In this document: positions 1 through 64,000 of the stretch, piece after piece
Layout: each line of letters begins with the position of its first letter
Position numbering within the stretch: position 1 is the first letter of the stretch
NCBI GenBank assembly: GCA_008690995.1
Contig: VRMN01000006.1
Span: 827,501 to 891,500, forward strand
Length of the DNA: 64,000 nucleotides
Direction: 5' to 3'
Source of the DNA: Porphyridium purpureum
Taxonomy: Eukaryota > Rhodophyta > Bangiophyceae > Porphyridiales > Porphyridiaceae
Position numbers and translations under genes: made by a program
Notes under the pieces: generated by a model
What the model saw: only the letters and a program-made list of their open reading frames with translations
What the model was told of the DNA's origin: nothing
Database searches by the model: none

Positions 1-1626
1 GAGTGTCCGTTTGTGGAGACGGCGCTGCGCCTGATGGTGCAGGAAAATGAGCGGAAACGTAGGATGCAGAGTGGTAAGGTTGCGGGCGGGACGGACTGCG
101 TGCCGCGGCGTCCGGGACCGCAGCTGGACGCCGCAGTCCCGCGACGGCTGGTTGTGCTGCGCGTGCACAGCAAGGCTGCGTGGAAATCTGGTTCGAGGCC
201 GGATGTGCACAAGTTAAGAAGGACGCACACCGGCACCCAAGCGAAGCCGTGTTCTGCGCCATTGGTAAGGCGCGGCAAGACAAAGCTGCAGGGTCATGTT
301 CAGTCGCTGGAAGACGAGCTGTTTTTTTCGCTGACCGAGCCAGAGCGAATGCAACAGCACGACGACGCACAGGCATTGGCGCTCATTCTTTCGAATCACA
401 CAAAGGCGTGCCAGATCTTTGCGCAGCACCCAGAGTCGGCTCTTTCCTTTGTGGAAAAATCCGCCCGCGCGAGCGCGCACCCACGCAGCGCGGTGAATGC
501 CGACCGGCTTTCACTCATCTGCTGTGCGCTTTTGGTTGGAATTGGCGAGCTTTCAGCTAACCTGAAAAAAGAAACTGCGAGCTGGATGGTTTCGGAGGCG
601 GCGCGCATGCTCGCAAAGTATGATACAGAGATGGGCGCAGACGAAAGTCGCGCCACAGAAACCGACACAGGCCCAGTGCGCCCTTCGTCGCTGGCCTTGA
701 GAGCCCTGCAAAGCATCATCTGCACGCACGATTCGGGCCCCGATCTGGTGAGCTTGTTGGACAGCGCTCGCGCGCAGCGCGTGTTTGCGGTGCTCGTAAG
801 CGACAGCAAACCAGGTACCTCGAGCAGCCCATGTGCCCTCCCAGACATCTTGTCCGCGTTGTGTCTCCTCGAGTGCTGGTCTCTCGTTCACGATCATGCA
901 CTTGTTCGCGCCGGCTTTGCCGCAGAATCTTGTTTCGCACGCTTGTTGGGCTTTCTCGACGAGGCACCCGACCTGCATACCGCGACGAACAAGGGTGAAC
1001 ACGCCAAAGGAGTCCAGGTGTCGACCAACCTTATGGAACTCGTTCGGGACGCGCTCCATGTCACCCACGAGGCACTCTTCTGCCAGGTGCTGCGTGTACT
1101 GATCAACGCGATGCATGATCAGGCATGCGTGCAAGCGGCGCTCGACAGCGGTCAAATGTGGCATGCAGCTGATTCTCTAGCGGCGCTGCTCTCTCGAGCA
1201 GCCACGTTCGATATGCGGGTCTTAGTCTTCGCAAGCGTGGCGCAGCTTTTGAGCGTCTTACCCTCGAACGCATCCAGAGCTCATCTTGAGTGCCTGGCGT
1301 CCATCCTATCGAGCTCTATGAATACCCACCTTGCCACACATCCGCTAAACTTTAGTGATGGCGACACGTGCATTGAATCGAGTTATGTGGGTCTTTTGCT
1401 CGCAGTGGGGCTGTGCCATGACGCACCGACACTGCGGCGGACATTTGCCGCTCTTTTGTGGCATGCAACCCCTCAAATCAAACTCCATGTCGTCGTGGAC
1501 GCTCTTGCCGTCTTGAAGCATGCAAGTGCAGAGAGTGGGATTTCGTCCCTTCGGGTGGACGCTCGAACCGACGAACTGGCGGAGCGTCTGAAGCTGGTCG
1601 ACCTGGAGGCACTGGCCAACGGATAA
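1..1626 (+). CDS. Hypothetical helical-repeat protein, 5' end outside window
   Basis: The frame is open from the first base, so the gene begins to the left of the window; 541 residues are visible, ending at TAA 1624-1626. I do not recognise the family. From about residue 100 to the end it is Leu/Ala-rich and predicted by eye to be all-helical, with repeated units of roughly 40 residues such as DILSALCLLECWSLV and ALFCQVLRVLINAM, which suggests an ARM/HEAT-like solenoid. Residues 20-100 are basic and low in complexity, unlike the rest. A retained intron there cannot be excluded (a GTAAGG lies near 74), but no acceptor stands out. The nearest downstream gene is convergent, 260 bases away. Confidence is high that it codes and low for any function. 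Confidence 0.75.
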   Translation, partial: ECPFVETALRLMVQENERKRRMQSGKVAGGTDCVPRRPGPQLDAAVPRRLVVLRVHSKAAWKSGSRPDVHKLRRTHTGTQAKPCSAPLVRRGKTKLQGHVQSLEDELFFSLTEPERMQQHDDAQALALILSNHTKACQIFAQHPESALSFVEKSARASAHPRSAVNADRLSLICCALLVGIGELSANLKKETASWMVSEAARMLAKYDTEMGADESRATETDTGPVRPSSLALRALQSIICTHDSGPDLVSLLDSARAQRVFAVLVSDSKPGTSSSPCALPDILSALCLLECWSLVHDHALVRAGFAAESCFARLLGFLDEAPDLHTATNKGEHAKGVQVSTNLMELVRDALHVTHEALFCQVLRVLINAMHDQACVQAALDSGQMWHAADSLAALLSRAATFDMRVLVFASVAQLLSVLPSNASRAHLECLASILSSSMNTHLATHPLNFSDGDTCIESSYVGLLLAVGLCHDAPTLRRTFAALLWHATPQIKLHVVVDALAVLKHASAESGISSLRVDARTDELAERLKLVDLEALANG

Positions 1627-1888
1627 GTTGGGGGCTGGACCGCGTCCGACGTTTTCCCATGTGCAAGTATGTCCACTACGAGCGGGCACTTGGCTTGGCG
1701 TACCCATGCGTTTCAAAGAGACAAACAACACACGCTTGGTCAATGAGCGCACCATGCGCGACGCAGATGCAATGTTCACTCTTAAAACGTGCGCTGCGCT
1801 ATAAAGTATTTTCAATAATAGTAATAAGGTCCGTCACGGACGCTCCCAACGCGCCTTGGTATCCAACGGTGACATGCGCGAGCGTGCA

Positions 1889-2530
1889 TCAGGCGCCAAC
1901 ATGACGCGGAAGCCGCCGCGGGTCCTTTTCGCCGCGATAGTGTTCCCTGGCCAGTTTGAGGAGCTGCGGGTCGGTAATATGGTGCGTATTCTCGTGCCTG
2001 ATGACTGCGGCAATCTTTGGCTCCAGGTCATGCCGCTTTTCATGCATGTGCTTCACAAGCAGCTCCAGCATGGACGCCTTTCCCGTGCCATGCCCCACAA
2101 GAATGACCTCGTCGGCTTGCTCAATCACGCGCTCCACAGCGGTCAGAAACTTCTTCATATGCGGCTCCATGTGGCTCTGCTTGGGAGGATGGTTATGCCC
2201 ATCGAGCTGCGGTCCGAGCAAATCGCTGGACCACGGAAAGTTGTGATGATAGGGCTCAATTTTCTCTGGCTCGCGCGAGCTTGCACGCATGACAGTGCGA
2301 TACACCTTTGCTCCGTTGCCATCAACATGCACCAGGAAATGCAATCCGTCCGCAATGGCCTGCTTGCCTGGCGCATGCCGCTCGGCCTCGACACCAATGG
2401 GACCCAAATCCTTCAGCTTCTTCATCGCCGGCGCGCTCCAGCGCATTCCGCACCGCGGCAGATCCGCCGGCAGCTTCCGCGCCCCGAACACACGCCCCAC
2501 ACAACGCCATGATCGCATGACCGCCGCCAT
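1889..2530 (-). CDS. Bacterial-type eRF1-like (baeRF/host-attachment-like) protein, probably organelle-targeted
   Basis: This 213-residue protein has an Arg-rich, Met/Trp-containing leader of about 35 residues that looks like a mitochondrial or plastid presequence. The second half carries a pattern I know from small proteobacterial proteins annotated as translational machinery or host attachment proteins (eRF1 domain 3-like). It has VILVGHGTGKASMLELL at about residues 141-157, an acidic/basic helix, then an IRHENTHHITDPQLLKLARE segment that parallels the bacterial V.TVDHPTD.QLVA.AR.. ending. A His-rich stretch (HNFPWSSDLLGPQLDGHNHP) precedes it. In that family the fold resembles the C-terminal domain of release factor 1/Pelota; the biochemical role is unknown. 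ATG 2530 is the first in-frame ATG; the frame extends a little further through GTG. Bacterial ancestry is inferred from the motif, not tested. Confidence 0.6.
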   Translation of the reverse strand: MAAVMRSWRCVGRVFGARKLPADLPRCGMRWSAPAMKKLKDLGPIGVEAERHAPGKQAIADGLHFLVHVDGNGAKVYRTVMRASSREPEKIEPYHHNFPWSSDLLGPQLDGHNHPPKQSHMEPHMKKFLTAVERVIEQADEVILVGHGTGKASMLELLVKHMHEKRHDLEPKIAAVIRHENTHHITDPQLLKLAREHYRGEKDPRRLPRHVGA

Positions 2531-3340
2531 CCTCACCGCCTCCCTCTCGTCTAGCTCACGTGCGCAGGCGGAAAAGATAAAAAAAAAGGGGAAAACAAAA
2601 ATCGTGCGGCGCTGTGCTCGCTCACTTTACTATTAAACAACCGCATTTTAATATAAGTTAGGTACAGTTGTTGGTGTCTTTTTTTGGTTTTTTTGGCGCT
2701 GAGCGAACGCGCGCGCGTGTGCGTAGCGGCGCAGGAGAGAGAGAAAGAGAGGAAGGAGACTTTGGTGTGGCTTGGTGGCTTGTTGATTGTCGGTTGTTGG
2801 TTGTTGGTTGTTGGGTAGGAGAGATCCGGGACGTCGCATCGTGGCAGCGCCTCGCAGTGCGCATATTTGGAGCTTTGCCGCGCCACGCGCAAGGTCTGGC
2901 GTCGCTGGTCTCGAGCGGACGGCAAGAGCATTTGGGGGCGTGAATCGAACTCGAGTGTGGGATCTGTGTGTGGGTTGGTGGGTGGCGGGAGTGTGGAAGT
3001 AAGGCGTGGGCCTCGGTTTGCAAGACACGGAGGAACGGAGGGTGGGTCGAGCGGAGGCCTGCCGGAGAAAGAGTGAGAGAGTTTGGGACGTTTTGGTGTC
3101 GCGCGGAAGCGTGTGAATGCAGCGGGCTTTCGTGGGGTGTCTGAACGCCAAACGGTATTGCCGTGGTTGAGCCGTAGAGCACGGCGTGTCGTGGTTCTCC
3201 CTCCGTTCTCACGTCCTTCGGTTTCGATTCGAGAACGTGCATTTGGTCGTTCCGGGCTCGTCCGCGGTGACTTTTTTTTGCATCGCCCTTCCGTCGCGCT
3301 TCTCGGTGTCGAGAGTGTGGAAGTAGGGATATGAGAAAGG
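2531..3340. other. Divergent 5' region with TTG-rich tandem repeat
   Basis: These 810 bases separate two divergent genes. A T-rich stretch lies at 2671-2697. A (TTGG/TTG)-type tandem repeat lies at about 2786-2815. One GTACAGT motif lies at 2662-2668. The strand encoding the right-hand gene becomes G/T-rich towards its ATG, as expected for a long leader. Open frames on both strands here are low-complexity and not convincing. A short upstream ORF starts at ATG 3331 and overlaps the downstream start in another frame. Confidence 0.6.
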
Positions 3341-6070
3341 ATGGACGAGCTCCTCGCCAGCTTCAACAACTCAGAGAACGAACACTCGTCCGTGTACAAT
3401 GACGCATTCGCCGATCGCGACGATGACGGCGTGTATGCCAATTCCCTCGACGGCAATATTCTGGATAGTACGGACGGTTTTGGCAGCGGCGTCGGCGGTA
3501 GCGAATTGTATGGCTTCAGCAGCTCGGGATATGGCACAACCGGTATGAATGGGATCACCAAACCCATGTCTCTGTTTGATGACGCACCGCAGGGGCAGGA
3601 TGAAGACCAAAATGCCATGCTTGTGGATAGCCCGGGGGATGGTAACGCGGCTCAAGGATTTGAACCACAGGCTCGGCAGCTACAATCGCATTTGGAGTCA
3701 CATCAGCTACAAGATCAGCAGGTGTCGCAGCAACAGGATCAGGCGATGAGCTCTACTCTAGCGAACATGGACACAATGCGGAGCCCTGCGACCGGCCTCT
3801 TGTCGGATCAGTTTGCCACGCCAGGCGCGACGGAGAAGAGAATAGATTACATGTCTGCCAGTCCCGCGGGGCCGCTGCCCGGTCCAGGCGTCACCGCGCC
3901 AGAGTCGAATATTGACGATCCTTCGTACCAGCTCGGGTCTGCCTTGGCACCACAGGATGAGTTTGCCGCTGCAGGCGCGGCTGTAGGCGAGATGACGCCG
4001 TCGCATTCGACGCGTTCGAAGCGTCAGCGACTAGCTTCGGAGGAGACGCTCGAGGCTTCACCAGAAGTTGGGTATGCGGTCTCTCAAGTGATGCGCGAGA
4101 CGTTGCAGACCATGATGACGCCCATGGTCTTCGCGCAATACGTGCGATGTGCGCTTTCGCGCGATGATCTGTCCATGGACTCTTCGTTTTCCGCGGCTGT
4201 CGTGTTTGCAGGCGGATTCCCTAAGAGCATGCGCCCCGAGCGGCAGGGGGACAATGGCCACCATCATTTTCACCAATTCCGGCGGCGCATGAGCTTGCGC
4301 CCGAGCGTAGAGTACGCACTCGTCCAGGCCATAGTGTTTCGCATTGGCCTGAGCAGTGCACCGAGTCCGCGACTTTCAATGTACTTGCGCGAGGTTGTGG
4401 TGCTACGCATTGTGCGCCCATTCACAGTCGTTCGTGCCATCGTGCTGGCGCTGCAAGAAAAGCAGGGTGATGTTTCGGCCGCGGCGCGCGACGCGCTTTT
4501 CCGATTCTTGTCGACGCTTATACCTTGGTACAACATCAGCAGCTACGATGACCCGCAGCGGTTCGTTGAGGAGTGCTCCTTTTACCTGCAGGCGGTGCTG
4601 TTGATATTGGGCACTTTTGACGCTGTCTGGTTTACTCCCTTAAAGCCTGGCGCAAGCGTGAACCCGCGGGAGATCGTGCGCGCGGCGTGCATGGCCAGTG
4701 CTACTTTTCTCAAGTCGCTGATGGACGAGCGGATTATCTCGCTAACGCGCGCATGTGCGCGGCGCTGCCCAGAGCTCTGGGACGAAGTGGAGGAATGCTG
4801 CAACCGCATCATTGACGTGACAACCGTATTTATCAACTCCGCCGGTAAGACCCCTCCGGCGTCCATTGCGGCGGAGCTCACGGTCGCAAAGCAGTGGCAG
4901 GCGATCTGCTCTCGCATCCGCGACGGGTTATCTGCCGCTGTAATGATTCCGTTTCAGCAGAAAGCGATCCGCGACAAGGCCGGAAAGCTCACGCTGGTGG
5001 CTATCATGGAATGGATGCTGTCCAAGACGACTCCCGTCCTCGGCAAAGAAGTGGTGAGCGCCATGCGTGAATTTCTTGTGTCCAAAGAGTCTGTTAATGG
5101 CGACCTCAACGCGCTTCGAGCCATTGAGCACGCAGCATCGACATTGTACCTGGACGCATTGAAAACGAGTAACGAAGCGGCGGCAAACGGCGCGGACGGC
5201 GCGTCGGTAGTTGCGGGGGGCGCGGCCGGCGGAGGCAGTGATGCTCCAGTTACTTCGGCTGGCGGTGCCAAAGGTGGCGAAAAATTCTCATTCAAAGAAC
5301 AGTTTCGCATGTGCGAGCGAATGGTGCGACAGCTAAGTGAGGCGATAGTTGTGGACGAGGCTCAGGCAGAACAGCACCTGGCAGAGTGGGGCGGGCGCGA
5401 GCGGGTGAATCGACTCTTGTTCAATGTCCTTCCGCAAGTGAAGAATCAATTGCGCTCGACGTATAGCTGTTTAATCCTTGCTACCGTTGTGGTCACCATT
5501 ACGGCAACAGCAGCCGGCACGCACCTGGTCTCCACGGGAATTGCACAGTCAACGGCGGCCCCACTGAGTCCCGGTGACGAGGTTGCGGAACTTACCGATC
5601 GCTTTGGAAGTTTTGCAGTGGAGCTGCTGAAGGAAGCCGCGTTTGGCGACGATATACTGCCCAGTCGATCGTTTGGCTTGTTTTTGATGCGCCTAGCCTG
5701 TCGCGCAGGCGGCCTGCTGCGGCTGTGCAAATGCAACTATGCACTTGCTGTACGTATCCTGCGCGCTTGGGACGTGATCAACGGCGGCAAGCCTTTTTCG
5801 GACGCAAACCTTGGACTGTATGGCGTCGAGACCAATCAAGGCACGAGCTACTTTATGCAGGCTGCCATTCACGCGGGCATTATCGATGCGCCCGGCGGTG
5901 CAGGAGGTGCGAACGCTGGCGCGGGCCCGGGCGCTGCACAGGGCCATGTACATCCCATACGCAGCAACTTTAGTCTAAGCATGAGCACATCGACGCTCGT
6001 AATCGATGCGTCGGACGATCCTGCGTCCGACATTGGGCTGAGGCTGCTCTGTTCCGAACCCACGCTGTAG
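3341..6070 (+). CDS. Unknown 909-residue protein with Q/acidic N-terminus
   Basis: I do not recognise this protein. Residues 1-240 are Asp/Ser/Gly- then Gln-rich and probably disordered, with a short basic patch (STRSKRQRL) near residue 225. Residues 245-680 are an all-helical region with many Ala/Leu/Arg helices and two Cys-containing helices (ACARRCPELWDEVEECC). A Gly/Ala-rich linker follows near 610-650. A hydrophobic stretch, LILATVVVTITATAAG, lies near residue 715 and could be one membrane helix or a buried helix. The C-terminus is again Gly/Ala-rich. The ATG at 3341 has a purine at -3 and G at +4. A 23-codon upstream ORF (3331-3402) overlaps it in another frame and could reduce translation. 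The stop is followed by a long GT microsatellite. It could be a nuclear scaffold or Mediator/NOT-like helical protein; that is speculation. Confidence 0.8.
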   Translation: MDELLASFNNSENEHSSVYNDAFADRDDDGVYANSLDGNILDSTDGFGSGVGGSELYGFSSSGYGTTGMNGITKPMSLFDDAPQGQDEDQNAMLVDSPGDGNAAQGFEPQARQLQSHLESHQLQDQQVSQQQDQAMSSTLANMDTMRSPATGLLSDQFATPGATEKRIDYMSASPAGPLPGPGVTAPESNIDDPSYQLGSALAPQDEFAAAGAAVGEMTPSHSTRSKRQRLASEETLEASPEVGYAVSQVMRETLQTMMTPMVFAQYVRCALSRDDLSMDSSFSAAVVFAGGFPKSMRPERQGDNGHHHFHQFRRRMSLRPSVEYALVQAIVFRIGLSSAPSPRLSMYLREVVVLRIVRPFTVVRAIVLALQEKQGDVSAAARDALFRFLSTLIPWYNISSYDDPQRFVEECSFYLQAVLLILGTFDAVWFTPLKPGASVNPREIVRAACMASATFLKSLMDERIISLTRACARRCPELWDEVEECCNRIIDVTTVFINSAGKTPPASIAAELTVAKQWQAICSRIRDGLSAAVMIPFQQKAIRDKAGKLTLVAIMEWMLSKTTPVLGKEVVSAMREFLVSKESVNGDLNALRAIEHAASTLYLDALKTSNEAAANGADGASVVAGGAAGGGSDAPVTSAGGAKGGEKFSFKEQFRMCERMVRQLSEAIVVDEAQAEQHLAEWGGRERVNRLLFNVLPQVKNQLRSTYSCLILATVVVTITATAAGTHLVSTGIAQSTAAPLSPGDEVAELTDRFGSFAVELLKEAAFGDDILPSRSFGLFLMRLACRAGGLLRLCKCNYALAVRILRAWDVINGGKPFSDANLGLYGVETNQGTSYFMQAAIHAGIIDAPGGAGGANAGAGPGAAQGHVHPIRSNFSLSMSTSTLVIDASDDPASDIGLRLLCSEPTL

Positions 6071-6104
6071 AACGTGAGAATTCCGGGTTTGACTTGGATA
6101 TAAT

Positions 6105-6118
6105 ATGTGTATGTGCGT

Positions 6119-6172
<54 letters not shown>
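6105..6172. repeat. (GT)n microsatellite
   Basis: GT dinucleotides, first interrupted by GC steps and then pure from about 6129 to 6172, directly downstream of the 909-residue gene's stop and upstream of the cryptochrome cluster. Confidence 0.95.
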
Positions 6173-6175
<3 letters not shown>

Positions 6176-6315
6176 GCGCATGTGGTTGCGAAAGGCATGC
6201 GCCGGCTCTGTTCTTGACCGGACGAGCGCTTCACTTGGCGCCGGCGCTCTCACAGCGACCCACGCGCAAGCACACGTGCGCCAGAGCCACAGCACCGCAG
6301 AAACCCTAGCATGAG

Positions 6316-6366
6316 GTACAGTGAGCGTGAATGGAAGTACAGCCATCTGTACACTGTGAACTGTAC
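6316..6366. promoter_or_regulatory. Cluster of four GTAC motifs upstream of CRY-DASH copy 1
   Basis: Within 51 bases there are GTACAGT (6316-6322), GTACAG (6337-6342), TGTACA (6348-6353) and ACTGTAC (6360-6366, the reverse complement of GTACAGT). They lie about 160-210 bases before the ATG. The same words recur in other 5' regions of the window. GTAC is the core recognised by SBP-domain factors and copper-response regulators in green algae; which protein would read it here is unknown. Confidence 0.4.
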
Positions 6367-6527
6367 TTGAGCTCCATGTCGGCTGCACGACTTGGTGGAA
6401 GGAGACGCTCGTAGGAGCAGCTTTTGATGAGGTCTGAACAGGCTGCAGATTGCAACCGTTCGGTGGTAGAAGAGACGTTGCGCGGAAGACGTGTGGTGTG
6501 GTGTACGCGCAGACATCAGTGGCGACC

Positions 6528-8312
6528 ATGCGAATGTGCGACGGTGCTGCGATCAGGCCTGCATTTGTGTCGATTCCAGTGACCGCGCGGAAGGCGCGCG
6601 CGTCGCAGTTTGGCGCGCCGTGGTACCCGCCAAGGTGGCAGATTCAGCTGGCCGTCGCTTGCGCATACCGAAGGAGTAGCTCTCATATTGCCATGGCCGC
6701 GTCTGCCGCGCAAACGTCGAAAGCCGCGGTTGCCGGCAAGTGCGTGATTGCGTGGTTCCGCGCAGACTTGCGCTTGCGCGATAACCCGATGCTCATGGAC
6801 GCCATTCGAGCCGGCCAGGGATGCGTGCTGCCCGTCTACTGCTTCGATCCGCGGTGCTTTGGTCTCACAGACGAGGCAAAGTTCCCGAAATGCGCCGCGC
6901 CTCGTGCCCAGTTCCTGCGTGAGTGCGTCGAGGATCTCCGCAACAATCTGCGCGCGCTTGGCTCGGATCTGATCGTGCGGCACGGCCACCCGGAAGTGGT
7001 GCTGACGCAGCTGGCCGAGCAGTACCAGTGCTCACACGTGTTTGGGTCCAAAGAAGTGGCGTGGGAGGAGACTCGCGTGGAGAAAAAGCTGCGCGCAAAC
7101 ATGTCCAAATTGGAGAAGCCACCCAAACTGTCTCTCACTTGGGGCGCTGTCACCATGTATCACTTGGATGACCTTCCGATGGACATTGACCAACTGCCAG
7201 ATGTGTTCTCGCAATTTCGTCGCAGCGTCGAATCGCGACCGGCCGTCGAGGTTCGTGCACCTCTGCTGGCTCCGGCAAAGGGCGCCTTGCGTCCCCTCCC
7301 AGAAGGACTCGAGATCGGTGCGTTGCCGAGCATGGACGAGCTCTTGGAGGCTACAATTCCCGAAGCGTCGCAGCGACAGTTTCAGCAGGACTCGCGTGCG
7401 GTGCTTTCCTTTCGTGGCGGCGAGACGGCCGCGCTGGCGCGCGTGCAGTATTACCTGTGGGAAAGTGACTGCGTCGCCAAGTACAAGGAGACCCGCAACG
7501 GAATGGTGGGTGGCGATTACTCCAGCAAGTTCTCGGCATGGCTGGCGCACGGCTGCGTGAGCGCGCGCGATATTTACCACGAGATCAAGAGCTACGAACG
7601 CACTCGCGTGGCCAACGATTCTACGTATTGGCTCATCTTTGAGCTGATTTGGCGGGACTACTTTCGTCTGCTGGCTCTGCGCTGCGGTAACGATATTTTC
7701 TTTCTGGGCGGTCCTCGCCGGCGCGACAAGATTCAGTGGAAGCAAGACCGGAAAGCATTTGAGGCGTGGCGAACAGGCAATACAGGTTACCCATTGGTAG
7801 ATGCTAACATGCGAGAGTTGAATCAGACGGGATTTATGAGTAACCGTGGGCGTCAGAACGTGGCCTCCTTCCTGACAAAGGATTTACGCATTGACTGGCG
7901 CTGGGGAGCCGAATGGTTTGAATCGATGCTTCTGGATCACGATGTGCACAGTAATTATGGGAACTGGACGTACGCCGCAGGCGTCGGTATGGACCCTCGC
8001 GAGGATCGTCACTTTAACGTGGTCAAGCAGGCAAAAACATATGATGAGACTGGCGAGTACGCAAAGTTGTGGCTGCCAGAGCTCGCGGATGTACCTGCAG
8101 AGTTCATATATGAGCCGTACAAGATCCCGGCGTCCGAACGAAGCAGGTTCAATGGTTTGGATCAGTATCCAAGGCCTGTTGTCAACACATTCGGAAAGGG
8201 TAGTTTTCAGGCTGGCGGACAGGGCGGAAGGCAGCCAGATATTCAATCTGGAAAAAAGCATCGCGGGCCGAGCAAGCCAAGAGCGAACGCGCGACGCGAG
8301 CCAAAGTACTAG
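6528..8312 (+). CDS. CRY-DASH cryptochrome, copy 1 (canonical)
   Basis: A 594-residue flavoprotein of the photolyase/cryptochrome family, DASH subfamily. These enzymes bind FAD and an antenna (usually MTHF), repair cyclobutane dimers in single-stranded or looped DNA and may act as blue-light sensors in organelles or nucleus. The first ~70 residues are basic and hydroxylated, a likely organelle leader. The Rossmann antenna domain starts at VIAWFRADLRLRDNP. The FAD domain has the DASH signature YKETRNGM followed by DYSSKFSAWLAHGC, then RQNVASFL, IDWRWGAEWFE, SNYGNW and DPRED. The two electron-transfer Trp residues in DWR and GNW are present. The last ~40 residues are Gly/Lys/Arg-rich. ATG 6528 has A at -3; the open frame continues upstream only through non-ATG codons. 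It is first of four tandem copies and the only one keeping all canonical FAD-loop motifs. Confidence 0.95.
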   Translation: MRMCDGAAIRPAFVSIPVTARKARASQFGAPWYPPRWQIQLAVACAYRRSSSHIAMAASAAQTSKAAVAGKCVIAWFRADLRLRDNPMLMDAIRAGQGCVLPVYCFDPRCFGLTDEAKFPKCAAPRAQFLRECVEDLRNNLRALGSDLIVRHGHPEVVLTQLAEQYQCSHVFGSKEVAWEETRVEKKLRANMSKLEKPPKLSLTWGAVTMYHLDDLPMDIDQLPDVFSQFRRSVESRPAVEVRAPLLAPAKGALRPLPEGLEIGALPSMDELLEATIPEASQRQFQQDSRAVLSFRGGETAALARVQYYLWESDCVAKYKETRNGMVGGDYSSKFSAWLAHGCVSARDIYHEIKSYERTRVANDSTYWLIFELIWRDYFRLLALRCGNDIFFLGGPRRRDKIQWKQDRKAFEAWRTGNTGYPLVDANMRELNQTGFMSNRGRQNVASFLTKDLRIDWRWGAEWFESMLLDHDVHSNYGNWTYAAGVGMDPREDRHFNVVKQAKTYDETGEYAKLWLPELADVPAEFIYEPYKIPASERSRFNGLDQYPRPVVNTFGKGSFQAGGQGGRQPDIQSGKKHRGPSKPRANARREPKY

Positions 8313-8811
8313 ATCGGGTTTCAGGGGTAGGATAAATTGAAGATCATGTAAACGCAGCTCTCTGACAAGAAGAGCGATCCCGGGGATACGTAAGGATCGG
8401 CGCCATGGAGGTTGTACGTTTGTTTCGATGGTAAGCTCTCTGCCAGTTCTCCTCGTGACAATCGTGGTAGGTCGGTACAACGTTTTGCGGAAGAAGAGGA
8501 GAAAGAATATTTTAAAGGGAAAAAAAAAAAAAAATAAGAAAAAATAATAGAAACTCGCTGTCGCTAGACTCCGAGGCGCGCGACTGCAGAGATTTCACGC
8601 CGAAGCTCAAAGCAAGTCAGCCGGAACCCAACGAGAAGTGTCCTTTCGACGACACTCCCGCGACCGGGGCCTTTGCGCTTAGTTGAGAGATCTGCTCTGT
8701 CTCTCCCAGGAAAGAGCCATAGCCGCGGGGGCAGGCAAATTTCAACTCGAAACCGGTGGTGCTACTGAGCGTCTCGCCCGCGCGGACAGGCTCTGGTGTC
8801 GTGCAGGACGG
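8313..8811. other. Spacer between CRY-DASH copies 1 and 2
   Basis: About 500 bases including a poly-A/AT-rich stretch at 8517-8550 that may mark the 3' end of copy 1. I see no gene here. The second half is open in the frame of copy 2 but has no ATG before 8812. Confidence 0.6.
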
Positions 8812-10602
8812 ATGAATGTGTCGATGCAAGCCTGCTCAAAGATTGTGAACCGAGCCCGACTGGACTCGAAACGTTGGATTCCGACTCGCGCGCTGTGCAG
8901 TGAAGGGGAGCCACGCGGACTAGAACGGGAGCAGCGGAAACTGCGTGTGGCTGTCACGCGTATGAAAGAGTTAAGAGGTTTTAATGCCCCGAAGCGTGTC
9001 GTCACACCTCCATCTGAAGACAGCTATGTGATTGCGTGGTTTCGCGCAGACTTGCGGCTGTGCGATAACCCGATGCTGGCAGAAGCTATTCATACTGGTA
9101 AGGGCCGCGTGCTGCCTGTCTATTGTTTTGACTCTAGAAACTTTGGCCTCACGGACGAAGCCAAACTACCGAAATGCGCCGCGCCACGCGCCCAATTCTT
9201 ACGTGAGTGTGTTCAGGATCTACGTAACAGCCTGCAAGAGTACGGCTCGGACTTGATTGTGCGGCATGGCCGCACAGAGGTGATACTGGCGCGACTTGCC
9301 AAGCAATACCAGTGTTCACACATCATCGGATCCAAGCAAGTGGCATGGGACGAATTGCGAATAGAGAGCAAACTTCGGTCCCTGGTGACTCAGATGGAAA
9401 TTCCGCCCAAGGTTTCCTTCTGCTGCGGCGCAGAGACCTTGTATCACTTGGAGGACTTACCCCGAGAATTTTATCATGTTCCAGACGACATTCCGCAATT
9501 TCGCAGAAGTGTTGAGGCGCAGCATCATCGTCCCGGCACACGAATTCGACTCCCTTTCCTGCCACCAGACGAAGGGGCGCTTCTGCCCCTACCTGAAGAT
9601 ATTGATCGTGGCACAGTGCCAAGTCTAGATGATTTGTTGCAGGAGTCAATCCCCGATGAGTCGCAGCGGCGCGTTGAGCCGGACGCTCGTGCACCATACG
9701 TCTTTCGAGGCGGTGAGACAGCTGCTCTCGAGCATGCGCAGTCGTTTTTCTGGGAGACTGACGGAGTCTCCAAATATAATTATACGCGAAAGGGTATGAC
9801 GATGCGTGGCACACCTCTCTCAAGTATGTTGTCTGTGTGGCTTGCGCAAGGCTGCATAAGTGCAAGAAGTTTATACCACGTGATGCAGAGCTACGAGCGC
9901 GAGCGCGTTGCAAACTCAACACAATGGCTCTTCCGGGATCTGATTCGGCGCGACTATTACCGACTGCTTGCGTTGCGGCTGCACCATGAGCTTCGTTTCC
10001 AGCGAGATTATGTCAAGACGTATTTTCAGGATGGACCACGCGTTCCTGGACAGCTAACGTGGAAGCGCGACCGTGAGGCGTTCGAGAAGTGGTGTATGGG
10101 CAAGACGGGCTTCCCGCTGGTCGATGCGTGTATGCGCGAACTCTATACGACGGGCTTTCTGAGCGGGCGCGGCCGCATGAGTGTGGCCTCGTTCTTGACC
10201 AGAGACTTGCTTATCGACTGGCGCTGGGGCGCCGAGTGGTTCCAGTCGAGACTGGTGGACTATGACAGCCACAGCAACTACGGCAACTGGGTAGACATTG
10301 CAGGCGTGGGAATGGACCAGCAACGTCAGGAGCCATATGTCAATGTGGTCAACCAGGCCAAGTCGTACGATGAGAATGGTGATTACGTCAAGCATTGGCT
10401 GCCGGAGCTAAGCAAAATCCCCGTCGAGCATATACACGAGCCGTACAAGATCCCAGCTTACGAGCGCAACGCATACAAGTGCTTGGCTGACTACCCAGAG
10501 CCCGTGATTGACTCGTACGGGAGGGGCGGGTTTTTGACCAAGCTTGGCAAAGATCGCGATATCCGTCCATTTGCCGTTGTTCGTCGGGCGGAAAAGGAGT
10601 AG
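8812..10602 (+). CDS. CRY-DASH cryptochrome, copy 2 (diverged)
   Basis: A 596-residue paralogue of copy 1. Leader: residues 1 to about 65, basic. The antenna domain begins at YVIAWFRADLRLCDNP. The FAD domain keeps IDWRWGAEWFQ and SNYGNW, so both inner Trp residues of the electron chain remain. Several family positions have changed. The YKETRNGM segment is YNYTRKGM. The DYSSKFS phosphate-binding segment is TPLSSMLS. WRDYFR is RRDYYR. RQNVASFL is RMSVASFL. DPRED is DQQRQ. Synonymous sites look more AT-rich than in copies 3 and 4. The protein should still fold, but FAD affinity or repair activity may differ; this is inference. ATG 8812 is the first in frame; 8824 is an alternative. Confidence 0.9.
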   Translation: MNVSMQACSKIVNRARLDSKRWIPTRALCSEGEPRGLEREQRKLRVAVTRMKELRGFNAPKRVVTPPSEDSYVIAWFRADLRLCDNPMLAEAIHTGKGRVLPVYCFDSRNFGLTDEAKLPKCAAPRAQFLRECVQDLRNSLQEYGSDLIVRHGRTEVILARLAKQYQCSHIIGSKQVAWDELRIESKLRSLVTQMEIPPKVSFCCGAETLYHLEDLPREFYHVPDDIPQFRRSVEAQHHRPGTRIRLPFLPPDEGALLPLPEDIDRGTVPSLDDLLQESIPDESQRRVEPDARAPYVFRGGETAALEHAQSFFWETDGVSKYNYTRKGMTMRGTPLSSMLSVWLAQGCISARSLYHVMQSYERERVANSTQWLFRDLIRRDYYRLLALRLHHELRFQRDYVKTYFQDGPRVPGQLTWKRDREAFEKWCMGKTGFPLVDACMRELYTTGFLSGRGRMSVASFLTRDLLIDWRWGAEWFQSRLVDYDSHSNYGNWVDIAGVGMDQQRQEPYVNVVNQAKSYDENGDYVKHWLPELSKIPVEHIHEPYKIPAYERNAYKCLADYPEPVIDSYGRGGFLTKLGKDRDIRPFAVVRRAEKE

Positions 10603-10951
10603 AGTATCAATCGCAGTCCAGTGCAGAGGCCTCGCTCATTGTTCATCTATGCTCATCCTGTTCCTGCACACATAGACACAGAGAGACACAGAGCAGCGGC
10701 GGCAGGCAGCTCCAAGTAGTGCAGCCGCAACATCCATCCGCAGGCGTCCCAAGCCAATGGAGTTTCTACTATAAAAGCGTGCAGTTTTACTAGGACAACT
10801 TCTTTGGCTGGTTTGCGCGTTTTCCTGCTCCCCGAGTTGTGGCGCCGTGCGACGGACGGCGCGACGTGGCGGACGTGCGACGAGCAGCGCCGGTGGGGCC
10901 ACATGACATCGAGCCACAGGCGCTCGCGAGCTGGTGGTGCCGCACAAGCTG
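10603..10951. other. Spacer between CRY-DASH copies 2 and 3
   Basis: About 350 bases. Nothing gene-like was seen except low-complexity frames on the minus strand. A short ATAAAA-containing AT stretch at about 10770-10775 could be a core promoter or a 3' end signal for copy 2. Confidence 0.45.
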
Positions 10952-12856
10952 ATGAAAGCATACATGCGCTTGCGCACGACCTTCGCTGCAAGACCTCCCG
11001 GCGTCGTCCCGAATCTCGTCCGCTGCGCGCGTAGTTTGCGGTTCAACGGATCTGTGGATGAACGCTGGCAGCCGCGCGCGTTGGGTTGGCGCTCAAGCAG
11101 CACTACTGGTGTCACTGCGGTCCCCGACAGTGAGAGAAGCAGGAGTGATAGCAGCAGTACCAGCAAGAGCGATGTCAAACTGCGCGACCGCTGGCATGAA
11201 AGAAAGTACGTAATCGCGTGGTTCCGCGCAGACCTGCGCGTGCGCGACAACCCGATTCTTCTGGCCGCCATTCGTGCTGGGAAGGGCCATGTGCTGCCCG
11301 TGTACTGCTTTGATCCACGATCGTTTGGCCTGACAGACCAGGCCAAGTTTCCGAAATGCGCTGCGCCACGCGCTCAGTTTCTGCGTGAGTGCGTGGAGGA
11401 TCTGCGCAACAGCCTGCGGGCGCTTGGCTCGGACTTGATCGTGCGGCATGGTCGGCCGGAGGTGGTGCTCTCAGAGCTAGCGGAGCAGTACGGGTGCTCG
11501 CAGGTGTTTGGGTCCAAGGAAGTAGCCAGAGATGAGACGCGCGTGGAGAAAAAGCTGAATGCAAGCTTGGCTGCACTGGAGAACCCGCCCGAGCTGACAC
11601 TTCGGTGGGGCGCTTCGACCATGTTTCACCTGGATGACCTGCCCTTTGCGCTGGAGGAGATGACTAGAATTTACGATGTCTTTGCGAATATCCTCAGGGC
11701 AGAGGCCTCGAAGCCAATCGTCGTGCGGTCGCCGCTGCTACCGCCGGCGAAGGGCGCGCTGCAGCCCCTACCGGAAGGACTAGATCGCGGTATAGTTCCA
11801 AGCCTGGACGAGTTGTTGAAGGATTCAGTTCCGGACGCGTGGCAGCGCCATTTTGAGCGAGACATGCGCGCAGTGATTCCATTTCATGGGGGCGAGTCTG
11901 CAGCGATTGCGCGCGTGCGTCATTTTCTGTGGGAAAAGGACTACGTTTCAAAGTTCATGTTTTCCCGGACCAGACTCAAAGGTGATGAGTCGTCGAGCAA
12001 GCTTGCACCGTGGCTTGCTCATGGGTGCGTGAGCGCCCGCGACATCTATCATGAGGTTCGGCGCTACGAACGCACGCGTGCGGCGAACCGGTCAACAAAG
12101 GCGTTCGTTCAAGATCTCATGTGGCGCGACTATTTTCGTTTTCTCGCCTTGCGGCTTGGGAACGTGATGTTTTCTTTGAGAGGTCCGCGCCGTCGCGGCG
12201 ACATCGAATGGGGACACGATCGTGTCGGGTTCGAAGCATGGCGTACGGGCAACACGGGTTACCCGCTGGTCGATGCAAGCATGCGTGAACTCAACCGGAC
12301 GGGCTACATGAGTGGGCGCGGGCGCCGAAACGTGGCTTCATTCCTGGTTCACGAACTAGGTATCGACTGGCGCTGGGGCGCAGAATGGTTTGAATCTAGG
12401 CTTCTTGACTACGATGTGCATAGTAACTATGGCAACTGGACGTACTCTGCGCGCGTTGGACTGGACCCGCGCGAGGACGTCAAGAGAAGGTGTAATGTGG
12501 TCAAGCAAGGCATGGAGCTAGATGTCTATCGTGAGTTCGCCCAGGTATGGCTGCCAATGTTGGCCGGCATCCCGAGAGAGTTTATGTATTCTCCGTACAG
12601 GTTGACGGGTGTGCAACGTGCCGAGTTTCCGAACGTCGATCGTTACGCGCTACCCATTGCTGAAAGGAAGCCTGTCACTGTCAACCCAAAAGATTTGGCT
12701 CGCAGAATGGCTCGGAACTTGCACAGAAGAATGCGAAGAGAAAAGTTGAAAGAAAGAAAGGCTCAGATCGCACAGAGGAAGGCGGACAAGCTGCGTGGGC
12801 AACAAGGAGACTCTTACGTGGGACTTTTGCAGAGGAAATTGAGCAAGCGGCGATAA
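10952..12856 (+). CDS. CRY-DASH cryptochrome, copy 3, with long basic C-terminal tail
   Basis: A 634-residue DASH cryptochrome. A leader of about 85 residues is rich in Ser/Thr/Arg (many Ser in SERSRSDSSSTSKS). The antenna domain starts at YVIAWFRADLRVRDNP. The FAD domain has WRDYFRFLALR, RRNVASFL, IDWRWGAEWFE, SNYGNW and DPRED, so the fold and Trp chain are intact. The YKETRNGM loop reads FMFSRTRLKG, and the phosphate segment reads DESSSKLAPWLAHGC. The last ~55 residues are dominated by Arg and Lys (for example RRMRREKLKERKAQ), a likely helical nucleic-acid-binding tail absent from typical family members. Bases 11206-11628 are almost identical to 13279-13701 in copy 4, showing recent gene conversion. 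ATG 10952 is the first in frame. Confidence 0.92.
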   Translation: MKAYMRLRTTFAARPPGVVPNLVRCARSLRFNGSVDERWQPRALGWRSSSTTGVTAVPDSERSRSDSSSTSKSDVKLRDRWHERKYVIAWFRADLRVRDNPILLAAIRAGKGHVLPVYCFDPRSFGLTDQAKFPKCAAPRAQFLRECVEDLRNSLRALGSDLIVRHGRPEVVLSELAEQYGCSQVFGSKEVARDETRVEKKLNASLAALENPPELTLRWGASTMFHLDDLPFALEEMTRIYDVFANILRAEASKPIVVRSPLLPPAKGALQPLPEGLDRGIVPSLDELLKDSVPDAWQRHFERDMRAVIPFHGGESAAIARVRHFLWEKDYVSKFMFSRTRLKGDESSSKLAPWLAHGCVSARDIYHEVRRYERTRAANRSTKAFVQDLMWRDYFRFLALRLGNVMFSLRGPRRRGDIEWGHDRVGFEAWRTGNTGYPLVDASMRELNRTGYMSGRGRRNVASFLVHELGIDWRWGAEWFESRLLDYDVHSNYGNWTYSARVGLDPREDVKRRCNVVKQGMELDVYREFAQVWLPMLAGIPREFMYSPYRLTGVQRAEFPNVDRYALPIAERKPVTVNPKDLARRMARNLHRRMRREKLKERKAQIAQRKADKLRGQQGDSYVGLLQRKLSKRR

Positions 12857-12974
12857 CTGGTCTGCTACACGGCGCGGACGAGCATCTCCACACAAGTAGT
12901 TTGCCCCCGTCCGTTTCTCCCTCTCTCGTTTCTGTTTTCTTCATTGTAGGTACCAAAAAAAAAGAAAAGGGAGA

Positions 12975-13268
12975 ATGTTTCCTTTTGCGCCGAGTAGCGC
13001 CACGTTGAACATGGAGGAGACCTTCAGGCGGCCGATCGCTAGCAGGTCATCTCGCCTTGATGCGCCAACGGGTAGGTTTAGTGCGCATGGAGTGCGATGC
13101 GAGGATTCATGCGGCACGGCGTCCCAAGCATGCTTAAGCATGGCTCAGGCGCGGAGCGGTCCCGAACGCGTCCCATCGACGGAATTGGACAGCCACGCGT
13201 CTGGCGGTATCGTCGCGTGTGCTCGTTCTGTAGCTTCAGGACCTGCGACGAGCTGCGCAATGGTGTAG
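12975..13268 (+). other. Upstream ORF overlapping the start of CRY-DASH copy 4
   Basis: An ATG at 12975 opens 97 codons, in a different frame from copy 4, and ends past copy 4's ATG at 13097. A second in-frame ATG lies at 13011. The peptide resembles nothing known to me. If the transcript starts upstream of 12975, this ORF would repress translation of copy 4. It could equally be chance, since the spacer is only 240 bases. Confidence 0.3.
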
Positions 13269-14893
13269 AGACTCGCAGGTACGTGATCGCGTGGTTCCGC
13301 GCAGACCTGCGCGTGCGCGACAACCCAGTTCTTCTGGCCGCCATTCGTGCTGGGAAGGGCCATGTGCTGCCCGTGTACTGCTTTGATCCACGATCGTTTG
13401 GCCTGACAGACCAGGCCAAGTTTCCGAAATGCGCTGCGCCACGCGCTCAGTTTCTGCGTGAGTGCGTGGAGGATCTGCGCAACAGCCTGCGGGCGCTTGG
13501 CTCGGACTTGATCGTGCGGCATGGTCGGCCGGAGGCGGTGCTCTCGGAGCTAGCGGAGCAGTGCGGGTGCTCGCAGGTGTTTGGGTCCAAGGAAGTAGCC
13601 AGAGATGAGACGCGCGTGGAGGAAAAGCTGAATGCAAGCTTGGCTGCACTGGAGAACCCGCCCGAGCTGACACTTCGGTGGGGCGCTTCGACCATGTTTC
13701 ATCCGGACGACCTGCCCGATGGTGTTGCGCAATTGCCAAATGCGTTTGTTCGGTTTCGTCGTGTCCTAGAGAGACAGCCTCCGGTCCCTATGCGCTCGCC
13801 GCTGCTACCGCCGGCGAAGGGCGCGCTGCAGCCTTTACCGGAAGGAGTGGATTGCGGTGCAATTCCAAGTATGGATGAGCTGCTGAAGGAATCTATTCCA
13901 GCCGAGGCCGAGCGCTGCTTTCAGCTGGACGCGCGTGCGGCGCTCCCGTTTCGCGGTGGCGAGACGGCCGCACTCGCGCGCGTGCATTACTATTTGTGGG
14001 AGAGTGACCGCATCTTCAAGTTCAATTATACACGACGCGGGCTTCGGGGAGCCGATTACTCGAGCAAGTTTTCGGCGTGGCTCGCGCACGGCTGCGTAAG
14101 CGCGCGCGACATCGGTCACGAGATCAAGCGATATGAGCGCACACGCAAGGCAAACCTTTCGACCCAGCGACTCGTGCATGAGCTAATGGTGCGCGACCAC
14201 TTCCGCTTTCTTGCAATGCGCGTCGGCGATGCTCTATTTCGGCTCGGTGGGCCGCGCGGTCGCCTGGACTTTGAATGGAAGCACGACCGCGCCGCATTTG
14301 AGGCGTGGTGCACTGGTGCTACGGGCTACCCGCTCGTCGATGCAAGCATGCGCGAGCTGCATCGGACGGGATTTATGAGCGACCGCGGGCGCCGGAGTGT
14401 TGCTTCGTTCCTCATCAAAGAGCTCCGTATAGATTGGCGCTGGGGTGCGGAATGGTTCGAGTCGAGGCTGCTGGACTATGATGTGCACAGTAACTATGGC
14501 AACTGGACAAGCGCTGCGGGTCTCGGCGTCGACCCTCGTGAGGAGCTCCGTTTGAATGTAGTCAAGCAAGGCAGAGCGTTTGACCGGTATGGTCTCTACG
14601 CCAAGCTTTGGCTCCCCGAGCTCAAAGCGATTCCTCAAGGTGACTATTTCATGTACGAGCCGCACAGGAAACCGGCGGCAGAGCGCGCGACCTGCGCAAA
14701 CCTAGAGCAGTATCCTGCGCCGTTCGTTGAACGAAAGCGCGAGCCAAATGCCTTAACCGCACTCAGCGCACGATTGCGGTCCAACGGGAAGAAGGAGAAG
14801 AAGAAGAGGAGGAGGTTGAGGATACAGAGGCTGGCGATGCGGGAGAAGAAGCGTCTCGAGGCGCGCCAAAACATTGGTCGAAGAAGAAAATAA
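13097..14893 (+). CDS. CRY-DASH cryptochrome, copy 4, with basic C-terminal tail
   Basis: A 598-residue DASH cryptochrome with a short Arg/Cys-containing leader of about 60 residues. The antenna domain starts at YVIAWFRADLRVRDNP and is nearly identical to copy 3 over about 140 residues. The FAD domain keeps DYSSKFSAWLAHGC, IDWRWGAEWFE, SNYGNW and DPREE. YKETRNGM is FNYTRRGL, WRDYFR is VRDHFR, and RQNVASFL is RRSVASFL. The C-terminus ends in a Lys/Arg tail (GKKEKKKRRRLRIQR...RRRK), analogous to copy 3. ATG 13097 is genuine in frame; an overlapping upstream ORF precedes it. Together with copies 1-3 this makes an 8.4-kb tandem array in the same orientation. Confidence 0.92.
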   Translation: MRGFMRHGVPSMLKHGSGAERSRTRPIDGIGQPRVWRYRRVCSFCSFRTCDELRNGVETRRYVIAWFRADLRVRDNPVLLAAIRAGKGHVLPVYCFDPRSFGLTDQAKFPKCAAPRAQFLRECVEDLRNSLRALGSDLIVRHGRPEAVLSELAEQCGCSQVFGSKEVARDETRVEEKLNASLAALENPPELTLRWGASTMFHPDDLPDGVAQLPNAFVRFRRVLERQPPVPMRSPLLPPAKGALQPLPEGVDCGAIPSMDELLKESIPAEAERCFQLDARAALPFRGGETAALARVHYYLWESDRIFKFNYTRRGLRGADYSSKFSAWLAHGCVSARDIGHEIKRYERTRKANLSTQRLVHELMVRDHFRFLAMRVGDALFRLGGPRGRLDFEWKHDRAAFEAWCTGATGYPLVDASMRELHRTGFMSDRGRRSVASFLIKELRIDWRWGAEWFESRLLDYDVHSNYGNWTSAAGLGVDPREELRLNVVKQGRAFDRYGLYAKLWLPELKAIPQGDYFMYEPHRKPAAERATCANLEQYPAPFVERKREPNALTALSARLRSNGKKEKKKRRRLRIQRLAMREKKRLEARQNIGRRRK

Positions 14894-15038
14894 ATGTTCA
14901 AGTAGGGAAGCCGCATCTTCGAATTTACGTTTATCGGCGACTGGAAGCTCGTGCCCTTGGCGCGCCAGAGAATCGCGTGTGCGCGAAGCGCGAGGTGCGG
15001 AAAGCCGACGAGACGTGTGGCAAGGACGCCTTGCCGCG

Positions 15039-15299
15039 ATGAGCAAGAGCAGTATCACGGACGCCGAGCTGGACGATCTCGTTCAGTCGCTGGTGGTGCA
15101 GCAGAGCGTTGCGCAGTCGGGCCGGGAGAGCGTGGACGTGCCTCGCTACACGTACACCGCGCTGGGCGTGGCGCTCGTGGTCAGCGTGCTGCTGCTCATT
15201 GGCGCGTGGATGAAGTATCACCGCTGGATTCGGCGCGCGCTCGAGAGCCGCGAGGACTCGGCTCTCTTCCCGTCTATGCGCGGCACGACGCGGATGTGA
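15039..15299 (+). CDS. Small single-pass membrane protein
   Basis: An 86-residue protein. Residues 1-35 are acidic and helical (ITDAELDDLVQSLVVQQ). A clear membrane helix, YTALGVALVVSVLLLIGAWM, lies near residues 38-57. It is followed by a basic stretch (KYHRWIRRALESRED) that suggests the C-terminus faces the positive-inside side. I do not recognise the family. The frame is open further upstream but only through non-ATG codons and partly inside the copy 4 gene, so ATG 15039 (context gcgATGa) is preferred. No signal peptide is obvious, so a tail-anchored or type II topology is possible. Confidence 0.6.
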   Translation: MSKSSITDAELDDLVQSLVVQQSVAQSGRESVDVPRYTYTALGVALVVSVLLLIGAWMKYHRWIRRALESREDSALFPSMRGTTRM

Positions 15300-17007
15300 G
15301 GAGTTGCACAGTTCACGCGCCGTCCCGCAGCCATCATCTGGCTGTCGACTTTGCTATCCTGCGACGGCAAAGCGCACATGTGGGGGACGGGGATGACGTT
15401 CGAGACGAGGCCGGTGTCGCCGGCGCAAGGAGCGAAAGTCAGTGTCGGTGTGTGTGTTTGAGTACTGGCTGCGTGCAGCTGTGCGCAGCCACGTGCAACG
15501 TGCATTTACATCTAGCTTCGGGCGGTCAGCAAAAAACCTTGTGACCTTTGTTGTCCCGACGCAAGACAGCCCCGCTGAACAAATAAAATCCCCAGCGTGT
15601 CCAGCGCGTGCTGCCAACATGAGTTCACGCGGCGCCCATGTTGCGCATTGTGGAACGCCAGGAAACGAACACTACTCCTCAGCTCCCACCTGTTATTCCC
15701 TCTCTCAGTTCACCACTCGCACACACGACAAACTCAATTGACGCGGTCTCCCCACCACGTGCCCACGACCACGCTTTGCAGCAACACACCCCCACCAACC
15801 AACTCTACGGTGAACGGCCACGCGGATGCGGCGCAAATTCCTGCGCGCACACGCGCGGCGGCGCCAACATGTATGCGTGTGGCAAGCACGTTCTCTCCCG
15901 CGCCACAACTTGCGCTGTGAACTCACTACTGCTTCCCGCTCTTCTTCTCTTCTCTTCCCCCCTGCCGCGTCCTCCTCCGCCAGCGCGTCTGAATCTGTGC
16001 GCCAACAACAGCTGAACCGTAATCACTGTACACCTCTCTACTAAAACAGACACGTTTTGATGGACCCGTCCGCTTGTTTTTTGAATTCGAAGTCTGCGAG
16101 CCGTTTTTCGAGGGTTGTGTGCAAACGCAATCAACTGTACACTACCAAAACACCCCCGAATTACAGGAGGGAATAAAAAAAAATACAAGTCGATTTATTT
16201 TTAAACCTGAAACGTGGTTGAACCGGAAAGCGTGGTGCAAGTGGAATGAAGCGGGATTTGAGAGGGTGTGAGTGCGGGAATTCACGCGAAATGTGCGCGG
16301 AAGGCGAGAAAGTGGGGCGTGGATGAGGAAAAGTGGAGGGGAAAAGGAAGGGGGACGGACGGAAAAGTGGCGGGATTGGAGAAGAGGCGCGGCTAAGCGC
16401 GCGAGGCGGCGTGTGTAGGTGGGAGTGGCGGGTGAGGCGATGGGGGATTGAAGGCGATGAATGATGTGTCTTGGCGAGTGGCGGTGTGTCCCTGGTCGCC
16501 GCGAGGAGCCGCACAGGCCGTGGCTCAAGCAGCAACACGCAGCAGCGCCTCAAGGAGAAGGAAGACTGGGAGAGTCTGTGCGAGTTGCTGCGTGCTTGCG
16601 TGAGTGCATTGATTCGCGTGGATACTTCGGCGCGCGCGCGTGCTGAGTTTGAGAGTGGGCGGCGGTGGTGGTGGTGGCGTGCTCGTGGAGAGTCTGGGGG
16701 GAGGCGTGGTGGAGCACGAGGCGCGCAGCCGGGAATGTTCGTGCGCGTCGCGCGCAGGGTCTCGGGTCGTGGACGTGTTGCGTGTGGCCCGTCGGTAGTG
16801 TCCCGTTGACTCGGTGGCTGTACCGGTACCGGTACCGCGGCGCGCCACGTGGTCGTGGTGTTGGAGGACGACGACGAGGAGCAGAATTGCCCGGCAAGGT
16901 GTCTAGGCTTCCAGACACGCGTCGTGGTGTGAGACAGCGCGAGACAGAGAGAAAAAGAGACAAAGCGTGCAGGAAGGAGGCTGCGCTGCGCGGGGGCGAA
17001 TGCGAGA
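15300..17007. other. Long intergenic/5' leader region before AGC kinase
   Basis: About 1.7 kb. The left half (15600-16000) is pyrimidine-rich on the + strand. Two ACTGTAC motifs lie at 16025-16031 and 16134-16140. From 16280 to 17000 the + strand is strongly G-rich, giving a long Ser/Pro/Arg-rich minus-strand open frame that I regard as spurious. A TACCGG tandem lies at about 16819-16836. No gene was recognised. It probably holds a promoter and a long 5' UTR for the kinase. Confidence 0.55.
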
Positions 17008-19005
17008 ATGTTTGCGGGAGCGCAACAACAGCAAGGGAAATCGGCGTCTGCGGGCGCTATGAGTTCAGAGGAGATTAAAGTGGCAGACCCGCTCAATTTG
17101 GTGCTGCGGTTGCCGTCCTCGCTCAGCGCGCTGCTGCAGGTCAAGAGCGGCGGGCTCAGAAACATGCTGCGGCTCAGGCTCGCGTCGCTGGCGTTCGCCG
17201 AGCTGCGCGGCTTCTCGGTCGTGCTGTACCCGCTCTCGGACCGTGCTCACATGAGCAAGGCAGACATGGAGCGCTTTGAAAACGCCATCGACGTGAAGAA
17301 GCTCTCGCAGCAGGTGTCGCCAGAGGACATCGTCATTATCAACTTGAAGGAGGCCAGCATGCTTGTATCCGCGTCCAAACGCTCCATATTGTTTCGCCGC
17401 GAGGACGAGCACAATATGGAGCTCGTGCTGCGCTCAGGCGCCCAATTCAGTACGTGGTCGGACGCGCTAGCGCGTGCCAAGGCGAGCCGGGACGTCTCGC
17501 TCGCGGACTTTCACATTGTCCGCCCGCTCGGGCAGGGCGCCGGTGGCAAGGTGTTTTTGGTGCGGGACCGCGAGAGCGGCGAGCAGCTCGCGCTCAAATG
17601 TGTCGAGAAGGCAGTCGTGACAAAGACAAGCGATAAGATGCGGCACGCCATGGACGAGCGGCTGGTGCTCGAATTATCGTGCGACCACCCGTTCATTCTG
17701 CAGCTGCGGTACGCCTTCCAGACGGAGCGCCGCTTGTACATGGTGACCGATTTCTGCAAGGGCGGCGACTTGTACGAGTACATGCGCAAGCGCGGACGCC
17801 CGCTTTCTGAGCGCCGCGCCCGGCGGCTCGGTGCGCAAATTTTGCTCGCGCTGGAACACATCCACTCGCTGCAGGCCATTTACCGCGACCTCAAGCTCGA
17901 GAATGTCCTATTAGACGACCGTGGCTATACACGGATCGCGGACTTTGGCCTCGCCAAGGTATTGGAGGGAGACAAGCAAGGCAACAGCACTCGGAGTTAC
18001 AGCTCGCCGAGCGCGCCAAGTCTCAGCGGGAGTACACACTCGGTCAGTGAAGACAGAAGTGGCGGGCGCAGCAGCGCTCTGCTACCATTGTCCGGAGCCT
18101 CGGCTAAATCGGCTGGCGCTGGGAAACCGCCGGCCGCAAAGCAAAAGACACCGGTCACATCTAAACAGCCGCCGCCGCCGCAGCAGCAGCAAAAACAAGC
18201 ATCCGCGTGGGGTACAACAACATTTTGCGGGACGCGTGAGTACGTTGCGCCAGAAATGCTCTCGGGTAAGCCATACGGACAGAGCATCGATGTCTGGGCT
18301 TTCGGTATTCTTATGTACGAAGTCTTGTGCGGCCGGACGCCGTTCTATGCCGAAGATCGTGACGAGGTATACAACAAGATTGAGACCGGTACTTTGACAT
18401 TTCCACCGCATCTCCACCCAGTAACAATGGACCTACTAACCAAATTACTCCACAAGGACGCTCAGAGCCGCCTCGGTGCCGGGCCCGGCGGGATCGCCGA
18501 GGTTAAGGGTCACCCTTTCTTCCGCGGCTTGGACTGGCAGGGCGTCATTGATAAGGTTGAGCATGGTGATAACCTTCCCACCATCGAGGTGGAGCCGACC
18601 GATCAAGATTTTGAGGAAATGATGACGGGCATCACATTTGATCTCGAAGATACGTGCGAATCTCGCGCCGCAAACGTTAGTCTGGACAAGTCCGCGGCCG
18701 GCTCGAAGGCATGGGCGGCGTTTATGCCACGCTCGGTGTCGGCCAAGAGCTCCCGGAGTCTCAAGAGTAGTCCGACAACGATGAGCAGGAGTGGGAAGAG
18801 CATAGTGAGCAGGGAGTTCAGCAAAAAGTCAAGCATTCCGGGCTATGCGTACTCGTATGTGGGCAAGCTTAGCGAAGACTGGGGCGGCAGCGACATCACT
18901 CGCGAAGGCATTGAGATGGAAAGGGGGCCTCGGCTCGGCACCGTGTCGCTCCGATCGGAGGACGCGACCAGCGCGGACAACGCGCCGCGCGTGAAGTCTG
19001 AATAG
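17008..19005 (+). CDS. AGC-family Ser/Thr protein kinase with activation-segment insert
   Basis: A 665-residue kinase. Residues 25-160 form a divergent PH-like module: beta-rich, ending in a Trp-containing helix (FSTWSDALARA). The kinase domain spans about 168-535. Its Gly loop is GQGAGGKV, the ATP-anchoring Lys197 lies in ALKC, the catalytic loop is YRDLKLEN (292-299), DFG is at 312-314, and the T-loop is TTFCGTREYVAPE with Thr405 as the expected PDK1 site. The YRD and basophilic acidic residues place it with Akt/S6K/PKC-like AGC kinases. Between DFG and the T-loop sits an ~80-residue Ser/Pro/Gln-rich insert (about 322-402), which is unusual. After the kinase domain come a short AGC-tail-like segment (EPTDQDFEEMMTGITF) and a Ser-rich basic region; no clear FxxF hydrophobic motif was found. 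It probably acts in nutrient or lipid signalling (inference). Confidence 0.9.
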   Translation: MFAGAQQQQGKSASAGAMSSEEIKVADPLNLVLRLPSSLSALLQVKSGGLRNMLRLRLASLAFAELRGFSVVLYPLSDRAHMSKADMERFENAIDVKKLSQQVSPEDIVIINLKEASMLVSASKRSILFRREDEHNMELVLRSGAQFSTWSDALARAKASRDVSLADFHIVRPLGQGAGGKVFLVRDRESGEQLALKCVEKAVVTKTSDKMRHAMDERLVLELSCDHPFILQLRYAFQTERRLYMVTDFCKGGDLYEYMRKRGRPLSERRARRLGAQILLALEHIHSLQAIYRDLKLENVLLDDRGYTRIADFGLAKVLEGDKQGNSTRSYSSPSAPSLSGSTHSVSEDRSGGRSSALLPLSGASAKSAGAGKPPAAKQKTPVTSKQPPPPQQQQKQASAWGTTTFCGTREYVAPEMLSGKPYGQSIDVWAFGILMYEVLCGRTPFYAEDRDEVYNKIETGTLTFPPHLHPVTMDLLTKLLHKDAQSRLGAGPGGIAEVKGHPFFRGLDWQGVIDKVEHGDNLPTIEVEPTDQDFEEMMTGITFDLEDTCESRAANVSLDKSAAGSKAWAAFMPRSVSAKSSRSLKSSPTTMSRSGKSIVSREFSKKSSIPGYAYSYVGKLSEDWGGSDITREGIEMERGPRLGTVSLRSEDATSADNAPRVKSE

Positions 19006-19122
19006 GACTTGCGAGCTTCTTTGCATCCTACCACCGCGCGATCAAGTTATTCTTTGTCATCGTACAATACACGCGATTGTCTAAGCTTCTACCATTTGGG
19101 ATTTTGCGTCGATCGGCTTGCT

Positions 19123-20346
19123 TTACCATTCGATGGACTCTGCATTCACAATACCGGCCGCTGGCTTTGCACCCGAGCGCGCTTGCTTCCCAGCGGTGCC
19201 GTAGTAGTTGGACCACTCGGCGCCATCTTTGGAGTAATAGTCCATTGGGTAGGCGCGCGTGCGCCACTCGACATGTCCGAGCGCTACCATAGCCTCATAC
19301 ACGGTGAGCAGCGGACGCGTGAAGGCCTCGCCCCAGTCGATGGAAAGGCGCGGACACGCGATCTGTACCCACGCATCAACGCCGCCGGCATGCTCAAGTG
19401 CTTGCAATTTCGTTGGCGAGATTTCCGACAGAAGAATCACAAAATAGCACCGCTTCTGTTCCCGAAACACGCGCGTGATGCGTGACAGAATTTTGGGCGA
19501 TCCCTGTCGTCCGAGCGTACCCAGAATGACGCCAAAGCGCTTTGCTCGCTGCGCGCTCTGCACCGCCGAGCTCCGCAGCGCCATCATCCTGTCGTGGTCG
19601 TAGTGCTCGCTTGTAAACGCTTTCGAGTAAGGGTCGTACCGGAACGCAGGCACCTCGGGGTTGGCAATCATCGCGGCTTCAAGGTGGAATCTGCCATCCG
19701 CTACGTACACAAGCGCGTCGCATTCTGCGAGTGAAGGTGCCGTACAGCCCAGCACTTCGCCGGGTGAGAGCGGCTTATTTTGCGGTATCTGCACAGCGCT
19801 CTCAAAGTATGCTTCCAGGCTTGGCCGCATCTCATGCAGACACGCCACAAATTGGATGGTGGCGATGAGTGCAATGCGGTCGGTACGCGCGAACTGGAGC
19901 TTCAGACACTCAACAAGGTGCGCCCAGTCAAATGATATGGACACAAAAACGTAGAGCATGGGCAGCAGGCACGAAGTGACCGGCACCAGGCACGAATGAC
20001 CATAGTGGATGAGAAAGTCGCAGCCCAACTGCGCGGCTGAAAAGTCGTCCACGCAGCACGCGCCGTACGTCACGTCGCCCATCACCACGCACTCAACACC
20101 TGCATGCTTGCCGAGCAAGTCCCCCAGCACCGACGCGTACATCAGCAGTCCCTCGGGCAGCTGAAGCGCCACGCGACGTGCCTTTGCCGTGCGCAAGCGC
20201 CACACGCACTTGTGCACCTCGAACGAATAATTGCTCGGCAGTGACGCTCGGATATCTGCGTTCAGCTCCTCATCTTGCAGGACTTCTGCCGGCACTGCCG
20301 ACGCCACTGTGCGCCGCACCACCCGCTCTATCCTGTTCTCAGCCAT
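19123..20346 (-). CDS. DPH1: 2-(3-amino-3-carboxypropyl)histidine synthase subunit 1 (diphthamide synthesis)
   Basis: A 407-residue protein. DPH1 works with DPH2 as an iron-sulfur radical enzyme that transfers the aminocarboxypropyl group of SAM to a histidine of elongation factor 2, the first step of diphthamide synthesis in the cytosol. Family marks are LQLPEGLLMYA (residues 61-71), DVTYGACCVDD (91-101), HYGHSCLVP (114-122), LGCTAPSL (197-204) and QIACPRLSIDWG (327-338). The three cluster Cys positions (C97/98, C199, C329) are present. Length is typical. ATG 20346 starts directly before the conserved region. The 3' end converges on the AGC kinase with a 117-base gap. Immediately upstream lies a decayed WD40-type gene on the other strand. 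Confidence 0.97.
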   Translation of the reverse strand: MAENRIERVVRRTVASAVPAEVLQDEELNADIRASLPSNYSFEVHKCVWRLRTAKARRVALQLPEGLLMYASVLGDLLGKHAGVECVVMGDVTYGACCVDDFSAAQLGCDFLIHYGHSCLVPVTSCLLPMLYVFVSISFDWAHLVECLKLQFARTDRIALIATIQFVACLHEMRPSLEAYFESAVQIPQNKPLSPGEVLGCTAPSLAECDALVYVADGRFHLEAAMIANPEVPAFRYDPYSKAFTSEHYDHDRMMALRSSAVQSAQRAKRFGVILGTLGRQGSPKILSRITRVFREQKRCYFVILLSEISPTKLQALEHAGGVDAWVQIACPRLSIDWGEAFTRPLLTVYEAMVALGHVEWRTRAYPMDYYSKDGAEWSNYYGTAGKQARSGAKPAAGIVNAESIEW

Positions 20347-20469
20347 GCGCCTCTCCTTGTCGCGCCGTTGCTTGTTCGCCTAGAGGCCGGCATGCGCGGC
20401 GCGTCGCGATGCGTGACGAGCGGCTCGTGGCCACGTTCGTGCGAAAGGGCGGTGCAGAGCGCACGCGGA

Positions 20470-21560
20470 GACGCGAGCGGCTGGATGCGGACAGTCGAGA
20501 GCGTGCGCAAAGCACCACGTGGCGTCTGCGTCGCATGACGGCTTGGTGACGCTGTGGGAGGCAGTCGCGCGTACCAGAGTGACGAGCAGGAGGGAGGCTG
20601 GAGCCAAATTGGTGAAAGCGCATCATGGTGCAGCCGTGCTAGACTGCAAATGGATACCCACCAGTGCCGAGGAAATTCGGCAGGTGTTTGGTGGCGCCGA
20701 CGATCAAGTAGCCGCGTGCGACGCGCTACACGCCTCTATTGTGCACGCTTCGTCGTTGGCCCGAGAGGCCGAGCCGAGCAAGTTGTCGAGCGCGAGCGAT
20801 GAGGGCTCAGTGAATTTGTACGGCACGCATGTCGCGCGGCGGCGAGACAGGCAGACCATGCACGCATCGTCAGCCTTTCGGAATGGCGCGATCTTATTCG
20901 GATCAGCGATTATACCTCACGCGTTGTTGCGCGCCGGGACTTCAGACCAAGCACGTGATGCACACGAGCGCGGAAGCTATGTGAGATGTGAGATGTGCCG
21001 CAGGAAACTGCTTTCTGCATGCGAGCACATGGTATGAGACAGAAAGCTGTCCCGTGAGGGTAGCTGCCTGTGCTCCGGATGATTAGACAGGTTTTCGTGC
21101 CAATGGGATGCCCAAGTGCTCGTCGCGGACGGCCGCGGCAGGCATCGATTCGGAGTTGAACGTGTAACGCTCCCCGGGTTTGTGGGAGCGGAGCAAAACT
21201 AACCGGCACGACGCCATGGTGGCGCTCGATTACCACGCAGACGCAATTGTAGAGGCAGACTGTGGCCCGTCCGGATGTCTTGCGACCGGAGGCAACGACG
21301 CCTCGGTCACCGCTGAGACACTCGAGCCGTCATAGCAGCTCTTTTAGACATCAAAATGAGAGATCGTGGACAGTGTTTGCAAGCCATCCGAAGGTTTATG
21401 GCGCGGCCCCACTGTTGTGTGGGATCTTGTGCTCTTAAGGGTTCCGGCTGAGCAGCGCGCTGCTCATGGGCTTCGCGTGTCGCGCCAGAGGAGATGAAAA
21501 GCTCAGCTTGCCCATTGCCCGCGGTTCTGATGAGGTATGCCGGTACGATCCGGAGTTTCG
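20470..21560 (+). pseudogene. Decayed WD40-repeat gene
   Basis: Several WD40-like blocks appear on the + strand, but no single frame holds them. One open frame (about 20500-21037) contains HHVASASHDGLVTLW, then HHGAAVLDCKW, FGGADDQVAACD and LSSASDEGSVNLY, which look like strand-d/W-D ends of successive repeats. A second frame carries MVALDYHADAIVEAD and CLATGGNDASV (about 21216-21290). A third has WTVFASHPKVYGAAP (about 21369-21413), and TVVWDLV (21411-21431) is back in the second frame. Stops and frame changes separate the blocks. The simplest reading is a pseudogene of a cytosolic WD40 propeller protein. A multi-intron gene is the alternative, but no good splice sites were seen. DPH7 is a WD40 protein of the diphthamide pathway, and the neighbour here is DPH1, so a DPH7 origin is worth testing but unproven. 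Confidence 0.55.
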
Positions 21561-21699
21561 ATAGTTCTAGAATTTGGGTATGTGTGGCAGAACGCTCAGA
21601 GCGAGGACGCAATTGCAATAACATCGACTCAAATAAAAAAGTATGTATTCACAACGCCATCGGCACGGTTTCCGTGATCCCTCGAATAGAAAACACATG

Positions 21700-24600
21700 T
21701 CACGAGACAAGAGCACTCACAAAATCGCTACATACCCGGACTGCGACGTCCAGTCTAAACTTTTCTGGAAGTCGCATAGGAATGTCTGGCGCAATCCGGA
21801 GTGCCATCTTCCCTCCCTTTGGATCTAGTTCCATCAGAACGAAGAAGGCTTCTTCCTCAAGCGAGACACGACTGCTACAATACATTTGTCCCGCACGATT
21901 TGCGACATGCGCAACTCCGTTCATACTCAAACGCTCCTTAAGGGCTGCCAGACTGGAGTCAGCTGTCAGTTTAGCGCTCACGCACACAGCACGCTTTGTT
22001 TCTGAGGCGGCAGCGGACGCAGCGTTCCACAGTTCCAGAAAGCGGGGTTTGGAAAGAGCGGCCCCGGGCCGGTCCAAAAAACACTCGAAAAAAGTGGTCG
22101 CGGCACACGCAAAGGCAGCAACACCAGTCGAGTCTGACTTGCACGCTAGATGCAAATCGCCTTGGACCGGGTCCGCCTCTCCGCCGAACGCGAGCGGTAG
22201 AAGCGCATGAACTTCCGCACCTGGCGCAATGGAATCTGACGTGAGCTGCAATCGCCCGGTTGCACGCAAACCCCACGCATTCTTCGCAAATTTGCACGCC
22301 ACGCCACTGATGGACTCCCGTGACGTATTCCGAAACACAAACTGAAATACGAATGATCTTCTGTCCGCGGCGCGCTTCACCGCACCGTGAATCGCGAGGC
22401 CTCTGTTCTGCTGGGCGCTCAGCAGAAGCGGCACATCTGGCACAGAGGACACGACCGAAGCGTCGTCAAAAGGATTCGAACCCGCGAACGGGTCGGCGGC
22501 GTGACTGGCATAAGAAGACGGAGGAGCAGCTTGCCTTGGCGGCTCTGAAAATATCGCTCCCAGCACCGAATCAGCATTGGCACCCGCCCTGCCTGCTCCA
22601 CTGCCGCGCGTTGGTGACAGCGCTGCTGCCCTTTCAAAGCTGACCAAAGGTACAGCTGCCGGGTTTTGCTCTTGCTTTGGTGCTTCCAGTCCAAAAAGAT
22701 CGCCCAGGATATCAGCGCTCGCCTTGAAACCGCCCGCTCGTGCCGCACTGGCGCTGCTGTAGCCGCTGGTGCGGCTACCGCTAACAGAAACGCCACTAGG
22801 TGCCGAATCGAGCAAATCAACAAGCAAAGGAGCATCATCTTTGGACGAATCGCCAGCGTTCGCAGTGCTGGCTTCGCGGCTTTCACGCGGCTGGGCCTCG
22901 AATTCAAGCAATGACGGATTCAAGTACAGGCACGCAGACAATGAACCCCAATGCCTCAAAACTGACTCCACTCTAGCCGCCGAGAAGTCGCCGGTCGCGA
23001 ACGAAACCACTGGCTTTTCGCACCTGAGCACAGCGTGCGCACGCTGTCCGCTTTCGAGCAGTCGCGCGTGTAGGATCGCGACATCGCGCATATCTGCGTC
23101 CTCAACGCTCGATGCCACTGCCTCCAGAAAGGAACGCACGGCGCCAAGAGAGGCGCCACCGCTGTATAGTGCGACTTTGACGCCACACGAGATAAGCTCC
23201 AGTTGCACTGATCGGACTTCGGAGCTCCAATCGGCAAGGAACTCGGCAAGCAGCTGCGCGGCGTTCTCAACATGCTCACAATACTCGCCCACGAGCCACA
23301 CCAAGATCATGCGCACCGCATCTGTGTTGACCTTGTCTACAAAACGTAACAGGCTCGCCACGTGCATTTCGAACCTCATCTTGTAGACGCGCAGCAGCTT
23401 GGAGAAAACCATGATAACGCTTTCAATGACGACCGGCTCGTCCAAGCGCAGCAAATCGATGAGCATATTGACGCAGCGATCGGCGTGGCGCGCGTGGCGT
23501 AAACCAATGGTTCCCACTGCCTCGACCACGTGACGAACGAATAGCATGTCCGGCTCGTTACAATTCTCGCGCAGCTCGGTGAAAATTTGGCTTATACTTG
23601 TGTCACTCACCAAGTCGACGAGCACGTGCACTTTCTCGACTTTGACGTACAACGGCTCATTGTAGCTGCACACGAATGCTTTGATATTATCCTGCAGGAA
23701 GGGTCCGTACTTTTGGATCATGCAGCGCAGACAGCGCAGCACAACGAAGCGCATCTCTGCGCTGCCCCCACTGGAGACGAGCGAAATTAGAGACGGCGAT
23801 AACTTGCGCAGAACCCCCTGGACGAGCTCCGGGTGCCGGGAAGGAGGATCCATGGCCGAAAGGGACACAATGATGAGATGCAGCGTGGCGTTTACCACGC
23901 CCGGATTGATATGATTCAGGCGCGACGTGACACTTTCAATGACGGACGCGGCATCTTCGGGTGTTGAGAAGTGTAGCGACTCAGACAGCGACTCGAGTAT
24001 TGTGATCTGAGACCATTCGGCGCACTGGTCTAGCATGGCAATCAAACGCGGCAACTGCGCCAGAGAAAAGTCGACGCGACCTCCGGACACGTCCGACAGC
24101 GCCGAAATCGCATTTGCCACCACCGTGGGGCTGGGGTCATCAAGCAAGCGCTTGAGCTCGTCCAAAAGCCCTTGCTCTTCCACGAGCGCCGGCACGATAT
24201 CGTGCAACTTGGCCACACACAACGCGGCCGTCTTTCGGACGTACGGACTTTCATCCCGCAACGCGCGCCCGAGCGGGTCGCAGATGTAGTCCATGAGATT
24301 CTCAACGCGAAGCGAGGACATTGTGCGCAAGGCCAGCGCTCGGAGGATTGGATTTGGCGCGACCGCATCCCTTGTGAGCGCATTGATTGCCAGAATGGCC
24401 AGATCTGGCTGCACCTCTGCGTAGTGAATCACAAACAGGTACACGAGCTTCTTGATCTCGAGATGCTCGCTCTGAACGCACTTGAGCACATCGGGGAACA
24501 ACGAGGACACGTTCCTGCCCACGGACATCCACACGACCGCTCGCTTGAGCGCCTGCTTACGCTCTGGCTTACTGGTCGCATTCAGCTGCGCGCGCAGCTG

Positions 24601-24720
24601 CGCCAACTCCTCCTTGCTCACTTCAGCATCCTCGTCAAGCGGCTCATCATACCCATATGTATCCTTGGGCCCGGTCACACTCGCCGTCACGCCCGCCACA
24701 AAGCCTTTCAAGTAGTCCAT
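21700..24720 (-). CDS. AP-complex beta subunit (beta-adaptin)
   Basis: A 1006-residue large adaptin that forms the core of a clathrin-adaptor complex at the Golgi/endosome or plasma membrane. The N-terminal two thirds are an ARM/HEAT solenoid. Recognisable marks are KRAVVWMSVGRNVSSLFPDV, KKLVYLFVIHYAEVQPDLA, LAINALTRD, NPILRALALRTMSSLRVE, and SPYVRKTAALCVAKLHDI. These fit AP-1/2 beta (or AP-4 beta) and not gamma/alpha/COPI. A Ser/Ala-rich hinge near residues 640-780 includes VLGAIFSEPPRQ. The C-terminal ear (about 790-1006) has the beta-sandwich plus platform layout. In the hinge I see no clear LLNLD-type clathrin box, only LLVDLLD. ATG 24720 (MDYLKGFV) is the first in frame; upstream codons are open only through GTG. 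The gene is divergent from the TBC gene across an AT-rich island. Confidence 0.95.
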   Translation of the reverse strand: MDYLKGFVAGVTASVTGPKDTYGYDEPLDEDAEVSKEELAQLRAQLNATSKPERKQALKRAVVWMSVGRNVSSLFPDVLKCVQSEHLEIKKLVYLFVIHYAEVQPDLAILAINALTRDAVAPNPILRALALRTMSSLRVENLMDYICDPLGRALRDESPYVRKTAALCVAKLHDIVPALVEEQGLLDELKRLLDDPSPTVVANAISALSDVSGGRVDFSLAQLPRLIAMLDQCAEWSQITILESLSESLHFSTPEDAASVIESVTSRLNHINPGVVNATLHLIIVSLSAMDPPSRHPELVQGVLRKLSPSLISLVSSGGSAEMRFVVLRCLRCMIQKYGPFLQDNIKAFVCSYNEPLYVKVEKVHVLVDLVSDTSISQIFTELRENCNEPDMLFVRHVVEAVGTIGLRHARHADRCVNMLIDLLRLDEPVVIESVIMVFSKLLRVYKMRFEMHVASLLRFVDKVNTDAVRMILVWLVGEYCEHVENAAQLLAEFLADWSSEVRSVQLELISCGVKVALYSGGASLGAVRSFLEAVASSVEDADMRDVAILHARLLESGQRAHAVLRCEKPVVSFATGDFSAARVESVLRHWGSLSACLYLNPSLLEFEAQPRESREASTANAGDSSKDDAPLLVDLLDSAPSGVSVSGSRTSGYSSASAARAGGFKASADILGDLFGLEAPKQEQNPAAVPLVSFERAAALSPTRGSGAGRAGANADSVLGAIFSEPPRQAAPPSSYASHAADPFAGSNPFDDASVVSSVPDVPLLLSAQQNRGLAIHGAVKRAADRRSFVFQFVFRNTSRESISGVACKFAKNAWGLRATGRLQLTSDSIAPGAEVHALLPLAFGGEADPVQGDLHLACKSDSTGVAAFACAATTFFECFLDRPGAALSKPRFLELWNAASAAASETKRAVCVSAKLTADSSLAALKERLSMNGVAHVANRAGQMYCSSRVSLEEEAFFVLMELDPKGGKMALRIAPDIPMRLPEKFRLDVAVRVCSDFVSALVS

Positions 24721-24879
24721 CCCCTTGTCGCCCGTGGGCACTCGCCGGAGCTGCGCGGCGAGCGAGACGGCAGCCGATCAACACGTCGCCACACTCAGTC
24801 ACACACACACACACACCACCATCCACACCTGCGCCACCGCTTCGCATTGCGCACACGCGCCGCACGCCCCGCCGCGCGG

Positions 24880-25205
24880 GATGACAATTGTCATCTTTCT
24901 CTGTAACAGTCATCTTTATGATTGTAAATGATAATAATATCATCTATATAAAAATTGTTTCATGATTTAAATTGAATGATGATTATATATCATCTTTAAA
25001 GAATACTTCTATACAAAGATGATAAAATGACATGCTTGAAAAATTATGACATGCCTGAGGAAATTAAAGATGGTAAAAGTCTATTATGATGCAAATATTA
25101 CATCTTTAATATTAAAGATGAAATTATTTTCATGATGCAGAGAATATGACATCATTGACGTTTGAAGATGATAAAATGTCATGGTTAGATCTGATGTGAT
25201 GACAT
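24880..25205. promoter_or_regulatory. AT-rich island 1 with ATCATCTTT dyads, divergent promoter
   Basis: About 325 strongly AT-rich bases sit inside GC-rich surroundings, between the divergent AP-beta and TBC genes. The island has a perfect 20-base palindrome at 25101-25120. GATGATAAAATG followed by A/T CATG occurs twice (25018-25034 and 25167-25183). ATATATCATCTTTAAAG lies at 24985-25001. The last 17-mer recurs exactly in island 2 (31101-31117). It likely acts as a bidirectional promoter, or it is a dispersed AT-rich repeat; the function is unknown. Confidence 0.6.
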
Positions 25206-25314
25206 GTGAGCGCGAGAAGAATCTTGGAAAAGTTGCGAGTGGCGCGATGCGTGGGTGTAGAGGCGCGGAGAAGGACGGGAAGGGCTGCTGTGGAGCTGTG
25301 GCGTGGAGCGGACG

Positions 25315-27408
25315 ATGGAGACGTCGGACGGCGCGGCACATGGCGGCGCCAGCGGGTCGAATGGTGGAGTCGTGCGCGCGGAGGGTGGGGGTTCGGGTGA
25401 GGAGATGAGCGAGCAGTGGTGCTTCGACAGGATGGACAGCATGGAGCGGCGGGACGACGTGGAGAATTTCCGCAGTGTGCTGCTGCAGCATGTACGGCCC
25501 GGGCGTGATACTCTGCTGCCGCGAGTTAGAGGGCTGGTGTGGATGAAGCTCATGCTTGGGTATAATGCGGAAGAGTGGATTCTGGAGCGAGAACCCAGCG
25601 CCGAACATTTCCAACGCAAGGCGGTCGACGCCGAAATAGTGTGTCCTGATGCCGAGCAGATTCTGCTCGACGTCGTCAGAACACGCTCACAGGATGAGCG
25701 CTTCCAGACACCGGCCATTCGGTCTGCCATGAAGCGCATGCTCGCACTGTTTTGCATGAAGGAAAATGTGCACTACATTCAAGGCATGAATGAGGTACTG
25801 GCGCCCATCATGTTGCTTCCGGAAGTGCAGAACCGCCCGCGACTGATCTACTATACACTTCAAGGATTCATGCGCCGCTTCATGTCCTACCTGCTGCTAC
25901 CGGTGGGAAAGGACGACGATTCGCTCGAGGGCGTCAAAGTGTGCTTTCGAGTGCTTGACCTGCTGTTGAGATACCTGGACCCAGAACTGTTCCACAAGCT
26001 GCGATCAGAGGGTCTTACTTCGGGTGTGTTCGCGCCCAGCTGGTTCGTGACTTCGTTTGCAGGCTGGCTCGAGCTCGATCTCGTGTATCATTTGTGGGAC
26101 CACTTGATCCTCGAGAATGAACCGTCAGCGCTGCTTTTCTTCGGTCTTTCGATCCTCCTCAAAAGGAAAGGCTCAATCATGCAGGCTCCGAAGCACCATC
26201 TGCCGGAATTGCTAATGCAAATGCAACCGAAAGACCTGGCCGAACTAGACAGCCTATGGTCTCACACCCGTTGGCTCCGAACCAGCCAGGTGCCACGGTC
26301 GGTGGTCGAAATATTGAGTTCTGCGTTATGCGCTGGGTACGCCCGCGAGCGTGTGAGCGAGTTGTGGAAAGATCCAATCGCACAGGCAGTGGGTTGCTTG
26401 GTTGTGAAAGCATCGGATCTGGCCATTACCGAAAGCGCTGCGCCGCTTACAATTTCCGGATCCTCCTCGCCTCCGTCTGCACGAAAAGAAACGCTCCCTG
26501 AGGGTAACGCACCCGCTCAGGTCCAGCTCGAGTCTGCCGACGGGACATCAGCCCTTGCGTCATCCTTTTTTGTGCTTGACTGCCGCACCAAGGCAGAGTT
26601 TGACTGTGGCCACGTGGCTAGAGGCGCCCTGGTTGATTTGAGGAGCATTCGCAACGCTGCTGCGGAGCGCAAGCTGCAGACCAAGGTAAAAGAAATATCC
26701 GCCCGCTCGTCGGGTCTGATACCGCGAACCAGCCGGCCAGAGAAAGAATCGCAGAACCAGGACGTGCGCTTATTGAAGGAGAATCGCTCTCTGTCGTCAC
26801 CATTGTCAGCTGACAATGCCGCGGCGAGTGCTGCATCGGAGTCTTCAATCGAGCAAGAGTTTGAAAAAGTACTCCAGCTTATAGCACCTCTGCGAGGTGT
26901 CTCTCATCTGTCGCTGTGCGGCACAGGTAATCCGATTCTCGACGCCGTGGACCTTGCACAGGCAGCAAATAACCTGCTCAAAGATGAGGTACCGAAGCTC
27001 AGTATTGTGGCAGGTGGGTTCCCGGAGATTTTGGCGTACCACCGTGCCAATGCAGCGCGGCTTCCGGTGGTGGACGTGAACGAGTCGCTGGGTCGTGCAA
27101 TGACAAACAAGCGCCTTGTCGAAAGCGGTGAACAGGTTCCACTTTCCACGCGGATTGGAACACGCCTCGAGATTTTCCGTGCTCAGGCAGTCAAGGATCT
27201 GAATGGTAGTGGTGGAAGTAGCGGAGTCCCAGCGACCGGAGCTGGCTCATCGGCACTGGTGGACCAGACGCCGCCCATCATCATTGACAAGTTGCGCAAC
27301 GCATTCATGTCGCTCGCTGGCACCCGTATCAGTCCGCAAGATTTATCAGGCGACTCGACGGCGGCGGCTCCTGCGGGCAACGTGAATGGCCCGACAACGC
27401 GGAAGTAG
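25315..27408 (+). CDS. TBC (Rab-GAP) plus rhodanese domain protein, TBC1D23/TBCK-like
   Basis: A 697-residue protein. A TBC domain (about residues 65-345) stimulates GTP hydrolysis by Rab proteins through a dual-finger mechanism. The two fingers are visible: ILLDVVR (116-122, IxxDxxR with Arg122) and YIQG (154-157, Gln156). LPRVRGLVW opens the domain. A rhodanese-like domain follows at about 415-590: FFVLDCRTKAEFDCGHVARGAL at its start, LSLCGTGNPILDAV near 540, and KLSIVAGGFPEI. Its active-site loop lacks the CX4-5R form, so it is probably non-catalytic. TBC-rhodanese order matches TBC1D23 and the C-terminal half of TBCK; no kinase domain is present. In animal TBC1D23 the TBC domain is reported to be inactive, whereas here both fingers are intact. 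ATG 25315 is the first in frame. Confidence 0.9.
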   Translation: METSDGAAHGGASGSNGGVVRAEGGGSGEEMSEQWCFDRMDSMERRDDVENFRSVLLQHVRPGRDTLLPRVRGLVWMKLMLGYNAEEWILEREPSAEHFQRKAVDAEIVCPDAEQILLDVVRTRSQDERFQTPAIRSAMKRMLALFCMKENVHYIQGMNEVLAPIMLLPEVQNRPRLIYYTLQGFMRRFMSYLLLPVGKDDDSLEGVKVCFRVLDLLLRYLDPELFHKLRSEGLTSGVFAPSWFVTSFAGWLELDLVYHLWDHLILENEPSALLFFGLSILLKRKGSIMQAPKHHLPELLMQMQPKDLAELDSLWSHTRWLRTSQVPRSVVEILSSALCAGYARERVSELWKDPIAQAVGCLVVKASDLAITESAAPLTISGSSSPPSARKETLPEGNAPAQVQLESADGTSALASSFFVLDCRTKAEFDCGHVARGALVDLRSIRNAAAERKLQTKVKEISARSSGLIPRTSRPEKESQNQDVRLLKENRSLSSPLSADNAAASAASESSIEQEFEKVLQLIAPLRGVSHLSLCGTGNPILDAVDLAQAANNLLKDEVPKLSIVAGGFPEILAYHRANAARLPVVDVNESLGRAMTNKRLVESGEQVPLSTRIGTRLEIFRAQAVKDLNGSGGSSGVPATGAGSSALVDQTPPIIIDKLRNAFMSLAGTRISPQDLSGDSTAAAPAGNVNGPTTRK

Positions 27409-27540
27409 GATAGCATTGCTGTGTATATATTTTATTTTCTCGCACGGTGTAAAGTAGTAAGATGTCGTCGTCACCGCCAAGGTCGATGCCGTTCCCGGCC
27501 TCGCTGTCATCCCTCACAGCACGAAAAGCTCAACTTGACG

Positions 27541-27861
27541 TCACGCCGCTCGATTCAAGCTCTGTCCATCTGCGACAACCGGTGTGGTCTCGACAAGCTG
27601 GGTCAACGCCGCAGCAACATCCTCTGCGCCCATCCCGGAGGTGGCCCGCCTTTGATAGACGCCGCGGTCATATCGCACCGCCAGAAACGGTTCAATACCC
27701 TCGACGGGGCGAACATACACCGGCAATGTAGGATTGGCCGCCTTGATGCCCGCGTACTCGCTTTCCACAAATGCGCGCATCCCTTTGCTCTGCGCGGCGC
27801 GCGGACAGTAGACCACGCGGATTTCGTGAATCGCGGATGAAAGCGCCTTGCGCCAAACCAT
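27541..27861 (-). CDS. NDUFA2: NADH dehydrogenase (complex I) subunit NDUFA2 / CI-B8
   Basis: A 106-residue thioredoxin-fold subunit of the matrix arm of mitochondrial complex I. The L51/S25/CI-B8 domain is clear: IHEIRVVYCPRAAQSKGMR, AFVESEYAGIKAANPTLPVY, VRPVEGIEPFLAVRYDRGV, and a final helix AEDVAAALTQLVE. Length agrees with the family (about 95-105). The frame is open upstream to 27918 through non-ATG codons; ATG 27861 (MVWRKALSSAIHEIR) matches the usual start. The gene converges on the TBC gene with a 132-base gap. Confidence 0.93.
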   Translation of the reverse strand: MVWRKALSSAIHEIRVVYCPRAAQSKGMRAFVESEYAGIKAANPTLPVYVRPVEGIEPFLAVRYDRGVYQRRATSGMGAEDVAAALTQLVETTPVVADGQSLNRAA

Positions 27862-28259
27862 ATTTACCAGGAGCGCCGGACTTCTGTGCGCCGCTCGCGT
27901 GATTCCACCAAAGCGCACAGCCGTCCACTCCGCAAAAAACGCAAACCCGCGCGCGCGTCGTCACTCTCTCTCTCCCTCGCTTTCCGGACAAGCAATGAAA
28001 CTCCTCTACCTGTTGAGACTTGGAACCAAGGCGATGTGATTAAAGAGAAGAAGAACAGAGTCGCTGAAGCGCTCGCATCGGGGAGCCGTGCCTCTGCCTT
28101 ACAAGCGCTGCACATTCAGCGCACTTCTTTCTGAGATGAGCTGCGTTGTCTAGCCTGGTCAGGCCATGACCGGCGGGCAGAGGATTGTGGGGCCTGGCAT
28201 CCAGACTCTCTTTGTCCGCACAAGTGCAAGACAGATAAGAATGATATGGCACTGGATAA
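27862..28259. other. Spacer between NDUFA2 and SFT2
   Basis: About 400 bases serving as the 5' region of NDUFA2 and the 3' region of SFT2. No gene or clear motif was seen. Confidence 0.5.
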
Positions 28260-28970
28260 TTAGCTGAGAGGAATTAAAGAGCTGATGAGTTGCCGGCCGT
28301 AAGGAATGTAGCTGAGCGCATACCATAGGAGCGCGAGTACCTCGACAATGAGCGCGACGAGAACCATGAGGTAGCGCAAAGAGCCGCCATTGAAGCACGC
28401 AAACAGCGTGAATGCGATCGCTCCGCAGTAGGCGTACGCGGCATACGCGCGCACCGGGTGGAACATGGCACTCAGCTGCGCCTTGGGACCGACCAGAAAC
28501 ACAGTGGAGCTCACGCACATCACGTTCCCAAACGTGAAGGCGAGTCCAAATTTTGCCGGCTTGAGCACAATCATTGGCAGCCACATGAACGCGAAAAATA
28601 GCATCGCGACACCGCCGGCAAAGCACATGACAAACAGGGACAGCCGCTGCGTGTAGCTCATGTTCAGGTACTCTGACATTTCATCGTGTAGCGACTGTTG
28701 CTGATTCTCTGGATCAAACGCTGGCTCGCTGCTCCAGAACGTCTTGAGTTGGGTGAAACCACGATGCAGCGAGTCCTGCGGGTCCACACCGCCATTAAAC
28801 ATGGATGACATCGAGTTCCACACGCCGTCCGTGCCTGCGCCACCGGAGGCTCCGGCTCCTGCGCTGGCGCCCGGCTGGCCCCAGCTCAGAGATTGCAACG
28901 CGTCTGTCAGAGAGCTTGGCGCGCCGCCACCGCCGCCGCCGCCACCCCCTGCGCCGCTGGATCGCATCAT
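28260..28970 (-). CDS. SFT2-family vesicle transport protein
   Basis: A 236-residue membrane protein of the Got1/SFT2 family, which acts in retrograde traffic from endosome to Golgi. A disordered N-terminus opens with a run of nine Gly and is followed by Ala/Gly-rich sequence (to about residue 95). The conserved module is LNMSYTQRLSLFVMCFAGG, and four membrane helices are visible: near 112-135, 139-158, 170-190 and 198-222. The Phe/Gly-rich second helix (KFGLAFTFGNVMCVSSTVFLVGP) is typical. The gene starts with two consecutive ATGs at 28970. It is one of four same-strand neighbours (NDUFA2, SFT2, RPB5, MED8), with gaps of 170-450 bases; this is not an operon. Confidence 0.92.
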   Translation of the reverse strand: MMRSSGAGGGGGGGGGAPSSLTDALQSLSWGQPGASAGAGASGGAGTDGVWNSMSSMFNGGVDPQDSLHRGFTQLKTFWSSEPAFDPENQQQSLHDEMSEYLNMSYTQRLSLFVMCFAGGVAMLFFAFMWLPMIVLKPAKFGLAFTFGNVMCVSSTVFLVGPKAQLSAMFHPVRAYAAYAYCGAIAFTLFACFNGGSLRYLMVLVALIVEVLALLWYALSYIPYGRQLISSLIPLS

Positions 28971-29137
28971 GCGTACTTGCAGAAACCCACCAGCTACGAC
29001 CGGCCGAACGTGTGGCCGCTGTTTCTGCCTGGGCGCCTTCGCGCGTGTCTCGCCAGCGTTCGCCCCTTCCTATTTATTTGCTTTTTTGGTCGCCCCGCCA
29101 TGTGGTCGTGTGCCTAGACTTTACACCAAGTAGCTAG

Positions 29138-29767
29138 CTAGACGACAAGACGATAGGTGACATAGCGGCCGGCCGTCTCGCTCGGCCTAGTGACTTTGAC
29201 GACCTGGCCGACGGTCATTCCGTAGTAGCGCGCGACAGGGTCTCGTGTTTGGATGCGTGGCAACTGAGACTCCTTGAGTTTGTACATCTCGAGCAGCGCG
29301 CGCTTCTGATCGTCTGTCAGCACCTCGTGCTTGGGCACCAGGACGTGCTGGGTGATGTTGACCAGCAGCTCGTTCTGTGCAAAGAGCTCGAGCCTGTATT
29401 GACTGGACATGATACTGACCGCGTCTTTCGCAGATGGTGTCAGGCTGTTCAGGAGCACAATGATGCCGTGGTGGATGCTTTCGAGCTCCAGCCTTTCACA
29501 GACCTCACGAACCAGCTTCACTCCCACTTTTTGGTCCTGCGGGAAAAACACATGCACTTTGGCGTTCACGTCTGACCTCTTCCACTTGATGATTTCCAGC
29601 GCCTGGTCCTGGAAGTTGCTCTCCCGAAAATTATTGTAGAAGGTCTGGTACGGCATCCCGAGGTCGTCCTCGTTATCAAGGACAAGGTAGCCTCGATCCC
29701 GCAGCATTTCCAGCACGGTCCGCCGTACGCGGAACATGCGTTTAATCTCCTCCTGCAAGTCGCCCAT
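29138..29767 (-). CDS. RPB5: RNA polymerases I, II and III subunit RPABC1
   Basis: A 209-residue subunit shared by all three nuclear RNA polymerases, forming the lower jaw that contacts downstream DNA. The eukaryotic N-terminal jaw domain (residues 1-140) contains MFRVRRTVLEMLRDRGYLV and VNAKVHVFFPQDQKVGVK. The C-terminal assembly domain shared with archaeal RpoH has LVPKHEVLTDDQKRALLEMY, LKESQLPRIQTRDPVARYYG and the terminal RYVTYRLVV. Length is standard. ATG 29767 (MGDLQEE) is chosen; the frame upstream is open but unlike the family. Confidence 0.98.
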   Translation of the reverse strand: MGDLQEEIKRMFRVRRTVLEMLRDRGYLVLDNEDDLGMPYQTFYNNFRESNFQDQALEIIKWKRSDVNAKVHVFFPQDQKVGVKLVREVCERLELESIHHGIIVLLNSLTPSAKDAVSIMSSQYRLELFAQNELLVNITQHVLVPKHEVLTDDQKRALLEMYKLKESQLPRIQTRDPVARYYGMTVGQVVKVTRPSETAGRYVTYRLVV

Positions 29768-30215
29768 CGTGCGCGCGCACTGGTGGCGTGTGCTCCAGCT
29801 CCCTTTGCTCGTCGTCACCCTCGCCCGACGCTGCGAGACAGATCGCTCTCTCCTCCGATTCTTACTTTTGTTTTCCCGAACAGCGCTCCGACACCAGAGA
29901 AGCCTCAGAAAAAAATCGCCGCCGCTCGTTGTCTTCGGTACCTCCTCTCGCCTTTTCCCCCCTCGCAACAAGTTGTCGCGGTCGCGCTCAAGCACGCTCA
30001 CGCCGTGCTCGCCGCCGCCTTTGTGCTCGACAATCCGTGATTCTTGGCTTTACGTCGTGCGACTGGCGTGCGTGAGGGAAAAGCGGTGGGCTGCGAGTTT
30101 CAAAGATCGACTGCTGCGCGCGCGAAGCGGTCGTCCCAGAGATGCGCTCAGGGTTCTCGATCTGCCTCGCCTCGCCGTTTTAATTTAGCTGGCATCCGAA
30201 CCGGACGTTGATGTG
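29768..30215. other. Spacer between RPB5 and MED8
   Basis: About 450 bases forming the 5' region of RPB5 and 3' end of MED8. C/T-rich on the + strand between 29800 and 30000; no gene seen. Confidence 0.5.
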
Positions 30216-30881
30216 TTAGACATTGGCCTCGGCGGCGACCGCGTCTGCCGGCTCGAGCCCTGCTCCTCGCTCAAGTGCCTGATACATGTCGGCGGCGTCG
30301 ACATGGATGGGTGGCGGAGGGTCGCGCGGGATGGCGTCCGCGGCGGGCAGGTGGGTGTCGACGGCCTCGACGAAGAGTTCGTCGAGATCCTGCACCAGTT
30401 CGTTCCACATGCGCACGTGCTGACGGGCGTCCATGCCCTGCACGAGGGGTCCAAACTTCTGCTCGTAGGATGAGGCAAGCTTGTGTTCGCTGAGTTCAAC
30501 CACGGGCTCCGGGCGCGTGCGCAGCAGGTTAGGGAGGCGGTCCATATCCGCGGCGTAGCGATGCGCCGCCGCGACGCTGCCGGGCACCAGCGCCTTGGCG
30601 TCCAATGCGAATTCCGGGGCGATTCTCTGCAACTCGGAGGTCACCTGCGCCAGCAGTTTACAAATGACGTCATACTTTGCCAGGAACACGGGCCACTGGC
30701 TGTCTTGAGCCACCGCGAGCCCCAGCGCCGCTTGCTGCTGCTGCAGCGCAAACATGCGGCGCAGCTCGACCAACCGCGCGTTCAGCTGCAGCGCGCGGTT
30801 CAGCATACTCTGCAGCGCGAGCTGCTGCTGCTGCTGCTCCTGCGGCGGCTGCGGCGGCGGCTGCTGTAGCTGCTGCATCAT
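30216..30881 (-). CDS. MED8: Mediator complex subunit 8
   Basis: A 221-residue subunit of the Mediator head module that links activators to RNA polymerase II. The N-terminus is Gln-rich (encoded by CAG/CTG repeats at 30720-30860). LNARLVELRRMFALQQQQ starts the helical core. QWPVFLAKYDVICKLLAQV matches the conserved W-P-x-F-L motif of MED8. LPNLLRTRPEPVVEL matches the V-P-x-Y-L-R-T-K-P-x-P-E-V signature used by the family for head assembly. A negative, Pro-containing C-terminus follows. The start is at tandem ATGs 30881/30878. Recognition rests on these two motifs. Confidence 0.8.
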   Translation of the reverse strand: MMQQLQQPPPQPPQEQQQQQLALQSMLNRALQLNARLVELRRMFALQQQQAALGLAVAQDSQWPVFLAKYDVICKLLAQVTSELQRIAPEFALDAKALVPGSVAAAHRYAADMDRLPNLLRTRPEPVVELSEHKLASSYEQKFGPLVQGMDARQHVRMWNELVQDLDELFVEAVDTHLPAADAIPRDPPPPIHVDAADMYQALERGAGLEPADAVAAEANV

Positions 30882-30957
30882 TCATCTACGGATCCACAGC
30901 TCCAACCCACTGACCTTCCCCCCCACACCCTTTTCACTCCCACCTCCCCACCCATGT

Positions 30958-31160
30958 CATCCTTTAATATTATAAGATGATATATCATCATCAAACATCT
31001 GCAAATCATCATTGATATTTAAGGATGAAAATCGTTTCATCTTTTCACTATTTTATCATCTATCACCATAATCATGACCGATATTCCATCATTCTGTGTA
31101 ATATATCATCTTTAAAGTTCAGAGATGACTGCATGGTCATCATTGTCATCATGCAGACGC
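30958..31160. promoter_or_regulatory. AT-rich island 2 with ATCATCTTT dyads
   Basis: An AT-rich island of about 200 bases next to the MED8 start. It contains a perfect 14-base palindrome GATGATATATCATC at 30976-30989, an ATTTTATCATC word at 31050-31060 (reverse complement of GATGATAAAAT in island 1), and ATATATCATCTTTAAAG at 31101-31117 (exact 17-base match to island 1). It also lies in a divergent promoter. Shared ancestry or a shared binding factor is inferred. Confidence 0.6.
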
Positions 31161-31594
31161 CGCCACAGCGCATTGTTGTCATTCGTACACCAAACGCGCG
31201 GCGGTTCTTGCGTCCTCCCCAAAGTCACCGAGCGCGGTTGCGTCTTGACCACAAATATTGACAACAAACTCACCCGCCCTTCCCCACCTCGTATCGAGCG
31301 CTTACACACACACACACAAAACACACAAACATATAGTAAAAACACATCAATTTACTTCCAACCGCGCGAGAAAATAGCCGCCGGCGTGTGTCCGTTGACC
31401 GTATGACTTATCCGGCGGGCGCGGATCGTTCTTTGTGCTGGGTCGGGTCGGCGGGTCGCAGTGTAGGAGCGTGCGTTGTTAGTGCACACGGTGCTCAGTC
31501 GCGCGGAGTCCATTCAAAGTGACGCCGCGCACACACACCAACCGAGGTGTACATACAGCTGTACACGCACGTTGCGCAGGTTACACGCGCGGGT

Positions 31595-31624
31595 CGGTTG
31601 GTTGGTTGGTTGGTTGGTTGGTTG
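31595..31624. repeat. (GGTT)n microsatellite
   Basis: About seven tandem GGTT units, 270 bases upstream of the AOX start. Confidence 0.9.
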
Positions 31625-31893
31625 ACGGGTGGGCTGACTGTTTGCATCCGCGCATGGGCGCTTTGAAAGCGGAGCGCGGCGCGTGTGGAAGTGGAGCGGC
31701 GCGGTGAGCGGCGGCAGACAGTTGCGCGTGCATGCGTACATGCGGATATTAAGCAGTGACGGGACAGACGCAGAGTCTAGCGACGTCGACGATTGTCTGA
31801 GAGCAGAGGAAGGGAGCAAGAAAGAAAAAGAGGCGCTGGGGGTAGCGAGGAACTGGAGGGGATAGAGTGAGATAGAGTCAGGGTGGCTGAATC

Positions 31894-32955
31894 ATGCAGG
31901 GGTTGAGGAGGCTCGCGGTGGGGGGAGCGCGCCAGCTCGCGTACCCGCGGATGGTGGGCGGGCGCTCCGCAATGGCGCCGTATGTGCAGCGCGCGTACAT
32001 GCCTGTCGCGCACCACCAGTACGTGCGCCCGATGGCGTCTGGGCTCGGGAACCCGGTCGAAAAGGTGCAGGAGCAGGTCGGGAAGGTACAGGACGCGTTC
32101 GCTGAGGAAAAGAAGGAGCGCGAGAGCATTCTGGGCTCCTCCACTTCCAAGCCGAAATTCAAGCTTGGGTACGACTGGGTGGACAAGGAGGCGCAGGTCT
32201 TGATTGCGCGGGCCTACAATCGGCACAAGGCGCTGGCAGACAAGAGTCAGTCATACCCGCCCGCTTTGGGTGTGGAGGACCTCGAGAAGATCGTGCCACC
32301 AAATTTGCATCGCAAGCCAGAGGGCCTGCTTGACCACATCGCGTTGGGAACCATGCGCTTGCTGCGCGTGTTCACAAATGCCTTTTTCGGGGACAAGTAC
32401 CTGCACCACGCAACGCTCCTGGAGACCGTTGCTGCCGTGCCGGGCATTATTGCAAGCGCAAGCAGGCATTTGCGCTCGCTGCGTCGCATGAAGCGCGACC
32501 ACAGCTGGATTGGCACGCTCCAGGAGGAGAGCGAGAACGAGCGCATGCATCTGCTCATCTGGCTGGCCATCAACCAGCCCAACATGTTTGAGCGCATGCT
32601 GGTGATCTTTGCGCAAGGCGCGTACTTTTCGTTCTACTCGCTGTCGTACCTCTTTTCGCCGCGCTTTGCGCACCGCTTGGTAGGCTACTTGGAGGAAGAG
32701 GCCGTGATTGCATACACCGAGTTCCTGCACTCCATTGACGCCGGAAAGATGCCAAACATCCCTGCGCCGGAAATTGCGATCGAGTACTACCGCCTGGCGC
32801 CAGACGCCAAGCTGCGCGACGTGGTGCTGCACGTGCGCGCGGACGAAATCATGCACCAAATGGTGAACCACCACTTGTCGGACAAGTACAAGCACAAGGA
32901 CCTCGACTCGAAGCCGACGTTTGTCGGACAGGACTACCGCGAGGGACAGTGGTAA
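31894..32955 (+). CDS. AOX: Mitochondrial alternative oxidase
   Basis: A 353-residue diiron ubiquinol oxidase of the inner mitochondrial membrane that reduces oxygen to water without pumping protons. The N-terminal ~50 residues (MQGLRRLAVGGARQLAYPRM) are an amphipathic, acid-poor presequence. Iron ligands are all visible: Glu177 in LETVAAVPG, Glu216 and His219 in NERMHL, Glu267 (or 268) in YLEEEAV, and Glu318/His321 in RADEIMH. The protein has no Cys at all, so the redox/pyruvate control by N-terminal cysteines known from plant AOX is absent, as in protist and fungal types. It feeds from the quinone pool, where NDUFA2 (complex I) and COQ9 in the same window also act. Two TGTACA sites lie 330 bases upstream. 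Confidence 0.98.
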   Translation: MQGLRRLAVGGARQLAYPRMVGGRSAMAPYVQRAYMPVAHHQYVRPMASGLGNPVEKVQEQVGKVQDAFAEEKKERESILGSSTSKPKFKLGYDWVDKEAQVLIARAYNRHKALADKSQSYPPALGVEDLEKIVPPNLHRKPEGLLDHIALGTMRLLRVFTNAFFGDKYLHHATLLETVAAVPGIIASASRHLRSLRRMKRDHSWIGTLQEESENERMHLLIWLAINQPNMFERMLVIFAQGAYFSFYSLSYLFSPRFAHRLVGYLEEEAVIAYTEFLHSIDAGKMPNIPAPEIAIEYYRLAPDAKLRDVVLHVRADEIMHQMVNHHLSDKYKHKDLDSKPTFVGQDYREGQW

Positions 32956-33114
32956 GAGCAAGCACTTGCCCACATGAGAGCACAAATACACACATCCCCG
33001 CTCGTCGTTGTTGTTGTTGTCTCCGTCCCATGTTGGCTTGTGAGCGCCGCGAACAGGCGCATCGCTCCGCTGTTTTTCCCTTATTTTTGTGTCGCGCGCG
33101 AATGAAGAATCAAG

Positions 33115-33189
33115 GTACAGTAACAGGATAAAAAACAATCTTAAACAAAGACTAAAAAATAGTGAATAATGTACAGTTAGAGGTACAGT
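33115..33189. promoter_or_regulatory. Three GTACAGT motifs upstream of FARSB
   Basis: Copies lie at 33115-33121, 33171-33177 and 33183-33189, within 75 bases and 146-220 bases before the FARSB ATG. An A-rich stretch separates them. The same 7-mer occurs in other 5' regions of the window. Confidence 0.4.
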
Positions 33190-33334
33190 GATTCTTGCTT
33201 TCTCCGCGCGACGCGGCGATGGCGAGTGCGCGGCGATGTGTCGATGCGGTGCGGCGAGCCGGGCGATTGCCAAAGACTGGGTTTCTGGCGGCGCGGCGCT
33301 CCGAGAGACGTGCGACGCGGGAGAAGCAGGGGCC

Positions 33335-35125
33335 ATGCCCACCGTGGGAGTCGCTCGGGACGCGCTGTTCCGTGCGCTCGGCAGCACATACACCGAGGAG
33401 CAGTTTGACGAGCTGTGTTTCCAGTACGGCCTGGAACTCGATGAGGTCGTCACTGAAAAGGTCGCGCTCGGAGGCCGTGCGGCGTCGGCGCTGGGCGGAG
33501 GCGCAGAGCAGGCTGTGGTGACGGAGGAGCAAGTGGTCTACAAAATCGACGTGCCGGCGAACCGATATGACCTGCTTTGCATGGAAGGTCTCGTGCAGGG
33601 CTTTCGTGTGTTCCTGGGACTCGATCCGGTACCGAACTACAGACTACGGGACGATAGCGCGGTGCATGTGATGCGTGTTCATCCCTCGGTGGCCGGAATC
33701 CGACCGTTTGTGGTGTGTGCTGTTCTCCGGGGCCTCTCTATGACGCCGGAGGTCTATCAGAGCTTGATCGATTTGCAGGACAAGCTGCATCAGAACATTT
33801 GTCGGCGGCGATCGCTGGTGGCCATTGGGACGCATGATCTCGATACAATCAAGCCGCCATTCACCTACCAAGCGTGCGCGCCTTCCGAGCTGCGCTTTGT
33901 TCCGCTGGCCAAGACAAAAAGTGTCGACGGCCACGAGCTCATGTCCATGTACGAAACCGATCCGCAGCTGAAAAAGTACTTGCCACTCATTCGGGACGCG
34001 CCAGAGTATCCCCTGATCACAGACAGTGACGGCACGGTGCTGTCATTACCTCCAATTATCAATGGTGAGCATTCCAAGATTTCACCGCAAACTAAGAACA
34101 TGCTTATCGAATGCACTGCGACAGACGAACACAAGGCCGGCATTGTGCTGAACACGCTGTGCGCCATGTTCTCGCGCTATTGTTCCCCAGAGTCGTTTGT
34201 GATCGAGCCAGTACGTATCGAGTATGAGCAGAGCGGCCGCTCGGTGCTCACGCCGGACTTGCGCCCGCGAAAAGTGATCGCGACCGTGGAAGAAATCTGC
34301 GGCCTGGTTGGTGTTCCGCTAGATAGAGAGCGTATTCAGCAGCTCCTGGCAAAGATGCAGCTTGGTAGCGAGATGATTGCGTCTCCGCACGAGGCGCTCG
34401 AGGTGCAGTGCCCCATCACGCGGTCGGATATCATCCACGCGTGCGACGTAGCCGAGGACGTTGCGGTGGCGCACGGCTTTGATAACATTCCCGCGCGTCT
34501 GCCCAACGTGGCTACCATCGGCGGCCTGCTCGCCCTCAACCAGCTCGGTGACCTGTTGCGGCGCGAAGTCGCGCAGGCCGGCTACACAGAGGTGCTCACG
34601 TGGGTCACCGTATCACAGGCTGAAAACTATGACCTACTGCAGCGCACGCCGAACGGTATGGCGGTAGGCCTCGCCAACCCAAAGACGCTCGAGTTTGAGC
34701 AGTGCCGCGTGAGTCTGCTGCCTGGTCTGCTCAAGACGCTCAGGGAGAATCGCAGCCTGCCGATTCCCGTGCGGCTTTTTGAAATGGGTGATGTGGTCCT
34801 GCAAGACGATGCAAGACCGACGGGCGCGCGCAACGCGCGTCGGCTTGCTGCGTTGTACTGCTCGGGTAGCGCTGGATTTGAGGTCATTCAAGGCTTGCTG
34901 GAACGTGTATTGACAGTAGTGGCACGAAGTCGCGAGGACGATGTCGTACGAATCCGGCCGGAATCGTGTACAGACGACGCCTTTTTCGAAGGCCGGCGTG
35001 CTGACATTGTTTTTCGTGGCGAGTCGATCGGGTCGTTAGGCTGGATCCACCCGCGCGTGCTGAAGAATTTCGGGATCATTCATCCGTGCTCGGCCTTTGA
35101 GGTGGACGTTGAAAAGTTCTTATAG
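33335..35125 (+). CDS. FARSB: Phenylalanine-tRNA ligase beta subunit, cytosolic
   Basis: A 596-residue beta subunit of the (alpha-beta)2 enzyme that charges tRNA-Phe in the cytosol. It matches the eukaryotic/archaeal type throughout: MPTVGVARDALFRALGSTYT at the start, VYKIDVPANRYDLLCMEGLV, LHQNICRRRSLVAIGTHDLD, LPPIINGEHSKI, the B5 domain ITRSDIIHACDVAEDVAVAHG, and the catalytic-like module with NPKTLEFEQCRVSLLPGLLK and GLLERV. Length equals the family's. The start at 33335 (MPTV, GCC before ATG) is the family start. The frame stays open upstream with another ATG at 33236, which would add a 33-residue Ala/Arg/Cys-rich extension; a dual-targeted form is possible but unproven. Confidence 0.98.
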   Translation: MPTVGVARDALFRALGSTYTEEQFDELCFQYGLELDEVVTEKVALGGRAASALGGGAEQAVVTEEQVVYKIDVPANRYDLLCMEGLVQGFRVFLGLDPVPNYRLRDDSAVHVMRVHPSVAGIRPFVVCAVLRGLSMTPEVYQSLIDLQDKLHQNICRRRSLVAIGTHDLDTIKPPFTYQACAPSELRFVPLAKTKSVDGHELMSMYETDPQLKKYLPLIRDAPEYPLITDSDGTVLSLPPIINGEHSKISPQTKNMLIECTATDEHKAGIVLNTLCAMFSRYCSPESFVIEPVRIEYEQSGRSVLTPDLRPRKVIATVEEICGLVGVPLDRERIQQLLAKMQLGSEMIASPHEALEVQCPITRSDIIHACDVAEDVAVAHGFDNIPARLPNVATIGGLLALNQLGDLLRREVAQAGYTEVLTWVTVSQAENYDLLQRTPNGMAVGLANPKTLEFEQCRVSLLPGLLKTLRENRSLPIPVRLFEMGDVVLQDDARPTGARNARRLAALYCSGSAGFEVIQGLLERVLTVVARSREDDVVRIRPESCTDDAFFEGRRADIVFRGESIGSLGWIHPRVLKNFGIIHPCSAFEVDVEKFL

Positions 35126-35319
35126 CTCGCTGCAACCCTTTCTTGTTCCTGGTTTTGCCCGCTTAATAATAAACAAACGACGATAGTATGCCCGCAGAAG
35201 CACCTGTCTGATATTCACTCGCTTTTTCCCAGATATGACAGGGAGCCTGCTTTTTCCACAAACCCGACCCTCCCTTCGATTCCCGGGTCTGCCACAAAAG
35301 CGTCAAAGCTGGTGCGGCG

Positions 35320-36441
35320 TCAAAATCCGCCCCGAAATGATCGCACCAAGCTTTGGATGGTTTGAATTGCGGCCTCCGCGGGCGCTCGCAACTTGTCCGC
35401 CGTTTCAGAAAGTGTTGCGTCCATGGCAGACGCGGTGTGCAGCATGCGTCGAAGCAGTGTCCACGTCTTTTCAAAGTCTGGCGACGAGTCGCTCAGCCAA
35501 GCCAGCTGCACAGCCTGCACGATAGCACCGACTGCCGCGCGACGCACGTACCAGTCGTCGATGCGTTTGCCATAGTCATCCGGGCGCTGTGCAAGCGCGT
35601 CGGCATACACGCACAATTCGTCGGCAAGCTCGGCGGCTTGTCGCAGCGCGGTGGGCGCGTTCTGCGGAAGCGCTTGCAACGCAATGGCCTCGGACCAGCG
35701 CGCGCGGTATGGTTCAATCATCATAATCCGTCTTTGGATGGCCTGGGCGATTTTTTCACGCTGCTCGTCCTTGATGCTCTCCTCGTCACGATCGTCGTGC
35801 GCTTCTTTTTGTGTCTCTGGCTGCGACTGATTCTCGGAATGCCCTTCCGCGGCTCCATCTTGTTCGGTCGCTCTCTCTGACTTGCTTGCCTCCGACGTCA
35901 AAGATTCCTTCAAGCTTCTGGCGAGCTCTGCGTTGCACTGTTGTGTGAAGTACTCGACGAGTTCAACACCGCCCCGAGGAAACATCCCCGCGGCAGCCGG
36001 CGACAGGTCCAGCTCCCCGGCAGCCTTTTCCAGGGCACCCTGGGTCCAACCGAGACTCATGACATGGCGCAGCGCATGCTCTGCAATGCGCTCCTTCATT
36101 GACGTGGCAGACCTTTCCTCCGAGCTTGGCTGCTGCGGTGGCTCTTCTCGAGTCGCTCCACTGCCCGCGACAGGCTCCTTCTCTGTTCCAACATCTCCAT
36201 CCTTTGCGCCTGCTTTCGTTGCACACGCACGCGTATGCCTGCGCGCAGTCACACCCTGTGCGAAACGATTCGGAACGGCCACCTGAACGTAACACGTCGC
36301 TGCGCGCACATGCTCAGCGCAGCACAGCGATCGCGTGAGAACCCATGTCCCGGGCGGACGAGCGTGCGCAACTTGCAGTATGTCCGTGCGCAAGTACGAG
36401 CGCACATGGCGAGCAAGCGGGCGGGCAGGCATGCGCGCCAT
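35320..36441 (-). CDS. COQ9: COQ9-type ubiquinone biosynthesis protein
   Basis: A 373-residue mitochondrial protein. COQ9 is a TetR-fold lipid-binding partner of the COQ7 hydroxylase that presents the quinone precursor. The N-terminus (MARMPARPLARHVRSYLR) is a basic presequence, followed by an acidic/Pro linker. The TetR-like helix region reads RIAEHALRHVMSLGWTQGAL and LSPAAAGMFPRGGVELVEYF, matching the G-W-T...A-L and F-P-x-G blocks. The COQ9 domain has RRIMMIEPYRARWSEAIAL and DDWYVRRAAVGAIVQAVQLA, and a final amphipathic helix ends the protein. A Ser/Glu/Gln-rich insert of about 55 residues (near 195-250) splits the two parts and is longer than usual. ATGs at 36441 and 36432 are both plausible starts; further upstream the frame runs through a CT repeat. 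Confidence 0.9.
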   Translation of the reverse strand: MARMPARPLARHVRSYLRTDILQVAHARPPGTWVLTRSLCCAEHVRAATCYVQVAVPNRFAQGVTARRHTRACATKAGAKDGDVGTEKEPVAGSGATREEPPQQPSSEERSATSMKERIAEHALRHVMSLGWTQGALEKAAGELDLSPAAAGMFPRGGVELVEYFTQQCNAELARSLKESLTSEASKSERATEQDGAAEGHSENQSQPETQKEAHDDRDEESIKDEQREKIAQAIQRRIMMIEPYRARWSEAIALQALPQNAPTALRQAAELADELCVYADALAQRPDDYGKRIDDWYVRRAAVGAIVQAVQLAWLSDSSPDFEKTWTLLRRMLHTASAMDATLSETADKLRAPAEAAIQTIQSLVRSFRGGF

Positions 36442-36490
36442 TCTCCTGCGTGCAGCGCTCCGCCAAAGCGTCTGTGTATTTCGTCTCTCC

Positions 36491-36492
<2 letters not shown>

Positions 36493-36531
<39 letters not shown>
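36493..36531. repeat. (CT)n / (GA)n microsatellite
   Basis: Pure CT dinucleotide run in the 5' region of COQ9 (GA on the coding strand), about 50-90 bases before its ATG. Confidence 0.95.
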
Positions 36532-36532
<1 letters not shown>

Positions 36533-36708
36533 GCTCCTCTTCCACCGGTAACAACGAAATAACACATTACATTTCAATTCTGCATTTCACTCTTTTGGAG
36601 CTCGGTTTTTTTTTTTTTCTTTTCCCGGGCTGCTAGGCGCGAGGGCGGTGTAGTTGTGGAGACGACGGGTGTGGTGGTGGTGTTGTTGTGTGCGTGAGTG
36701 GTTGTGCG

Positions 36709-36990
36709 ATGGGGATTGTGCCATGGAGCGGCGCCACCGGGCGGATCCCGCGCGAGCTGGTGCAGAGGGTTGACCTGGCTGCGTTTCTAAAGGCCGTCCA
36801 GGCGGAGTCCGCGCTGTCCAAGTTTGGCACCTTTGACGAGCTGCGCGCATGTCGGAACGAGCGATCGAAGCTCAAGCAAGCCGGCGTCCCGCCGTTCGAG
36901 AGAAAGCGGATCTATCGTGCGCTCTTGGCGTATGAAGGCGCCGGCGTGCTTCCCGTTGGGTACCGACCCCCGACGGCATCACAGGCGTAG
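36709..36990 (+). CDS. mS41/FYV4-like mitochondrial ribosomal protein (IGR motif)
   Basis: A 93-residue protein. The SAM-like IGR-motif region reads IPRELVQRVDLAAFLKAVQ, KFGTFDELRACRNERSKLKQ, AGVPPFERKRIYRALLAYEG and AGVLPVG. This parallels the small-subunit mitoribosomal protein mS41 (yeast FYV4): F-L...I-G-R, F...W-E-D-L, L-K-x-x-G-I-P-V-x-x-R-R-x-I-L, and a final G. The I-G-R triplet itself is not conserved here. ATG 36709 is the first in frame (MGIVPWSGATG); no long presequence is seen. The gene is divergent from COQ9, separated by 267 bases. Confidence 0.6.
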   Translation: MGIVPWSGATGRIPRELVQRVDLAAFLKAVQAESALSKFGTFDELRACRNERSKLKQAGVPPFERKRIYRALLAYEGAGVLPVGYRPPTASQA

Positions 36991-37938
36991 GGCGACAAGC
37001 CTGGCGTGCGCTTGAGACACACGCAGATGGCTGTGTTCTGGGCAGGTCACCCACCGCCTGCTAGCTTTTTAATGTGCTGCAATGCATTACCAGCATATGA
37101 TGTGTACATAAACCCGAATCTACCAGGCTGAGCAGCCGGTTCCGGCAAAGCTGGGAAAGGCCGCGTCTCGATGTTAACACGTGGATGGGAGTGCTCACGC
37201 CCAGGACGTGGCCGAAGCAAGCAAACACTTTGCGCGCACAATCTTGCTGTGGTCGTTGAGCGAAGCATGATGCGGACATTGTGGCAGCACATTGAACTTG
37301 TTCGCTGCCCTAAACGTCAGAAACGAGCGCTACACAGTTGCACAGAAATTGGATCCGATGTCGCGTCTTTCCCTCCAGTCTAAAAGCAAGCACAGTGTCT
37401 GTCCACGGAACGAGGTCTTGCAACGGACGAGCCTGCTGAACGAAAAGCTCAGCGCAAAAATGGCGGACGGCGAGATCCACGCTGTGCGTAGATTCCCGCA
37501 CCCAACAGGCAGAAAACTTTGGAACCACGAGAAACGAATGTGTTTGGATTAACAGCGTTCAACCGTGACACGCTATGCTTCCTTGCAGTGCCCTTGTTAA
37601 AACGAGACCATTGTGACAAACTGCGAGCCCGGACGACCGTCCTTTCAACATCACAAGTGCCACCCGGGGCGTTGCCCGACACGACCCAGACTGACAGAAG
37701 CTCTCCGTCAAGTTGCGAGAAGAAACTTGAAATGCCACTTACTGCCATGCGGTCTCCCTTGTTCACAAAGAATCCGATAAGGAAAGTCGCCACGCTCGTC
37801 CATGCCTCCGCGGTGACACCGTCAATCATGCGTCATGGTCCGTCGGCAAACCTGACACCGCCCATGGTCATTCACGTCCGCCCGAATGGCATTGCGGCCT
37901 ATAGCCACAGATTCGGCAGCCTTTCCAACCGCAGCCTC
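36991..37938. other. Intergenic stretch, possible coding debris
   Basis: About 950 bases between the mS41-like gene and BRF1's 3' end. Only short broken frames are present on both strands, and none is recognisable. A TGTACA lies at 37103-37108. It could be decayed coding sequence, since codon-like texture persists in places, but I cannot name a source. Confidence 0.4.
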
Positions 37939-40149
37939 CTACCCCAATGGCGCTGTCGCGGGCTCTACTGCGGCGGGTGACGCGCGACTCGTGTCGCCGC
38001 CGAGCAGCTCGACCAAGTTACTGTAGTTCAGCTTGGTCGACTGGCGTTCGAGCAATATTTGAGCTGTGTGCTCGGCACGGTCCTTCACACCCGGAGCTAG
38101 GTGTAGTGCCTGATTGATTAGCGACTTCTTTTTCGGTGACTTGAACCTCCACGGGCGCAGCTTCCTGTACTGGTCTGGGTTTTCCGCTTTCATGCGTTCT
38201 AGCTCTGCTTCCTTCTCTAAATAATCCTTGTATAGTTCAGTCCAGACGTCCTTCTTTGCCTGCTGCTCGTCCTCGTCCAACAGATATCCTTCAATTTCTT
38301 CATCGTACGTGTCGTCCAGCTCACTGTCACTGTCGGGTCGCTGTGACGCCGTCTCACGCAGAGATGCGAGTTCCGCATCAAGCGCAGATTTGATTACCGC
38401 TTGCGCCCGCTCCAAATCAAGATCACTCAAATGCACCATGCCGGGAGCGACAGGGGCGCGCAGGACGGCCTGAAAAGCCGGCGGGTCCGCGCCATCTGCA
38501 TCATTGCGGCCATCCAGAAACGCCGTCGACTCGGCCTCCGCAACACGATAAAACTCGGCGACAGTTGTGTCGTCCCGCAGAGTGTTTGCGAATTCACGAA
38601 TGCGCTCCGAGATGACGCTGGGGCCCATGCGCACGGCGTCACCAACTTGCTTGAACGTGCGCTCAAAGCCGTGTATTTTCGAAGCCAAATAAATTGCGGC
38701 GCCGCAAATGCCGGCTGGCCGCCGTCCATGTGTCATCCAGTCGCGCTTCATCTTTGCGATGAGACGGAGCGCACTGGTGCCTACCTGGTGAGACTGCTCA
38801 TCGGTGCCAAATTCGAGCTTTGCAGAGTAGCGATGCACAAAAAGCGACGGGTCTACCAGAGGCAAGTGGAACAGCAAGGTCCGATTCAGTTGCATGAAGG
38901 TCCTGCCAAGCTCGAACAAATTCAGACCCAGCATGTCCGAAAAATCGATCAGCATATACGGCTTCTCGTGCATGCGGCACACCACGTAGATGCACGCGCA
39001 ACACACCGTGTTCACGCGCCGCCCCTTGTTAAAGTTTTTCTCGACCAACTGTCGATATACCCTGACCGCAGACTCGACATGTGTCGGATGGAGGCGCAAC
39101 GTTGAAATGAGCCTCTGAATAATGCGCCGTCCGTTGTTGACGGTGACTTCCTGCCTCTCGCGGGACACGCCGTGCAAGCCGATTCCGCCTGCCGGACGCC
39201 CATCTGCGCGCACGTGCTGTCCAATCACTGAGCTGCGACCACGTGCATCCTCCTGAAACGACACTTCCGCGACAATGTGGTTTTCTTCAGCGATGGTGCC
39301 GCACGCAACGCAAGTGGTGTCGCCGCGCGTAATGTCGGTCTCAAACTCCTCACCATCGCAGTGCAAGCACCGCAGTCTCGCGCTACGGCCACCACCGCGG
39401 GCTCCTGGTGCGCCGGTCTGTCGTGCAACGTGCTCGCTGTAATCGTCACTGTGCTTGAGTAGGAATGCTTCATCCTCTCTCCCTTCTTCTTCCTCCTCGT
39501 CATGAACGGCAATGCCATCACCGTCCACGGCGGGTGATGCAGTGAGCAACTTGCGTCGGCGGTTTCGTTTATGGCTCATTGGCGCAACACTGGAAAAAAC
39601 TGCGGGGCGGCTCGCCCGTGCCGCATTCACCACGCCGCATGTGGTGCATATACGCTCACGACTGGTCGCCTCGGTTTCAAACCCGTCTGTAGAGCCGCAG
39701 TGCATGCAAGCATCGTCTGCAGGCTGTTGTTCTGGCTCTCCTGCGACATCTTTGTCGGCATCATCTTCGCCTTCATCATCGTGCTCGGGCAACCAATGTT
39801 TCCGCTTCTGCTTGTTCTTCGCGCCTGGCGGACGGCCTCGCCTTTTCGCACCATTCAGACCTACTCCCGGCGGTGCGGGCGCAAATCGAACGCGGCTCGG
39901 AACCGGCGCGCCGGCTTGCGGTGCGCTCGTCTGCGCTTCTTCCTGCGCCTGCGATTCCGGCTGCGGCGTGACGAGACTCATGTCTGCAGCCGCCGCCTCC
40001 TCGGCGACGCTAGCATGCTCGCCATGGGCTTGGCGCACCGTCGCCCCGCCCTCCAAGTGTGGAGCCGTGCCTGTCAAATCAGACCCGGAGTCGTCTGCCG
40101 CCTGAGGCGCCTCCTTGCCGCGCCGCGCCGTGTGCTTCCCCTTCGCCAT
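37939..40149 (-). CDS. BRF1: TFIIIB subunit BRF1 with duplicated zinc ribbon and AT-hook
   Basis: A 736-residue TFIIB-related factor that recruits RNA polymerase III to tRNA and 5S genes with TBP and BDP1. The N-terminus is acidic/Gln-rich with an AT-hook-like KRRGRPPGAKNK at residues 102-113. Zinc ribbon A has Cys148, 151, 168 and 171. Zinc ribbon B has Cys261, 264, 280 and 283 and is followed by a B-reader-like segment. Two cyclin folds follow: RIIQRLISTLRLHPTHVESA...GRRVNTVCCACIYVVCR, and TSALRLIAKMKRDWMTHGRR...RPAGICGAAIYLA. The BRF1-specific C-terminus has EIEGYLLDEDEQQAKKDVW and KLNYSNLVELLG. Normal BRF1 has one zinc ribbon; a second, 110 residues upstream, is unusual. ATG 40149 (MAKGKHTARR) is the first in frame. 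Confidence 0.95.
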   Translation of the reverse strand: MAKGKHTARRGKEAPQAADDSGSDLTGTAPHLEGGATVRQAHGEHASVAEEAAAADMSLVTPQPESQAQEEAQTSAPQAGAPVPSRVRFAPAPPGVGLNGAKRRGRPPGAKNKQKRKHWLPEHDDEGEDDADKDVAGEPEQQPADDACMHCGSTDGFETEATSRERICTTCGVVNAARASRPAVFSSVAPMSHKRNRRRKLLTASPAVDGDGIAVHDEEEEEGREDEAFLLKHSDDYSEHVARQTGAPGARGGGRSARLRCLHCDGEEFETDITRGDTTCVACGTIAEENHIVAEVSFQEDARGRSSVIGQHVRADGRPAGGIGLHGVSRERQEVTVNNGRRIIQRLISTLRLHPTHVESAVRVYRQLVEKNFNKGRRVNTVCCACIYVVCRMHEKPYMLIDFSDMLGLNLFELGRTFMQLNRTLLFHLPLVDPSLFVHRYSAKLEFGTDEQSHQVGTSALRLIAKMKRDWMTHGRRPAGICGAAIYLASKIHGFERTFKQVGDAVRMGPSVISERIREFANTLRDDTTVAEFYRVAEAESTAFLDGRNDADGADPPAFQAVLRAPVAPGMVHLSDLDLERAQAVIKSALDAELASLRETASQRPDSDSELDDTYDEEIEGYLLDEDEQQAKKDVWTELYKDYLEKEAELERMKAENPDQYRKLRPWRFKSPKKKSLINQALHLAPGVKDRAEHTAQILLERQSTKLNYSNLVELLGGDTSRASPAAVEPATAPLG

Positions 40150-43100
40150 GGCATGCACGCATAGACTGTCGAACTTCCTCCTTCCCACACGCGGCTTCAC
40201 ACTCTTCGATTAAGCACGAAGCGGCCGTCTTGCATTTTCAGGGCCGTTTTCATATGAAACAGCGGCACCGACACGCGAAAAGCTGGAGCGCCGAAACTGC
40301 ACGCCAGACGGGAAATTTAGAAGCGGAATCTGCGCGCGCCATTTTTTTTTAGTTTTTGGGTTGTTTGCCAAGGGCGAGTTGCTTGCGTTTGATGGGTGTA
40401 GAAGAGGTTTCAAAGTTGAGATGGCGGGACACCGGGATCTCATGTTCGTGACGAGTAGACCGCTGCCGTGCCAGGATGAGCCAGATGAGCGGGTAGAGTG
40501 GGCATACGCCTTAAAACTAATATTAAGCGTGCGATTTATTGGATGTCTAGTTCTTCGATGAAGAAGCTGCGAGTTATTCGTCCGGCCCATGCCTATCGGC
40601 TGCCGTGATTGTGCTTTCATGAGATGAGCACTCTGAAAAATCAAACTTGGATGGTGCGTGCTCCAAGTTGCGCGGCCGACGCTTGTACCAAGCACGCACA
40701 CGTGGGCGGCCTCGCCAGCACTTTCCGCACATGTCGAACCTAGACGCTGCGACTTGCGAGCTTCGCACGGATGACAAATCCTGCGAAGCCAGCGATGATG
40801 TTGCGCTGAGACTTTCTGAGCGGTCAAGTCTACATAGATGCTCGTGTGGCGCGGTGAAAGGACGCGAAGACGTTTCATCGCCTGCCGACACGTGCTGTTT
40901 CCTCGACATCTGCTGTGGAGCATCCACGGTAAACGCGGCGCCTTGCTCCCCGAGATCCATCGAGCAAGACGATTCTAGTAAGACTAGGAGCATTTGCCCG
41001 TTTTTTTCCTCTTCACAGCGGCTGCGCAAAGACTTTGCCGGGCTTCAACCGCGCGTTAGCAAGCGCACGGAGCTGGTGCGCAGGAAAATTCCCGTCCGGT
41101 CCGCCGTGCGATTTATACGGAAATTCGGATCAAAACTCACGGTCGGTGCTTCGTTGGGCGATTTTCGATGTTTATCCTAGCGCACTTGTATTGATTTCGG
41201 GCCAGACGCAAACGTCACCCTCACTACCACTCGCGTTTCTGAATGAGAGAAAAGATATCGTGCACCCAAGACATTCCTGCCCGTCCACGCCTGGCTCTGC
41301 AGACTGTCGAAATGAGATTCAATGCCGGTCATGCGCCAGCTCGACGCCGCTCGCTCCCCTCGCGCGGAACGGTTGCAAAAACGCTTCTCCCGCAGAGCCA
41401 TACGCAGGCAGCGGCCTATCGGCTTGCACTGTCAGCATTTTCGCACCATCGCGTCCATTTAGCCGGTGTGGTCCTATTTTTTGGACCAGAAACCGTGGGG
41501 CGGACATGTTCTCTCTGTAACCTTGGCCGAAGTAGGACATGTTCCTTGCAACTCTCTTTCACGCTGCAGCCGATGCGAGCGCCACTTCGACCCGCGCGCG
41601 CGCGCGCGCCAACATGCGCACAAGGATCGGCGACGCGCGCGCAAGCACGTGGCGGCGTTTGACAATGCTGAGTGTGCACACCCAGAGCGAGAGGCTCTCG
41701 AGCTGCGCGGCGAGGGCGAAAGCAGACGACGCATGCGCGGCTGGCTTGACAGAGAGCGGCGGCAGTCTATGGCGTTGCGGCATTGATTTCATGCCATATT
41801 AACCCACCACCCATCAACTCCCACACGCAACAAGAATTCACTTCTTCGTTAATTCTTCGTTCACAGTCACACACGTACGCACGCAACATATGGTTACACA
41901 TGGCCGCTGCGGCGCATGATGCCGGCACCGCCACAGCTGACCCGTAGCCGTCGCGCCATTGCCTGCTTTCTACGAACTTCACAACCTCGACCAGGGCTTG
42001 ATACAGTGTGTCGCGCGCCGTTGTTCCCCTTTTGCGGCTGGCGTTCACGCACTCGCTCTCATGCCGCATGTTCCACCCCTCCCCAACGTAGATCACACGA
42101 TCAGCGGTGGCTTCCTTAAACCGGTGTAATGCGTGAAGATCATTTCCGGGCGGACGTGCGGGCGGACTCGCGGCCCGTAGAAATGCAGTCGTGGCATTCC
42201 TTTGTAATGGATGAAAAGCGCGTGAAGTGGTGGCTTTTTGGAGGGTGTGTAATGCGGGAAGATTCGCGTCCGAAACATTGAACCCGCGAGCGCGTTCTAT
42301 TTTTGGGTGTTGCGTTGAAACGTGTGGCGGGGAGCGAGTTCCACGTGGTGACGCCGTGGAGTTGCAACACGCAAGCGGCGAGGTTTGTGTTTCGCATTCC
42401 TTTGCAATCCAGAGATTGATTGTAAATCAGTGTTCTTCTATTAAGATGTGGAATGCGTGAGGGGTACAGCCGTTTGGCACTTCTGCGCGGTTGACGTGAC
42501 AGGTGGTGAATGCGAAAAGCTGCGTCTTCGCAAAAGGTAGATGGAATGGAATGGCGGCTTGGCTTTCGACAGGTGATAGGGCTAGGAGATGTTCATGGCA
42601 ACAAGTTCTCGAGGCCGAGACGCAAACATCCGGTCGCCACCGCTCTCTACTCCACAACCCTCATCATCGCCTTCATGCAAATGCACGGCGTTGAAGGCAT
42701 ACTACGCGCGGGCTTATTTTTCCCCATCCATCGGCTCCACCGCGATGAATTGAGCGCTTCCGTACATTCCGGCGCTGAGCCCGAACGCACTTTGTCGGTG
42801 TGCACGGCTTGAGCTGCTACCACGCACGCCGTAGATGCCACACGCGCTGTCGAATGAACATGGCGACCCTTCTCAGAAGGTCGTCGCATGTAGCCTACTT
42901 GAGCAGCACCAGTATGGCAACAACTTCTCGCCCTTGCAAGAAAATCTGCACGAGTTTCGCAGCCCCTTTTGTGACTTGGACATATGATCCCTGGCGATTG
43001 ACAGCTTGGGCCCGACTGACGGATCACATCGTCCGGCCAACACGAGACCACAAGCCAGAACGTCTGGTGCATACAAGCGGTGTTTGGTGGATACCATCCG

Positions 43101-44436
43101 CAGTACTGCCGGCAGCGCTATTCTGGGTCCGTTTCACCGCATTCATTCTATTTGGTGGTAGTCTGTCGGAAACTTCATGGCCTTGGTAGCACGATCAACG
43201 GGGCCCCTTGTCTGTGCACCTGCTTGAATCGATTGCGAGCGATGCAAAGATGCAACGGTGTTAGTGACGACTGGTGGAAACATCCGCTGTGCCACCAGCT
43301 TGTCAAAGCTGACGAAACAAATCTAAAGCCGTTGGTCATTGGCGCCAGACATAAAACAATGGCGTTGCTGTCGCATACTTTGCTGCGGGACGAGGTAGGC
43401 TTCTCTGTTCTGCACTCCCGCATACGCGCCAATGCCGCGACGGGCGGCGGTACCAGCGCGCAATGACTGAAAATCAGTTTCGCATCTACGTTTGTGAGCT
43501 GCTGTGTGGACCATAGAGGATCGCGGCGCGTGGCACATTGCGGCTCTCTCGATGCTAACAAGCCCTCATTCTGCGACGTGCCTCACATGCTTCTCCCGCT
43601 CAGAATGCATTTGAGGACAATGACTGTTGAGCAAACCGTTGGAAACTGCCAGGCCGCTCTTGCCGTGCAGCAGTGCTCGGTGCTACCCGATCCGGTGCTT
43701 GTGAAGGCTGAGTGTGAGCACGGCGCGCACTTTGTGCGCGAGAAAAGGTAGTACGAAGACCAGCTAACATTCCTGAATACGGCCTGCTCCCTTTCCCTGA
43801 AGGTGATTCAACCACTCCTTTGTGCGCCTTGGTCTAGCTGTCGCGAACTTTGTCACCACACCACACCGCACAGAACGCTTGATTCTACATTCACCGTCCG
43901 ACAACAAAGCGTCCAACTGAAGCCAGCGGCCTCGCAGATAGACACGCGCTGGCATGTGGACGTGCGAGCCCGCAAGTTCGCTCTGTCCCCATGCCGAACC
44001 GCGCTGACTCATGTGTGTGTCTTTGCATCGAGCCATACGCGCTTAAAGAGAGACGCGCGCCGTCCTTGTCGCGCATCGCATCGCCAGCGCCAGCGCCTGC
44101 GCCTGCGCCTGCGCCTGCGCCTGCGCCTGCGCCTGCCTGCGCCTGCGCCTGCGCCTGCGCCTGCGCCTGCGCCTGCGCCTGCGCCTGCGCCTGCGCCGGC
44201 CTCTCTGCTCGTCCAGCAGTCTATCTGAAAGTGCTTTGGGCGCTGCTGCTTCTGCGCGCTCGCGTTGCGTGCCATCAAAGCGGCTTGGGCGCGTGGCGCA
44301 ACGGCTGAAAGTGAGAGAGAGAAAGAGAAAAGGTGTTGGACGCTTCAGTTCCGACGTTGGTCTAGGGAAGAGTCGGACTGGATGGGTCGGAGCGCGCCCC
44401 TGCAGCGCACCCAACTGGTGACTGAATTTCATCGCC
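40150..44436. other. 4.3-kb gene-poor stretch with broken coding remnants
   Basis: No convincing intact gene was found. The longest ATG frames are 149 codons on + (40732-41180, Cys/Ser-rich) and 151 on - (40574-41029); they overlap each other and resemble nothing. At 40978-41018 a GTAAGA followed by a long pyrimidine tract and CAG would make a 41-base intron. A Cys/His block CSRCERHFDPRARARQHAH appears near 41566-41622. Between 42850 and 43600 several coding-looking segments lie in one + frame interrupted by stops. Near-repeats of TAATGCGKGAAGAT lie around 42126 and 42248, and GCATTCCTTTG around 42196 and 42399. It looks like a graveyard of decayed genes. Confidence 0.5.
44094..44197. repeat. 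(GCGCCT)n hexanucleotide minisatellite
   Basis: About 17 tandem GCGCCT units with one 4-base interruption near 44137, starting from a GCGCCA variant. It ends about 240 bases before the potassium-channel ATG. It gives repetitive Pro/Ala or Ala/Gly/Arg frames that are not genes. Confidence 0.95.
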
Positions 44437-47400
44437 ATGGCGACAAAGAAAGCATGGGAGCCGTCGTGGCTCGCCGAATTTGCGCTGCTGCGTATTGCGC
44501 TCGCGCTGTGGGGCGTGTACCTGCTGCTCGCACTCTTGATAACGGGCAGTAAGCTGCTGGCGCGCTACTTGCAGATGAAGTTTGATGAGAGGCAGATGCG
44601 TGACTATCAGATTGCGTCCGCGCTGTCGGGCGACGCGCTTTATTCGGACAACGAGTTCGAGATCACGTTGATGCAGAGGCGGCCGCCGCTATTGCGATTG
44701 ATGTCGTCTTTTGTGCTGGCCACGCGCCGCCTACGCGCAGCAGTGCGAAGGCGGCTCAACTCAGCCGGCGCCATGAGCACGCAGAGCTGGCGCGTCGGTT
44801 ATATTCTCGCATGCTTTGCGGTGTGCACGCACTACGTCTACGAAACGTACATGCAGAGCCCAGTTTTGAGTCCCGTGGCTTGGTTCCTTTTGGGCGTGTG
44901 GGCGCTGTTGCTCGCTTTATCCGCTTGTGTTGCCTATTTGTACACGGAAAACCCAATGCGGCGCGTGCTGTCGCTGCCCTTTATAGTGCAGTGCGTGTGC
45001 GTCGTGTCGGTGCTGTTCAGTATGCGCGGAATCTGGCTGAACTTCAACTTTTTGCACGCATTTCTCGCATTGCATGTCCACAACACCAACTATGCGAGCT
45101 TCGAGAGCGCTCAGGTGCGCTCGAGCTCAATGAGCAACCGCTGGACGATGGTCAGGCTCGCCACATCCATTCTGATGCAATTTTTGACGTTTATTTTTAT
45201 TGCAGCCTCCGCCATCCAGCTGTTCGAGAATCTTGGCGACCCAACCGTTGAGTTGATGCTTGAGGAGTACGACATGGACTGGTTCAATGCTTTGTATTTT
45301 AGCGTTGTGGCGGTGGCAACGGTGGGCTTTGGCGATTTTGTGCCGTACACCATGCTCGGGCGTCTGTGGATTTCGTTCAACGTGCTCTTCGCGGCCTACT
45401 TGATTTCGGTGGAGATCACGCAGCTTGTCGAGACGTTGGCGCAATCGCGTTTCGGCGCGGGGAGCTACCGGAACGCTGCATTTGATGCCCGACACGTTGT
45501 GCTCACAGGCTTGTTCACTTTCAATTCCTTGCAGGAATTTGTACGTGAATTCTTCATCGACGTGCGCTTTGACGGCTACCAGCTTGTGGTTCTGAGCTCC
45601 GTGCCATTATGGCAGGAGGACGAGCTGCGTGCGTTTCTTGCGTCCAACAATATGTACATGCACGAGACTTTCTTCTTGAACGGCTCGTGCCTCAAGGAAG
45701 ATGACTTGCAGCGCGCGCGTGTGGAAACAGCCTCAGCTGTGTATTTTCTGAGCATCCCGCAGGCGCCCGACCCGCACGCTGTCGACAGCAACGCGCTCAA
45801 GGCGCTTCTGTCCATCCGCCGCTACTGCGCACACGTGCCCATTTTCAGCCTTCACTCGGTGTCGAGCTCGGCGTTCCAATTCCGTGTCGCAACGCAACAG
45901 AGCCCGCACGTACACGTGATGAGCGAGGCGAAAAAGAAGAAGAAGAGGAGGAAAACGACCAACGGCAAACGTCAGGAGAACAATGAAAGTGTTGCGCACA
46001 AGGGCTTTTCGCTGTCCAAGCTGTTTGCTGATGCGCGATCTGCAGCGACAGCGACCACCCTGGATGGTGCGACCATGTCCGCGACCGCCCAAGCGCTCAA
46101 GTACGACCAGGAACTGGCGGAGCGCAACCCGCTGCTCCGAAGCACTTCTATTGGTGTAGAGGACTTTTTCTTGACCTTATTGGCGGAAAACATATTTGCG
46201 AACGGCATGAGCACACTGCTGGCCAACCTGATCTTGCCAGTCAAGCCGCAGGGGCGACAGGGCGACCGGCCTTTCCTCAGCGAGTACAAGCTTGGTGCCG
46301 AGAGCTTGTTTGATTACATTCGCGTGCCAGAGCAGCTGAACAAGGTACCACTCGCTCGCGTCCTGCTTGAATTTCTTGATTTCGGTATCATCCCGATTGC
46401 TGCGCGCGCCGTGGGCGAATTCAAGTGGCAGATGCTCAGCACATCCAGTGTACTGCAAGGCGCCCATTTGGTACTTGTCATCACGTATCATACGGGAAGA
46501 CCGGTGCTCGACCGCGTCATGGACTTGCTCCTGGAGCACGTGCTTGAATGTCTCGATGCGGAGAGGATGGCGGCCGAGGAAGTGTCTTCGGATGACGAGT
46601 CTGCGCAAGTTGACAAAGCAGATGACCTTCACAACCAGGACGACGGGAATGTCTACAGTTGCGGAAACGAGGACTGGCCAAGCGTTGTTCCTCTAGCGAG
46701 CAGCAGTCGCATGCGTCCCGCAGCGGAAAGCGCCGCTGCACGACAGCATATGATGCCCTTGTCGCGCTTGGGAACCGGCGGAGTGTTTGGATCGGGATCC
46801 GGGCACCGCGATGATTCGTCAGTGTCGACGCTGCTGCGCAACACTCAGAAAAATGGGACCACCCATGCGTCATCGCCACCGCGTCCAGGCGTGCGTGTTG
46901 TGGAGGAGCACGAAAAGTTCGACACTCGACTCAAGGGCCATGTGATCTGCTGCTTGTCCCGCAGCGTAAGCGTGGACTCGCTCGGCATATTTCTGGCCAA
47001 GGTGCTTGGTCCACGTACTGGCGTGCGCGCACCGGGCGTGCCGCTGGTGCTGACGCGATACGAAAGCTCACAGCACTTGCTTGCCGAACTTGAGGGCTTC
47101 TCCGGTGCCAACTCGTTTGTGCTTTTAGGAAATCCCTTCTCACCGCCTACCCTGCGAAAGGCCCAGCTTGAAAGCGCGCGCGCCGTGGTCTTTCTTTCTT
47201 CCATGGGCCAGCCAGATATATCTTCCAGGACTGGCGCTCAAGGTGCGCGAAGCGACATGAGCTACATGAGTGGCATCACTAGCCAGATAAGCAACGTCCA
47301 AAGCGCAAACCAGTACAACACTGACTCGGGCGCGATTTTCTTGTGGCTTACGCTAGACCACATGCTGACCAAGACGCTGGACGTGTTCCCTTGCTGCTAC

Positions 47401-48756
47401 TTGTCGTCAAACGAGTCACTGCAGCTTCTTCCGACGCCAGGGTTTCCGCGACGCACGGGCATCCAGTTGGGCGAGCAGCATGACGCGCAGATTGCACTGA
47501 AGCGTGAGCTGCTGCCCAAGAGCAAGGCCAAACGGGATAAGAATAACAAAACGCAGACCAATGGCCGCAACAGTCAAGGCCGATTGAGGGAGACTGGTCG
47601 AAGCGGGAGTGCTTCCGGGCGTCTGGTGACGCCCGGGTTCGGGCTTTCATCGCTGCCATATGGCTCGCGGTCACGTTCCAACATGAACATAAACTACTCG
47701 GTGGGTCGCGCCGGCAGCCTTTCGCGCACGCTGCTGAGCGACTTGGATTTGATGGATGATCTCATGGATGATGATTCAGCAAGCGTGCATGCGCGGCAAC
47801 AGAACAGCGACGAGATCTTTTCGGCGCGAGAGGAGTTTTTCGAGCGCGAACGCTTTGCGTCTGGTGAGGTGGTGGTACCATCTGTTCTCGTGTCTCTCCT
47901 GCTGCGCGAATTGCATGAACCAGGCTTCTCGAGCGCGATTGTGGAGCTCATTGGCGCGTCCGAGACGCAGAAAAGCTGGATTCGACTCGTGGATGTTCCG
48001 CGCTTGTGGGTTCAAGGCGCAGAGAACAGTAGCGGCCAAGGCAGTAGCAGCCCGAGCTGCCGTACGTATCGCGAGGTTTGTGAAGTGCTGGTACGATTTG
48101 GATGCATCCCACTCGGGCTCTACCGCTCTGGCGAGGCTCCCGTCCGACTTGAAGTGGAAAGCACAGTCTGGCAGCGCGGACTGGGCGGCACCACCCACAC
48201 GTACACCTGGAGCGATGTCGTATCGCAGAGCGGTGGCGCCTCTGCAAACATGAATGGCGGCGCTATGGGCACGGCCTCGATTCCTCCAAGTCGAAATGCC
48301 CTTTTCCGGGCAAGCGGTTTCAACGATGCAGCGGCCGATGATCCTTCGATCACGGGCTTACGTCATGTACGTTCGGTCGCGATGCGGACGGACCTGCTTT
48401 GGTCGCTGCAGGACGAGGTGCAGAATCTGCTCCAGCAGGAGGGCCGAGGCAGCAGTATCGCGCAGGACGGCGGCGATGAGCATGAAGAAGACGGCGAACA
48501 CACTCCGCTGCCGTCACCTCCGGCGCCTAAAGTATACTATTGCAAGTCTACCCGCCGACGGATCTCTTACTGCGAGCTGTTGGATGGGCAAAACCTGTTA
48601 CCGTACGTCTTTTGTCAGCCGGAGGCGTATTGTGCCGTAGCCGCTGCAGACGCCGTGTTTGTTTTTTGTCCTCCGGGCCTGAAGATTCCGTGTGGTATGT
48701 GCTGGGTGGAGAGCGAATCGGATTCCGCGCGGCCGTGTGACTGCACCAAGGGGTAG
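44437..48756 (+). CDS. BK/SLO-type potassium channel with two RCK domains
   Basis: A 1439-residue large-conductance K+ channel homologue. The membrane part covers residues 1-335: hydrophobic helices near 14-37, 120-142, 148-170, 180-200 and 245-265, then a pore loop with selectivity filter TVGFGD at 295-300 (WFNALYFSVVAVATVGFGD), and a last helix LWISFNVLFAAYLISVE. RCK1 begins at HVVLTGLFTFNSLQEFVREF (about 353), and RCK2 at HVICCLSRSVSVDSLGIFLA (about 835). Both have the Rossmann beta-alpha-beta order and LQRARVETASAVYFLS / LRKAQLESARAVVFLS repeats. No Arg-rich S4 voltage sensor of normal density is evident in the membrane part, so gating may be mainly by ligand. A Lys-rich insert (KKKKKRRK) near 505 and Ser-rich linkers lengthen it beyond animal SLO1 (about 1100-1200). 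ATG 44437 has a good context. Confidence 0.93.
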   Translation: MATKKAWEPSWLAEFALLRIALALWGVYLLLALLITGSKLLARYLQMKFDERQMRDYQIASALSGDALYSDNEFEITLMQRRPPLLRLMSSFVLATRRLRAAVRRRLNSAGAMSTQSWRVGYILACFAVCTHYVYETYMQSPVLSPVAWFLLGVWALLLALSACVAYLYTENPMRRVLSLPFIVQCVCVVSVLFSMRGIWLNFNFLHAFLALHVHNTNYASFESAQVRSSSMSNRWTMVRLATSILMQFLTFIFIAASAIQLFENLGDPTVELMLEEYDMDWFNALYFSVVAVATVGFGDFVPYTMLGRLWISFNVLFAAYLISVEITQLVETLAQSRFGAGSYRNAAFDARHVVLTGLFTFNSLQEFVREFFIDVRFDGYQLVVLSSVPLWQEDELRAFLASNNMYMHETFFLNGSCLKEDDLQRARVETASAVYFLSIPQAPDPHAVDSNALKALLSIRRYCAHVPIFSLHSVSSSAFQFRVATQQSPHVHVMSEAKKKKKRRKTTNGKRQENNESVAHKGFSLSKLFADARSAATATTLDGATMSATAQALKYDQELAERNPLLRSTSIGVEDFFLTLLAENIFANGMSTLLANLILPVKPQGRQGDRPFLSEYKLGAESLFDYIRVPEQLNKVPLARVLLEFLDFGIIPIAARAVGEFKWQMLSTSSVLQGAHLVLVITYHTGRPVLDRVMDLLLEHVLECLDAERMAAEEVSSDDESAQVDKADDLHNQDDGNVYSCGNEDWPSVVPLASSSRMRPAAESAAARQHMMPLSRLGTGGVFGSGSGHRDDSSVSTLLRNTQKNGTTHASSPPRPGVRVVEEHEKFDTRLKGHVICCLSRSVSVDSLGIFLAKVLGPRTGVRAPGVPLVLTRYESSQHLLAELEGFSGANSFVLLGNPFSPPTLRKAQLESARAVVFLSSMGQPDISSRTGAQGARSDMSYMSGITSQISNVQSANQYNTDSGAIFLWLTLDHMLTKTLDVFPCCYLSSNESLQLLPTPGFPRRTGIQLGEQHDAQIALKRELLPKSKAKRDKNNKTQTNGRNSQGRLRETGRSGSASGRLVTPGFGLSSLPYGSRSRSNMNINYSVGRAGSLSRTLLSDLDLMDDLMDDDSASVHARQQNSDEIFSAREEFFERERFASGEVVVPSVLVSLLLRELHEPGFSSAIVELIGASETQKSWIRLVDVPRLWVQGAENSSGQGSSSPSCRTYREVCEVLVRFGCIPLGLYRSGEAPVRLEVESTVWQRGLGGTTHTYTWSDVVSQSGGASANMNGGAMGTASIPPSRNALFRASGFNDAAADDPSITGLRHVRSVAMRTDLLWSLQDEVQNLLQQEGRGSSIAQDGGDEHEEDGEHTPLPSPPAPKVYYCKSTRRRISYCELLDGQNLLPYVFCQPEAYCAVAAADAVFVFCPPGLKIPCGMCWVESESDSARPCDCTKG

Positions 48757-48977
48757 AAGTCGCAGCTGCCATGATTCCCGAGACCGTCCGACCGAGCGTC
48801 CATAGAATAGGAAAACGACTGGAGTGTGTTTCTATGGGGTTACTTGCACGCGAAGGACGGCACGGCGAATCCGATAGTGTCCCTCGCGACCCAGTCATGC
48901 CCAAACAATTGCTCATGGGCTGTGGCTTCGTGGCCTGGTTTATGCTGTGTTAAGAGTTTATGACGTTTTCGACTTAT

Positions 48978-50021
48978 TCACCAAAAGCTGAATGCATTCG
49001 AGAAAAAGCGATTGGCGCGGTTTTTCTTGCGCATCTCGGCGCGCTTCTGCTCCTCGAGACGCGCGGCAAGTGAATTGCCGCCTGCGTGTGTGACCGACTT
49101 GTGCGGGATTTGCGCGCTGTTCAGGTCATCCAAATACGCCGGCTTTCCGCCTGTGTTTGCTTCGCCGTGCGCGGATTTCCCTTGCATGTCTGCACCGCCG
49201 CTTTCGCCATTGGCATTCTCCTTGTTCGTCTCTTCGCTGTCAGCCTGTGACTGGATCAGCTCGACCAGTCGCTGTCCATTGACCTGCGGCAAGAACGCAA
49301 GGAGCGCTGAGGCTTCGCACGTACTTTGCACTTCAAGCACCTCGGGACCGACCTCAATAGTGACTGAATGCACGCCCGGAAACTTTGTGAGAGCCACCTC
49401 GGCGCGTCGCCGCGTGGCCTCCTCGCTCAGCCCAACGCAGTGCACACGCAAAGTGCCAGGCACTGCAGCTTGGGGTACGGACTCTGGCGCCGGGTAAACC
49501 AGGTTGGCCAGCGCGCCGTCTTCCGTATCGTTCTCTTCTTGCTGGCGCTGTGCAAGCCTTTTTTGGATTCTTCGCAGCTCCTGCACCTCGTCATAATTAA
49601 TTTCGTCCGTAAGGGTCTCCATGATGCCGAACGCCGCGGTGCGCATGGCGCGGTCTGCATCCTCGCGTGTTAGCATGACAACCTTGAGCGCCGACCACAG
49701 CCCTTGCTCGCCGCGCAGCAGCGCAAAGTTGTCCGGGTGTGAAGCGAGATTGTCCAGCGCTCGCAACGCCGTGCGGCACGTCTCGGCGTCTGTGGCGCCG
49801 CCCGCAAATTTCACGAGCGCGGAAACGCATCCATCCTCGCGCGCCACCACCGGCTGCATGTCGAAATCCGAGCTCAGCTCCAGCAGCTGACTCGCGATTG
49901 CCAAGAACTGTGCGTGTTTCTTTGCCTGCTCCTTCTCCATCGTCGTGCCCGCGTGCTGCGTCTGACTGAGCGGGCCCTGCACCGCATCCGCGTCTTCGCC
50001 GCGCTCCGCCATCTGGGGCAT
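48978..50021 (-). CDS. ARMC1-like protein (ARM repeats plus HMA-like fold)
   Basis: A 347-residue protein. Residues 25-170 form ARM-type helices: KHAQFLAIASQLLELSSDFD, GCVSALVKFAGGATDAETCR, TALRALDNLASHPDNFALLR and MRTAAFGIMETLTDEI. Residues 210-275 resemble a heavy-metal-associated ferredoxin fold without the metal CXXC: TLRVHCVGLSEEATRRRAEV, ALTKFPGVHSVTIEVG, VLEVQSTCEASALLAFL. This pair of folds is the layout of ARMC1, a mitochondrial outer-membrane/cytosolic protein linked to mitochondrial distribution and the MIB complex. The C-terminus has a basic SLAARLEEQKRAEMRKKNR helix. The first ATG is 50021 (50012 is an alternative); upstream, the Arg-rich open frame lacks an ATG. Confidence 0.75.
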   Translation of the reverse strand: MPQMAERGEDADAVQGPLSQTQHAGTTMEKEQAKKHAQFLAIASQLLELSSDFDMQPVVAREDGCVSALVKFAGGATDAETCRTALRALDNLASHPDNFALLRGEQGLWSALKVVMLTREDADRAMRTAAFGIMETLTDEINYDEVQELRRIQKRLAQRQQEENDTEDGALANLVYPAPESVPQAAVPGTLRVHCVGLSEEATRRRAEVALTKFPGVHSVTIEVGPEVLEVQSTCEASALLAFLPQVNGQRLVELIQSQADSEETNKENANGESGGADMQGKSAHGEANTGGKPAYLDDLNSAQIPHKSVTHAGGNSLAARLEEQKRAEMRKKNRANRFFSNAFSFW

Positions 50022-50930
50022 TCTCGTGCGGCTCGCGGTCCTTCTGCGCGCGCAAGCCCGGCCGCGCTGCCTGCTGCACCGATGCGGATGGCAACGCGCG
50101 AGCCTTCTGCCCCCTGGCGGCACGTAGCAAGCAGCAACCACACCAACCCCGAGGCACGCTGGGGCTCGCCGCAAGTACGAAAATTCTCAAGTTCAAATGC
50201 CTTGATAGCAAATCGCGCCCATTTCGTGATTTTTGTGCGCTTTCGAACGTTTCAAAAGGCCGGCCTTGTATGGAGAGCTGCGCCAGCGGCAGACGTGCGC
50301 ACGCGGCTGGGCCGGAAGGGCTCGTGTGGGCTGGCGGCGCCGCAGTCCTCGCAGAAGAATGCAGCGGGCCTCGTGCCCGACGACTCGGCTCGTTCCTTGG
50401 CGCTTTCCGCGCGGGGACCGCGCGCAGGCGTGTCTGCGCCCGAGCTCCGCGCTCCAGCCGGGTCTGTTCTTCTGTTGGTGTGTCCAGTGTACGGCTCAAG
50501 ACCAGGGCCTTCGCGGACCTTGCCAGCGATCCCAGATTTGAAGAAATGTTCCTTTTCTATCTATATTTTTCCTTTAATTGAGAGCCGTTCGTTTCGCTGC
50601 TTCGAGCAAGCAGCACAGCGCCGTGCCTGCTCCGTTTCGCCACGTCCATTTCGGGTTGCACTGGGCAGTTTCCTAGCTGCACCCCCCTTCAATTCCTTGG
50701 ATGCGCAGGTCGAGTGAGATTTCTAATGCGGAAATAATATCTTCGCAGCTCTGGACGCGACACACCTGTCGCTCGGCAAGGCCGCATATAATACATTTAC
50801 TCGTGAGAAAAACCACACGTCGAATGCTTGTCGTAAATCCCCTACCGTTCGCACTGCGAGCGCCCAAATGCGCGCGACGAGGCGGCCGGATAAGAGTGGG
50901 CGTGTGGTGCAGAGAGAGGGCGCTAAATCG
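50022..50930. other. Spacer, nothing recognised
   Basis: About 900 bases forming the 5' region of the ARMC1-like gene and the 3' region of the next minus-strand gene. GC-rich at the left, with an AT-rich patch at 50540-50580. Open frames here are low-complexity, and I see no gene. Confidence 0.5.
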
Positions 50931-51185
50931 CTACTTGTTCTCGGCGGCCATCTCGAGCTCGCGGAGGTCATCTGTGGCTTGCGTTTGCAGCCGGCGGTCC
51001 TCCACGTACACGTTGCCTTCCTGCACCTCGGGCACTTTCACGGCGAGCGCATTCTCGTTGCGGAACGACGCCGCCTTCTCGCCCTTGGACTGCTGCGCGA
51101 GCGCCCTGCCTGAGCCTCCCACCGCATTTCCCTTTGCGGGCGCGACAGCTGCGGGCGCGTCGGCACCTGCTTGCGCACCCTGCAT
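50931..51185 (-). CDS. Small conserved-looking protein of unknown function
   Basis: An 84-residue protein. Residues 1-35 are Ala/Gly-rich and probably disordered. The second half reads as structured (ASFRNENALAVKVPEVQEGN, VYVEDRRLQTQATDDLRELE) with balanced charges and a terminal helix. ATG 51185 has A at -3 and fits the drop in low complexity. The frame continues upstream through Gly/Arg-rich sequence that I regard as 5' UTR. I do not recognise the family; it may be a subunit of a larger complex. Confidence 0.5.
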   Translation of the reverse strand: MQGAQAGADAPAAVAPAKGNAVGGSGRALAQQSKGEKAASFRNENALAVKVPEVQEGNVYVEDRRLQTQATDDLRELEMAAENK

Positions 51186-52074
51186 TCTCCTCAACACCCC
51201 TATTCCCTCCGCGCTTCTCTCCCCCCGACCTCCTTCACGCACCCCACCCACACACACGCAGAGACCAATCCGTCGCTTGTCCTTCGTGGCACCGCGCGTC
51301 GCAAGCGGCACGCCTGCTCGCGTCCTAGTCGTCACTCGCAACCGCTGCCTCCCGCGCAACCCGCCGACCCCGCGCCGCGCACACTCCACGCCAGCACGTC
51401 GCCCCCCGCCTGGTCCCTCACGAGCGCGCGCCCAACGTTCGCTCCCTTCCCCCCACACACACACCCACCACTCGTCCACGCACGCCGCACGAGCTGCGTG
51501 CCCCGGCTCTTCAAGCGCCCACCGCGCTCAGCCACGTGGTTTTCTCGCTGCCAGCGCACCGCCGCAGCCGCAGCGGCTCCGCATAAAAGCGCGCTGATTT
51601 GATAGGAAGCACGTCTAAAAATAGACGCACGCATGCGCACACGCGCGCCAACTCGATCGGATCGGTTTTTCTGGCGGAGCGTGCGTGGAAGTGAACGTGG
51701 CGCCAGCAGCGGCGCGCGTGGAATGCAAACCGTTAAACCGGTACGGCATACCGGTTCGGCGCGTGTCCCGCGTGCGCTGTTTGGTGGAGAAGGGCATGTG
51801 CGGCGTGTGTGTGGGAAGGGATGCGCGAGGCGTGGGGCGCGATGTATGGTATGGTCTGTGCTTGCTGGATAAGAGTTGCGCATGCGTGCGAGAGCTCACG
51901 CAGCGCCGGTGGAGCCATGTCTGGGCTGGAGGGAAAACACGCGCAGAAGGAAGGAACAATCGACGGAGAGACAAAAGCTGTGACCTGAATTTTCTGGGCG
52001 AAACGGAAAAGGTTGGGCATGGAAACGTGGGATGAGAAGTCAAAATCATGGCAGACGAATGCTCCGTGCCACTG
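51186..52074. other. Spacer with a short hairpin
   Basis: About 890 bases, Pro/Arg-coding low complexity on both strands. An inverted repeat AACCGGTA...TACCGGTT with a 5-base loop lies at 51736-51756. No gene was recognised. Confidence 0.5.
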
Positions 52075-52941
<867 letters not shown>

Positions 52942-53065
52942 GGTGTCTCTCTGCGACAACTCTGCTAACTTTCGCTCCGTTTCCGCGGCCTCGCTCCGTG
53001 CCGGAAAGCTGTTCACAACGCATGTAGACGTGACTTGGGGTGGAGCGGTGGACGTGCCGAACAGC

Positions 53066-53377
53066 ATGGAGAACGCGCTGTACGGCGACCTGGACTTGAG
53101 CCGGTCGGTTGACTCGGACCTTATCGCGCTGAACCAGGCGCTGCAAGAACGTGCGGAGCGCGCCGAGAGCGAGGCCGCCGAGCTGCGCGCGCAGGTGAGC
53201 AAGCTCGACGAGGAGCTTAGGAAGAGCAAGGAGGAAACGCGCGTGCTCAAGAAGCAGCGACAGGTGCTTTTACATAATCTGTCCGTTTTGTTCAAGACGG
53301 CCGAGCTCGAGATTGCCCGCAAGCGCAAGGAGATTGAACGCCTGCGAAGTGCCGACGCGCGAAAAGCAGTTCAGTGA
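53066..53377 (+). CDS. Short coiled-coil protein resembling the N-terminus of FLASH (CASP8AP2)
   Basis: A 103-residue protein. It opens with MENALYGDLDLSRSVDSDLI, then has a continuous Glu/Lys/Arg/Leu coiled coil from about residue 20 to the end (LRAQVSKLDEELRKSKEETR, LKKQRQVLLHNLSVLFKTAE, LEIARKRKEIERL). The LYGDLD and L-K-x-x-x-x-x-L-x-x-N-I-S-x-L-x-K-T-A-x-x-E-I-x-R-K-x-x-E-I order strongly recalls the N-terminal coiled coil of FLASH. FLASH dimerises and contacts histone pre-mRNA and RNA-decay factors. Here only that module exists. ATG 53066 is chosen; an in-frame ATG at 52940 would overlap exon 1 of the divergent phosphatase gene. Homology is suggested by pattern only. Confidence 0.6.
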   Translation: MENALYGDLDLSRSVDSDLIALNQALQERAERAESEAAELRAQVSKLDEELRKSKEETRVLKKQRQVLLHNLSVLFKTAELEIARKRKEIERLRSADARKAVQ

Positions 53378-54834
53378 ATCTGATCTCGAGACGAAAGAAG
53401 AGAACTGGACAGGGTGATGACCGTCAAGCCGTCGTGGCGGCGCTGTCTGTCGTTCTGATGTTAAATACAGATTAGGCTCGCGTGCTGACCGGAAATGGAA
53501 TTCGGTTCGGACTTGCGGAGAAGGATACTTATCTACCTAGTCGAGGAAGGAATGAGAGCTGGTGTGCACCGTTCGTCTTTCACCCGTAAACGAGCGCGTC
53601 ATTTTGTGGAACCACCCTGCAGTGAGGCTGTCGCGCGTATTGTAGCGCGCACCAGGGTCCGCCTGTCCTTCGCGACCCGTATTCATGTAAAGTTTTTCGC
53701 CTACCGAGACTCACTCGAGCAGGTCAGGCCCTACGTGCTCTGCTCTTCGTGTCCTGATTCTCTCGGGAGAACATGCTTGGCGTTGTTCACGCAAAGCTTG
53801 GGGCACTGTGGCCATCCTGCCGTTTGCAGGACAAGGCTGACGGCTCGGGCTGCGGACGACTTTTTGGCGTTGAAAACGCGTAGTAAACTTCAGTGCTCTA
53901 TCCAATGAAGGCTAGAAGCACGCGCCTGTGGGGGCGCTGGCCGACGGCAAGGAAGCGCTCCCCCATTCAAGTCGCAATGTCAGGTCGGCGGGCTTTGCGC
54001 GTTTGATGATGAAATGAGGCGCACCGAATCAACACCATATCAAAAATTTCCGGCGGGGTTTCGTTTCCTGTCGGAACTATGACCCAACGCCGCGGAATGC
54101 GCACGCAACACGTACACGCCGCCCAGTCTTGTTCTTGTTGGGAGCGAGCGTATGCCTCATGATGCCGAGCTGTCAACTCTTATCGACGCCAGATACTCAG
54201 CGTTGGTCTTCTGCAGAGACAGCGATGGGAGACCGCTAACAACCGAGCCAGCTGGTCAATTCGGAGACATAAAGCACAGAATAAGGAAAGCTCCACCTCC
54301 TGCCGCTACTGCTGCGGGCGAATTAATTTTTCTTTGTCTAGTGTAGAACCTTCAACTTCATATGCGAGGAGAACGAACCAACACACACAAACACCCGCAC
54401 GCACGCGCAAGCAAACCGGTGTGTGGAGGGAAGGAGGGAATGAGACTGAGACAGGTGACTACGCGGAATCGGAATCTGCGCGCATGCGATAAACTCGATA
54501 CCAGTCACATTGCACGTCCGACTCCTGCATGTTGATGGTGAGCAAAGTGGCACAGTGGCGCGGTGGCATCGTGGGAATGGGAGGCCCCTTTCTGTAGAGC
54601 TCTTCACACCCCGCTATGATGGTTTATGGGCGGGATGGGGTGTGCGCGGCGTTGCGGCGCAGCGGGAAGGGGAGCGACGAATGCGGACGACAGGAGACGA
54701 TCGGTGACAAGTCGGTCACATGTGACACCTGCGAAATACGTGACACATGACCACCGGTAAGGCTTTTTCGGGTCTTGGTATGGAGGGGTTTCGTGTGTGC
54801 TGCGCGTCTCCACCACGCGTGTCCACAGCGACGG

Positions 54835-54897
54835 GCTTGGCTCTTGGCTCTTGGCTCTCGGCTCTCGGGTCTCGGGTCTCGGGTCTCGGCTCTCGGG
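54835..54897. repeat. Heptanucleotide tandem repeat (GGCTCTY/GGGTCTC)
   Basis: About nine 7-base units in which position 3 switches between C and G and the last base between T and C. They abut a TATA box. Too short and internal to be a telomere; it could act as an upstream promoter element. Confidence 0.9.
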
Positions 54898-54905
54898 TAT
54901 AAAAA
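54898..54905 (+). promoter_or_regulatory. TATA box (TATAAAAA)
   Basis: A consensus TATAAAAA directly after the heptamer repeat, 208 bases before the ATG at 55113. No other gene in the window shows such a clear TATA element. It predicts initiation near 54930 and about 180 bases of 5' UTR. Confidence 0.5.
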
Positions 54906-55112
54906 GAAACCGGCACTGCGGCTTAGCCTAGGCGTGAAAGAGTAGATAGTGCGGGTCCTTCAGAGGAACAAGGCAGGTTGGGATCAAGCAGAGAGGCGCA
55001 GACTTGCTCCGGTCCTTCAGGTTTTGTAGTGTCGCCAGAAGCAGCAGGGAGCATTTGGCGCGTGGCGCCACAAGGGGCTTGAGAAGACTGGCGTAAACGC
55101 CTAGGAGCGAAA

Positions 55113-55838
55113 ATGGAAAGTCGGGTTGGGACGTACTCGTTGCCAGCTGGGGCGTCGACTGGTTTCCTCGCGGAGGGAGACGGCGAGGCATCAGCTTACG
55201 GCCATGTGTGTGGGTACGACCGCGCGCTTTTGCTGCTTCGCTCAGTGCTTGATGGAGACGATGACTCGCTGCAGGACTCGTTAGAATACGACGTCAAGAG
55301 TAGCTCGGGCAGTGCCGTAGCCAGCGCCTGGTCCGAGTCGGACGAGGGCTGGTTTTCCGATCCGCTCCCAGTAGACGATGTTGATGTATTGCCGCTTTGG
55401 GAGGTTATTTGCCAGCTCGGCACTCCATCGCCAGCTGCGACGGAGAGCGTCGATGCGTTGATTCGCGAAGAGTCCGGGGACACCGGTGGCTCTGAACCTG
55501 GTCGCGCCTCGGCTCATCAAGCAGGCCTGCCTCAGCACAACGTGCCGCGTGACCATAAAGGGCTGCAGCCAACGAGACGAAGTCGAAGCCCGCCGGCGCT
55601 GGCGAAAGCGACCTCGCTTACGCTCAGCGATTCGCCGTCCAAGACTCTGCGCAAAGGCGAGGATGGTCGACGCCGCAAGCTGTGGGATTTTCTTGAGCAG
55701 GACTTTTCCGAGACACCTGCCGAACTGAGGAGTCGTTTTACACGCGCTTGTGCCGTTGTGCAGCCGCTTTCATTTATGAAACCGCGCGAGGAGCAGGAAG
55801 TGAGCTCCGTACATGAGAGTTCGTGGATGCTTTTGTAA
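55113..55838 (+). CDS. Acidic Ser-rich protein of unknown function
   Basis: A 241-residue protein I do not recognise. Residues 45-125 are acidic with aromatic residues interspersed (SESDEGWFSDPLPVDDVDVL and PLWEVICQL), a composition like transactivation domains. Residues 140-200 are basic and Ser/Pro-rich (TRRSRSPPALAKATS, TLRKGEDGRRRKLW). The LWDFLEQDFSETPAELRSRF segment near 190-210 looks like an amphipathic helix. A nuclear regulatory role is a guess. ATG 55113 has context AAAATGG. The gene sits behind a TATA box and a tandem repeat, hinting at inducible expression. Confidence 0.7.
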   Translation: MESRVGTYSLPAGASTGFLAEGDGEASAYGHVCGYDRALLLLRSVLDGDDDSLQDSLEYDVKSSSGSAVASAWSESDEGWFSDPLPVDDVDVLPLWEVICQLGTPSPAATESVDALIREESGDTGGSEPGRASAHQAGLPQHNVPRDHKGLQPTRRSRSPPALAKATSLTLSDSPSKTLRKGEDGRRRKLWDFLEQDFSETPAELRSRFTRACAVVQPLSFMKPREEQEVSSVHESSWMLL

Positions 55839-56385
55839 TCTAACAGAGGCCGCTCGACAGCGCGGCGCGGCAGGTTGCTTGACCCTAGCAGAGCACTTGG
55901 AAGCCGTAAGCTTCTGGCCGGACAGCCGTTATATCGCAATGCAGCACAGCTTGCTGGCGTATCGTGAAGGTGCTTGATGCGCCTGCACCGTATCCTCATG
56001 CTTTCTTATTTGCTACTGCGCGCATTCGCGCAAAGAACGGAGCAAATGTAATTTAGGCTCTCCCTCGGACATGTGCACCGGGGGTTAGCATTCTTAATGT
56101 ATGTTTTGAGAACAAACAAAAAAAAAAAAGAATAGAAGTGCTTGACGATATGAGTGCCGGCCATGGTCACGCGCGGCGCCAACTCGAGAACGCGAGCGCG
56201 ACAGTTTCATCGACTCCAAGGCCTGACTGGTGCCCACAACCGACCGCCCCGCTCCCATCTCCCTTCCTTCTTCACACAAAAGTAACCCTACATCGTACTC
56301 GTGCGGTCTTTGCAGAGAATGAAGCGCGCGCACCGACCGCGACTCGTGCCGCTGCGCGCCGGCTGACTCGTACGTTGTGCTGGCC
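55839..56385. other. Spacer between acidic-protein gene and TGS1
   Basis: About 550 bases. A poly-A stretch at 56117-56130 and an AT-rich patch at 56085-56110 may mark the 3' end of the left gene. No gene seen. Confidence 0.5.
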
Positions 56386-57090
56386 ATGGAGAGCGCCGGC
56401 GCCGGCGCCGGCGCCGGCGGTAGTGGCGTCCAGCATCAAATCCCGCAGGCGGTCAGCAAGTACTACCACCAGCGTTATCGGCTGTTCCACCGATACGACC
56501 AAGGCGTGCTGATGGACGAGGAGCTCTGGTTCTCGGTGACTCCAGAGAAGATAGCGGTACATATTGCGGAGCGGTTGCGTGGCTGCATGACCGTGGTGGA
56601 CGCGTTTTGCGGCGCCGGAGGCAACGCGATCCAGTTTGCGCTCGCCGGCGCGTACGTGTTCACCGTGGATATCGATCCCATCAAGGTTCTGTGTGCGCAC
56701 CATAATGCCACAGTGTATGGCGTGGCCGATAAGATCGAGTTCATGGTGGGCGACTCGTTTGCGCTTGTGCCGCGATTGCGCGGGCTAGTCGACGCGATTT
56801 TCTGCTCGTCGCCGTGGGGCGGACCTTCGTACACGTCGACGGCCGTGTCGAGCCTGGCAGATACTGGCATTGGCGACGTGATCCGCATGTGCGTGCGCAC
56901 AGCGCCACGTATCGCGGTGCTCCTGCCGCGCAACATTGACCTTGCCGAAATGCAGCGCCTCCTCGCCGACGAGGCATACATCGCGTACCAGAATGGGTAC
57001 ACGCTGTACGCCGAACTAGAGATGAACTACCTCGGACACCAGCGCGTCCCCAAGACGCTAACACTCTACATTTTTCTCGACCGGTACTAG
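56386..57090 (+). CDS. TGS1: Trimethylguanosine synthase (cap hypermethylase)
   Basis: A 234-residue SAM-dependent enzyme that turns the m7G cap of snRNAs, snoRNAs and telomerase RNA into the 2,2,7-trimethyl form. It has only the catalytic domain. VSKYYHQRYRLFHRYDQGVL (23-42) begins it, MDEELWFSVTPEKIA covers the cap contact, VDAFCGAGGNAIQFA (71-85) is motif I, DIDP (95-98) is motif II, and SSPWGGPSY (141-149) is motif IV with the stacking Trp144. LPRNIDLAEM closes the domain. The first residues are an (Ala-Gly) run coded by a GCCGGC repeat at 56394-56420. ATG 56386 is the first ATG. Length is typical of yeast and protist TGS1. Confidence 0.97.
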   Translation: MESAGAGAGAGGSGVQHQIPQAVSKYYHQRYRLFHRYDQGVLMDEELWFSVTPEKIAVHIAERLRGCMTVVDAFCGAGGNAIQFALAGAYVFTVDIDPIKVLCAHHNATVYGVADKIEFMVGDSFALVPRLRGLVDAIFCSSPWGGPSYTSTAVSSLADTGIGDVIRMCVRTAPRIAVLLPRNIDLAEMQRLLADEAYIAYQNGYTLYAELEMNYLGHQRVPKTLTLYIFLDRY

Positions 57091-57826
57091 CGCGGATGCG
57101 CGCTCCGGCGCTGACTTGTGTGCGGAGTCAATCGATCGTACTAGACCCACACTAGGACCCAAAAGAAACCAGATGGCCATTTCTGTACAGCGTGATTGTG
57201 CCGCGAGTCAAGCGCGTGACACTTGCAATCTGTTCTCGGGAAGGCACCAGCGGCTTCCAGACTTTTCCGTGTGGTGCATGGACACACTGCCCCTTCCGAA
57301 GGCCACGAGCCCCATACGACGCTATTGTCAGACACGGCGTTGCAAGTACCCGCTCACTCGAGTGCTGCTAATATATGTTGCAGATGAGAGTATCCGCTTG
57401 CGCAGAGCTGCGTGCCGGGGCGCTACGCTGTGGCTTGCGTCTGCCAGCGGCTGCCACCATCTGCCCAACACCTGTACGTGCGCGTCTACTCGGCATCTGC
57501 GGCACTCTTCCAAACCCGTAAACCAATCTCGAAGTAACCCTAATCGCTGCGGGGCGCAAAATCATGTAACGGTTTGGCGCGCGGAGTGTGAAGCGAGGCA
57601 AGCAACGGAGGCAGAAGGGCGCGAAGAGACCAAACGCCGCAAAGCCTTGCACGACAAGCGCCCCACAGGCGTCGCGGCATCGGCTCGGCCGGGGAACAGC
57701 GCGATTCGACACGTCCCATAACCCTGCGGCGCCGCGGGTGTGGGAAGTGGTGGAGAGCGGCGGCGGCCATGCGAACGGGCGGCTGCTGTTGCGTTCTACG
57801 GCTGTCGCAAACTCTCGGGGCGGAAG
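57091..57826. other. Spacer between TGS1 and CAMKK-like kinase
   Basis: About 740 bases. A 201-codon + frame (57116-57721) and long minus frames exist but are Cys/Arg-rich and unlike proteins. I see no gene. Confidence 0.5.
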
Positions 57827-59497
57827 ATGGCGTCGAAGGAAAAGACCAAGCGGCGTGCGTTCAGCAACCCCTTTTCGAAACTTGCGTTTGGCGCAAGTGC
57901 GTCGAGCCACATTCCTCCCACCGCGGACAGTGGCGAATCGATACTGGACGCGCTTGTCGCGCTCGCTCGACTGCTGCCGGTCTCGGTACAGGCGCCCGCG
58001 GCGAACTATCCGAAAAAGGTACGCGAGGTGGCGTGCCTGCTTTCGGTGTCGCCTGCCTTGGACCAGCTTGTTTGGATTCCTGCGGGCAGTCGGAATCGGA
58101 GTGATGGCGCTGGGGAGCCACACGCGCATGGCGCCGTGCAGTTTCGACAAATTCGAACACTCAAACTGGCCGAGAGCGCCATCCAGATCGGATTTCACGA
58201 TGATGCTGCGCCATCGCTGGTAGACGCGAGCGTCGATCTGCACGCGGCGTCCAGAGAGGTCGCGTACTCCATTGCGCGCGTGGTGTGCGCTCTCGCGCCG
58301 GCAAGTATACATATCACGTCCAAGTACCGCAAGAGCCTTGCACTGGACGAAGTATATCACGTGCTAAATGATTCGGTGCGCGGCGAGCCGCTGTGCAACT
58401 GCGAGCGCGGCATTGGAAACTTCTTAATTGACGAGCTGGGTGAGGGCGCGTACGGAAAGGTGTATTTGGGGTTGAGCACGGCAACACAAGAGTCGCCCGG
58501 TGGTCAGCTCTTGGCCAGCGATGCACAACGGACAAAGACAAAGGCACCACCGGTGCGTTTGGTTGCAATCAAGTCCATTTCACGGAGCATGGTGAGAAAG
58601 CAGCAAGGCGGCGGGTCGAGTCTGCGCCTCGGCCGCCAAATGAATATTTGCGAAATCGCCACGCCAGGAATCCCAGTGTCCGAAGGAAAGTACTCAATCA
58701 CTTCAAACTCCGATGACGGCAAGGCTATTTATAACGAGGCCGAAATCATGCGCCTGCTCAGTGGGCACCCGAACGTTGTGCAGCTGGTCAAAGTGGACGA
58801 GGACGCCGCGCGAAAAATGATTTATTTAGTTCTTGAGTTTTTGCCGCGCGGCTGCGTGATGGAAAGTGCGCACGTGGGAGCAAAAGGCAGCGCAGCAGTA
58901 GCGGCCGCAGACGCGTCACGGATCAGCGAGCGGTGCGCGGGTGCGATATTTGTGCAAGCGCTGCGCGGCGTCCAGCACATGCACGCGCAACGGATCGTCC
59001 ATCGCGACCTGAAACCGGACAACCTGCTGGTGGCGCTGGACGGCAGTGTGAAAATCAGCGACTTTGGCACAGCGTTGTACTGCGGAGCCACGCTGCCTCC
59101 CAACAGCAGCAGCAAAATCAAGCCAATGAACGCACAGGATCGCGACTCGGCCGCCAGCCACAACGTGATGGTTGGCACGCCTTACTTTCTCGCGCCTGAG
59201 TGCTGCATGCACGAGGCAGCGCCCGTGCCAGATGGAGCAATGTTTGCGCAAGATATCTGGGCGCTGGGCGTCACATTGTACTATATGCTGCACGGCCGCG
59301 CTCCATATATCGCCTCGAACGTGTTTGAAATCCAGGCGCTGATTTGCACGCGCGAGCCTGAGTTTGACAAAGCGCTGTGTTCGGACACCGCCGTGGCCGT
59401 CATGACGCGCATGCTGAACAAGACACCGGCGTTGCGGCCCACTGCGGATCAGCTCCTGCTCGATCCGTGGGTGCTTGGCTTTCTACATGAAAGATAA
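57827..59497 (+). CDS. CAMKK/SnAK-like Ser/Thr protein kinase
   Basis: A 556-residue kinase. Residues 1-195 are a non-catalytic region with a helical part ([20 protein letters not shown]). The kinase domain spans about 196-553: [13 protein letters not shown] (203-215), Lys249 in VAIK, helix [30 protein letters not shown] (391-401), SDFGTA (411-416), T-loop [12 protein letters not shown] (449-460), [18 protein letters not shown]. The APECC ending and FGTA resemble CaMKK, LKB1-activating and plant SnAK/GRIK kinases, which phosphorylate the T-loop of AMPK/SnRK1. An insert of about 50 residues lies between beta-3 and helix C (255-300). All catalytic residues are present. ATG 57827 is the first in frame. 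Confidence 0.88.
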
Positions 59498-59580
59498 AAG
59501 AATGCGGCGCAGAAACTACACATTTATGCTTGCTTCGCCCCATAGCAAAGACAAGATTAATCCCTCATGGGGAGGGCCAG

Positions 59581-59600
59581 AAAAAAAAAAAAAAAAAAGA
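59581..59600. repeat. Poly-A run in 3'-3' spacer
   Basis: About 18 A residues between the convergent kinase and DUF3110 genes. Confidence 0.9.
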
Positions 59601-59653
59601 ACACCACATACTCTTACAAGGACAAGCCAGGATAGTTCACGCCGCAACTCGGG

Positions 59654-60616
59654 TCATTCGTCTTCATTTGGCAGCTGCTCGACGTCTGTTTCTTGGCTGA
59701 GCAATCTCTCGAGTCGCATGGCGGTTTCCGTCTGACCGACAGGTTTTTGCTGCTGTTGCTGTTGTTGTTGCTGCTGCCGCACGCTTCCCGGACCGCTGCG
59801 GTCGCTGTCATTGGGGTCATTTTCGCCGCCGCGGCGTGCTCTGTCGTGGTCTGAATCGGGTGTTTCGGCGCGCTCCTTGCTACCGGTCACGCGGAGCCCA
59901 CCGTCCTGCACAAAGCCAAGGGTGAGCATTTTGGTTGTGCAATACGAGCACACGCGGTCCAGGTCAACCTCGGCCAGATCTGCGGTCGAAGGAAGCAGCT
60001 CCTGCGCAACGAGGTGGTCGAACATGCGCCGCGCGTCCTGCTTACTCTCAAAAGCAAGCACGAGTATGTGGTCGTGGACTTTCATGGAGAAGTAGTCCTG
60101 CGGATCTGTCCACGAGCCGCGAATGATCCACACCGAATTGACGTGCATGGGCACGCCGTCAGCTCGCCCGAGCCGCGCGTCGACGTTCTGTTTCTGCGCG
60201 CGGCCTTCGAGCATGGGCCCCGACGCCTCAATCATGCGCCGCAGCGCGTGCACGGACTTTAGCAGTTCCTCGCGCTGCTTGCTGCGCGCAATGCGCTCGC
60301 GCAAACTCTCGTCGACGACGGGCGTGTCGGCGCGCGCGCCCTTCCAGTCCTGCTTGGCATTCTGCTGCCACCTCCGCACACGCTGATGGTGCGTCAGCTG
60401 CTTCTGCTCCTGACTGTCCTCCCCCTCCTCCCCGCGTGTCTCGCCCCCGTCATGCTCCCTTCCCGCGACTGCGCGCAACGGCGCAACCACACCGCACTGC
60501 GCACGTCGGCGGCGACGCGCGTGCACACCCCCCCGCTCCCACGCACCCCCCGCGCCACTCCCCACAAACGCCGCGCCCGCACCCGCTGCTCGAGACTCAG
60601 CACACATGCTTCCCAT
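59654..60616 (-). CDS. DUF3110-domain protein, probably plastid-targeted
   Basis: A 320-residue protein. The N-terminal ~60 residues are Ala/Gly/Arg-rich, a likely transit peptide, then a Gln/Lys-rich helical region (EQKQLTHHQRVRRWQQN) follows. A DUF3110-like domain covers about 150-245: VWIIRGSWTDPQDYFSMKVH, DHILVLAFESKQDARRMFDH, ELLPSTADLAEVDLDRVCSYC, and LGFVQDGGL. DUF3110 occurs in cyanobacteria and in plastid proteins of algae and plants; its function is unknown. The tail holds a poly-Gln run and an acidic helix. Start candidates are ATG 60616 and 60607. Upstream are CA repeats and GTAC motifs shared with the divergent neighbour. Confidence 0.75.
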   Translation of the reverse strand: MGSMCAESRAAGAGAAFVGSGAGGAWERGGVHARRRRRAQCGVVAPLRAVAGREHDGGETRGEEGEDSQEQKQLTHHQRVRRWQQNAKQDWKGARADTPVVDESLRERIARSKQREELLKSVHALRRMIEASGPMLEGRAQKQNVDARLGRADGVPMHVNSVWIIRGSWTDPQDYFSMKVHDHILVLAFESKQDARRMFDHLVAQELLPSTADLAEVDLDRVCSYCTTKMLTLGFVQDGGLRVTGSKERAETPDSDHDRARRGGENDPNDSDRSGPGSVRQQQQQQQQQQKPVGQTETAMRLERLLSQETDVEQLPNEDE

Positions 60617-61046
60617 CCCCACCTTTCCCCATTCCCCACACCAAACAAACTCACACACACACACACACACACTTTCCCCTTCTCTTCTCCCCCTCTCTCC
60701 TTCTTCTCTCCGGCAGATTCTCGCAGCAGCCTCGCGTGGAACGGAGTACAGCCACGCAGGCACAGTACACTACACAAACACGCGCGTTTGTGAATGGTAC
60801 AGTGGCGCGGCTGCGCGCGATCTCCAGCCGGCACGCGCGTGCAGCATGCGTGGCGCGGGGGGTGTAATTTGTGGGCGAATTTGGGCGGTAATTTGTGGAG
60901 GAATTTGTCGCGCGCTGCGTCGGTGCGTTGGTGGCGAGTGCCAGGGGACGGTGCGGGAAGAGGAAGGAGGGGAGGGGAGAGGGGGAAAGGGTGTGTGTGT
61001 GTGTGTGTTCGTGTGTGTGGTTGTAGGTCTGGTGGACACGCGCGCC
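60617..61046. promoter_or_regulatory. Divergent promoter with CA/GT repeats and GTAC motifs
   Basis: About 430 bases between divergent genes. It holds (CA)n at about 60653-60672, (GT)n at about 60987-61020, GTACAGC at 60746-60752, GTACAC at 60765-60770, and GTACAGT at 60797-60803. Confidence 0.45.
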
Positions 61047-61391
61047 ATGGGGTTTGGAAAGCCGGACTGGAATAAGATCCACAAGCATGATGTGAGGAAC
61101 CGGAAGAAGTCGGCGCGCGCGCAGAAGCGGCGCGCCGAGCGCGGACTGGCGGAGAAGAAGAGCGCGGCCGTCGGGATGGAGGTGGACGTGGCGCCGCCCG
61201 CGCTCGTCGAGGAACGCGCGCTCGCGGCCGTGGCAAAGAAGCTCGCGTTTCGTAAGCCGCGCGGGCTGTCCGGGAAGAAGGAGCGCAAGGTGCGGCAGGC
61301 GGCGCGCCTGCAGGGCGCCGCCACCGCGGCAGAGCGAGCGAGCAAGGCAAAGAAGCCAAAGCCCAAACGGGGTGCCATGGAAGTGGACTGA
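61047..61391 (+). CDS. Small basic protein, C11orf98-like
   Basis: A 114-residue, strongly basic protein. The N-terminus MGFGKPDWNKIHKHDVRNRK is followed by an Arg/Lys helix. The C-terminal part, KPRGLSGKKERKVRQAARLQ, then Ala/Lys-rich sequence, and a final AMEVD resemble the [20 protein letters not shown]...MEVE ending of human C11orf98, a small nucleolar protein. A ribosome-biogenesis role is plausible but inferred. ATG 61047 (CGCGCCATGG, Kozak-like) is a clear start although the frame is open upstream. Confidence 0.6.
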   Translation: MGFGKPDWNKIHKHDVRNRKKSARAQKRRAERGLAEKKSAAVGMEVDVAPPALVEERALAAVAKKLAFRKPRGLSGKKERKVRQAARLQGAATAAERASKAKKPKPKRGAMEVD

Positions 61392-61610
61392 CCGAAAAGT
61401 GTGAATTCGAAAGCAACATGTGAACGCTTTCCGCCCTGTACGTAAAATCCCATAGATAAAAAAGCCCCGAGCATATTTACTTGATCCGACTTGCTTGCGC
61501 GGTGGGCATTCGAGCGGCCCCAGCACATGCGGTGGCCCGCTCGCGCCACGCACACGTGTCACGAAGGCCCGACGAGCGCCGCTTGACGCGCCGTCCGCAC
61601 GGCCACGCGC

Positions 61611-61835
61611 CTACTCGGCGGCGTGCTCCGCGGCGGCCTCCTGCTCGAGCTTCTTCTGGTAATCCTTGTAGAACTCGTCGACGTGCATCCTGTAGGTCAT
61701 ATGCCACGACCTCCACATGGCGCCGCAAAAGGCCGCAAACACGAACGCGCCGCCGATTTCCTTGTAGGCGCTGGCGCGCGGCGTGCGCGAGTACTGCGGC
61801 GCGTGCTTCCACAACCTCGACCTCGGATGCACCAT
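61611..61835 (-). CDS. Small single-pass membrane protein, possibly a respiratory-complex subunit
   Basis: A 74-residue protein. The N-terminus VHPRSRLWKHAPQYSRTPRA is basic. A membrane helix IGGAFVFAAFCGAMWRSWHM follows (about residues 26-46), then an acidic-basic amphipathic tail (YRMHVDEFYKDYQKKLEQEA). This layout, with Trp/His at the helix end, is like small accessory subunits of mitochondrial complex I (NDUFB2-type) or cytochrome oxidase, but I cannot fix a family. ATG 61835 is preferred; upstream frame is Gly-rich and unlikely. Confidence 0.55.
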   Translation of the reverse strand: MVHPRSRLWKHAPQYSRTPRASAYKEIGGAFVFAAFCGAMWRSWHMTYRMHVDEFYKDYQKKLEQEAAAEHAAE

Positions 61836-62403
61836 GATGAACCCACTTGCCCCTCCCGCAACTGCCGAACGCCGACCTTCCAAACCCTCGCCCGTCGCAC
61901 CCCTCCCCTCTACTTCCCCACCCGCTTTGATCCCCACCGCCCCCAATCTCTCGGACCCTCACTCCGCTCTTTTGTTCCTTCCCCGCTCCACAAATACCCT
62001 TGCGTCCTTTGCTCAGAACCGAATCACCGACTCGCAGAAACCGTTTAGAGTTACTACCAAAACCGGCCCGTTTGCGTCATTTTTTGAGCGAGCCGGCACG
62101 CAGGCCGGTGTTATCGGTTTGCGCCGTTTTCAGCCTGTATGTTTTGGGTGTACACTAGGGTATCGACTGGACCACGCGCGCCAAAAACATCACAAAACGC
62201 GACTGCTGGCTCATATTGATGATCACTCGCCGACTTCATACACAAACACACAGAAAACATGCAAAATAAAATCGGGATGCGCAGACAATGCGGGATTGTG
62301 GAGGTACTGCTATTCGGTACAGTCCAACGATGCGATGAGCGTGCATGAAGTGTACACTCGCTGTACCTCTGGCGCGTTTCGTGTTTGCGCGTGGCTGCGG
62401 GAA

Positions 62404-62445
<42 letters not shown>

Positions 62446-62834
62446 CTGTGTTTGCCGGTGTGTTGTGGATTCGGGTCCATGCTCGCGCACTGGATTTGCG
62501 CCGAGGTTCTGCTCGTGGCTGGAAACGTGAGAAGCTCGTGTTGCGCTTCGTGCAGTGACTGGAGTCGGATTGGTGCACGTCGATGACGAGTGCTCGCACC
62601 GCGCCTCGCTCGGGGCTGGGCGAATGGTCGCATCACGCCGAATCGGGAAGTCTGGCCTGGGTTCCTGCGGCGGCGTGGCTGCCTGAACGCGTGAGTGCGC
62701 ATAGCCAGTGTCAGCGATGTGGCAGCTGTGAGGTATCGCGGGGCGTCGAGGTGGCGCCAGGTAGATTTTCAGCTTTGGGCGCCTGCGCCAGGCATTATCC
62801 GCGCTCGCGTGGACGCGCCAGACCGCGTGTGCGC
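61836..62834. other. Divergent region with GTAC motifs and GA repeat
   Basis: About 1 kb between a minus-strand small gene and the plus-strand pseudokinase. It contains TGTACA at 62149-62154 and 62351-62356, GTACAGT at 62317-62323, CTGTAC at 62361-62366, and a pure (GA)n run at about 62408-62437. The frame of the right-hand gene is stop-free from 62733. No separate gene was recognised. Confidence 0.55.
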
Positions 62835-64000
62835 ATGGCGTGGCTCCGGAGTGTAAGCATGTGCAGTGAGATCTCAGATGGTCAGAGCGCGGACGCGACG
62901 CGCGTTTTGGTTCCCAGCGGTGCCTGTTTGCGGTCATCGAGCGGAATGACGTACGAGCTCACAGCACCGCTTCTCGGCACCGCCAAACAGGTCGTGACAG
63001 CGCAGTGCGAACAAGGCGCGGTCATTCTTGAGGTGGTTCGCCTAGGGTCTGCATCCGCGAAACTGACGAACGAGGTGCCAGTCAGCTCGGGCCTTTCAGC
63101 GTCGTGGGAAGACGTCGAACATCTAGAACGCACAGCCCAGCTGCTGCAGTCGCTGACCATGCATCACCAGGCATGCGCAGATTTCCTCGTGTGCCACGTA
63201 GATCACGGTTCACTCGACACGAGCGCCGAGGGAAATGGCATTCTCTTTTTCCTCGCATACCGCCCTTCCGCGAAAACAGCTCTGGAATCCTTCGTGTCGC
63301 TGCAAGACCTAAGATTGCGTCAGAGTTGGCGCGCTTCTGCAGCGATCGTGCACCGCATGCTCGAGCTGCTCCTGCAGGCTCTTCGCGAGTTTTCGTCCCT
63401 GTCGCCGCCGGTGCTCATGGGTTGCACCGACTGCTACGGCGGCGACGAAAGCCAACACGGCCTGCGCTTGCTTCATCCGAGTGCGGTTCTGTTGGCACGT
63501 ACCGAAGACGCCGCTGATCTGCAGATCTCGCTCCGACCGCTTCTGCGCGGCACCATGGGCGACATTGACAGCTACATGGCCCCAGAGCTACGCATGCGTC
63601 TGCATCCCAGCGACGGCACAACACAGAGCGACTTGTACGCGATTGGAGCGTTGATGGTCTTTGTCCTGACTGGCAAGCACCCGGACCCTGAGCTTCTAAG
63701 CAGGCCGCAAATATGGCGCGCATTGCTGCCCAATGCCTCGTCGTCCAGACTCAAACGCGTGTTTGACTTGACCGAGTGGATGCTGCGGCCACGCCCAATG
63801 GACCGACCTGCTGATGCGGATATGGCGCTGGCATTCCTGGAAGGATCGCTTGAATCGGTGCCAGGCACGCCTGCTCTTTCGGGCACCACCGCTGCGCCTA
63901 TATCTCCGCGTGACGCGGCGGAACGCATCAGCACGAGCAACAGCGTCAGCTTGAGTAGCATTCGAGAAGCGCCCTCACGCCACCTCTGCATTTCGCAACC
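62835..64000 (+). CDS. Protein-kinase-like protein lacking catalytic motifs (pseudokinase), 3' end outside window
   Basis: An open frame runs from 62733 to the right edge. ATG 62835 (MAWLRSVSMCSEISDG) or 62859 starts about 388 visible residues. The C-lobe of a kinase fold is readable: RGTMGDIDSYMAPELRMRL (about residues 235-255) resembles the GT...Y-M-A-P-E segment, TQSDLYAIGALMVFVLTGKH matches the D-hX-S-h-G subdomain, and WMLRPRPMDRPADADMALAF matches the RP-containing end. However, the catalytic loop position reads GLRLLHPSAVLLA with no HRD Asp, and the DFG site is replaced by SLRPLL. The protein probably binds partners rather than phosphorylating. A Ser/Thr/Pro-rich tail starts at about 335. 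The N-lobe is too diverged to place a Gly loop. Confidence 0.75.
   Translation, partial: MAWLRSVSMCSEISDGQSADATRVLVPSGACLRSSSGMTYELTAPLLGTAKQVVTAQCEQGAVILEVVRLGSASAKLTNEVPVSSGLSASWEDVEHLERTAQLLQSLTMHHQACADFLVCHVDHGSLDTSAEGNGILFFLAYRPSAKTALESFVSLQDLRLRQSWRASAAIVHRMLELLLQALREFSSLSPPVLMGCTDCYGGDESQHGLRLLHPSAVLLARTEDAADLQISLRPLLRGTMGDIDSYMAPELRMRLHPSDGTTQSDLYAIGALMVFVLTGKHPDPELLSRPQIWRALLPNASSSRLKRVFDLTEWMLRPRPMDRPADADMALAFLEGSLESVPGTPALSGTTAAPISPRDAAERISTSNSVSLSSIREAPSRHLCISQ

Follow-up and report, generated by a model that had tools for sequence, protein, structure and literature searches.

Four DASH-type genes in tandem

Within the window, the 64,000-nucleotide stretch of Porphyridium purpureum DNA that was analysed, four intact DASH-type reading frames lie head to tail on the plus strand between positions 6528 and 14893. 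Their in-frame first ATGs are at 6528, 8812, 10952 and 13097 and their stop codons end at 8312, 10602, 12856 and 14893, leaving ATG-based spacers of 499, 349 and 240 nt; this agrees with an earlier note on this DNA, which had described four complete head-to-tail genes with 240-500-base spacers. The frame of copy 2 is open from 8683, ahead of its first ATG. The spacers showed no similarity to one another at E 1e-3 (blastn-short). The features of the array are as follows.

6528..8312, plus strand: copy 1, canonical CRY-DASH; 594 aa from ATG 6528; TIGR02765 577.1 bits; 0/94 near-invariant columns changed; pocket KNEWNQY
6528..6743, plus strand: copy 1 leader, with 72 residues preceding the domain
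8812..10602, plus strand: copy 2, the most diverged of the four; 596 aa counted from its first ATG at 8812; TIGR02765 407.4 bits; 20/94 changed; pocket NKDRGMD; model pLDDT 84.0
10952..12856, plus strand: copy 3, with a basic C-terminal helix; 634 aa from first ATG 10952; TIGR02765 459.4 bits; 17/94 changed; pocket MTDWGRY; model pLDDT 86.7, helix 579-633
13097..14893, plus strand: copy 4, with a basic C-terminal tail; 598 aa; TIGR02765 477.2 bits; 15/94 changed; pocket NREVDRS
From 8812, 10952 and 13097, plus strand: leaders of copies 2, 3 and 4; 72, 86 and 62 residues
11206..11644, plus strand: copy 3 side of a gene-conversion tract within the antenna domain; 439 nt with 10 differences from 13279-13717 and sharp boundaries; pS 0.045 inside, 0.66-0.72 outside
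13279..13717, plus strand: the same tract, copy 4 side, compared with 11206-11644
11729..11766 (copy 3 side) and 13796-13833 (copy 4 side), plus strand: a further short patch of identity, 38 nt, located in the linker; mismatch map at offset 2067

All four scores exceed the cut-off of the NCBIfam DASH model TIGR02765 (317.05 bits), and the photolyase domains PF00875 and PF03441 are both present in every copy; against the plant-type cryptochrome model TIGR02766 the copies reach 158.6-171.2 bits, below its cut-off of 603.85. The 22.16-Mb genome has 11 places that match the DASH model, and none of these outside the array passes the cut-off. The earlier note had held that most genomes carry one or two such genes. 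Of 292 genomes drawn, all cyanobacterial and reached through the cyanobacterial DASH protein P0139, 55 had a match above the cut-off, one each. For red algae, the available portions of published reports give three putative DASH proteins in Cyanidioschyzon and four DASH or DASH-like ones in Gracilariopsis; four copies therefore have precedent. A prokaryotic relative of copy 1 was sought by back-translated words, and none was confirmed.

The leaders are Arg/Lys-rich N-terminal extensions of 62-86 residues that are unlike one another in alignment, so that each copy does have its own, as had been noted. In the models of copies 2 and 3 the pLDDT is low across most of the leader; the best matches of these two predicted structures are DASH crystal structures. 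The last 64 residues carry a net charge of +17 in copy 3 and +18 in copy 4. A membrane tail on copy 4 was considered and is held the less likely end: the database protein P0002 matches copy 4 over 561 residues, after which it continues in a frame further downstream that includes a hydrophobic segment, the alternative end being joined through a GT-AG pair near 14779-14968. The published P. purpureum gene models, by the text available, used RNA-seq (Lee et al. 2019, PMC6811547), which counts for a spliced end of this type. The unspliced end is preferred because copies 3 and 4 then both have basic tails.

Divergence of the FAD domain and the presumed lesion pocket

In the tree, all four copies group as a single clade (support 100/100). 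Measured from their common ancestor, the FAD-domain branches of copies 2-4 are 0.71-1.29 long as against 0.05 for copy 1, i.e., about 14 to 26 times further. In copies 2-4, resemblance to copy 1 is closer in the antenna domain than in the FAD domain, whereas the opposite holds in 203/203 homologues; constraint is thus inverted between the two domains. In the FAD domain pN is 0.18-0.30 versus a pS of 0.63-0.78, and pN is well below pS in all six copy pairs and in both domains. Together with the single clade and the long branches, this supports well the earlier proposal of duplication followed by divergence and not dosage. Specialisation of the copies is supported; the directions named in the earlier note (light sensing, compartment or substrate) and the functions suggested below are inferred.

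Copies 3 and 4 have nearly identical antenna halves owing to the conversion tract; beyond its ends, synonymous sites approach saturation. The earlier note does not mention this gene conversion. Such opposite forces within one gene, with the antenna half converted and the FAD half diverging fast, make the array a clear natural example of modular evolution.

The motif assignments made previously hold in the alignment: YKETRNGM and RQNVASFL occur in copy 1 only, DYSSKFS in copies 1 and 4, and WRDYFR in copies 1 and 3, while DWR and GNW are found in all four. It is also true that copies 2-4 each lost a different subset; however, the losses have a common theme, the presumed lesion pocket. At 94 near-invariant DASH positions (columns at least 99% conserved in the 203 homologues), copies 1-4 are changed at 0, 20, 17 and 15, with most of the changes lying in the FAD domain; the homologues are the top-scoring hits of copies 1 and 3, and such columns bound the homologues' own deviations by construction. 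With a 90% threshold, the four copies are changed at 17, 47, 39 and 32 of 179 columns, the maximum among homologues being 24 and the median 2.

The altered positions in copies 2-4 include those aligned with E325, W328, N391, Q395 and Y434 of Arabidopsis CRY3. We take E325, W328 and N391 (CRY3 numbering) to be lesion-contact residues, and equate Q395 and Y434 with the published Q/Y substrate positions; our literature search found no paper pairing cryptochrome DASH with Tyr434 or Gln395, and the available text of PMC7694213, PMC6126647 and PMC11362059 lacks the residues sought. Seven pocket sites are invariant in 203/203 homologues, and copy 1 reads KNEWNQY there while copies 2, 3 and 4 differ as listed above. 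N391 and Q395 are both replaced in all three of these copies and both kept in 203/203 homologues. Since W328 and Y434 are still present in copy 3 and E325 in copy 4, these copies might retain some ability to bind lesions. The substrate positions of DASH proteins are Q and Y (PMC7560933, Table 1). This pair is found in copy 1 only, copy 2 having M/D, copy 3 R/Y and copy 4 R/S; copies 2-4 are therefore classed as CRY-DASH by descent only. When 110 further homologues were checked at the pocket sites, P0256 (48% identical), among 50 further homologues without Q/Y, read Q/A, and the pocket change is therefore not wholly unique to the array.

The tryptophan triad, presumably W356/W409/W432, is present in all four copies, as are R329, D330, R394, D422, D424 and N428, which we regard as core FAD residues. 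Two residues of the loop on the FAD side differ: Y272 is F in copies 3 and 4, and copy 3 has A for S289. Flavin binding can therefore not be taken for granted.

Possible roles of copies 2-4

On balance, we think it probable that copy 1 is a photolyase using light to repair CPD lesions in single-stranded DNA, and that copies 2-4 are ex-photolyases which keep flavin photochemistry for signalling. As their presumed lesion pocket is largely lost and their light-handling parts are kept, copies 2-4 may have become light sensors. The array would be a lineage-specific set of four CRY-DASH paralogues in which copy 1 retains the ancestral enzyme; copies 2-4 retain the fold, the antenna domain, the core FAD residues and the triad around a remodelled pocket and nearby loop. 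In this scheme, where loss of repair, cofactor binding, signalling, a partner and a compartment are what we infer: blue or UV-A light would be taken up by antenna and FAD, leading to flavin photoreduction via W356/W409/W432; the electron in copies 2-4 would no longer pass to a DNA lesion; and the altered redox or conformational state might be read by a partner, perhaps assisted in copies 3 and 4 by the basic C-terminal tail. Purifying selection and gene conversion would keep the antenna modules of the copies similar as their output modules diverge.

The main rival is that copies 2-4, above all 3 and 4, have a light-independent nucleic-acid role, for example as an RNA-binding or organelle ribosome-assembly factor for which the fold and the basic termini would serve as scaffold. 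The charged tails of copies 3 and 4 and the long helix modelled in copy 3 are consistent with this, and a photolyase-like chain of a Trypanosoma mitoribosome assembly structure (7pua/7pub) is matched by all four sequences and by the copy 3 model, ranking eighth in the match lists of copies 3 and 4. However, DASH structures are far better sequence matches, and retention of the triad and FAD core in all four copies is unexpected if light and flavin are irrelevant; we consider this role unlikely. That the same electron-transfer residues are retained would also suit copies 2-4 being photolyases still, with lower activity or with a different substrate such as another lesion, RNA, or DNA with secondary structure, as would W328 and Y434 in copy 3. 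So would the M of copy 2 at substrate position 1, a residue that CPD photolyases have there (PMC7560933). The replacement of N391 and Q395 in all three copies, set against their invariance among homologues, makes continued repair quite improbable.

Still less probable is decay under relaxed constraint, with gene conversion a by-product of tandem repetition. The long FAD-domain branches and the many near-invariant residues lost would fit, but the frames are full length, the predicted folds of copies 2 and 3 are confident, and pN stays below pS throughout. A simple dosage array or an assembly artefact, for which nothing spoke, is already contradicted and deserves hardly any weight: protein identity of copies 2-4 to copy 1 is only 55-61%, and an artefact is unlikely because the published assembly used Nanopore reads (a hybrid assembly, N50 14.9 kb) and its authors, in the text available, describe four cryptochrome genes in tandem (Lee et al. 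2019, PMC6811547).

Returning to the ex-photolyase reading, we suggest, tentatively, that a modular family of light sensors is taking shape in this array. Its antenna module would be held alike by conversion and selection, while the flavin modules of three copies, stripped of lesion recognition in different ways, would differ in their redox or signalling output. This would amount to a transition from photolyase to cryptochrome within the DASH clade, with the ancestral enzyme adjoining, in a lineage without phytochromes.

Relation to known systems

Cryptochromes are related to DNA photolyases, and to our knowledge intermediate steps of the change from one to the other are rarely at hand. A canonical enzyme and three pocket-altered paralogues adjoin here in one small sequenced red alga, so that repair loss, flavin photochemistry and signalling gain become testable copy by copy. 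Red algae lack phytochromes, and cryptochromes have been suggested to compensate (PMC10853006, as far as the available text goes); extra cryptochromes are therefore candidate light sensors there. Our search, in which subscription journals were mostly outside reach, found no functional study of the array, nothing on DASH cryptochrome with tandem duplication, and no paper on the Trypanosoma mitoribosome photolyase.

That Trypanosoma chain (7pua_Ff), a photolyase fold in a ribosome assembly intermediate, is likened to the array by overall match, and all the DASH structures match better. Gracilariopsis chorda and Cyanidioschyzon merolae resemble P. purpureum, by description, in having several DASH genes per red alga that differ in localisation or activity: the accessible parts of the reports describe Gracilariopsis paralogues differing in localisation and rhythm, and one of the three putative C. 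merolae proteins without CPD repair. Unlike in P. purpureum, a tandem array is not mentioned in those parts. Arabidopsis CRY3 (2j4d, 2vtb) and Synechocystis DASH (1np7) share fold, domains, triad and core FAD residues with the array. Copy 1 agrees with CRY-DASH at every near-invariant site, whereas copies 2-4 are without several pocket residues, have lost the Q/Y pair wholly or partly and, in copies 3 and 4, add basic C-terminal tails.

The closest precedent is a paper on P. purpureum CCMP1328 (Lee et al. 2019, PMC6811547), which mentions 'four tandemly duplicated cryptochrome genes' in a single sentence. Species, gene number and tandem arrangement agree, the assembly there being 22.1 Mb; in all likelihood it is the array described here, which is therefore not new in itself. 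This publication was absent from the earlier note. The portion of that paper available is without pocket, domain or gene-conversion analysis; beyond it, we find copy 1 canonical as against pocket changes in copies 2-4, inverted constraint between the two domains, and a conversion tract.

The cryptochrome array and its surroundings

The genome (22.16 Mb in 46 contigs, the window being C14:827501-891500) was searched with the DASH model, yielding 11 matches, of which only the four of the array exceed the cut-off of the curated CRY-DASH model. These four open frames lie on the + strand of the window, and each carries both photolyase domains and exceeds that cut-off in a profile search:

6528..8312, + strand: copy 1, 594 aa from the first in-frame ATG
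8812..10602, + strand: copy 2, 596 aa from the first in-frame ATG
10952..12856, + strand: copy 3, 634 aa from the first in-frame ATG
13097..14893, + strand: copy 4, 598 aa from the first in-frame ATG

Counted from these ATGs, the spacers are 499, 349 and 240 nt. Re-reading the frames confirmed the coordinates of the earlier note, and alignment of the copies bore out its description of the motifs, complete in copy 1 and with a different subset lost from each of copies 2-4. The array is already known from one sentence in Lee et al. 2019 (PMC6811547), which reports four tandem cryptochrome genes; as theirs is a Nanopore hybrid assembly (22.1 Mb), an assembly artefact is unlikely.

A database protein, P0002 ("Cryptochrome DASH [Porphyridium purpureum]"), equals copy 4 over 561 residues and then continues through a GT-AG pair into a frame further downstream that includes a hydrophobic stretch (window 14779-15299, + strand). 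As that frame also possesses an ATG of its own, at 15039, it may encode a small membrane protein separate from copy 4. Immediately 5' of the array lies a 909-aa frame with no Pfam match (3341-6070, + strand), and 3' of it a protein-kinase gene (17008-19005, + strand).

The seven matches below the cut-off were examined with family models. One, on C1 near 1888300-1889205 (L013:1447-2733, − strand), is a 429-aa DASH-like protein without the Pfam FAD domain, stopping at position 301 of the 431 in the model. The Cyanidiococcus protein P0305 stops there too and shares 53% identity with it over 352 columns; the two would represent a conserved half-DASH of red algae, perhaps like plant PHR2. Also found were a 382-aa protein with only an antenna-type photolyase domain (C11 near 1404191-1404706; L019:1177-2322, + strand), a divergent photolyase/cryptochrome whose best model is DASH at a sub-cut-off 191.5 bits (C1 near 1519925-1521277; L014:1315-3210, − strand), and a cryptochrome domain within an open frame of 1581 aa, flanked by long stretches rich in Gln, His and Ser (C43 near 4474946-4476235; L018).

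Altered pocket and inverted constraint in copies 2-4

Seven pocket sites were compared (CRY3 chain index K273, N277, E325, W328, N391, Q395 and Y434). We take Q395 and Y434 to be the published substrate positions, and E325, W328 and N391 presumably contact the lesion. The substrate positions of CRY-DASH are given as Q and Y in Table 1 of PMC7560933. All seven sites are invariant in 203/203 homologues (the best matches to copies 1 and 3), and in copies 1, 2, 3 and 4 they read KNEWNQY, NKDRGMD, MTDWGRY and NREVDRS, respectively. At the 94 columns that are at least 99% conserved in these homologues, copies 1-4 are changed at 0, 20, 17 and 15 (0, 18, 14 and 14 of them among the 76 FAD-domain columns), and no homologue is changed at more than 2, a maximum that is partly due to construction. 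With a 90% threshold (179 columns) the copies differ at 17, 47, 39 and 32, the homologue maximum being 24. A further 110 homologues came from a search with copy 2. The Q/Y signature is present in 60 of these (changed columns: median 1, maximum 20), and among the twelve most divergent Q/Y proteins 11 keep all seven pocket sites and one lacks only the Glu. Of the 50 without Q/Y, 44 read LW or MW, as other photolyases do, and six have other readings, including two truncated proteins and the 48%-identical P0256 with Q/A.

Identity to copy 1 for copies 2, 3 and 4 is 72, 81 and 79% in the antenna domain and 62, 66 and 71% in the FAD domain. In 203/203 homologues the FAD domain is the closer to copy 1, by 6 to 23 points; the constraint is thus inverted in copies 2-4. 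Decay of functionless copies is unlikely, because FAD-domain pN (0.18-0.30) is far below pS (0.63-0.78) in all six copy pairs, although synonymous sites are near saturation and a dN/dS ratio would be unreliable.

Descent and exchange among the copies

Maximum-likelihood trees of the copies and 57 homologues out of the 203 (17 picked, 40 random) place copies 1-4 in a single clade, with SH-aLRT/UFBoot supports of 100/100 for all columns, 98.1/100 for the FAD domain and 100/100 for the antenna domain. Its neighbour is a metagenome protein, P0121 (87.9/94 and 92.1/98; weak at 23.6/69 on the antenna domain). P0121 has the canonical residues at those pocket sites that were examined, so the state of copy 1 is ancestral and that of copies 2-4 derived. 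Distances of copies 1-4 from their common ancestor in the tree are 0.05, 1.29, 0.98 and 0.71 for the FAD domain and 0.15, 0.42, 0.05 and 0.09 for the antenna domain. The branching order within copies 2-4 is less certain than the unity of the clade, since the model was LG+G4 without a mixture and these copies sit on long branches.

Nucleotide comparison revealed a gene-conversion tract:

11206-11644, + strand: tract in copy 3
13279-13717, + strand: tract in copy 4

Its 439 nt are 97.7% identical (10 differences, one 207-nt run with none), and its ends are abrupt, one where the antenna domain begins and the other near that domain's end. Synonymous divergence is 0.045 within the tract and 0.66 to 0.72 beyond it; the longest identical run is 68 of 457 codons, a length reached in 0/10,000 permutations; and fourfold-site identity is 79/82 in the antenna versus 29/81 in the FAD domain. 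A second identical patch (38 nt) lies in the linker. For copy 1, fourfold identity is slightly higher in the antenna than in the FAD domain: 29/53 and 23/73 with copy 2 (p 0.011), 38/69 and 30/78 with copy 3 (p 0.048), and 37/68 and 31/88 with copy 4 (p 0.022), in tests that are uncorrected and not mutually independent; these hint, but no more than hint, at older exchange. Copy 2 showed similar identity in both domains with copies 3 and 4 (p 0.58 and 0.36).

Possible functions and DASH genes elsewhere

W356, W409, W432, R329, D330, R394, D422, D424 and N428 are the same in all four copies. When copies 2 and 3 were modelled with AlphaFold2 (mean pLDDT 84.0 and 86.7), DASH crystal structures (6kii, 1np7, 2j4d) were the best matches. 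Copy 1 most likely carries out standard DASH photorepair. Because copies 2-4 have kept the light-collecting and electron-transfer parts but have an altered lesion pocket, their light-driven flavin redox change probably serves signalling. The chief rival, with the photolyase-like chain of the Trypanosoma mitoribosome as a precedent, is a light-independent function in organelle RNA or ribosome assembly. The C-terminal tails are basic in copies 3 and 4 (net charge of the last 64 residues +17 and +18, with +10 in copy 1 and +2 in copy 2), and that of copy 3 is modelled as a long helix; such tails might bring the protein into contact with nucleic acid or with a partner, or serve as a nuclear signal.

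In a draw of 292 cyanobacterial genomes, a DASH match over the cut-off occurred in 55, once in each. The only other named red-algal protein among the matches listed (at most 120 per list, many unnamed) is the truncated P0305. Cyanidioschyzon merolae is reported to have three putative DASH proteins, two of which repair single-stranded CPD (PMC8591175), and Gracilariopsis chorda four DASH or DASH-like genes differing in localisation and rhythm (PMC10853006), so high DASH counts have precedent in red algae; the passages cited from these two papers make no mention of tandem order.
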